Made by a program: the position numbers and the translations under genes | Shown here: in pieces, positions 1 to 33,168 of the stretch | Numbering within the stretch: position 1 is the stretch's first letter | How the letters are laid out: each line of letters opens with the position of its first letter | Source of the DNA: Pelagibacterium sediminicola | Lineage (GTDB): Bacteria > Pseudomonadota > Alphaproteobacteria > Rhizobiales > Devosiaceae | Assembly (NCBI RefSeq): GCF_003390885.1 | Contig: NZ_QMEL01000015.1 | Span: 1 to 33,168, forward strand | Direction of reading: 5' to 3' | DNA length: 33,168 bases | Notes under the pieces: generated by a model | What the model was told of the DNA's origin: nothing | Database searches by the model: none | The model's input: the letters and a program-made list of their open reading frames with translations, nothing else

Positions 1-67
1 GACGGCGCCGGCCCGTATCCACGATCTCGAGCCGCTCGACACGGCTTCTATCTGTAAAGATATCCAT
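1..67 (-). CDS. tnpA: IS66-type transposase accessory protein TnpA, N-terminal fragment cut by the window edge
   Basis: Only 22 codons are visible. They begin at ATG (complement of 65-67), directly downstream of in-frame TGA TAG stops, so this is the only possible ATG start. The peptide begins MDIFTDRSRVERLEIVDTG and runs into an arginine cluster. This looks like the start of IS66-family TnpA proteins, small helix-turn-helix accessory proteins encoded first in the tnpA-tnpB-tnpC order. The call is recognition from memory of a short N-terminus. It is supported by the GTAAGC terminus found 60 bp upstream, which is where an IS66 end should be. No clear Shine-Dalgarno is visible. An unrelated short ORF is possible but less likely. 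Confidence 0.68.
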   Translation of the reverse strand, partial: MDIFTDRSRVERLEIVDTGRRR

Positions 68-127
68 ACCGACAGTCAGCTATCAGACCGATCGCGCAAG
101 CCAAGGCGGCTCTCAACGGAGGCTTAC
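1..127 (-). mobile_element. End of an IS66-family insertion sequence, inserted in a CRISPR repeat
   Basis: Read on the minus strand, sequence unrelated to the CRISPR repeat starts abruptly at 127 with GTAAGCCTCC, and a tnpA-like ORF starts 60 bp further in. IS66-family elements are known for terminal inverted repeats starting GTAA and for 8-bp target duplications. The junction falls between nucleotides 2 and 3 of the 36-bp CRISPR repeat, so the target duplication should be CCTAGCAG (128-135). The other IS end and the second duplication copy lie outside the window, so the element's length and completeness cannot be judged. Confidence 0.7.
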
Positions 128-689
128 CCTAGCAGTTCAGAAAACGCGGTCCAACGGCAACTCTGGCCCGCTGTGCGCGAAGGACTCAAGAAGCCTAGCA
201 GTTCAGAAAACGCGGTCCAACGGCAACCGGGGCAAGCCCTCGACCGGCAGTCGATTTAGCCTAGCAGTTCAGAAAACGCGGTCCAACGGCAACCATCGGC
301 GTAGTCGTCATCGCGGATGTCGAAGCCTAGCAGTTCAGAAAACGCGGTCCAACGGCAACTGACAGAACGATCAAGCTTTCCTCAAAGGCAGCCTAGCAGT
401 TCAGAAAACGCGGTCCAACGGCAACCGAGGCCACCCCATGAACCGCCTCCTTACCAGCCTAGCAGTTCAGAAAACGCGGTCCAACGGCAACCGAAAACGA
501 GCGCGAGCGATTCCTGACGCTAGCCTAGCAGTTCAGAAAACGCGGTCCAACGGCAACGGCTTGCCAATGGTGATGGTGCCGGGCGCGAGCCTAGCAGTTC
601 AGAAAACGCGGTCCAACGGCAACCGGGTAGTTGTTCCAATTCGACGCGCGCAAAATCTAGCAGTTGAAAGAACGTCGCCCAATAGCAAC
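128..689 (-). CRISPR. CRISPR array, type II (II-C-like) repeats: nine 36-bp repeats, eight 30-bp spacers
   Basis: Repeats start at 126 (first two bases replaced by the IS end, so 128), 192, 258, 324, 390, 456, 522, 588 and 654, an exact 66-bp period. Repeats 2-8 are identical. The last (654-689) differs at 10 of 36 positions. Spacers, all 30 bp and all different, are 162-191, 228-257, 294-323, 360-389, 426-455, 492-521, 558-587 and 624-653. On the minus strand the repeat begins GTTGCCGTTGGACC and ends AACTGCTAGGCT. A 36/30 layout with a repeat starting GTTG and ending in a -10-like hexamer fits type II-C, where crRNAs are spacer followed by the GTTG end; this sets the minus orientation. No cas gene is visible in the window. 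Type is inferred from the repeat alone. Confidence 0.95.
654..682 (-). promoter_or_regulatory. Promoter-like sequence inside the terminal CRISPR repeat (representative of all repeats)
   Basis: On the minus strand the intact repeats contain TTGGAC, 17 bp, then TAGGCT preceded by TGC (extended -10). In repeat 3 these are at 281-286 and 258-263. The degenerate terminal repeat keeps the arrangement as TTGGGC (677-682), 17 bp, TAGATT (654-659). Each promoter would start transcription in the adjacent spacer. Repeat-embedded promoters are established for the type II-C array of Neisseria meningitidis; applying that here is inference from spacing and hexamer match. Confidence 0.55.
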
Positions 690-699
690 CTGCCCTCCC

Positions 700-738
700 T
701 GGCTGCGGAGGCCCGTGCCCTTCGAGCCTCCGCAGCCA
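700..738. other. Strong stem-loop flanking the CRISPR array
   Basis: A perfect 13-bp inverted repeat (700-712 and 726-738, TGGCTGCGGAGGC and its complement) encloses a 13-nt loop. It sits 10 bp beyond the terminal repeat. No T-tract follows on either strand, so it is not a canonical intrinsic terminator. It could insulate the array from flanking transcription, be the 3' hairpin of a plus-strand RNA starting in the degenerate repeat, or be a chance dyad. Confidence 0.6.
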
Positions 739-834
739 TCCCATCTGAAATTTCCCGTTGCATGAAACTCTTTGTCTGGACAGCGCGTGGGTGTGTTGTC
801 AGTCTGCCGGTGAATCAGAATCGGGGGCGTTCAA

Positions 835-1584
835 TTGCATTCCATCCTTTCACTGCCTCCGGTGCAGCTTTTGCTGGCGATCGTGCTGTTCGTCGTTGTC
901 GGCACGGGCGTGGCCATGTTGCTGCTCTTTGGGCTGCGCCGTGCGTTCAGGACGTCCTCGATGGCGGTGCCGGTGGCGACCTTTATCAGTACGGTGGCGA
1001 CCGCCTGGGCGCTGGCGCTCGGATTCGCCGCGGCCGATGTCTGGACCTTGCGCGCGGATGCGGACAAAGCGGCGTTTGCCGAGCGGTCCTCGGTCATGCG
1101 CCTCGTCGGCATGGCGGATACGCAAGCGCTCGATATTCCCGAATTGCGCGAGGCAATTATCGACTATGTCGCTCTCGTCACCACGGACGAATGGGGTGCC
1201 GGTCTCAACAGCAGGCCCCATACGGGGGTGGATGATGCCCTTCAGGCCATAAGGCTGGCCATCATCGATCTTGCCTATGGCGAGGCGCCGGAGGCCCTCG
1301 TCGACAAGGCGGTGAACGATTTCGATGAATTACAGGATGCGCGCAACGCCCGGTTGGGAGTGGGCGAAAGCGTTGTCGACGAGGCAAAATGGTATCTGGT
1401 CGTCATTTTGACGGTCATGAGCATGACCACAATCGGAGCCTGCCATCTCGACCGCCCGGTGGCCGGCTTCAATGCGCTCTGGATTTACGGAATCGTGGTC
1501 GTCGCCAGCCTTTGGGTGCTGGGCATTCACATCAATCCCTATACGCACCTGGCGATCCCCTTCGAGGCGATCGATGCCGTTTAG
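835..1584 (+). CDS. DUF4239 (bestrophin-like) membrane protein
   Basis: A 249-residue protein with two N-terminal hydrophobic segments (about residues 8-34 and 43-68), a soluble central region of about 110 residues (70-180), and two C-terminal segments (about 186-205 and 212-232). This TM-TM-loop-TM-TM layout and length match DUF4239 proteins, a bestrophin-like family of unproven function, possibly ion-conducting. The start is TTG at 835 with a purine-rich GGGGGCG 6 bases upstream. The first in-frame ATG (960) would delete the first membrane segment, so TTG is preferred. It stands alone, facing away from the CRISPR array and followed by a long gap. The family call is by recognition of layout and sequence style; no catalytic motif supports it. 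Confidence 0.75.
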   Translation: MHSILSLPPVQLLLAIVLFVVVGTGVAMLLLFGLRRAFRTSSMAVPVATFISTVATAWALALGFAAADVWTLRADADKAAFAERSSVMRLVGMADTQALDIPELREAIIDYVALVTTDEWGAGLNSRPHTGVDDALQAIRLAIIDLAYGEAPEALVDKAVNDFDELQDARNARLGVGESVVDEAKWYLVVILTVMSMTTIGACHLDRPVAGFNALWIYGIVVVASLWVLGIHINPYTHLAIPFEAIDAV

Positions 1585-1921
1585 GCCCGTTCAGGATTTG
1601 ACGAAATCGAAGATCGGGAGGATAGCTTGTGTGCTGCGCCGGTCTCCGGGAGTCCGTCTCGGGGGGGGGGATGGAGATGGCGCGCATATCAGCGCCAAAA
1701 CCACCAATGTCGTTCGCGGCTTGTTCCCCGAAGCCAGAACGATCCGCCCTCAACCGCCGCGGCAGGCCGTTTCCATCAAAGCCCGGGATCAAACACCTAA
1801 CGCTGCAACCGGGCGGCCGGTATTAAGGTAAATGCCCCGAAACCCCGCCTAGATGTGAGCTTTCAGGATAAGCGGGCACCACCTATCCGGTTCGGAACGC
1901 GACAAATCAAAGACTTGGAGC

Positions 1922-1948
1922 TCCTGTTTTGATTCCGTCAAAACAGGA
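1922..1948. repeat. Perfect 11-bp inverted repeat with 5-nt loop
   Basis: TCCTGTTTTGA (1922-1932), loop TTCCG, then TCAAAACAGGA (1938-1948), followed by ATTGTTCTAG. The motif resembles short palindromic intergenic repeats I associate with Hyphomicrobiales genomes, but no second copy is visible here. No T-tract follows, so it is a poor terminator for the upstream membrane-protein gene. Confidence 0.6.
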
Positions 1949-1988
1949 ATTGTTCTAGCGTTGCGCTTCGGTGGTGGAGGTCTTATAG

Positions 1989-2016
1989 TTGACCAAGTCT
2001 ATAGACTTTTTGCAAT
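1989..2016 (+). promoter_or_regulatory. Putative rrf2 promoter with a 14-bp palindromic operator in its spacer
   Basis: TTGACC (1989-1994), 16 bp, then TGCAAT (2011-2016). Almost the whole spacer is the perfect palindrome AAGTCTATAGACTT (1995-2008). The Rrf2 start codon is 37 bp downstream of the -10 element. A dyad in this position suits a dimeric repressor, and Rrf2 proteins often regulate themselves, so autoregulation is a reasonable inference. Confidence 0.6.
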
Positions 2017-2053
2017 GGACCGTGTCCAACATGGCAAGGTGCCCCCTCATTCG

Positions 2054-2491
2054 ATGATTTCGCAGAAGGCCAAATATGCGCTAAGGGCCCTGGTTGCCCT
2101 TGCCCGCGCGCCGCAGACAGAGCCGCTCGTCATCTCCGACATTGCGCGCGAGCACAGAATCCCCAAGAAATTCCTCGAGCAGATCCTGCTCGATCTCAAG
2201 CGGCACGGCTTGCTGGCGTCCAAGCGCGGCAAGGGAGGGGGCTATGTGTTGCTGCGGCCTGCCGACAAGATCACCTATGGCGAGGTGCTGCGCATCATCG
2301 ACGGGCCGATTGCGCCCCTGCCGTGCCTTTCGATTACCGCCTATCGCAGATGTGCCGATTGCGTTGACGAGACGAGTTGCGAGACCCGGAAGGTCTTTGC
2401 GCATGTGGCCGATGCCACGCGCAAGGTGCTCGATTCAACCACGATCGCGGACGCAGCGGCCACGCCCCGCATCGCGCAGATCGCTTCCTGA
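2054..2491 (+). CDS. Rrf2-family transcriptional regulator, probable Fe-S sensor
   Basis: 145 residues starting MISQKAKYALRALVALA, the typical Rrf2 N-terminus. The winged helix covers about residues 1-65 (IPKKFLEQILLDL recognition region, then the KRGKGGGY wing). A longer frame from 1961 exists, but its 31 extra residues are not Rrf2-like and cover the promoter, so the ATG at 2054 is chosen. The segment after the wing contains four cysteines in the stretch PCLSITAYRRC-ADC-VDETSC, where IscR, NsrR and RirA carry cluster-binding cysteines. Ligation of an Fe-S cluster is therefore likely, while the signal sensed (iron, cluster status, NO or sulfur) is not readable. A perfect palindrome in the promoter suggests autoregulation. 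No suf or isc genes are nearby, so the regulon is unknown. Confidence 0.88.
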   Translation: MISQKAKYALRALVALARAPQTEPLVISDIAREHRIPKKFLEQILLDLKRHGLLASKRGKGGGYVLLRPADKITYGEVLRIIDGPIAPLPCLSITAYRRCADCVDETSCETRKVFAHVADATRKVLDSTTIADAAATPRIAQIAS

Positions 2492-2670
2492 GCCATCCGA
2501 CCCGTCGGCTGGCAGAGGAATTGAACGGTTGCGCGTAGCGTTTGGTTAACCCAAGGCGCAATCGCGCCCCGGCCGGGAAAAACAAAAACAGAAATCGTTA
2601 ATGCCTTGCCCGGCACAGTTGTGCAAGGCGGGGGGAGCCGCCAAACGCAAATGAGGGGTGTGGGCGGCGG

Positions 2671-4884
2671 ATGCACAACGGTCCACAGGCACAGAGCCGG
2701 CATGATAATCGGGCGGAAACGCTCGCCTATATCGAAATGGTGATTTCGCTCACCGACCGGGCGGTCATCGTTTCGGACGCCGAGCGGAACGTATGCTACG
2801 TCAATGCCGCCTTTACCGCCATGTTCGGTTATACGCTGGACGATGTCAGCATGATCCCGCCATGGGAGTTGCTGGCCGGGCCGCTGACCGATGCCAAGCT
2901 CCACGAGCGGGCGAGCCATTCGGGACGGGACGGGGCGTTTTTTCACGACGATTTGTTGCTGCACACCAAGGGGGGCGACCCGATCTGGGTGTCGGCGCGG
3001 GTGGAGCCGGTGTTCGATGCGGCGGGCAAGTTTACCCATGTCGTGGGCATGCTTACCGATATCACCAATGCCAAGCGTCTTCAGGTTCTTCAGCGAGAGG
3101 TCCTCGAGGCGCTGGCGCGCGATGTGCCGCTGGCCGAGCTGATGACGTTCATCTGTTCGCAGGTCGAGGCACTGGCGCCCGACGTTGTGTGCTCGGTGCT
3201 CGCGGTCGATGGAGAAGGTCGCCTGCGCCCCCTTGCCGCCCCCTCGTTGCCCGCATTCGTCTCGGATGGTGTCGACGGGCTTGCTATCGGGCCCGATGTC
3301 GGGGCGTGCGGGGCGGCGGCGTTTGGGAAAAAGGATGTGGTTTCGCGCAACATCGGCACAAATCCGGCCTGGGCCGGGGTCGGGGAACGGCTCTCGAAAT
3401 CCGGGTTCAATGCGTGCTGGTCGACGCCGATGATCATGCGCGACGGCAAGGTGGCGGGGACCTTTGCGTTCTATTTCGCCCAGGACCGCGACCCCAGCCC
3501 CTGGCATCGGCAGATCGTCGATACGTGCGTCCATCTGTGCGGCATGGCGATCGAACGCGATGAGGCCAAGACCCGGATCAATCGCCTGGCCTATTTCGAT
3601 GCCCTTACCGGATTGCAGAACCGGGCCTCGCTGCGCCGCAAGCTTGGTGACAGATTCAGCCGCGACGCCAGGCGCCAGACACGGACCGCATTTCTATGCG
3701 TCGACATCGATCGGCTCAAGGATATCAATGATGCGTTCGGGGCGCCTGTGGGCGATGCCATTCTTTCGGCGGCGGCAAAACGGCTGGCCGATCATGTTTC
3801 TTACCGGGGCGAGGTGTGCCGGCTCAACGGCGATGCCTTTGTCATCGCCATCGATGCGGATCGCGAAGGGGCGGAACGGCACGCGCGCGGGATAATCGAA
3901 GCGTTGCTCCAGCCCTTCGAGACGTCGGGGGTTGCGCTGCCCCTTTCCTCGAGCGTGGGGATCGCGCTTTATCCCGAGGACGGGCAGGATGTGGACGGGC
4001 TGTTGCGCCACTGTGAGACGGCGATGTTCGAGGCCAAGGCCAAGGCGCGGGGTTCTTATAAATTCTTCGATCCGGCCATGCAGGTCCTCAACAAGACGCG
4101 GCTGGTGCTGGGCACGGCGCTGCGCGAGGCCATCGCGTGCGATGAGCTTGAATTGGTCTATCAGCCGCAGGTCGATTGCCAGAGCGGGCGGATATACGGG
4201 GTCGAGGCGCTGGCGCGCTGGACGCACCCCGAATTGGGCGTGGTGAGCCCGGCACGGTTTATCCCTATAGCCGAGCAGGTCGGGCTGATCGAGGCCATCG
4301 GCGGCTGGGCGATACGTTCGGCCTGCGCACAGCTTGCCGACTGGCGCGCGCGGGGGTTCATGGTCCCGGCGATTTCGGTCAACATATCGCCCCATCAGTT
4401 CCGCAATACCGGTTTCTGCGCCCTTATTGCCGCCAGCCTCGATGCCCATGGGCTCGCGCCCTCTGACATAACCATCGAGATCACCGAGGGTGTGATGCTC
4501 GAGGAGACGCCGGCGGTCGTTGAAAACGTCCGCAAGCTTGCGAAGATGGGCGTCAGGCTCTCTATGGACGATTTCGGCACCGGACATTCGAGCCTGTCGC
4601 TGCTCGCGCGGCTGCCGGTGACCGAACTCAAGATCGACCGCAGCTTCATGGACCGGATCGAGGACGACGCGACCGCGCAGGCGGTGGTGACGGCGGTGGT
4701 ATGCATCGGGCAGAGCCTCGGCATGACCGTGGTGGCCGAGGGCGTCGAAAACGACGCGCAACGGCGGTTCCTCACCGCGCTCGGCTGCACCGTGCATCAG
4801 GGCTACCACTATTCGCGCCCGCTGGACCGGGAAAGTCTTGAAGGCTGGATGAGCGGGCCTGCCGTCTCGCGGCGCAGCGCTTAG
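2671..4884 (+). CDS. PAS-GAF-GGDEF-EAL protein, probable cyclic-di-GMP phosphodiesterase
   Basis: 737 residues with no membrane segment, so cytosolic. Domains in order: PAS about 20-135 (ending MLTDITNAKRL), GAF about 140-295, GGDEF about 305-470, EAL about 480-725. The GGDEF signature is NGDAF at 386-390, losing the second G-E pattern needed for diguanylate cyclase activity. The EAL domain keeps EAL (512-514), DDFGTG (633-638), KIDRSF and AEGVEN, all expected in active phosphodiesterases. The layout resembles E. coli DosP with one PAS. The likely reaction is hydrolysis of c-di-GMP to pGpG, modulated by PAS and GAF sensing and perhaps GTP binding in the degenerate GGDEF. The PAS ligand is unknown. 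The gene stands alone with an ATG start, and the upstream Shine-Dalgarno is weak. Confidence 0.93.
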   Translation: MHNGPQAQSRHDNRAETLAYIEMVISLTDRAVIVSDAERNVCYVNAAFTAMFGYTLDDVSMIPPWELLAGPLTDAKLHERASHSGRDGAFFHDDLLLHTKGGDPIWVSARVEPVFDAAGKFTHVVGMLTDITNAKRLQVLQREVLEALARDVPLAELMTFICSQVEALAPDVVCSVLAVDGEGRLRPLAAPSLPAFVSDGVDGLAIGPDVGACGAAAFGKKDVVSRNIGTNPAWAGVGERLSKSGFNACWSTPMIMRDGKVAGTFAFYFAQDRDPSPWHRQIVDTCVHLCGMAIERDEAKTRINRLAYFDALTGLQNRASLRRKLGDRFSRDARRQTRTAFLCVDIDRLKDINDAFGAPVGDAILSAAAKRLADHVSYRGEVCRLNGDAFVIAIDADREGAERHARGIIEALLQPFETSGVALPLSSSVGIALYPEDGQDVDGLLRHCETAMFEAKAKARGSYKFFDPAMQVLNKTRLVLGTALREAIACDELELVYQPQVDCQSGRIYGVEALARWTHPELGVVSPARFIPIAEQVGLIEAIGGWAIRSACAQLADWRARGFMVPAISVNISPHQFRNTGFCALIAASLDAHGLAPSDITIEITEGVMLEETPAVVENVRKLAKMGVRLSMDDFGTGHSSLSLLARLPVTELKIDRSFMDRIEDDATAQAVVTAVVCIGQSLGMTVVAEGVENDAQRRFLTALGCTVHQGYHYSRPLDRESLEGWMSGPAVSRRSA

Positions 4885-4904
4885 CCGCATTTGTGGCCCG
4901 GGCC

Positions 4905-5049
4905 AGCATCGCTACCCCCTCATCCGACCTTTTGCTACGCAAAAGCCCACCTTCTCCCACGAGGGGAGAAGGGCGGCGCTGAGAGTGCGCGGTTTACGAG
5001 CCCCCCTCTCCCCCCGTGGGAGAGGGGTTGGGGGTGAGGGGCAGCGATG
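4905..5049 (-). repeat. GC-rich intergenic dyad element, family 1, copy A
   Basis: Two nested palindromic blocks, one around CTTCTCCCACGAGGGGAGAAG and one around CCTCTCCCCCCGTGGGAGAGG, flanked by CCCCTCATCCGACC on one side and GGGGGTGAGGGG on the other. Its reverse complement aligns over its length with the element at 26521-26666, and in part with 24471-24656. Several dispersed copies in intergenic gaps in both orientations are typical of REP/BIME-like elements. It lies between the convergent EAL and MerR genes and may also help end transcription. Confidence 0.8.
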
Positions 5050-5086
5050 TTGCTACAAAACGCCCGAATGTTGTTGCAGCCCGGTT

Positions 5087-5515
5087 CTACCCGCTGGTTC
5101 TCAGCCTTTCATCGGCCAGTTGCCGGATCTCGGTCAGTTCCGTAATCGTGGTCTGGAGATCGTCGAGTTGGGTGCGCAGCAGGGCGAGGCGTTCGTCGAT
5201 CTTTTCGATCAGCAGGGTGTGCTGGGCGGTTTGCGAGCTGTCGGCGTCGTAAAGGGCAAGGTATTCCTGGATGTCGCGCAGCGAAAAGCCCAGCCGCTTG
5301 CCGCGCAGGATCAGGATCAACCTTGCCCGGTCGCGGCGACGGAAAACGCGGGTGTTGCCGACCCGCTCGGGCTGGAGCAGGCCCTTGGTTTCGTAAAAGC
5401 GGATGGCGCGGGTCGAGATGCCGAATTCTTTTGCCAGATCGGCGATTGCGAAAAGTTCGGGCTTTTCCACCTCGACCTTGTTCACCTCACGCTCCTTTGC
5501 CTTGAGTGCGTTCAT
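5087..5515 (-). CDS. MerR-family regulator of the fatty-acid degradation locus
   Basis: 142 residues. An unstructured start of about 20 residues is followed by the MerR DNA-binding domain (about 22-90: FAIADLAKEFGISTRAIRFYE, then GLLQPERVGNTRVFRRRDRARL) and a C-terminal helix of about 45 residues suited to dimerisation. There is no cysteine-rich metal-binding tail, so it is not a metal sensor. Its start overlaps the end of fadD by 29 bp, with GAGAGGA close upstream of the ATG inside fadD. The two genes are therefore probably cotranscribed and translationally linked. MerR-family LiuR-type repressors of acid catabolism in Proteobacteria recognise TTACGTTAACGTCAA-like sites, and two such sites lie upstream of fadD and fadE. 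An acyl-CoA or acyl chain as inducer is inference. Confidence 0.85.
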   Translation of the reverse strand: MNALKAKEREVNKVEVEKPELFAIADLAKEFGISTRAIRFYETKGLLQPERVGNTRVFRRRDRARLILILRGKRLGFSLRDIQEYLALYDADSSQTAQHTLLIEKIDERLALLRTQLDDLQTTITELTEIRQLADERLRTSG

Positions 5516-7202
5516 ATTCCTCTCGCAGGTCCTTTTTCGAGAGCTTGCCGATCATGGTCTTGGGCAACTCGTCACGGAAGATGATCTCGCGGGGCATTTC
5601 GAGCTTGGAGAGGTGGTCCTTGAGGAAGGTTTTGAGGCCCTTCTCGTCAAGGGTTTCCCCAAGCTTGAGCTTGACATAGGCGACGGGAGCCTCGCCACGA
5701 TATTCGTCCTTTACGCCGATCACATTGGTCTCGTCCACCGCCGGATGCTTGTAGATGGCATCCTCGATGGCGCGCGGATAGACGTTGAAGCCCGAGCAGA
5801 TGATGAGGTCCTTGATGCGGTCGACAAGGAAGAGATAACCGTCCTCGTCCATATAGCCGACATCGGCGGTGCGCAGATAACCATCGGCGTTGAAGACTTC
5901 GCGCGTGGCCTCTTCGTCGTTGTAATAGCCCAACATCACCTGCGGCCCCTTGACGGCCAGTTCGCCCCGCTCGCCCTGGGCGACCTCGACGTCAGGGTCA
6001 TCGAGGCTCACGAATTTGACGTCCGTACCCGGAACCGGCAGGCCGATCGAGCCGCGCTTTGATGGCTTGCGCAATGCCGCGCAGGCAACGACGGGGGAGG
6101 TTTCGGTCAGGCCATAGCCCTCGGCGAGCAGGGCCTTGGATTTTTGCGCAAAGGCGTCGCGGGTTTCGCCGGGCAGGCCCGCCCCGCCGGAAATCGCCAC
6201 CTCGATCGAGGAGAGCAGTTCGGGCGTCGCCTCGGGTTTGGTGGCGAGCGCATGGAGGAGGGTGGGTACGGCGGGCAGGACATTGGCGCGCGTGCGCTTG
6301 AGGGTGGAAAGGAAGGCCTTCATCTCGAAGCGCGGCAGCATAATGACCTGCGCGCCCGAGCACAGCGGCACGTTGAGGCACACTGTCATTGCGAAAATAT
6401 GAAAAAAGGGCAGCACTGCGATGATCTTGGAGGGTGGATAGAACAGCCCGTCGCCCCATTTGTCGATCTGGCTCATATTGGCCGCGATGTTGGCGTGGCT
6501 GAGCATGGCGCCCTTGGGCGTGCCGGTGGTGCCGCCGGTATATTGCTGGACCGCGACGTCCTTGTCGGGGTCGATCCCGACGGGATCGGGCGCGAGGTTC
6601 TTTGAAACGAGACCGTCAAAGCCGATTACCGCGCCCGCCGCCGGGGAGCGGTCCGGATAGGCGAGGTCGCCGCGCTTGGCGAGCTTATAAAGGAATTTCT
6701 TGAGGCCGGGCAGGGCGTCGGGGAAGTGGGCGACGACGAGCTTTTTGACCAGTCCCTGGGCGACCAGTTTTTCAGCGTTGTCGAAGGTCACCTTGAGATC
6801 GAGCGTGATCATCACGTCGGCGCCGGAATTGGAAACGATGTGGCTGAGCTCGCCCATGGAATAGAGCGGGTTGCAGTTGACGACCGTCGCCCCGATGCGC
6901 AGCACGGCGAAATAGGCGATGACGAAATAAGGGGTATTGGGCAGGAGCAGCGCGACCCGGTCGCCCTTCCTGATGCCCATATCCTTCTGGAGCGCGCCGG
7001 CCAGCGCGTTGACCTTTGCGCCCAGCGCGCGAAAGCTGGTGGTGGCGCCCAGAAAATCCAGCGCCGTCGCATCGCCCATCTTGGCACACGCGGCGAGGAA
7101 TTGTTCATGGACCGGGGTGGTGTCGATGTCGGTCTCCCACTCGATGCCCTCGGGATAGGATTTTATCCATTGGTGGGTGGCTGCGGGCGCGGCGTCGATC
7201 AT
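5487..7202 (-). CDS. fadD: Long-chain fatty acid-CoA ligase
   Basis: 571 residues, normal for FadD. The enzyme activates free fatty acids with ATP and CoA through an acyl-adenylate, the entry step to beta-oxidation, probably at the inner face of the membrane. Visible AMP-binding motifs: YTGGTTGTPKGA (221-232), YGLTE (363-367), DRIKD (461-465) and the C-terminal catalytic lysine in MIGKLSKKDL (about K553). The ATG is preceded by GGAGGGAGAG. It is divergent from fadE, and the start codons lie about 330 bp apart with a palindrome-bearing promoter on each side. The MerR gene follows with overlap, forming a fadD-merR operon. Chain-length preference cannot be read from sequence. Confidence 0.93.
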   Translation of the reverse strand: MIDAAPAATHQWIKSYPEGIEWETDIDTTPVHEQFLAACAKMGDATALDFLGATTSFRALGAKVNALAGALQKDMGIRKGDRVALLLPNTPYFVIAYFAVLRIGATVVNCNPLYSMGELSHIVSNSGADVMITLDLKVTFDNAEKLVAQGLVKKLVVAHFPDALPGLKKFLYKLAKRGDLAYPDRSPAAGAVIGFDGLVSKNLAPDPVGIDPDKDVAVQQYTGGTTGTPKGAMLSHANIAANMSQIDKWGDGLFYPPSKIIAVLPFFHIFAMTVCLNVPLCSGAQVIMLPRFEMKAFLSTLKRTRANVLPAVPTLLHALATKPEATPELLSSIEVAISGGAGLPGETRDAFAQKSKALLAEGYGLTETSPVVACAALRKPSKRGSIGLPVPGTDVKFVSLDDPDVEVAQGERGELAVKGPQVMLGYYNDEEATREVFNADGYLRTADVGYMDEDGYLFLVDRIKDLIICSGFNVYPRAIEDAIYKHPAVDETNVIGVKDEYRGEAPVAYVKLKLGETLDEKGLKTFLKDHLSKLEMPREIIFRDELPKTMIGKLSKKDLREEYERTQGKGA

Positions 7203-7248
7203 GTCATCTCTCCCTCCGGGCGGGCTTTTTGCCCTTCTCCTCGCTAAA

Positions 7249-7277
7249 AATATGTCATAGGCTTACGTTAACGTCAA
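7249..7277 (-). promoter_or_regulatory. fadD-merR promoter with an ACGTTAACGT operator over the -35 element
   Basis: On the minus strand: TTGACG (7272-7277), 17 bp, CATATT (7249-7254). The -35 hexamer is part of TTACGTTAACGTCAA (plus strand 7263-7277), whose core ACGTTAACGT (7265-7274) is a perfect palindrome. The promoter is 47 bp from the fadD ATG. Overlap of the dyad with -35 suggests repression by occlusion, probably by the MerR protein encoded in the same operon. Confidence 0.7.
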
Positions 7278-7411
7278 ACTGCTTACGTGTGGCAGGGTGA
7301 TTGACGCATTTGGAGCGTAACGTGGGTGTGAGGACCGGAGTTGCAACGGACAGGCCGGTCGGGCGTTTGGATTTTATCCGGATAGCGGGCAATGACGTAA
7401 TGGGTATTAGA

Positions 7412-7439
7412 TTGACGTTAACGTCCATACGTGTATGTT
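7412..7439 (+). promoter_or_regulatory. fadE promoter with a GACGTTAACGTC operator over the -35 element
   Basis: TTGACG (7412-7417), 16 bp, TATGTT (7434-7439). The -35 lies in the 12-bp perfect palindrome GACGTTAACGTC (7414-7425), nearly identical to the site at 7263-7277 on the fadD side. A second small dyad, CATAC-GT-GTATG, follows at 7426-7437. The start of fadE is 94 bp downstream. Paired sites in a divergent region suggest common control of both fad operons. Confidence 0.7.
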
Positions 7440-7533
7440 TTTAGATGATGGCGCGTAAAAGCGTCCGCAACTGGAACCTGCCGGCCTGGCGGGCCGCCGA
7501 TCCCGCCGCCGGTCAGTCGAGGAGGTCCGCCTG

Positions 7534-10011
7534 ATGGCTTGGGCACTGTTGGTTCTCGGAATCGTTGCATTTTTCGTTCTGGCCATCCGCCAGTCCCCGC
7601 TCTGGCAGTGGGCGCTCGCAGCGCTCGTCGTCGGCGGTCTGGCGATGCTGCGCCCCGAGGAGGGGCTGGCCTTTTCCACTTCCGCCGTGGGCTGGATTTT
7701 CGCGCTTCTGCCGGCGGTTATCCTGGGGCTGCTCTCGATCGGGGCGGTGCGCCGGATGGTTCTGACCGGCCCGGCCTATAAGATCGTCAGGTCCGTCCTG
7801 CCGCGCATCTCGTCCACCGAACGCGAAGCGCTCGATGCGGGGACCGTGGGCTGGGACGCCGAGATCTTTTCGGGCCGCCCCGACTGGTCGAGGCTCCTCG
7901 ATATCCGCAAGCCCGATCTCACCGAAGAAGAACAGGCGTTCCTCGACGGGCCTTGCCAGGAGGTCTGCGCGATGATCGATGACTGGGACACGCGCCACAA
8001 CCGCATGGACCTGCCGCCCGAGGTCTGGCAGTTTTTGAAGGACAAGGGCTTTTTCGGCATGCTCATCGGCAAGGAGCATGGGGGGCTGGGCTTTTCCGCG
8101 CAGGCGCAGAGCCAGGTGGTCTCAAAGATCGCCTCGCGCTCGGTCGCTGCGGGGATCACCGTCATGGTTCCCAATTCGCTCGGGCCGGGCGAACTGCTTG
8201 AAAAATACGGCACCCCCGAGCAGCAGGGCAAATATCTCCAGCGGCTGGCCAAAGGCGAGGAGGTTCCCTGCTTTGCGCTCACCGGCCCGCATGCCGGGTC
8301 CGACGCGGCGGGGATGCGCGATGTGGGTGTCGTCACCTATGGCGAATATGAGGGCAAGACCGCACTCGGCGTGCGCCTCTCATGGGACAAGCGCTACATA
8401 ACGCTCGCGCCCATCGCAACGCTGCTCGGCATCGCCTTCATCCTTTATGATCCCGACAACCATCTGGGCAAGGGCGAGGAGGTGGGCATCACGCTGGCGC
8501 TGGTGCCGGCCGATTATCCCGGCGTCGTCATCGGCCGCCGCCATTTCCCGGCGCGCGCCGCGTTCATGAACGGGCCGACCTCGGGCAAGGACGTTTTTAT
8601 CCCCCTCGATTTCCTGATCGGGGGCACCGAATATGCCGGGCAGGGCTGGCGCATGCTGATGGAGTGCCTTGCCACGGGCCGCGCCATTTCGCTGCCCGCC
8701 ATCGGCACCATCTCGATCAAGGCCGCGTTGCGCGCCACCTCGACCTATGCGCGCATCCGCCGCCAGTTCGGCATCGCCATCGGCATGATGGAGGGCGTGG
8801 GCGAGGGGCTGGCGCGGCTGGTCAAGTCCGCCTATCAGTTCGAGGCGTCGCGCGCCATGACCGCGGCCATCGTCGATGATGGGGAAAAGCCCGCAGTGAT
8901 TTCAGCGGCGCTCAAATACCGCACGACCGACGAGATGCGGCACCGGATCGACGATGCCATGGACATCCATGGCGGGCGCGCCGTGCAGGATGGGCCCTCC
9001 AACTATCTTTTCTCGGGCTATTCCAACGTTCCCGTCGCCGTTACCGTCGAGGGCGCCAACATCCTCACCCGCACGCTCATCACCTTTGCGCAAGGGGCAC
9101 TGCGGGCGCATCCCTATCTTTTGAAGGAAGTGGAGGCAGCCCAGAACCCCGATAAAAAGACGGGCCTTCTGGCGTTCGACACGGCGTTCTCGGGCCATAT
9201 CGGCTTCATGCTGCGCAACATGATCGCGTCCTTCTGGCACAATCTCACCTTCGGGCGCTTCGCTTCGAGCCCGGTGGAACACGAATTGAAGGGATGGTAC
9301 CGGCAGTTGCATCGCTATAGCCAAAGCTTTGCGCTGGCCGCGGACTGGACGGTTGCGTTCCTTGGCGGGGATCTGAAACGCAAGCAGATGCTTTCGGGCC
9401 GCATGGCCGATGCCTTCTCCGAGCTTTACCTGCTCTCGACGGCGCTCAAGCGCTTCGAGGACGACGGGCGGATGCCCGAGGACATCGCGATCATCGACGC
9501 CATCGCGCGCGACCGCATCGCGGGGGTGGAAAAGGCGCTGGGCGAGGTGATCGACAACTTCCCCAACCCCTTCATGCGTTTTGCGCTCAACCTCTTCATT
9601 TTCCCGCTCGGACGCCATGCGCGCCCGGCACGGGACCGCGAGAACTTCCGGCTGGCCCGCTCGGTGCTGGGGCATTCGGTACTGCGTGACCGGCTGACGC
9701 GCGGGGTCTATGTCAGCTTCGATCCCAACGACCGCATGGGCATGCTCGAAGATGCGCTCACGAGGGTCGAAGCGGCGGCGGAAATCGAAAAGAAGTTCTT
9801 CCGCGCCATCAAGAAGGGCGAAATCCAGCGCCGGCTCGACCGTGACGCCATCGAGGATGCAGTGGCGGCGGGCGTCTTGACGCTCGATGAAGCCGCCATC
9901 ATGCGCGCGGCGGATGAGGCGACGGATCGTGTCATCAAGGTCGACGATTTTGCGCCCGATGAACTGGCGCGGGTGCAAGCGGCGCCCGCACTCGATGCAG
10001 CGGCGGAGTAG
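7534..10011 (+). CDS. fadE: Acyl-CoA dehydrogenase, FadE type
   Basis: 825 residues, close to E. coli FadE (814), about twice the size of ordinary acyl-CoA dehydrogenases. Two N-terminal hydrophobic segments (about 3-20 and 25-75) suggest membrane attachment. A FAD-binding dehydrogenase core (about 120-520) includes the FALTGPHAGSDAAG region and VEGANILTRT, where FadE proteins carry the catalytic glutamate. The remaining 300 residues are the FadE-specific helical C-terminal domain (DUF1974). It catalyses the first oxidation of beta-oxidation, acyl-CoA to trans-2-enoyl-CoA, passing electrons to the quinone pool via ETF. GAGGAGGT lies just upstream of the ATG. It is followed by fadJ and fadI after a 198-bp gap holding a repeat element, so it may be cotranscribed with them. 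Confidence 0.94.
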   Translation: MAWALLVLGIVAFFVLAIRQSPLWQWALAALVVGGLAMLRPEEGLAFSTSAVGWIFALLPAVILGLLSIGAVRRMVLTGPAYKIVRSVLPRISSTEREALDAGTVGWDAEIFSGRPDWSRLLDIRKPDLTEEEQAFLDGPCQEVCAMIDDWDTRHNRMDLPPEVWQFLKDKGFFGMLIGKEHGGLGFSAQAQSQVVSKIASRSVAAGITVMVPNSLGPGELLEKYGTPEQQGKYLQRLAKGEEVPCFALTGPHAGSDAAGMRDVGVVTYGEYEGKTALGVRLSWDKRYITLAPIATLLGIAFILYDPDNHLGKGEEVGITLALVPADYPGVVIGRRHFPARAAFMNGPTSGKDVFIPLDFLIGGTEYAGQGWRMLMECLATGRAISLPAIGTISIKAALRATSTYARIRRQFGIAIGMMEGVGEGLARLVKSAYQFEASRAMTAAIVDDGEKPAVISAALKYRTTDEMRHRIDDAMDIHGGRAVQDGPSNYLFSGYSNVPVAVTVEGANILTRTLITFAQGALRAHPYLLKEVEAAQNPDKKTGLLAFDTAFSGHIGFMLRNMIASFWHNLTFGRFASSPVEHELKGWYRQLHRYSQSFALAADWTVAFLGGDLKRKQMLSGRMADAFSELYLLSTALKRFEDDGRMPEDIAIIDAIARDRIAGVEKALGEVIDNFPNPFMRFALNLFIFPLGRHARPARDRENFRLARSVLGHSVLRDRLTRGVYVSFDPNDRMGMLEDALTRVEAAAEIEKKFFRAIKKGEIQRRLDRDAIEDAVAAGVLTLDEAAIMRAADEATDRVIKVDDFAPDELARVQAAPALDAAAE

Positions 10012-10040
10012 GGGGATGGCGGGAGAAGCGATATCGCAAG

Positions 10041-10184
10041 CGATTTCGGCTATCGCCGAATCCCCCCTCCCTCCTCCCCCACAAGGGGGGAGGTGCTGGC
10101 CTTGTGCGTTTGGAGACAGTCGCGCGAAGGAAGCACCCTCCCCTTGATGGGGAGGGCTGGGGAGGGGTGAAGCCACACGCTCGA
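10041..10184 (+). repeat. GC-rich intergenic dyad element, family 2, copy B
   Basis: Contains CTCCCCCACAAGGGGGGAG and CCTCCCCTTGATGGGGAGG dyads joined by GCTGGCCTTGTGCGT and flanked by TTCGGCTATCGCCGAA and AAGCCACACGCTC. It aligns with the reverse complement of 19563-19696. It fills the gap between fadE and fadJ, so it may reduce read-through or stabilise the upstream mRNA; that role is inference. Confidence 0.8.
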
Positions 10185-10209
10185 ATCCGGCGAACTGAAA
10201 GGAAAAGCC

Positions 10210-12177
10210 TTGGCACAATCCGATCTTTCAAACCTCCGCCACTGGCGCTTTGCGGTCGATGTCGAGCAGATCGGCTGGCTGACGCTGGACGTTGCGGATT
10301 CGCCGGTCAACGTGCTGAGCCGCGAGGTGCTGACCGAGCTTGATGCGGTCGTGACCCACATCGAAGAGTTGGCGAGGGAAAAGGCCATTGCCGGCGTGAC
10401 GCTGCTTTCGGGCAAGGCCGGTTTCATCGCGGGAGCCGATATTTCCGAATTCGATGCGATGAGCGATCCGGCGGTGCTGCCCGAGGCTTTGCGGTTCACC
10501 CATGCGCTGTTCCAGCGCATCGAGGATTTGCCGGTGCCGTTTGTCGTGGGGATTTCGGGGTTTTGCGTCGGGGGCGGGCTGGAGCTGGCGCTGGCTTCGC
10601 ATTATCGCATCGCGGTCGATGACGAGACGACCAAGCTGGGCTTTCCCGAGGTCAGGCTCGGCATCTTCCCCGGCTTTGCCGGGACGGGCCGCTCGATCCG
10701 GCAGGCGGGGCCGGTCGATGCCATGCAGTTGATGCTGACCGGGCGCAATCTTTCGGCGCGGGCGGCAAGGCGGGCAAACCTTGTCGACAAGCTTGTAAGG
10801 CATCCCGACATGCTGCGCTGGGAGGCGCGAAAAGCGGTGCTTTCAAAGCGCAAATCGCCTCCCGCGCCTCTTTCCAAACGCGTCATGGCCCTGGGCCCTG
10901 TGCGGGGCCGGGTTGTCGAAAAGATGCGGGCCGAGACGGGGAAAAAGGTCAACAAGGACCACTACGCGGCGCCCTTCGCGCTGATCGATCTGTTCGAGAA
11001 GTATGGCGACAATCCAAAGGCGATGATGAAGGCCGAGATCGATGCCTTCGTGCCTCTGATGGCATCGCCCACCGCGCAGAATTTGCGTCGGGTGTTCTTT
11101 TTGTCCGAAAGCCTCAAAAAGCTCGGGCTGCGCGGCAAGGAGAAGCCCAAATTCGCCCGCGTACATGTGGTTGGTGCGGGCGTCATGGGCGGGGATATCG
11201 CCGCCTGGTGCGCGCTGCGCGGGCTTGGCGTGACCTTGCAGGACATGGATATGGAGCGCATCACCCCGGCGCTCGACCGCGCCAAAAAGCTGTTCAAGAA
11301 GCGCCTGAAGACAAAACAGGCGGTCGATGCCGCCATGTCCCGGCTCGAAGCGGACGTCGAGGGCAAGGGCATTCCGCGCGCCGACGTCTTGATCGAGGCG
11401 GTGGTCGAAAAGCTCGAGGTCAAGCAGCAGATTTTCGCGGATGCCGAAAAGCGCATGAGACCCGACGCGATCATGGCGACCAACACCTCCTCCATCGAAC
11501 TCGAACGCATCACGGAAAAGCTCGATAACCCCTCACGGCTGATCGGACTGCATTTTTTCAATCCGGTCGCGCAATTGCCGCTGGTCGAGGTGATCCGCTC
11601 GAAACTCAATGACGAGGAGGCGATCCGCAAGGGCGCATCGTTCGTCCTCGCCATCGGCAAGTCGCCGGTGGTGGTCAAGTCCGCGCCGGGCTTTTTGGTC
11701 AACCGCGCGCTGATGCCCTACATGCTCGAGGCGGTGGACCGGGTGGAAAAGGGCGAAAGCCCCGAGCAGCTCGACGAAGCCGCCGTCGCCTTCGGGATGC
11801 CGATGGGGCCCATAGAATTGATGGATACGGTCGGGCTCGATGTCGGCGCATCGGTGGCGCGCGAACTGGGGCAGACGGTGCGCGAGGATTCAAAATTCGC
11901 CAAGCTGGTGAAGGCCGGAAAGCTGGGCCGCAAGACCGGCCAGGGCTTTTACAAATGGGAAGACGGCAAGCCGATCAAGGACAAGGCGCCCGCCCATGGC
12001 AATCTTGCCGGCCTTGGCCGCGACCTCGTGCAGCCCCTGGTCGACATGACCGAGGAGATCGTCGCCGAAGGCGTGGTCGAAAGTGCCGACCTCGCCGATA
12101 TCGGCCTGATCCTGGGCACCGGGTTCGCGCCGTTCCTGGGCGGACCGCTCAAGGCGCGTCAGGATGGAAAGGCATGA
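10210..12177 (+). CDS. fadJ: Fatty acid oxidation complex alpha subunit: enoyl-CoA hydratase and 3-hydroxyacyl-CoA dehydrogenase
   Basis: 655 residues, bifunctional. The N-terminal crotonase domain (about 1-190) has FIAGADIS and the two hydratase glutamates in GGGLELAL (E125) and LGFPEVRLG (E147). The dehydrogenase half begins with the NAD-binding GAGVMGG (322-328) and has NTSS and the catalytic histidine in GLHFFNPV (H448). It performs hydration and NAD-dependent oxidation of beta-oxidation intermediates. The protein ends soon after GFAPFLGGPL, about 45 residues earlier than E. coli FadJ. The start is TTG at 10210 with AAAGGAAAAG just upstream; no nearer ATG keeps the first strand. The downstream thiolase starts within its stop codon (ATGA), so the two subunits are translationally coupled. 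FadJ is preferred to FadB because the partner thiolase is FadI-like. Confidence 0.9.
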   Translation: MAQSDLSNLRHWRFAVDVEQIGWLTLDVADSPVNVLSREVLTELDAVVTHIEELAREKAIAGVTLLSGKAGFIAGADISEFDAMSDPAVLPEALRFTHALFQRIEDLPVPFVVGISGFCVGGGLELALASHYRIAVDDETTKLGFPEVRLGIFPGFAGTGRSIRQAGPVDAMQLMLTGRNLSARAARRANLVDKLVRHPDMLRWEARKAVLSKRKSPPAPLSKRVMALGPVRGRVVEKMRAETGKKVNKDHYAAPFALIDLFEKYGDNPKAMMKAEIDAFVPLMASPTAQNLRRVFFLSESLKKLGLRGKEKPKFARVHVVGAGVMGGDIAAWCALRGLGVTLQDMDMERITPALDRAKKLFKKRLKTKQAVDAAMSRLEADVEGKGIPRADVLIEAVVEKLEVKQQIFADAEKRMRPDAIMATNTSSIELERITEKLDNPSRLIGLHFFNPVAQLPLVEVIRSKLNDEEAIRKGASFVLAIGKSPVVVKSAPGFLVNRALMPYMLEAVDRVEKGESPEQLDEAAVAFGMPMGPIELMDTVGLDVGASVARELGQTVREDSKFAKLVKAGKLGRKTGQGFYKWEDGKPIKDKAPAHGNLAGLGRDLVQPLVDMTEEIVAEGVVESADLADIGLILGTGFAPFLGGPLKARQDGKA

Positions 12178-13475
12178 GCAGCGCAATGACACAGAGCTTG
12201 AGGAAAGTCGCCATCGTGGGCAGCGCGCGCACCCCGTTTTGCCGCGCCTATACGGGCTATGAAAACGAATCCAATCTCTCGATGCTTTCGACCGCCATCG
12301 GCGGGCTGGCCGACAAATACGGGCTCAAGGGCGAACGGGTGGGCGAGGTGATGGCCGGGTCGGTCATTTCCCATTCAAGGGATTTCAACCTCGCGCGTGA
12401 GGCGCTGCTCGATGCGGGGCTGTCGCCCTTTACGCCCGGCACGACCATGCAAATCGCCTGCGGCACCTCGCTTCAGGCGGCGCTGGTGCTGGGCGCCAAG
12501 ATCGCGACCGGTGAGATCGAGAGCGGCATTGCGGGCGGATCGGACACGGTGTCCGACAGCCCGGTGGTGCTGGGGCCGAAAATGCAAAAGCGCATGATCG
12601 CGCTGTCCCGCGCACGGACGACAGGCGAAAAGCTGGCCGCTTTCAAGGGCTTCAATTTCGGCGAGATCGCGCCTGTCGCTCCTTCGACGCAAGAGCCACG
12701 CACCGGACTTTCCATGGGCGAGCATTGCGAGTTGATGGCGAAAGAATGGGGCATCACCCGCGAGGCGCAGGACGAAGTGGCGCTCAGGAGCCATCTCAAC
12801 GCGGCTCGCGCCTATGACGAGGGGTTTCACGACGACCTGCTGGTGCCGTGCGCCGGTATCCTCAAGGACAACAATGTCCGCCCCGACACCAGCCTTGAAA
12901 AGATGGCGGCGATGAAGCCCGCCTTCGACAGGAAATCGGGCAAGGGCACGCTGACGGCGGCCAATTCCACCCCGCTCACCGATGGCGCCTCCTCGGTGCT
13001 GCTGGCAAGCGAGGAGTGGGCGAGGGAACGTGGGCTGCCGGTTCTGGCCTGGCTCACCATGGGCGCGGTTTCGGCCAATGATTTCGCGCATGGGGACGGG
13101 CTGCTGATGGCGCCGACCATCGCGGTTTCAAACCTCATGGCCCGCTCGGGGCTTTCGTTCGACGACATCGATCTTTTCGAGCTGCACGAGGCGTTCGCCG
13201 CGCAGGTGCTGTGCACGCTCAAGGCGTGGGAGGACCCGGGGTACAACCGCGACGTGCTCGGGCGCGAGACGCCGCTGGGGGCCATTCCGACCGAGAAAAT
13301 CAACGTTTACGGGTCCTCGCTCGCCTATGGCCATCCCTTCGCGGCGACGGGCGCGCGCATCCTGGGGATGACCGCTAAGATGCTCAATACGCTCGATAAA
13401 TCACGCGCACTGCTCTCGGTGTGCACAGCCGGTGGCATGGGTGTTGCGGCGATCGTGGAAAGGGGGCAGCTTTAG
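12174..13475 (+). CDS. fadI: Acetyl-CoA C-acyltransferase (beta-oxidation thiolase), FadI type
   Basis: 433 residues from ATG 12174, which overlaps the fadJ TGA as ATGA. AGGA at 12161-12164 is the likely ribosome-binding site. A longer open frame upstream is the fadJ shadow. An ATG at 12186 is a possible alternative. Thiolase catalytic residues are visible: nucleophilic C96 in IACGTSLQA, H338 in ELHEAFAAQ, H387 in YGHPFAATGAR and C417 in SVCTAGG. The ACGTS context, the IAGGSD segment and the length resemble E. coli FadI (436) more than FadA (387). It cleaves 3-ketoacyl-CoA with CoA to acetyl-CoA and a shortened acyl-CoA, in complex with the FadJ subunit. It is the last gene of the plus-strand fad block. 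Confidence 0.92.
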   Translation: MSSAMTQSLRKVAIVGSARTPFCRAYTGYENESNLSMLSTAIGGLADKYGLKGERVGEVMAGSVISHSRDFNLAREALLDAGLSPFTPGTTMQIACGTSLQAALVLGAKIATGEIESGIAGGSDTVSDSPVVLGPKMQKRMIALSRARTTGEKLAAFKGFNFGEIAPVAPSTQEPRTGLSMGEHCELMAKEWGITREAQDEVALRSHLNAARAYDEGFHDDLLVPCAGILKDNNVRPDTSLEKMAAMKPAFDRKSGKGTLTAANSTPLTDGASSVLLASEEWARERGLPVLAWLTMGAVSANDFAHGDGLLMAPTIAVSNLMARSGLSFDDIDLFELHEAFAAQVLCTLKAWEDPGYNRDVLGRETPLGAIPTEKINVYGSSLAYGHPFAATGARILGMTAKMLNTLDKSRALLSVCTAGGMGVAAIVERGQL

Positions 13476-13627
13476 TGCTTGTCAAATGGAATTGGGCAGG
13501 GATAGGCTCCATTCCATCCGGGCGGGAGATGAAATTCCCGGCCGACAATATGAGCCGTCCCGTTTTATCGCGCGGGTGGCCATGGACTGGAAATATATCA
13601 ATGTCCAATCTCAAGGAGACGATCATC

Positions 13628-15241
13628 ATGCAATTTGCAACGGTCCTAAAGGGCGGCCTTCTGGCCGGTTTCATGGCTATGGCCATGTCGGGCTCGGCGC
13701 TTGCCGTAACGCTCAACCTGCATAATGGCGGCGATCCCCGCACGCTCGATCCGCATCAGGTTTCGGGCAACTGGGAAGACCGCCCGGTCAGTGACTATAT
13801 CGAGGGCCTGATGACCCTTGACGCGGTGGGCTCGCCCATTCTGGGGCAGGCCGCTTCCTACGACGTGTCCGATGATGGTCTCGTCTATACCTTCACCCTG
13901 CGCGACGACATCACGTGGTCCGACGGTACGCCCGTGACGGCGCGCGATTTCGTCGTGGGCGCCCAGCGCATGCAGGACCCCGCCAAGGCGGCCGACTATG
14001 CGTATCTGATGCACTTCATCGAGAACGCCGAGGCGATCAACTCCGGCGAGATCACCGATTTCGACGAACTGGGCGTCAAGGCGCTCGATGACAAGACCGT
14101 CGAGATCACGCTCAACGCGCCGACCCCCTATTTGCTGGCGGCGCTCGCCCACTACACGGCCTATCCGGTTCCGGCCCATGTCATCGACGAGGTCGGCGAC
14201 CAGTGGACCGCCATGGAAAATATCGTCGGCAACGGTCCTTACACGCCGGTCGAATGGGTGCCGGGCTCGTTTATCCGTTCGGTCAAGAACGAGAATTATT
14301 ACGACGCGGCCAACGTGCAGATCGATGAGGTGATCTACCACATCACCGAAGACGACAATGCCGCGCTCAACCGCTATCGCGCGGGTGAGTTCGATATTCT
14401 TTCGAGCTTCCCGGCTGACCAGTACCAGTTGCTTCAGGACCAGTATCCGGGTGAAGCGCACGTCGCGCCGTTCCTGGGTGTATACTACTACGTCATGAAC
14501 CAGACCGATCCGGCTCTGGCCGATGTACGGGTGCGCGAGGCGCTCTCGATCTCGATCAACCGCGAGGTCATCGGTCCGGACGTTCTGGGCACGGGCGAAT
14601 TGCCGGCCTATGGCTGGGTCCCGCCGGGCACCTCCAACTATGAGGGCGAAGCCTACATGCCCGACTGGGCGAGCGAGGACTATGGCGCCCGCGTCGAACG
14701 CGCCCAGGCGCTGATGGAAGAAGCGGGCTTCGGCCCGGATAATCCGCTCAACCTGCAACTGCGCTACAACACCAATGAGAACCACCGCCGGATTGCCGTC
14801 GCGATCGGCGCGATGTGGGAGCCTCTGGGTGTGAATATCGAGCTGTTCAACGCCGAGGTGGGACCGCACTACGATGCGCTCCAGGCCGGCGATTTCCAGA
14901 TCGGCCGCGCCGGCTGGCTGATGGACTATGACGATGCTTCCAACATGCTCGATCTCCTGAAGTCCGGTGTCTCGCAGGGCGACGGTATCAACTGGGGCAA
15001 CAACTATGGCCGCTACTCCAACACCGAGTACGATGCCCTGCTCGCCGAAGCCGCAACCGAGCTCGACCTGGAAGCCCGCGCAGCGCTGATGCACGAGGCC
15101 GAGGCGATCGCCATGGATGAGTTCGGCGTGCTGCCGATCTACTTCTATGTGTCCAAGTGGGTTGTGTCGCCCTCCATCTCGGGCTTCGAGGACAACGCGG
15201 TGGACCGTCACCTCGTGCGTTACATGTCCAAGTCGGAATAA
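13628..15241 (+). CDS. oppA: Oligopeptide ABC transporter, periplasmic substrate-binding protein
   Basis: 537 residues from ATG 13628, preceded by AAGGAGA (13613-13619). A longer frame from 13421 is rejected because it overlaps fadI and lacks a signal. The signal peptide is about 26 residues (KGGLLAGFMAMAMSGSALA, cleaved before VTLNLH). There is no lipobox, so the protein is free in the periplasm. The mature part is a class C solute-binding protein of the SBP_bac_5 family: NGGDPRTLDPHQ near the start, then YTFTLRDDITWSDGTPVTARDFV, a hallmark of the family, and VREALSISINREVI. It delivers peptides to OppBCDF encoded next. Ligand length is not readable; MppA-like use of murein peptides is possible given nearby cell-wall genes, but that is speculation. 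Confidence 0.92.
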   Translation: MQFATVLKGGLLAGFMAMAMSGSALAVTLNLHNGGDPRTLDPHQVSGNWEDRPVSDYIEGLMTLDAVGSPILGQAASYDVSDDGLVYTFTLRDDITWSDGTPVTARDFVVGAQRMQDPAKAADYAYLMHFIENAEAINSGEITDFDELGVKALDDKTVEITLNAPTPYLLAALAHYTAYPVPAHVIDEVGDQWTAMENIVGNGPYTPVEWVPGSFIRSVKNENYYDAANVQIDEVIYHITEDDNAALNRYRAGEFDILSSFPADQYQLLQDQYPGEAHVAPFLGVYYYVMNQTDPALADVRVREALSISINREVIGPDVLGTGELPAYGWVPPGTSNYEGEAYMPDWASEDYGARVERAQALMEEAGFGPDNPLNLQLRYNTNENHRRIAVAIGAMWEPLGVNIELFNAEVGPHYDALQAGDFQIGRAGWLMDYDDASNMLDLLKSGVSQGDGINWGNNYGRYSNTEYDALLAEAATELDLEARAALMHEAEAIAMDEFGVLPIYFYVSKWVVSPSISGFEDNAVDRHLVRYMSKSE

Positions 15242-15254
15242 GGCTTGACCCAAG

Positions 15255-15284
15255 CGTACCGCCGGCTTTCTTGCCGGCGGTACG
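15255..15284 (+). other. Intercistronic stem-loop between oppA and oppB
   Basis: A perfect 12-bp stem (15255-15266 with 15273-15284, CGTACCGCCGGC and its complement) and a TTTCTT loop, 13 bp after the oppA stop. Only TATTCCCT follows, not a full T-tract, so read-through into oppB is expected. Such structures after binding-protein genes commonly stabilise the upstream message or partly stop transcription, giving more binding protein than permease. Confidence 0.78.
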
Positions 15285-15375
15285 TATTCCCTAATGATCA
15301 TCCGCCGATTGCCTCACCTCGTGGGCGGTAAGCAAGGAAACGGCGTTTTCCTGCTGGCGTGACGGGAATTTTCAG

Positions 15376-16299
15376 ATGCTGACATATGTCCTGCGCCGGC
15401 TGGCCTCGATCATTCCGGTTGCATTCATTGCCGTTACGGCATGCTTTTTCATCCTGCGGCTGGCGCCCGGTGGCCCGTTCGACCAGGAGCGCGCGCTGCC
15501 CCCGGCGATCCTGCGCAATCTGAGGGCGGCTTACGATCTCGACCAGCCACTGGTCATCCAGTATTTCATCTATATCGGGCGGCTGCTGCGCGGGGATCTC
15601 GGCCCCTCGATGGTGGTGCAGGATTTTACCGTCTCCCAGCTTCTTGCGCTTGGCCTGCCGTTTTCGCTCATGCTGGGGCTGTTCGCCTTCGTCATCGCGA
15701 CCGTTGCGGGGATTGCCGCCGGGACGATAGCGGCGGTCAACCAGAACAAATGGCCCGATTACGTGCTGGTGCTGGTGGTGATGATCGGTCTCATCATCCC
15801 CAACTTCCTCATGGGCAGCATCCTGCAACTCGTCTTCGGGGTCTATCTCAGATGGCTGCCCGCCGGGGGCTGGCAGAACGGTTCGATGGCGCATCTGGTG
15901 ATGCCGGTCATCGTGCTCGCCTGGCCGCATGCGGCGCGCATCTCGCGGCTGATGCGCGGCTCGATGATCGAGGTGCTGGGCAGCAATTACGTGCGCACGG
16001 CCAAGGCTAAGGGGCTGGGTGAGCGGCTGGTGCTGTCGCGCCACGCCATCAAGCCCGCGCTTATCCCGGTGGTCTCCTATCTGGGGCCGGGGCTCTCTTA
16101 TCTGCTGACGGGATCGCTGATCGTCGAGCAGATTTTCAGCCTGCCCGGGATCGGGCGCTATTTCATCAATGCGGCCTTGAGCCGCGATTATGGGCTCGTG
16201 CTTGGAACGGTGATCTTGTACATGGCGATCATTCTGGTGCTCAATCTGCTGGTCGATCTCGCCTATGCCTGGCTCGATCCCAAGGTGAGGTATCGCTAA
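15376..16299 (+). CDS. oppB: Oligopeptide ABC transporter permease
   Basis: 307 residues with six predicted membrane segments. The first is at about 8-30 (LASIIPVAFIAVTACFFILRL), followed by the RLAPGGPFDQE stretch typical of OppB and DppB. The cytoplasmic EAA-like loop, about 215-235, includes YVRTAKAKGLGERLVLSRHAIKPALIP, which docks on the ATPase subunits. It forms the inner-membrane channel with OppC. Start ATG 15376 lies 134 bp after oppA. Its stop overlaps the oppC start by one base (TAATG), so they are translationally coupled. Confidence 0.93.
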   Translation: MLTYVLRRLASIIPVAFIAVTACFFILRLAPGGPFDQERALPPAILRNLRAAYDLDQPLVIQYFIYIGRLLRGDLGPSMVVQDFTVSQLLALGLPFSLMLGLFAFVIATVAGIAAGTIAAVNQNKWPDYVLVLVVMIGLIIPNFLMGSILQLVFGVYLRWLPAGGWQNGSMAHLVMPVIVLAWPHAARISRLMRGSMIEVLGSNYVRTAKAKGLGERLVLSRHAIKPALIPVVSYLGPGLSYLLTGSLIVEQIFSLPGIGRYFINAALSRDYGLVLGTVILYMAIILVLNLLVDLAYAWLDPKVRYR

Positions 16300-17219
16300 T
16301 GGCCGGGATAACAAGGAAAGACGAAACTCTGAGCCGGTATGCCGACCAGCTCGAAACGCTCGATGCCCCCAAGGGGCGCTCGCTGACCGACGATGCACTG
16401 CGCCGGCTGTTTGCCAACAAGGCGGCGATGGTCTCGGTATTCATTCTGGGCGCCATCGTTCTGATTGCGTTCATCGGCCCCTATTTTGTGCCGTGGTCCT
16501 ATTCGACGGTGGACTGGACCGCGATCCGCAAGCCGCCCGATTTTGAAAAACTGCATTATCTGGGCACGGACCAGAACGGGCGCGATCTCCTGGCAAGGCT
16601 GCTGCAGGGCACGCAGATGAGCCTGATCGTTGCCGCGGTGGCAACGGCGGTATCGGTGATCATCGGTATCGTCTACGGGGCTATCGCGGGATATTTCGGC
16701 GGGCGGGTCGATGCGATCATGATGCGGTTCGTCGACGTCATGTACGCGCTGCCCTATATCCTGTTCGTCATCATTCTCGTCGTGATCTTCGGGCGCTCCC
16801 CGATCCTGCTGTTCGTGGGCATCGGCGCCATCGAATGGCTGACCATGGCGCGGATCGTGCGCGGGCAGACGCTCAGCCTCAAGGAGCGCGAGTTCATCGA
16901 GGCGGCAAAGGCGGGCGGGGCCAAGCCCTTCACCATCATCATGCGCCATATCGTGCCCAACCTTGCGGGGCCGGTGGTGATCTATGCAACGCTCACCATC
17001 CCCGAGATTATCATCACCGAGAGCTTCCTGTCCTATTTGGGGCTCGGCATCCAGGAACCGCAGACCTCGCTGGGCACGCTCATTTCCGAGGGCGCGCAGG
17101 TGATCGAGGTCATGCCGTGGCTTTTGGCCTTCCCCGCCGTCATGCTCGTGCTGCTGTTGCTGTGCCTCTCCTATGTGGGGGACGGGCTGCGGGACGCGCT
17201 CGATCCAAAGGACCGCTGA
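16299..17219 (+). CDS. oppC: Oligopeptide ABC transporter permease
   Basis: 306 residues. An N-terminal cytoplasmic tail of about 45 residues (including the OppC_N-type LRRLFANKAAMVSVFILGAI region) leads into the first membrane segment, and a periplasmic loop carries HYLGTDQNGRDLLARLLQG, characteristic of OppC and DppC. Five more segments follow, with an EAA loop at EFIEAAKAGGAKPFTIIMRHIVPN. It pairs with OppB to form the transmembrane path. The start overlaps the oppB stop by one base, and the oppD start comes one base after its stop. Confidence 0.93.
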   Translation: MAGITRKDETLSRYADQLETLDAPKGRSLTDDALRRLFANKAAMVSVFILGAIVLIAFIGPYFVPWSYSTVDWTAIRKPPDFEKLHYLGTDQNGRDLLARLLQGTQMSLIVAAVATAVSVIIGIVYGAIAGYFGGRVDAIMMRFVDVMYALPYILFVIILVVIFGRSPILLFVGIGAIEWLTMARIVRGQTLSLKEREFIEAAKAGGAKPFTIIMRHIVPNLAGPVVIYATLTIPEIIITESFLSYLGLGIQEPQTSLGTLISEGAQVIEVMPWLLAFPAVMLVLLLLCLSYVGDGLRDALDPKDR

Positions 17220-17220
17220 G

Positions 17221-18210
17221 ATGACCGATGTCCTGAATGTGCGCGACCTCAATGTTTCCTTTGCCCTGCACGAAAGCGAGGTCCACGCGGTAAGGGAGCT
17301 CGGTTTCGATCTGCGCCAGGGCGAGACCCTTGCCGTCGTGGGCGAGAGCGGGTCGGGCAAGAGCCAGTCGTTCCTAGCCATCATGGGGCTGCTCGCCAAG
17401 AACGGGCGGGCCACGGGCTCGGCCAGGATGGGCGATGTCGAACTGGTCGGGATGGCGCCGGGCAAGCTCGACGCTTATCGCGGCAAGGACATCGCGATGA
17501 TATTCCAGGACCCGATGACCTCGCTCAACCCCTCGCTCAAGGTCAAGACCCAGCTTGCCGAGGTTCTGGTCAAGCACCAGGGTTATAGTCTGGACAAGGC
17601 GATAAAGGAATCGATCGCCATGCTCGACCGGGTCGGCATCCCCGCGCCCGAGCGCCGCGCCAATGCTTATCCGCACGAACTGTCGGGGGGCATGCGCCAG
17701 CGGGTGATGATCGCCATGGCGCTTTTGTGCCGGCCCAAGATCCTCATCGCCGACGAGCCGACCACCGCGCTCGACGTCACCGTCCAGGCGCAGATGCTCG
17801 ATCTGTTCAAGGAACTGACCAATGATTTCGGCACGGCGCTCGTGATGATCACCCACAATCTGGGGGTGGTGGCCGGGCTCGCCGACCGGATGATGGTGAT
17901 GTATGGGGGCAGGGCCGTCGAGACCGGCACGGTCGACGAATTGTTCTACGATCCCCGCCACCCCTATACGCTGGGGCTTTTGTCCTCGACGCCCAACCCG
18001 GAATCGCGGGCGCGGCGGCTCAACCCCATTTCCGGCCTGCCGCCCAGCCTCGAACACCTTCCCGAAGGCTGCTCGTTCAACCCGCGCTGCGCGTTTAGGT
18101 TCGACCGGTGCCTTGTGGAACGCCCGCCGCTTGAACCGGTGGGTGAAGGCCAGCGCAGGAAGGCGTGTTTTTATGAAGGCCCGCTGGTGGCCGAGGAGCG
18201 TTCGGCATGA
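17221..18210 (+). CDS. oppD: Oligopeptide ABC transporter ATP-binding protein
   Basis: 329 residues from ATG 17221, one base after the oppC stop. A 16-residue longer frame overlaps oppC and is not used. ABC ATPase motifs: Walker A GESGSGKS (41-48), Q-loop [11 protein letters not shown], signature LSGGMRQR (154-161), Walker B ILIADEP (174-180), and the switch histidine in MITHNLG. The C-terminal oligopeptide-transporter extension contains [14 protein letters not shown], cysteines that in this family can bind an Fe-S cluster. It powers import together with OppF. The stop overlaps the oppF start (ATGA). Confidence 0.94.
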
Positions 18211-19217
18211 GTGCTGTTGAACCCAACGTTCCCGGGAGCGCCCCGCTCCTCCGGATCGAGAACCTCAAGAAGACCTTCTCGATCCCCACGACGCTTTTTC
18301 GCAAACCCCTGACGCTGACCGCGCTCGAGGATATCAACTTCACGGTCGAAAAGGGTGAAACGCTCGGTATCGTGGGGGAGTCCGGGTGCGGGAAATCGAC
18401 CCTCGGGCGCTGCATCCTGCAGCTTATCTCGCCCGATGAGGGCAAGGTGCTCTGGCTGGGGCAGGACCTCACCGAACTCAAGCCCGAGGAGATGCGCAAG
18501 CGCCGTCAGGACCTGCAGATCATCTTTCAGGACCCGCTGGCCTCGCTCAATCCGCGCATGACGGTGGGGGAGATCATCTCCGATCCGTTAAGAACGCTCC
18601 GGCCCGATCTGTCGCGCACTGAAAGGCGGGCGCGGATCATCAGGATGATGGAGGCGGTGGGGCTGCTGCCCGAGATGATCAACCGCTATCCGCACGAATT
18701 TTCCGGCGGGCAGGCGCAGCGCATCGGGATCGCGCGAGCGCTCATCACCGAGCCCAAGCTGATCGTGTGCGACGAGCCGGTCTCGGCGCTCGACGTTTCG
18801 ATCCAGGCGCAAATCCTCAACCTTTTGTCCGAACTCAAGGACGAATTCGGGCTGACGCTGGTGTTCATCAGCCACGACCTGTCGGTGGTCCGGCACGTTT
18901 CGGACCGCATCCTGGTGCTCTATCTGGGGCGGATCGCCGAGCTTGCCTCGGGCGAGATGCTCTATACCGACCCCAAGCACCCCTATACGCGGGCGCTGCT
19001 GACCGCTGTCCCGATCCCCGACCCGAAACGGGCGCGGATGCGCGATGTCGAGGAGCTGATGGGGGAAGTCCCCTCTCCGATCAACCCGCCCTCGGGCTGC
19101 CACTTCCGGACGCGGTGCCGCTATGCGATCGAAAAATGCGCGGCCATCATCCCGCCTCTCGAGGAGATTCCCGGCGGGCGGCTGGTGGCGTGCCACCGCT
19201 GGAAGGAGATCGACTGA
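18207..19217 (+). CDS. oppF: Oligopeptide ABC transporter ATP-binding protein
   Basis: 336 residues, the second ATPase of the importer. Walker A GESGCGKS (57-64), Q-loop IFQDPLASLNPRM, Walker B LIVCDEP and switch histidine in FISHDLS are all present. The signature is FSGGQAQR, where most family members have LSGGQRQR or FSGGQRQR; the core SGGQ and final QR are intact. The C-terminal extension has CHFRTRCRYAIEKC, again the oligopeptide-transporter cysteine pattern. It starts inside the oppD stop codon and is the last gene of the opp block. Confidence 0.94.
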   Translation: MSAVEPNVPGSAPLLRIENLKKTFSIPTTLFRKPLTLTALEDINFTVEKGETLGIVGESGCGKSTLGRCILQLISPDEGKVLWLGQDLTELKPEEMRKRRQDLQIIFQDPLASLNPRMTVGEIISDPLRTLRPDLSRTERRARIIRMMEAVGLLPEMINRYPHEFSGGQAQRIGIARALITEPKLIVCDEPVSALDVSIQAQILNLLSELKDEFGLTLVFISHDLSVVRHVSDRILVLYLGRIAELASGEMLYTDPKHPYTRALLTAVPIPDPKRARMRDVEELMGEVPSPINPPSGCHFRTRCRYAIEKCAAIIPPLEEIPGGRLVACHRWKEID

Positions 19218-19277
19218 TCTCCTTCGGGGGGCGCGGAGAACCGGGGATTTTTCGGCCAAAAGGTTCTGCGACTCGCG

Positions 19278-19306
19278 TTGACAGGATGGGCCTTTGCCCC
19301 TATGTT
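19278..19306 (+). promoter_or_regulatory. Sigma-70 type promoter of rpmJ
   Basis: A consensus TTGACA (19278-19283), 17 bp, then TATGTT (19301-19306), 61 bp before the rpmJ ATG. This is the best housekeeping promoter match in the window, in keeping with a highly expressed ribosomal protein gene. Confidence 0.82.
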
Positions 19307-19367
19307 CCGCCCAACTTTCAAGCGGCGCCTTGAGCCCCGCCTGTTTTCCTGTTCTCTGAGGCTAGAA

Positions 19368-19493
19368 ATGAAGATCCGCAATTCGCTCAAGGCGCTGATG
19401 ACCCGGCATCGGGACAACAAGCTGGTCCGCCGCCGCGGCCGCGTCTACATCATCAACAAGGTCAACAAGCGCTTCAAGGCCCGTCAGGGCTGA
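19368..19493 (+). CDS. rpmJ: 50S ribosomal protein L36, zinc-independent form
   Basis: 41 residues: [19 protein letters not shown], then a basic tail ending RFKARQG. It is a near-exact match to the YkgO-type L36 known from alphaproteobacteria. It has no cysteines, so it is the C-minus form that does not bind zinc. L36 binds 23S rRNA in the large subunit. A frame extending up to 19278 is rejected because it would include the promoter. The gene is monocistronic, with its own consensus promoter and a strong terminator 25 bp downstream. In alphaproteobacteria this form is usually the only L36, so it need not mean zinc stress. Confidence 0.96.
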
Positions 19494-19517
19494 GAGTGCC
19501 GCTCATGGCTGATGAAG

Positions 19518-19547
19518 AACCCGCCCGTTGAGGCGGGTTTTTTGTTG
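19518..19547 (+). terminator. Intrinsic terminator of rpmJ
   Basis: An 8-bp stem AACCCGCC (19518-19525) with GGCGGGTT (19532-19539), a 6-nt loop, and the tract TTTTTGTT directly after it. This is a canonical rho-independent terminator 25 bp beyond the rpmJ stop codon. Confidence 0.93.
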
Positions 19548-19562
19548 TGCTGATACGCGTTT

Positions 19563-19696
19563 TCGGAGCGTGTGGCTTCACCTCTCCCCATCAAGGGGAG
19601 GGTGTTTCCTTTGCTCGGATACATCCCACGCACAAGGCCAGCACCCCCCTTGTGGGGGAGGGCTGGGGAGGGGGGGATTCAGCGAAAGCCGAAATC
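19563..19696 (-). repeat. GC-rich intergenic dyad element, family 2, copy C
   Basis: An inverted copy of the element at 10041-10184. It shares the order TGTGGCTTCACC, CTCCCCATCAAGGGGAGG, CGCACAAGGCCAGCA, CCCCTTGTGGGGG and CGAAAGCCGAAAT when read in reverse complement. It sits between convergent rpmJ and pyk and ends 5 bp from the pyk stop codon, where its hairpins could also act as a pyk terminator. Confidence 0.8.
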
Positions 19697-19701
19697 ACTG
19701 C

Positions 19702-21138
19702 CTACGATCCCCCGGCCCCATCCTGCCCGACAAAGGCGATCCTGAGCATGTTGGTGGCGCCGGGGGTGCCCAGCGGGACGCCGGCGGTGATGGCGATGCG
19801 GTCGCCGGGGCGGGCGAGGCCCTCGATATAGGCGATGGAACAGGCGCGGTCGACCATGTCGTCGAGCGAGATCGCGTCATCGGTCTGGACGCAATGGAGG
19901 CCCCAGACGATGGAGAGCCGGCGGACTGTCGTCAGCTTGGGTGAGAGCGCGATGATGGGTTTGGAGGGGCGTTCGCGGCTGGCGCGGATGCCGGTGGAGC
20001 CCGAGGAAGTGTAGGTGACGATGGCGGCGAGATCGAGCGTTTCGGCCACCTGCCGGGTCGCCGCCGAAATGGCGTCGGCGGCGGTCGCCTCGGGCTCGGT
20101 CGCCTGGGCGCGGATGATGCTCTGATAGTTGGCGTCGTGCTCGACGGCGATGGCGATGCGGTCCATCATGGCGACCGACTGCACCGGATAGGACCCCGAG
20201 GCGCTTTCGGCCGAAAGCATGATGGCGTCGGCGCCCTCGAACACCGCGATGGAAACGTCCGATACCTCGGCACGGGTGGGGACCGGCGCGGTGATCATGG
20301 ATTCGAGCATCTGGGTTGCAACGACCACGGGCTTGCCGAGCTTGCGGCACGTGCGGATCATGCGTTTTTGCAGGCCAGGCACAGATTCGAGCGGCATTTC
20401 CACGCCCAGATCGCCGCGGGCGATCATGATGGCGTCGGAAAGCCGGATGATCTCCTCGAGCCGGTCGATGGCCTGCGGCTTTTCGATCTTGGCAAGGACG
20501 CCCGCGCGGCCCTGAACGGTTTTCCTCACCTCGATGATGTCCTCGGGACGCTGGACGAAGGAGAGCGCGATCCAGTCGGCCTCGACCTCGAGGGCGGCCT
20601 TGAGGTCGGCGCGGTCCTTGTCGGTCAGAACGCCCACTTCGAGCACGGTGTCGGGCAGCGAGATGCCCTTGCGGTCCGAGAGCTTGCCGCCATAGACGAC
20701 CTCGCAATTGATGGCTTCGGGCGAGGTGGCGGTGACGCGCAGTTCGATCTTGCCGTCATCGAGCAGCAGGCGTTCGCCCGGCTTTACGGCCGAAAGGATT
20801 TCGGGGTGCGGCAGGTTCACCCGCGTTTCGTCGCCGGGCGCATCGGATGCATCGAGGGTGAAGGTCTCGCCCTTGGCGAGCATGACGGCGCCATCGGCGA
20901 AACGCCCGACCCGGAGCTTGGGTCCTTGCAGGTCGACGAGAATGCCGATGGGATATTTGATGGATTTTTCCACCGCGCGGATCTTGGCGACGGTCTCGTG
21001 CAGCACCTCGTGGCTGGCGTGGCTCATGTTGATGCGGAACACGTCCGCGCCAGCGCGGGCGAGTTCCTCGATCACGCCCTGATCGGAAGAGGCAGGGCCC
21101 AGGGTGGCCAGAATCTTGACGCGGCGGTTTCTTCTCAT
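19702..21138 (-). CDS. pyk: Pyruvate kinase
   Basis: 478 residues starting MRRNRRVKILATLGPASSD. A 15-residue longer frame is rejected because the ATG at 21138 overlaps the upstream gene's stop (ATGA) and starts at the usual pyruvate kinase N-terminus. Landmarks: FRINMSHASHE, LQGPKLRVG, LSFVQRPEDI, the AKIEKPQAI active-site lysine region, MIARGDLGVEMP metal and substrate loop, and PTRAEVSDV. It converts phosphoenolpyruvate and ADP to pyruvate and ATP, the last glycolytic step, in the cytosol. Allosteric control cannot be judged. It is translationally coupled to the DUF1036 gene upstream. Confidence 0.96.
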   Translation of the reverse strand: MRRNRRVKILATLGPASSDQGVIEELARAGADVFRINMSHASHEVLHETVAKIRAVEKSIKYPIGILVDLQGPKLRVGRFADGAVMLAKGETFTLDASDAPGDETRVNLPHPEILSAVKPGERLLLDDGKIELRVTATSPEAINCEVVYGGKLSDRKGISLPDTVLEVGVLTDKDRADLKAALEVEADWIALSFVQRPEDIIEVRKTVQGRAGVLAKIEKPQAIDRLEEIIRLSDAIMIARGDLGVEMPLESVPGLQKRMIRTCRKLGKPVVVATQMLESMITAPVPTRAEVSDVSIAVFEGADAIMLSAESASGSYPVQSVAMMDRIAIAVEHDANYQSIIRAQATEPEATAADAISAATRQVAETLDLAAIVTYTSSGSTGIRASRERPSKPIIALSPKLTTVRRLSIVWGLHCVQTDDAISLDDMVDRACSIAYIEGLARPGDRIAITAGVPLGTPGATNMLRIAFVGQDGAGGS

Positions 21139-21614
21139 TGCGGATCCAGATTGATGTTGGTTTCGGTCAACTGCACCGTCCATTCGGCGTTGTCACGGGT
21201 ATCGAGCTCGAAAAAGCCGGTGCGTTCATAGCCGCGGGCGAGGCAGTCCTCGACGCCGAAAATCGTAAAGCTCGCGTCCTGGGTGCACATGTAGACCGTG
21301 CCGTCCCATGCGCCGCCGCCGAAATCGTCAACGGCGTGCAGATAGTAATAGCGCGAAGTCAGCGCGCCCTGAAAGACCGTGGCGCAGGCGCCCGATCCGG
21401 CGACCCACCAGCCCTCGGACTGCCAGCCCGCGCTGGCGCGATACCCGAAGGCGATGGAGACTGTGTTGGCGGTCTGGTTGCAGATCTTGAGATCGGCCCT
21501 GGCCGTCTGCGGCAAAAGGATCGCCGCGCCCGCAAGGGCAAGGACGACGACGAGGCTGTGACGGAGCAAAAGCGGCACGTTGGCGGTTCGCGAGGGTGAT
21601 TTGCAAGGCATCAT
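21135..21614 (-). CDS. DUF1036 secreted protein of unknown function
   Basis: 159 residues if started at ATG 21614; a second ATG follows directly (21611), and a longer frame reaches 21701 with no better signal. An N-terminal hydrophobic stretch (VPLLLRHSLVVVLALAGAAILL, cleaved near TARA-DL) looks like a signal peptide, so export to the periplasm is likely. The mature part has LKICNQTANTVSIAFGY, GWWVAGSGAC, a tyrosine run SRYYYLHAV and several cysteines, all typical of DUF1036. The biochemical role is unknown. Its stop codon overlaps the pyk start. The pairing with pyk recurs in Hyphomicrobiales as far as I recall, probably as an operon of convenience. Confidence 0.85.
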   Translation of the reverse strand: MMPCKSPSRTANVPLLLRHSLVVVLALAGAAILLPQTARADLKICNQTANTVSIAFGYRASAGWQSEGWWVAGSGACATVFQGALTSRYYYLHAVDDFGGGAWDGTVYMCTQDASFTIFGVEDCLARGYERTGFFELDTRDNAEWTVQLTETNINLDPQ

Positions 21615-21723
21615 GTTTCTGGGCAAGGGCCCCCGATATGTCAATGACCAAGACCCTGCTAGGACACAAAATGGTCCGAACTGATGGCAGTCCTGCGACA
21701 AAGGCGGGTCAAGCCGGCTTAAT

Positions 21724-21758
21724 TGAACGAATTGAACGGATTGCGTTCAATTCGTTCA
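21724..21758. promoter_or_regulatory. Perfect 15-bp inverted repeat, candidate operator or hairpin
   Basis: TGAACGAATTGAACG (21724-21738), a 5-nt loop, then its exact complement (21744-21758). Each arm also repeats the unit GAACG(AA)TTGAACG, so the site holds four GAACG half-sites in alternating orientation. It is AT-richer than its surroundings and lies in the divergent gap, 110 bp upstream of the DUF1036 start and about 200 bp upstream of gapR. No T-tract follows, so an operator is more likely than a terminator. The binding protein is unknown. Confidence 0.7.
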
Positions 21759-21959
21759 GTCAAAATTTTGAAAGTGGGTATCTCCCGGGTTGAAAACTGT
21801 GCCGCGTGCGCATCGATCTTAACCCGGATTGGCTGGTGGGGGATGGTTGCCTGTGGGTAATCCGCGCCAAGGGTTGCGAAGGGGCGCGGCATGGTTTTGA
21901 TAGGAGCGAACGCCGCTTCCGGCGCCATCCCGATTCAGCATCTTTTGCAGGAAACCACC

Positions 21960-22232
21960 ATGTCCGATCACGGTATCGCCCGCGACCAGCTTCGCGCTTT
22001 CATCGAACGCATCGAGCGGTTGGAAGAGGAAAAGAAGGCGATCGCCGACGACGTCAAGGAAGTCTACGCCGAAGCCAAGGGCTCGGGATTCGACACCAAG
22101 GTGATGCGCCAGATCATCCGCATCCGCAAGCAGGACCGCAACGAGCGCGCCGAGCAGGAAGCGATCCTCGATCTCTACATGCACGCGCTGGGCATGGCGG
22201 ACGCGCCGGCGCCGGACTACAACCCGGATTGA
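21960..22232 (+). CDS. gapR: GapR family nucleoid-associated protein (DUF2312)
   Basis: 90 residues from ATG 21960, preceded by AGGAAA. A frame extending to 21891 is rejected, as known family members start at this [19 protein letters not shown]. The sequence continues with a charged helical segment ([20 protein letters not shown]) and a [17 protein letters not shown] region, the DUF2312 hallmark. In Caulobacter, GapR forms a clamp on overtwisted AT-rich DNA ahead of the replication fork and stimulates type II topoisomerases. The gene is nearly universal and often essential in alphaproteobacteria. It stands alone here, divergent from the DUF1036-pyk pair. Confidence 0.95.
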
Positions 22233-22313
22233 TCCGGCCTGGCCGGTTTGACCGGATGAGGCTGAGTGCTCCCCGATTTCGCTGTCCCGCCACCCGCGCC
22301 GGAGGCGATATGG

Positions 22314-22333
22314 TCCCCGGCTTTCGCCGGGGA
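22314..22333. repeat. Short REP-like hairpin between gapR and dxs
   Basis: TCCCCGGC, TTTC loop, GCCGGGGA: an 8-bp perfect stem. Hairpins of the type ccccggctttcgccgggg are a common dispersed palindrome in proteobacterial intergenic DNA. It lies between the convergent gapR and dxs genes and lacks a T-tract. A weaker dyad, ATCCGG with CCGGAT, follows the gapR stop at 22233-22258. Confidence 0.65.
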
Positions 22334-22379
22334 AGCGACGGGAAAAATGGATTGGTCTCCGGGGAAACACTTATCCCGT

Positions 22380-24341
22380 TCAGATGCCCTCGCGCCCGGT
22401 CTTGAGCACCTGCACCGCATGGGCTTCCCCGCCGATGGCGGTCAATGCCGTGGCCACGATGCCGTTCCGGTCGAGGCCGGCCTGGGCGTACATGTCGTCC
22501 TGTCCGGCCTGATCGATGTAGCGGTCGGGCATCAGGAGCGGGCGGAATTTGAGGCCGGTGTCGAGCAGGCCCAGTTGCGCGAGGCGGGTTGCGACATGGG
22601 AGCCGAAGCCGCCGATCGCCCCTTCCTCGATCGTGAGCAGGACCGCGTGGTTTTTCGCGAGGCGAACGAGAAGGTCTTCATCGAGCGGCTTGGCGAAACG
22701 CGCATCGGCGACGGTGGTGGAAAAACCGAGCCCCGAAAGCGTTTCGGCGGCGGCAAGGGTTTCGCCCAGCCGTGTGCCGAAGGACAGCAGCGCGATGGTC
22801 GTGCCTTCCTTCAAGATACGGCCCTTGCCGATTTCGAGGATTTTTCCGCGTTCGGGCATCTCGACGCCCATGCCCTCACCGCGTGGATAGCGGAAGGCGA
22901 TGGGGCCTTCGTCATAGGCGGCGGCGGTCGCCACCATATGGCGCAATTCGGCCTCGTCGCCCGCCGCCATCACCACCATGCCGGGTAGCGGAGCGAGATA
23001 GGCGAGGTCGAACGCGCCCGCGTGGGTCGGACCATCGGCGCCTACATAGCCGGCGCGGTCGAGCGCGAAGCGCACGGGCAGGTGCTGGATGGCGACATCG
23101 TGGACGACCTGATCGTAAGCGCGCTGGAGGAACGTGGAATAGATGGCGCAGAAGGGCTTTAGCCCCTCGGTCGCCATGCCCGCCGCAAAGGTTATCGCGT
23201 GCTGTTCGGCGATGCCGACATCAAAGGTGCGAGCCGGAAAGGCCTTGGCGAACTTGTCGAGCCCGGTGCCCGAGGGCATGGCGGCGGTGACGGCGACGAT
23301 CCGGTCGTCGCGCTCGGCCTCCGCAATGAGGCTTTCGGCAAAGACCGAGGTATAGGAGGGAGCGTTGGAGGGCGCCTTGGCCTGCGCGCCGGTGATGACG
23401 TTGAATTTGGAAACGCCGTGATATTTATCGGCCGATGCTTCGGCCGGGGCGTAACCCTTGCCCTTTTGCGTCACCACGTGGATCAGGATGGGGCCGTTAT
23501 CGGCGTCGCGCACGTTTTTGAGGACCGGCAGGAGGTGGTCGAGATTGTGCCCGTCGATAGGCCCCACATAGTAAAAGCCCAATTCCTCGAACAGCGTGCC
23601 GCCGGTCCACCAGCCGCGCGCGTATTCCTCGGTCTTCCTCGCCTTTTCCTTGATGAAGGGCGGCATGACGGTTTCGACGAAATTCTTGGCGGCGTCCCTC
23701 ATCCCGCGATAGGCGGGGCCGGAAACGAGGCGGGCGAGATAGGCGCTCATCGCCCCGGTCGGGGGGGCTATCGACATGTCGTTGTCGTTCAGGATGACGA
23801 TGAGGCGCGCATCCATCGCCCCCGCATTGTTCATGGCCTCATAGGCCATGCCCGCAGAGATCGCGCCGTCGCCGATGACGGCGATGACGTTGCGCTTTTC
23901 GTCCTTGAGGCCGGAGGCAACGGCCATGCCCAGCCCGGCGGAAATCGAGGTGGAGGAATGGCCGGCGCCGAAGGGGTCGTATTCGCTCTCGCCGCGCTTG
24001 GTAAAGCCGGAAAGCCCGTCCTTCTGGCGCAGGGTGCGGATGCGGTCGCGGCGGCCGGTCAGCACCTTGTGGGGATAGGCCTGATGGCCGACATCCCAGA
24101 TGATCCGGTCGTGGGGGGCATCGAAAACGTGGTGGAGGGCAACGGTCAGCTCGACCACGCCAAGCCCGGCCCCCAGGTGCCCGCCGGTGACCGAGACCGC
24201 ATCGATCACCTCGGTGCGCAGCTCGTCGGCAAGCTGGATCAGCTCCTCACGCTTGAGCCCCTTAAGGCCGGCGGGCGTGGAGATGGTATCAAGCAGGGGT
24301 GTCTTGGAGCTTTCAGGCACGAAACCGGGGACCTTTGCCAA
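22380..24341 (-). CDS. dxs: 1-deoxy-D-xylulose-5-phosphate synthase
   Basis: 653 residues. It condenses pyruvate and glyceraldehyde 3-phosphate to DXP with thiamine diphosphate, the first step of the MEP isoprenoid pathway and a precursor source for thiamine and pyridoxal. Visible: [37 protein letters not shown], the thiamine-binding [16 protein letters not shown] followed by NDNDMSI, the catalytic glutamate in GIAEQHA, and [15 protein letters not shown]. The start is uncertain: the longest frame begins TTG at 24341, with a GTG at 24320 closer to the usual N-terminus (before [10 protein letters not shown]). The gene is alone; xseB, a frequent upstream neighbour, is absent, and a repeat element lies there instead. 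Confidence 0.95.
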
Positions 24342-24470
24342 ACAATTCGCCCCGAAACGCGGGGCTATGGGCTGGTGTAGCCAGCAAGGCCGGTTTTGGC
24401 AACCAAAGAGGTCAAAAACACGGCGGGGCGGGCAGATCGTATCGACGTGCGGAGCTTTTGGTCAGCACCG

Positions 24471-24656
24471 TAGCCCCCTCACCCCAACCCCTCTCCCACG
24501 AGGGGAGAGGGGTGCTGAAGAGCCGAGACATTCGCAGGGTTACCCTTCTCCCCTTGTGGGATTGAGGAATGTCCCGAAGGGTAAATCGCTCCGGTGGAGC
24601 GATTTGAATGACGAAAGTGGCCGGAGCGAAGCGGAGGACGGATGAGGGGGGCAGCG
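24471..24656 (+). repeat. GC-rich intergenic dyad element, family 1, copy D (expanded)
   Basis: Begins CCCCTCACCCCAACCC, then CCTCTCCCACGAGGGGAGAGG, GAGCCGAGACATTCGCAGGG and a second dyad CTTCTCCCCTTGTGGGA. It then contains an extra 60-70 bp with its own hairpin (AAATCGCTCCGG-TGGAGCGATTT) before the shared end GACGGATGAGGGGG. It matches 26521-26666 in the same orientation and 4905-5049 inverted. It occupies most of the 347-bp gap between dxs and the DUF882 gene (24342-24688), where I see no coding sequence. Confidence 0.78.
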
Positions 24657-24688
24657 GAGCTTGTTGGCGATGCTGATGCCGACTGGCC

Positions 24689-26293
24689 TTAACGCAGCGT
24701 CACCCAGATGGAGCCGTCGCCCGTGCCGGTTGCGCCCCGATCAACGGCTGCGGTGCGGGCGAAGGTGTGGCCGTAGGTGCCTTCGCCCAACTGGGTGGCG
24801 GGGTCGAAATCGGCGTTGTCGGGATCGGTGAAGAAGGCGAATTGTGCGCTCGAGAACGCGGAGGGGTGGGTGAAAAGGTCCGTCACGTGATCGAGGTCGG
24901 GGGCGAAAAGTTCGCCTTCGCGGGCCTTGAGCGCGGCCAGTGCGTTGGAGGTCGCGGCGTCGGGCTTGCCGTCGAGCGGCAGGATCGGACCGTCGAACAG
25001 GTCGGCAAAGCCATCGAGGCCCATTTGCGGGGCGAGCGTTGCGGTGAGGATATCCTCGGGCCTGGGGGCGGTTTCGGGTTCGGGCGCGGCGGCTTGCGCG
25101 GGGAGGGGTGCGGGCTGTGCGGCGGGAGCCGCCTCGATCCGCGCATTGGGCGCGGCATAGGCAGAGGCGGTGACCGCCGGGCCGAACTCTGGCCGTGTGG
25201 GCGGCTGCTGGTCGAGCGCGGCGATGGCCAGCGCGCCTTCGTTGGGGCTGGCGGGGGCGGTGGCGGCAACGGCCGAAGGGGTGGCGGAGCGCAGATCGGC
25301 AAGGGTGCGCGACATGGCCGGGGGGATCGGGGCGGAGGCGACGATCGCTGCCGGGACGCCGATGTCGTCGGCGTTAACGACCGCGAAGGGAATGGTTTGG
25401 GGTTCGCCGTTGCCAGTGACAGCGGGGCGCGCGGGCGGCGGCGGGGGGGCGTAGGCGACCTGCTGGACGGGCACCGAATTGACCGTGCCGCTTGCCGGAG
25501 CGGGCTGGGGGGGCGGGGCGGCCGCGACCGGCTGGCTGTCGTTGCCGTTATTGCCGGTGATGAGGTCCCAAAGGGTGCGCGTGGAGCCGGTGCTGGCCGT
25601 CTGCGTGCCCGACGACCCCGAAGCGCTGCCCGAGCAGGGCACGCGCCCGCAACGCTGGTAGTCGGCTTGCGCCGCCCGGTACCCTTCCTGGGAGAGCAGG
25701 TTGCCGTTGGAGGGGATGTGCAGGGTGCGCCCGTCGGGGAATATCTGGCGGAGCTGGGCGGTGGTCATGCGCGGCCAGGCGCGGACCGAGCCGGTATCGA
25801 GATGCACGAAGGCCGTGCCCGAGGAGGGGTAATAGCCCACACCGCCGGTCTGCTTGCGAAAGCCGATCTCGCGCAGCCTGGAGACGGGAAAGCCGGGAAT
25901 GTAGAAATCGATCGCCTTGCCGGCCATGTGCTGGGAGTTGTCGGCGACCGCCGAGGAGTTGGCGGCGAGCATGGCGTTGGTGGCCGGGGAACGGTAGGCG
26001 GAAACCACGTGGATCGGCTGGTCCGAGCCGGTTTCCTGATAGACTTCCCACAAAAGGTCCAGAAGCCGCGGATCCATGGTGGCGGGCTCGTTGCGGCGCC
26101 AGTCGCGCAGGAAGACGTTGATCTTGTTGAGCCCCTCGCGGACATACTGCCCGTTGCGCTTGAAGACAATGCGCGCGGTTTCCTTGGTGTGGGTGTAATG
26201 GAGATAGAGCGCGCGCTCGTTGGCGGCCTGAACCGTCGTGGCCGGGAGCAGCGTCGCGGCCACGAGCATGCCTGCCAGCACAGCCCGGCCCAT
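24689..26293 (-). CDS. DUF882 (M15-like, MepK/YcbK type) murein peptidase with Pro/Ala-rich tail
   Basis: 534 residues from ATG 26293, which has GAGG just upstream; a TTG at 26353 would add 20 residues but has no ribosome-binding site. A signal peptide (MGRAVLAGMLVAATLLPATTVQA) directs export. The DUF882 domain (about 25-175) has RDWRRNEPATMDPRLLDLLWEVY, VVSAYRSPATNAML, and the probable zinc ligands H122 and D129 (SQHMAGKAIDF) and H164 (AFVHLDTG). This is the pattern of MepK, which cleaves 3-3 and 4-3 peptide cross-links in murein. After about residue 205 comes a low-complexity region of about 230 residues rich in Pro, Ala and Gln, then a 60-90 residue end, much longer than the 182-residue E. 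coli protein. The next gene, an L,D-transpeptidase, makes 3-3 cross-links, which suggests a matched pair. Confidence 0.87.
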   Translation of the reverse strand: MGRAVLAGMLVAATLLPATTVQAANERALYLHYTHTKETARIVFKRNGQYVREGLNKINVFLRDWRRNEPATMDPRLLDLLWEVYQETGSDQPIHVVSAYRSPATNAMLAANSSAVADNSQHMAGKAIDFYIPGFPVSRLREIGFRKQTGGVGYYPSSGTAFVHLDTGSVRAWPRMTTAQLRQIFPDGRTLHIPSNGNLLSQEGYRAAQADYQRCGRVPCSGSASGSSGTQTASTGSTRTLWDLITGNNGNDSQPVAAAPPPQPAPASGTVNSVPVQQVAYAPPPPPARPAVTGNGEPQTIPFAVVNADDIGVPAAIVASAPIPPAMSRTLADLRSATPSAVAATAPASPNEGALAIAALDQQPPTRPEFGPAVTASAYAAPNARIEAAPAAQPAPLPAQAAAPEPETAPRPEDILTATLAPQMGLDGFADLFDGPILPLDGKPDAATSNALAALKAREGELFAPDLDHVTDLFTHPSAFSSAQFAFFTDPDNADFDPATQLGEGTYGHTFARTAAVDRGATGTGDGSIWVTLR

Positions 26294-26520
26294 CCGCCTC
26301 AAAAATCGCAATCCCCCGAATGTCACGTCCGGTATGCCCGTTATTTGATTCAAACTGCCGTGACGTTAGCAGCAAGTTGATGAGAGAATCTTAACGCTAA
26401 CAAGGAGTCAACGCCAGCCCGGCCCCTCTAAGTGCCTCAAATAGCGGGGGAATGCGGCAGGGCCGTGGCGTTAATGTTTATCATGGTTAAGGAAGGGTTG
26501 ATGAGTTGGTGTATGCCGAA

Positions 26521-26666
26521 GCATCGCACCCCCTCACCCCCGGCCCCTCTCCCACGAGGGGAGAGGGGGCTCGTAAGCCGAGACATTCGCAGGGTTATCC
26601 TTCTCCCCTCGTGGGAGAAGGTGGGCTTTCGCGAAAGCGAAAGGTCGGATGAGGGGGAGCGATGCT
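26521..26666 (+). repeat. GC-rich intergenic dyad element, family 1, copy E
   Basis: Order: CCCCTCACCCCCGGCCC, CCTCTCCCACGAGGGGAGAGG, GAGCCGAGACATTCGCAGGG-like linker, CCTTCTCCCCTCGTGGGAGAAGG, a small TTTCGCGAAAGCGAAA dyad and GGTCGGATGAGGGGG. It is flanked by GCATCGC and its complement AGCGATGC, so the whole element has near-symmetric ends. It ends 13 bp from the L,D-transpeptidase stop codon. The rest of the gap up to the DUF882 gene has no recognisable gene. Confidence 0.8.
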
Positions 26667-26678
26667 TCTGCGAAGCGC

Positions 26679-28349
26679 CTATTCCAGCCCCAACATCTCG
26701 ATCACCCTGCCGTCGTGGCCGTAGATGTCGGCGAAGGAGCGGACGGTGCCATCCTCATCGATGCGCAGGGTGAAGTAGCTCAGATGGACGGGGACGTGCT
26801 GGTCCATGTTGAACCAGCGCTCATTGTTGCCCAGCGAGCTTTCAAGGGATGCGACGGTGAAGTTGGGCTCGAATTCGAGCAGGGCCCGGGCGAACTCGAA
26901 GGGGTTTTCGACGCGCACGCAGCCCGAGGAGATGGCCCGCATCGAGCGCTGGAAGAGGCCCGGAGAGTTGGTGTCGTGGAGATAAACGTCATGGGTGTTG
27001 GGGAAGAGGAATTTGACCATGCCCAGCGCGTTCGAGCGCCCCGGCTTCTGGCGCACGCGGAAGACGGCGGGATTGGCTTCCGACCAGTTGACCGAGAAAG
27101 GATCGACGCGCTGGCCGCCATAGAACAGCTCCATGTTCTGGCTGGCGATGTAGCCGGGATTGGCGGCGACGCGCGGCATCACGTCCTGACGCAGAATGGT
27201 TGGGGGGACGTTCCAGTAGGGGTTGGTCACCACATGACGGATCTTGTCGGAAAAGATCGGGGTCTGGCGGCGGGTCTGGCCGACGATGACGCGGGTTTCC
27301 CAGACGGTTTCGCCATATTTGGAGACTTCGAGCCGGTATTCGGGGACGTTGACGAGGACGTGGAAATCCCCCAGATCCTCGGGCATCCAGCGCCAGCGCT
27401 CCATGTTGGCGACGATCTCGGCGCGGGTGGCGCCCGCCGCGCCGTTGAGCGCGGCGATGGTGGCGGGGCCGACGACGCCATCGGGGTTGAGCCCCATCGT
27501 GGTCTGGAAATCCTTGACCGCGGCGACGAGGGTTTGATCGTAGACGCCGGTAAAATCCTCTCCCGGAACGGGGACGCCGAGCCGTTCGCGCAGCAGGGGA
27601 ACGCGGGGATCGCTCATGCCGGTTCTGATGAGCTTGCCGTCGGGTATGGCTTCGACAGCTTCGATGGCGCCGTCATAATGGCGGGCGAGCAGGTCGCGCA
27701 GGGCGACGAATTCGCGGTGCGCGGGATGAAAACTCATGAGGAGGGCGGCGGGATCGTCCGATGCCGAAAGATTTTCGAGCAGAGCTTTCTCGTCGACACG
27801 CTTGATCGCAACGTCGATATAGCCCGAGACCGAGGCGGGATCGAGCCGGCCTGAATGGGCGTCCCGCGCATAGCGGAGCATGGCCGCGGAAAATTCGCCT
27901 TCGAGCGCGGCGAGGCGTTGCGGGTCGCCCGACGCGGCGGGGATGTCAAGCGCGCCGGTGAGGTAATCGGCGGGATCGAGCCCTTCGAGATGGGCGCGTC
28001 CGAAAAGGTCGATGACCCCTTGCGCGGCTGGGGTGAAGGCGGTGTTCCCGGCCTCGTCTTCAACGAGCCAGAGCGGGGCGAAGTGGCGCGCGCCATAGAA
28101 ATAATAGAGCTGTTCGGCGTCGGTCCGGGCGCGGCTGCCGGCGGGCGCGGTGGCGATGGCGTCGCGCAGCCCGTCGCGGATGGTGCGTTCGAGCCCATTG
28201 CGCGGCGGGGCCACAAGGATGCGCGCGGTCTCGAACTCGCCGACAAGGACGGTCTCGTAAGCGGCGGCGGGAAGGATCGTCAATGGCAGGACGGACGCGG
28301 CGGCGAACACGCCGAGCCCGATCCCAAAAGTAAAAGACTTTATATTCAC
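26679..28349 (-). CDS. YcbB (LdtD)-type L,D-transpeptidase
   Basis: 556 residues from GTG 28349, chosen because AGAGG lies 6 bases upstream; an ATG at 28367 would add 6 residues but has no ribosome-binding site. An N-terminal hydrophobic signal (FGIGLGVFAAASVLPLTILPAAA) exports it. Domains: an N-terminal scaffold region (about 40-240), a peptidoglycan-binding repeat (LGVPVPGEDFTGVYDQTLVAAVKDFQ ending GVVGPATIAALN, about 255-310) and a C-terminal YkuD catalytic domain (about 325-500). The active site is HDTNSPGLFQRSMRAISSGC, with catalytic cysteine about 477 and YLHD histidine upstream. It makes 3-3 (meso-DAP to meso-DAP) cross-links in periplasmic murein, which dominate in many Hyphomicrobiales. 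The DUF882 peptidase gene follows downstream. Confidence 0.92.
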   Translation of the reverse strand: MNIKSFTFGIGLGVFAAASVLPLTILPAAAYETVLVGEFETARILVAPPRNGLERTIRDGLRDAIATAPAGSRARTDAEQLYYFYGARHFAPLWLVEDEAGNTAFTPAAQGVIDLFGRAHLEGLDPADYLTGALDIPAASGDPQRLAALEGEFSAAMLRYARDAHSGRLDPASVSGYIDVAIKRVDEKALLENLSASDDPAALLMSFHPAHREFVALRDLLARHYDGAIEAVEAIPDGKLIRTGMSDPRVPLLRERLGVPVPGEDFTGVYDQTLVAAVKDFQTTMGLNPDGVVGPATIAALNGAAGATRAEIVANMERWRWMPEDLGDFHVLVNVPEYRLEVSKYGETVWETRVIVGQTRRQTPIFSDKIRHVVTNPYWNVPPTILRQDVMPRVAANPGYIASQNMELFYGGQRVDPFSVNWSEANPAVFRVRQKPGRSNALGMVKFLFPNTHDVYLHDTNSPGLFQRSMRAISSGCVRVENPFEFARALLEFEPNFTVASLESSLGNNERWFNMDQHVPVHLSYFTLRIDEDGTVRSFADIYGHDGRVIEMLGLE

Positions 28350-28482
28350 CCAGGCCCTCTTTGCCATGCGGTTACGCGCCCAAACCGAATCCGCACGATC
28401 ATCGCGATCAAACTACAAAACCAAGCTTAACGGGCCAACACGGTGTCGTGATTGTGAACACATCGCGCGCCGGGTGCGGCTT

Positions 28483-29958
28483 TCAGGCAACATCGTTTTC
28501 CAGCCCGTATTCCTTGAGCTTGCGGTAAAGTGTCGAGCGCCCGATGCCGAGCTGGCGGGCGACCTGGGCCATGCGCCCGGCGTTGTGCTCGATGGCAAAG
28601 ACGATGAGGTCCCTTTCGATTTCCGCGAGCGGCAGCAGATTGCCGGTCGGGTCGAGGAACCGGTCGGGAATGACGATCGGCTCGGGATCGGGCAGGCGGG
28701 GCAGGGCGGGTGCGTCATCGATATGGATGGGTTCGGCAGGCGTAAAGAGCGAGGGGCCGGGCAGCCGGGCCTCGTCCGCGCCCCGCCGCAAGCCAAGAAT
28801 CTGCGGGAAGTCGGCGGGCTGGAGGACGGGGGTTTCGGCGAGCACCACGGCGCGGAAGATGGCGTTTTCGAGCTGGCGGATATTGCCCGGCCAGTCATGG
28901 GTCATGAGCAGGTCGAGTGCGTCGCGGGAAATGGACGATACCCGGCGGCCTTCCTCGGCGGCAAAGCGCGCGATGAAGGTTTCGACAAGGGCCGGCACGT
29001 CCTCCATGCGCTCGCGGAGCGGGGGCACGTAGATGGGGAAGACGTTGAGGCGGTAATAAAGGTCCTCGCGGAACAGGCCATCGCGCGCAAGGTTGAGAAG
29101 GCGGCGGTTGGTGGCCGAGATGACGCGGACGTTGACGCGGACCGGTTTTGCGGCGCCGACGGGTTCGATCTCGCCGTCCTGGAGGGCGCGCAGGAGTTTT
29201 ACCTGGGTTTCGGGGGGCAATTCGCCCACTTCATCGAGAAAGAGCGTGCCGTTATGGGCTTCGCGGAATTTTCCGGGCGCATCGGCGATCGCGCCGGTGA
29301 AGGCGCCCTTGACGTGGCCGAAAAGGGTCGATTCGACGAGATTGGCGGGAATGGCCCCGCAATTGACGGTGATGAAGGGTTTGCCGCTCTTGTCGCCCGA
29401 CCCCTGGATGGCGCGGGCCAGCAGTTCCTTGCCCACCCCGGATTCGCCTTCGATGAGCACGGGAATGGTGCTGGCGGCGGCCTTCTTGCCCAGCACGAGG
29501 GCGCGGGCCATGGCGGGGCTTTTGGAGATGATGTGGGAGAACGAGAAGGTGCCCGAGCGGCGGGCGCGCTCGGCGGCAAGGCTGGTTTCGAGCGTGCCCA
29601 GCTTCATTGCATTGCGCAGGGAAACGGTGATGCGTTCGGGGGAGACGGGCTTGACGAAAAAATCGGTCGCGCCGAGCCGCATGGCGGAGACGACGGTATC
29701 GAGCGAGGATTGCGCGGTCATGACGATGACCGGGATGGCGTGGCCCTGGCGCTTCATGGCCTCGAGCACGGCCATGCCGTCCATTTCGGGCATGACCAGA
29801 TCGAGCAGGACCGCGCCGATGCCGGGGGTCTCTTGAAGCAGAGTCATCGCCTGGGTCCCGGAATTGGCCACGAACGGGGTAAATCCCGCGCGCTCGACAA
29901 CCTCACTCGCCAACCGGCATTGAACCGGATCGTCGTCGACGATCAGAACCTTGTACAT
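28483..29958 (-). CDS. NtrC-family sigma-54-dependent response regulator
   Basis: 491 residues from ATG 29958 (MYKVLIVDDDP); a GTG at 29982 would add 8 residues. Receiver domain 1-120 with acidic pocket D8-D10, phosphoacceptor D53 and K103. AAA+ domain about 140-375 with Walker A GESGVGKE (171-178), sigma-54 contact loop GAFTGA (218-223), Walker B TLFLDEVGELP and the RLNVFPIYVPPLRER region. A 60-70 residue Pro-rich linker precedes a Fis-type helix-turn-helix at the C-terminus (MAQVARQLGIGRSTLYRKLKEYG). It should activate sigma-54 promoters when phosphorylated. No histidine kinase is adjacent, so it is an orphan here. It is 133 bp upstream of the L,D-transpeptidase on the same strand. Targets cannot be read. 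Confidence 0.93.
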   Translation of the reverse strand: MYKVLIVDDDPVQCRLASEVVERAGFTPFVANSGTQAMTLLQETPGIGAVLLDLVMPEMDGMAVLEAMKRQGHAIPVIVMTAQSSLDTVVSAMRLGATDFFVKPVSPERITVSLRNAMKLGTLETSLAAERARRSGTFSFSHIISKSPAMARALVLGKKAAASTIPVLIEGESGVGKELLARAIQGSGDKSGKPFITVNCGAIPANLVESTLFGHVKGAFTGAIADAPGKFREAHNGTLFLDEVGELPPETQVKLLRALQDGEIEPVGAAKPVRVNVRVISATNRRLLNLARDGLFREDLYYRLNVFPIYVPPLRERMEDVPALVETFIARFAAEEGRRVSSISRDALDLLMTHDWPGNIRQLENAIFRAVVLAETPVLQPADFPQILGLRRGADEARLPGPSLFTPAEPIHIDDAPALPRLPDPEPIVIPDRFLDPTGNLLPLAEIERDLIVFAIEHNAGRMAQVARQLGIGRSTLYRKLKEYGLENDVA

Positions 29959-30091
29959 GTAGGGCAATTCGCTCCCGGACACTCAACAACCGCTCCGGCA
30001 CATGGCGAAGGCGAATCGCAATGTGTGCCGATTTGGGTCAGGTTAGGAGCGAGGGCTTAACAGGGTTTTAAGCACGATGCCCGCAGGAGCG

Positions 30092-30118
30092 AAAAGCCCG
30101 GCGTGGGACCGGGCTTTT
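30092..30118 (-). terminator. Intrinsic terminator of the PRC-barrel gene
   Basis: A 10-bp perfect stem AAAAGCCCGG (30092-30101) with CCGGGCTTTT (30109-30118) and a 7-nt loop, lying 6 bp past the PRC-barrel stop on the minus strand. It ends in TTTT on both strands, so it can work in both directions. Confidence 0.88.
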
Positions 30119-30124
30119 GCTGCA

Positions 30125-30424
30125 TCAGTGGTGGCGATGCTCGGGCATGTCCTTGAGCTGGTCCTTGGTCCAGCCGGTAACGGCATGCACATCGCCGTTC
30201 TCATCGCGCATGAACTCAAGCTCGGTGAGCGGCACCGCGACGGGCTTTGCGCCGATGCCGAGGAAGCCGCCCACATCGATCACGGCGGCGCCAGCGGTGC
30301 CTGCGCCGTCGATGTGATCGACCGTGCCGACCTTATGGTCATCGGCGCCGTAGATGGCAGCGCCTTCGAGAATGGCCGGGGTCAACTCGGTGGCGGTGAG
30401 ACGAACGTGGTTGGTATGGTCCAT
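30125..30424 (-). CDS. PRC-barrel domain protein
   Basis: 99 residues from ATG 30424, preceded by a strong AGGAGGA; the longer frame from 30466 runs through this ribosome-binding site and is rejected. The PRC-barrel covers about residues 8-85: LTPAILEGAAIYGADDHKVGTVDHI, then VIDVGGFLGIGAKPVAVPLTEL, the classic order of the domain. The end is His-rich (PEHRHH). PRC-barrels occur in photosynthetic reaction centre subunit H and the RNA-processing factor RimM. Small free-standing versions in Hyphomicrobiales are of unknown function and often stress-induced. A possible EcfG-type promoter upstream supports stress control. The gene is monocistronic, with its own terminator. Confidence 0.9.
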   Translation of the reverse strand: MDHTNHVRLTATELTPAILEGAAIYGADDHKVGTVDHIDGAGTAGAAVIDVGGFLGIGAKPVAVPLTELEFMRDENGDVHAVTGWTKDQLKDMPEHRHH

Positions 30425-30455
30425 TATTGGAATCCTCCTGTGCTTGAGCAGGCAC

Positions 30456-30481
30456 AACCTGTGCACAAGGGGCGATGTTCC
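30456..30481 (-). promoter_or_regulatory. Possible EcfG (general stress sigma factor) promoter of the PRC-barrel gene
   Basis: On the minus strand: GGAAC (30477-30481), 17 bp, GGTT (30456-30459). The alphaproteobacterial EcfG consensus is GGAAC-N16/17-CGTT. The -35 matches fully, and the -10 differs in one base. The start codon is 31 bp downstream of the -10 element. Small stress proteins of this type are frequent EcfG targets. This is motif matching only. Confidence 0.5.
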
Positions 30482-30576
30482 ATCACAATTGCGACCGTTC
30501 GCGCCCTTGGCACGGTGGGGGCGACTGGATAAGGTGCGCGCGCATCATTTCATAAAGATTCATGGAGCGTTCGCCG

Positions 30577-32382
30577 ATGGCCGTTTCCCAGCCGCAAGCA
30601 GGGCACAATCAGTTGGGGAAACTGCCCGAATGGGACCTTTCCGATCTTTATCCCGGCACGGGGTCCGACGAGATCAAGGCCGATCTTGCGTTTCTGGACA
30701 CCGAAACCGGCGCTTTCGAGGGCGAATACAAGGGCAGGCTGGCCGAGCTTGCGGCGGACGAGGGGCTGATCGAGGCGGTGCGCCGCTATGAAAAGCTCGA
30801 CGAGGTGATGGGGCGGCTGGGCGCCTTTGCCTATCTCAATTACGCGCAGAACACGCAGGACGCCGCGCGAGTGAAGTTCCTCGGTGATACGCAGGAAAAG
30901 CTCACCACGCTTTCGACGCGGACGCTGTTCTTCACCCTCGAGGTCAACCGCATCGAGGACGGCGTGCTCGACGAGGCGTTTGGGCGCGACGCGGCGCTGG
31001 CGCGGTATCGTCCGTGGTTCGAGGAGTTGCGCAAGTCGCGGCCCTACCAGCTCGAAGACCGGGTCGAGGAACTGTTCCACGACAAATACGTCACCGGCCA
31101 TGCGGCATGGAATCGCCTTTATGACGAAACCATCGCGGCGCTCAAATTCGACGTCGAGGGGGAAACGCTGGGGCTTGAACAGACGCTTTCGCTGATGAGC
31201 GAAAAGGACGAGCAAAAGCGTGAATCGGCCTTCGGGGGGCTGACGAAGACCCTTGGAGAGAACAGGCGGCTTTTCACCCACATCACCAATGTGCTCGCCA
31301 AGGACAAGGAAATCTCGGACCGCTGGCGCGGGTTCGAGGATATCGCCGACAGCCGGCACCTGGCCAATTCGGTGGAGCGCGACGTGGTCGATGCGCTGGA
31401 GGCGGCGGTACGCGAGGCGTATCCCAAACTCTCGCATCGCTATTACAAGATGAAGGCCGAGTGGTTCGGCAAAGACAGGCTCGACGCCTGGGACCGCAAC
31501 GCGCCGCTGCCGATGAGCGATGATCGCATCTTCGAGTGGGAGACCGCGAAGACCACCGTGCTCGATGCCTATGGGCGGTTCTCGCCCCGGCTGGTGGAAC
31601 TGGCAGAGCCGTTCTTTGCGGGCGGCTGGATCGATGCGCCGGTGCGCGATGGCAAGGCATCGGGGGCATTCGCGCACCCCACCGTCACCACCGCCCATCC
31701 CTATCTGATGCTCAATTACATGGGCAAGGCGCGGGACGTGATGACGCTGGCGCACGAACTGGGACACGGGGTGCATCAGCGACTGGCGGCAGGCCAGGGC
31801 GAACTGATGGCGCCGACTCCGCTGACGCTGGCGGAAACGGCGAGCGTTTTCGGCGAAATGCTGACCTTCCGCGCGCTGCTCGATGCGGCCACCGACCCCA
31901 GCCAGCGCTTTGCGCTTCTGGCCTCCAAGGTCGAGGATATGCTCAATACTGTCGTGCGGCAGATCTCGTTTTACAGCTTTGAGCGCAAGGTGCACACGGC
32001 GCGGCGCGAGGGAGAATTGCGCACCGAGGAGATCGAGGCGTTCTGGATGGAGATCTCGGCGGAAAGTCTTGGTTCCGGTATCAGGCTCAATGAGGGATAT
32101 GAAACGCTCTGGACCTATATCGGGCATTTCATCCACGCCCCGTTCTATGTCTATGCCTATGCTTTCGGAGACTGCCTTGTGAACTCGCTTTATGCGCAGT
32201 ATGAGAAGGCAAACGAGGGGTTCGCGGAGCGCTATTTCGCGCTGCTCGAAGCGGGGGGATCAAAACATCACTCCGAACTTCTTGCGCCCTTCGGGCTGGA
32301 TGCCCGGGACCCGGGGTTCTGGTCGCTCGGCCTTTCGATGATCGAGGGGCTGATCGACGAACTGGATGCAACCCGTCCGTGA
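30577..32382 (+). CDS. Oligoendopeptidase F (M3B family metallopeptidase)
   Basis: 601 residues from ATG 30577, with GGAG 9 bases upstream; an ATG at 30562 would add 5 residues (MERSP) and cannot be excluded. The N-terminal helical region includes LPEWDLSDLYPG, a common start of the family, and the oligopeptidase F N-domain (about 110-180). The catalytic zinc site is HELGH (393-397) in MTLAHELGHGVHQ, with third ligand E420 in LTLAETASVFGEM. The length equals that of PepF proteins of about 600 residues. It hydrolyses short peptides in the cytosol, which would suit recycling of peptides brought in by the Opp importer. That link is inference, as the genes are 11 kb apart. The start of the oxidase subunit IV frame follows closely. 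Confidence 0.93.
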   Translation: MAVSQPQAGHNQLGKLPEWDLSDLYPGTGSDEIKADLAFLDTETGAFEGEYKGRLAELAADEGLIEAVRRYEKLDEVMGRLGAFAYLNYAQNTQDAARVKFLGDTQEKLTTLSTRTLFFTLEVNRIEDGVLDEAFGRDAALARYRPWFEELRKSRPYQLEDRVEELFHDKYVTGHAAWNRLYDETIAALKFDVEGETLGLEQTLSLMSEKDEQKRESAFGGLTKTLGENRRLFTHITNVLAKDKEISDRWRGFEDIADSRHLANSVERDVVDALEAAVREAYPKLSHRYYKMKAEWFGKDRLDAWDRNAPLPMSDDRIFEWETAKTTVLDAYGRFSPRLVELAEPFFAGGWIDAPVRDGKASGAFAHPTVTTAHPYLMLNYMGKARDVMTLAHELGHGVHQRLAAGQGELMAPTPLTLAETASVFGEMLTFRALLDAATDPSQRFALLASKVEDMLNTVVRQISFYSFERKVHTARREGELRTEEIEAFWMEISAESLGSGIRLNEGYETLWTYIGHFIHAPFYVYAYAFGDCLVNSLYAQYEKANEGFAERYFALLEAGGSKHHSELLAPFGLDARDPGFWSLGLSMIEGLIDELDATRP

Positions 32383-32423
32383 TGGCGGGCCGGACAAAGA
32401 CTGATAAGACGCAGAGGACAGAC

Positions 32424-32597
32424 ATGGCCGAACAGCAAGCGGTAACCTTCTCGACCAAGCCGATCAGCGAAAAGCAGAAGGAAAAGGAATTCGTCGAGCA
32501 CACCAGCACCTATGGTGCGTTCCTCCAGCTCCTCAAGTGGAGCATCATCACGACCGTGGTGATCCTGATCGGGCTTTATTTCATCTTCGTCCATTAA
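32424..32597 (+). CDS. aa3-type cytochrome c oxidase subunit IV
   Basis: 57 residues from ATG 32424, preceded by AGAGGA. A frame from 32379 is rejected because it overlaps the pepF stop and bypasses this ribosome-binding site. A charged N-terminal part ending EFVEHTSTYGAFLQLLKW leads into one membrane helix (SIITTVVILIGLYFIFV). The EHTSTYGAFLQLLKW stretch is the signature of the small bacterial aa3 oxidase subunit IV, a single-helix accessory subunit of unclear function. It is separate from the main oxidase operon here, as is common in Hyphomicrobiales, and lies just before pntAA. Confidence 0.88.
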   Translation: MAEQQAVTFSTKPISEKQKEKEFVEHTSTYGAFLQLLKWSIITTVVILIGLYFIFVH

Positions 32598-32712
32598 GGC
32601 TTTCCCGGCTTGGGGACAGGGACTGAAAACATCCGCGGCCGGCGGGCATTCCCGGTCGTGGATCACATGGGGCGCCGCGCCGATCACCGGGCGGCTGTGA
32701 AAGGGTAGGCAA

Positions 32713-33168
32713 ATGAAGATTGCCGTGTTGCGCGAGCGGGCTGTCGATGAGTCCCGCGTTGCGGCGACGCCGGAAAGCATCACCAAGCTGATCGGGCTTG
32801 GGGCTTTTGTGAGCGTCGAAAAGGGGGCGGGTGAAGGCTCGCGGATTCCCGATGCGCTTTACAAGAACGCGGGGGCCGAGATTGCGGCGACGGCAGCGGC
32901 GGCGCTCAAGGGCGCGGACGTGGTGCTGGCGGTGCGGCGGCCTGAGGCTGGGGCGCTGGCGGGTGTCAACAAGGGCGCGCTGGTTCTGGCGATCATGGAC
33001 CCTTACGGCAACGAGGCCGCGCTCGGGGCACTGGCCAAGGTGGGGCTGCAAGCCTTTGCCATGGAACTGATGCCGCGCATCACGCGCGCGCAGGTGATGG
33101 ACGTTTTGTCCTCGCAGGCCAACCTTGCGGGCTATCAGGCGGTGATCGATGCCGCCGGTGCGTTTGAC
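32713..33168 (+). CDS. pntAA: NAD(P) transhydrogenase subunit alpha, part 1 (N-terminal 152 residues, cut by window edge)
   Basis: An open frame from ATG 32713 to the window end with no stop. It starts MKIAVLRERAVDESRVAATPE, the usual N-terminus of the transhydrogenase alpha subunit and of the related alanine dehydrogenases. FAMELMPRITRAQVMDVLSSQANLAGYQAVIDAA marks it as PntA: this RITRAQ-MD-LSSQ-N-AGY segment is highly conserved. The domain I protein binds NAD(H) and takes part in proton-driven hydride transfer to NADP. In alphaproteobacteria the alpha subunit is normally split into PntAA and PntAB, so pntAB and pntB are expected just outside the window. Upstream spacing is AGGGTAGG, 4 bases before ATG. 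Confidence 0.92.
   Translation, partial: MKIAVLRERAVDESRVAATPESITKLIGLGAFVSVEKGAGEGSRIPDALYKNAGAEIAATAAAALKGADVVLAVRRPEAGALAGVNKGALVLAIMDPYGNEAALGALAKVGLQAFAMELMPRITRAQVMDVLSSQANLAGYQAVIDAAGAFD

Follow-up and report, generated by a model that had tools for sequence, protein, structure and literature searches.

The window, the whole stretch of 33,168 nucleotides analysed here, comprises contig C6 of the Pelagibacterium sediminicola assembly (46 contigs, 3.24 Mb) in its entirety and opens with the right end of an IS66-family element (positions 1–127, minus strand) that directly abuts a CRISPR array. On the minus strand the array contains an interrupted repeat (128–161) with 34 of its 36 bases kept, seven intact repeats starting at 192, 258, 324, 390, 456, 522 and 588 (192–623 together with the spacers between them) and a degenerate terminal repeat (654–689, 26/36), which represents the old end of the array. 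The eight 30-bp spacers (162–653, the first at 162–191 and the last at 624–653) belong to the far, older array part. A complete first repeat unit would start at 126 with AGCCTAGCAG; instead, AC is found at 126–127 and a perfect repeat from 128 on. Read on the minus strand from 127, the element begins with GTAAGCCTCCG, and its terminal inverted repeat GTAAGCCTCCGTTGAGAGCCGC (106–127, minus strand) aligns with that of the other end, GTAAGCATCCGCTGAGGGCCGC, at 19 of 22 bases. The 5′ part of tnpA occupies positions 1–67 on the minus strand, with the start codon at 67–65, 60 bp inside the element, and an arginine-rich N-terminus of the encoded protein. Since the IS66 end takes the place of the first two bases of the 36-bp repeat, the adjoining CCTAGCAG (128–135, plus strand) is the expected 8-bp target-site duplication, of which one copy is seen.

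Contig C28 represents a complete IS66-family element of 3153 bp (~3.15 kb) and harbors, all on the minus strand, tnpA (3093–2683; PF01527), tnpB (2686–2339; PF05717/NF033819) and the DDE-type tnpC (2250–616; PF03050/NF033517), in the order that defines the family, as well as one passenger gene (26–619) for a 197-residue protein of the PRiA4_ORF3 family (PF07929, 1.6e-51). TnpA reaches 80.4 bits with model NF047595 (IS66_ISRel24_TnpA, cut-off 74); TnpB and TnpC likewise pass curated NCBI models for IS66. Window positions 1–127 are identical to C28:3027–3153 and to the end of contig C43. C28 terminates there with ...GGCTTAC, and from the next base on the window and C43 diverge. The 127-bp overlaps between contigs look like the word length of the assembler.

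As the window holds just 127 bp of the supposed element, its start might be read as a normal leader or a mutated repeat with no element inserted. However, these 127 bp form the terminus of a complete IS66 element in C28 and adjoin an unrelated flank in C43, and such a sharply bounded common end is neither a mutated repeat nor a leader; we regard this explanation as practically ruled out. An IS66-family element is inserted in the CRISPR repeat at the window start. The sequence-only reading had claimed exactly this, together with the loss of the first two bases of repeat 1 at the minus-strand element end and a tnpA-like ORF with an arginine-rich N-terminus 60 bp further in, and each of these points is confirmed by the features described above. 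The tnpA-tnpB-tnpC genes and the second inverted terminal repeat that it proposed to look for are present as well.

Elements of the IS66 family carry inverted repeats beginning with GTAA and generate an 8-bp target duplication. Both ends of the present element read GTAAGC, and the duplication, likewise anticipated, is borne out at a second genomic copy, where AGAGCACG is found on the left flank in contig C2 (...AGAGCACG/GTAAGC) and again on the right flank in C43 (GCTTAC/AGAGCACG). C28 starts with a G ahead of GTAAGC and by the logic of overlap assembly its left neighbour would therefore also end in G, as CCTAGCAG does; this fits a duplication of CCTAGCAG but would occur by chance about once in four cases. 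A literature search of partial coverage on IS66 and target duplication gave nothing. The IS66 element on plasmid NZ_CP146276.1 of Pelagibacterium nitratireducens resembles the present one in its tnpA-tnpB-tnpC genes (90.4% DNA identity over 79% of the element). In contrast to the element described here, the match begins within the end of tnpC or beside it and does not cover the PRiA4_ORF3 passenger stretch, and no PRiA4_ORF3-type product is listed beside the plasmid element in the incomplete gene table of PLSDB.

The window array had been suspected to be part of a larger one, with further 36-bp repeats and cas9-cas1-cas2 to be sought elsewhere, and this proves correct: the end of contig C1 carries 22 identical copies of the 36-bp repeat beside a tracr anti-repeat, cas9, cas1 and cas2. 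An array fragment devoid of cas genes at a contig start is thereby explained, the cas genes being located elsewhere in the same genome. The three cas genes are consecutive ORFs that fit models TIGR01865, TIGR03639 and TIGR01573, respectively, cas9 encodes 1083 amino acids and the first C1 repeat lies 72 bp past cas2. Neither csn2 nor cas4 is present between these cas genes and the array. Judged by this cas9-cas1-cas2 arrangement lacking csn2 and cas4, the C1 locus is of type II-C layout, an assignment made from gene order; no subtype-specific II-C model matched. The anti-repeat comprises 20 exact repeat bases (C1:85840–85859, minus strand) upstream of cas9 and was called by its sequence match to the repeat. 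In the readable parts of the own genome, a search with the repeat returns 30 forward copies, located on C1 and C6 only.

By the usual orientation rule, a repeat of this kind starts with GTTG on its crRNA strand. On the minus strand of the window the repeat begins with GTTG and reads GTTGCCGTTGGACCGCGTTTTCTGAACTGCTAGGCT in full, so that crRNAs are most likely made from this strand, in line with the sequence-only reading. No target was found for the spacers of the C1 array among phages and plasmids, nor a match for those of the window array in a phage collection, and a comparison of the spacers of both arrays with stretches of the own genome returned a single 16-base match, taken as chance.

The C1 half is also broken inside a repeat and at the same CTAG: AGCCTAG is followed by the end of an IS630-family element, TCACCTGGAACTG. 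Five identical copies of this end exist (on C1, C8, C44 and twice on C23). The first 174 residues encoded by the C8 copy score 115.2 bits with NF033545 (cut-off 100), and the C8 element end is identical to C1 over the 127 bp available on C1. The left junction is C-TA/CTAG in all five identical copies; two right junctions, belonging to copies other than the CRISPR one, read GACTAG (TA-G). IS630 itself reportedly prefers the TA in CTAG (Tenzen and Ohtsubo, in 1991), and the present element resembles it in all five left junctions. Unlike in that precedent, the target here is a promoter-like motif of a CRISPR repeat. In general, members of the IS630 family target TA, which is duplicated on insertion, according to the available part of PMC2170065. 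As a side observation, other IS630 ends on C8 (L018 1300–1510) and C3 (L013 1–180) adjoin a sequence resembling by eye the end of an IS5-type transposase, with a diverged IS66 end 40 bp further on in the C3 case, so that elements appear nested in elements.

Two unrelated elements, IS66 and IS630, are thus found at the two broken array edges, both at the CTAG position of the repeat sequence. Taken alone this coincidence is not strong, because an 8-bp target covers CTAG in 5 of the 66 positions of a 66-bp repeat-spacer unit, assuming an element without target preference. These features would be accounted for by a single type II-C array of at least 22 + 8 spacers that was split by transposition. 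IS66 would have entered one repeat in its 3′ portion (crRNA strand), with CCTAGCAG as the expected 8-bp duplication, and IS630 would occupy the CTAG of a repeat located cas-side of the break, which may be the one hit by IS66. C1 and the window would then be joined through the elements, which would separate the 8 old spacers in the window from the 22 younger ones beside cas2. Because growth takes place at the cas2 side, the window half could gain no more spacers. As a whole, this explanation, comprising one II-C array, IS66 and IS630 insertions and the repeat promoters discussed below, is considered highly probable.

A variant of this explanation concerns the number of repeats hit. If IS66 and IS630 sit in different repeats, the intervening repeats and spacers either remain between them or were lost, as has been described for spacers between two IS6110 copies in the accessible text of PMC7708916. 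Against two separate repeats, the 30 forward copies in the readable parts of the own genome are confined to C1 and C6, and a twofold hit on a single repeat can account for the half-repeats AGCCTA/CCTAGCAG... We give two separate repeats a chance somewhat short of even; the insertion of both elements into the same repeat is the simpler reading, not a proven one.

Each half of the array ends in a multi-copy element, and recombination between copies might therefore have carried the window half to another chromosomal site, so that the halves are no longer neighbours. The architecture of the halves speaks against this, since the C1 half possesses a cas-side end and lacks a degenerate one, whereas the window half ends in the degenerate repeat (26/36) and lacks a cas side. 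Comparator loci were taken as the best 80 of at least 534 confirmed stretches of a Cas9 alignment scan, and 62 of them contain a total of 64 arrays. In a hand-picked subset of 32 arrays free of contig-end contact among these 62 loci, 19 have the more degenerate repeat at the far end (20/33 with the own array included), 13 show no difference between the ends, and in none is the cas end the worse one. Furthermore, the other IS66 copy is flanked by matching 8-bp sequences, and hence no exchange between these two copies is evident there.

Gene order in the nearest member of the genus (G006; 93% identity in murA, 90% in fadE) bears on the same question. In that genome the homologues of C1:29.5–31.0 kb and of the window from 2054 on keep their order and orientation and are separated by 100 bp, and the genes of C1:20.2–30.1 kb continue beyond those neighbours. 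Judging from this comparison, the gene order of the relative independently places C1 next to the window, as C1:20–31 kb and the window from ~2 kb on are colinear neighbours there. On the other hand, the murA-like gene of C1, 10.6 kb from the array, and the fadE-like gene of the window (both named by eye) are separated by 2.1–2.4 Mb along the contig in four of four relatives, or by 1.5–1.8 Mb the shorter way round if the contig is circular; these are the relatives with both genes on one chromosome-sized contig, the other eight having them on different contigs. The distance in these relatives favours separated halves and in any case implies that the region has been rearranged. On balance, contiguity of C1, array and window is likely, and a relocated window half is rated as quite improbable.

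The segment C1:31.0–92.2 kb together with window positions 1–2053, including the CRISPR locus, corresponds to a place between genes that are directly adjacent in the relative. Some 61 kb from C1, together with the elements and 2 kb of window sequence, thus seem to stand between two ancestral neighbours. The presence of hisD- and murA-like genes (names by eye) in the C1 segment speaks against a simple CRISPR island. At window positions 835–1584, between the array's old end and a conserved gene at 2053–2491, a bestrophin-like domain protein (PF14023) is encoded; just 100 bp are found at this place in the relative.

On the crRNA strand the CTAG is situated within a GCTA-NNN-Y motif. Fifty-six comparator repeats (51 of them distinct) were kept, after eight arrays had been dropped: four whose repeat call departs from the common 36-base register (L082, L111, L124 and L152), the scattered Bartonella blocks of L088 (two rows) and L089 (one row), and one inverted extra array at L086; none of the eight was marked as containing CTAG. 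Bases 31–32 are TA in 56/56 of the kept repeats, base 29 is G in 55/56 and base 30 is C in 53/56, while bases 33–35 are variable and base 36 is T in 40 and C in 16. The alphaproteobacterial –10 consensus is GCTANAWC, and by its conservation GCTA-NNN-Y looks like a –10 element embedded in the repeat. A strict E. coli sigma-70 promoter scan of window positions 1–900 found none; this either counts against the promoter idea or reflects a different consensus. In Neisseria meningitidis, every repeat of the type II-C array has been described to contain a promoter (Zhang 2013, cited in the available text of PMC5052741); in contrast to that system, the promoter is deduced here from conservation alone and its motif is GCTA-NNN-Y.

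If each repeat carries its own promoter with GCTA-NNN-Y as –10 element, transcripts would start a few bases past each GCTAGGCT and, as a consequence, both halves of the array would stay expressed. All eight window spacers keep whole repeats upstream, the outermost of which is degenerate. A spacer just past an element would have lost its –35 element and might be weakly transcribed or silent; silencing of the spacer beyond IS66 is plausible. On C1 the spacer beside IS630 keeps TAGGCT, with IS630 DNA in place of the –35 element. Transcription from the interrupted repeat, in turn, would run into tnpA from a possible fused promoter (126–154, minus strand) composed of TTGGAC (154–149), a 17-bp spacing and TAGGGT (131–126), the last two bases of which are contributed by the IS66 element. 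The locus offers a natural test of repeat-embedded promoters: transcription of both halves, with silence of the element-side spacers only, would mark each repeat as its own promoter.

The tetranucleotide CTAG is the second rarest of 256 in the own genome, with 53 copies in 14 stretches (280 kb) picked by position on 6 contigs. The window contains 5 copies outside the array, and the two array parts contain 33 within 2.0 kb. Rare in the genome and frequent in the array, CTAG thus renders the array a dense cluster of IS630-type targets. A more far-reaching idea holds that CTAG-bearing II-C arrays are insertion traps whose many CTAGs sit right on the promoter-like TA and draw IS630-type elements, that one repeat was hit twice and that the IS66 copy now expresses its transposition genes from the repeat promoter; this we consider unlikely. 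If the trap existed, certain CRISPR repeats would by their very sequence invite disruption by particular elements. As a general rule the trap is not supported, as 13 of the 56 comparator repeats carry CTAG and none was seen split. None of these 13 arrays has an internal gap above 85 bp. At the far ends of 12 of the 13, a non-systematic look by eye, which would miss a far part of fewer than three repeats, recognised no IS end; L103, L107, L138 and L156 reach a contig end or stop within 125 bp of one. The M. tuberculosis repeat has already been suggested to be insertion-prone in the case of IS6110 (PMC7820667, available text). Separately, several array blocks with the same repeat are scattered among other genes around or beyond the cas genes in two Bartonella genomes (L088 14691–22834 and L089 13382–18308), and by eye none of the ORFs in the long gaps of both loci was recognised as a transposase.

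The splitting of CRISPR repeats by insertion sequences has precedents. In the CRISPR (DR) locus of M. tuberculosis, IS6110 splits a direct repeat with a short duplication, up to three IS6110 copies occur, the repeat has been called a hot spot and pairs of copies lead to spacer loss, as far as the available portions of PMC7708916 and PMC7820667 describe it. As in the present locus, the repeat itself is split, the duplication being the expected one here. In contrast, the IS6110 case concerns one IS family, a 3-bp duplication and a type III-A system, whereas here a type II-C repeat has two unrelated families at its CTAG site. In Flavobacterium psychrophilum CN46 an IS256 element has been reported within the type II-C array, where both parts are transcribed and the transcription is attributed to repeat promoters (PMC10309648, accessible part). 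This array is likewise divided in two, but by one element instead of two. Insertion into cas genes has been surveyed in PMC10359306, as far as its text was available. The IS66/IS630 arrangement is not described in the accessible parts of PMC4022347, PMC5155288, PMC10309648 and PMC6563490, within a partial coverage of the literature. Since the splitting of a repeat by IS6110 and of an array by IS256 is already known, the array split by IS66 and IS630 is a new example of a known phenomenon, and a real and well-supported one. What it adds is a second, unrelated element that occupies the identical four-letter site, CTAG, in a repeat, probably within a putative repeat-embedded promoter.

A scan of a genome collection with the single Cas9 sequence gave no match. 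In a DNA search of 13 genomes of the genus the array was found in the own genome only, a second genome showing a single short match that lies away from the array. A Cas9 relative is present in 39 of 397 genomes of the order, the own genome included. None of the other 38 is labelled as belonging to the same family, and from this distribution the CRISPR locus was probably acquired horizontally.
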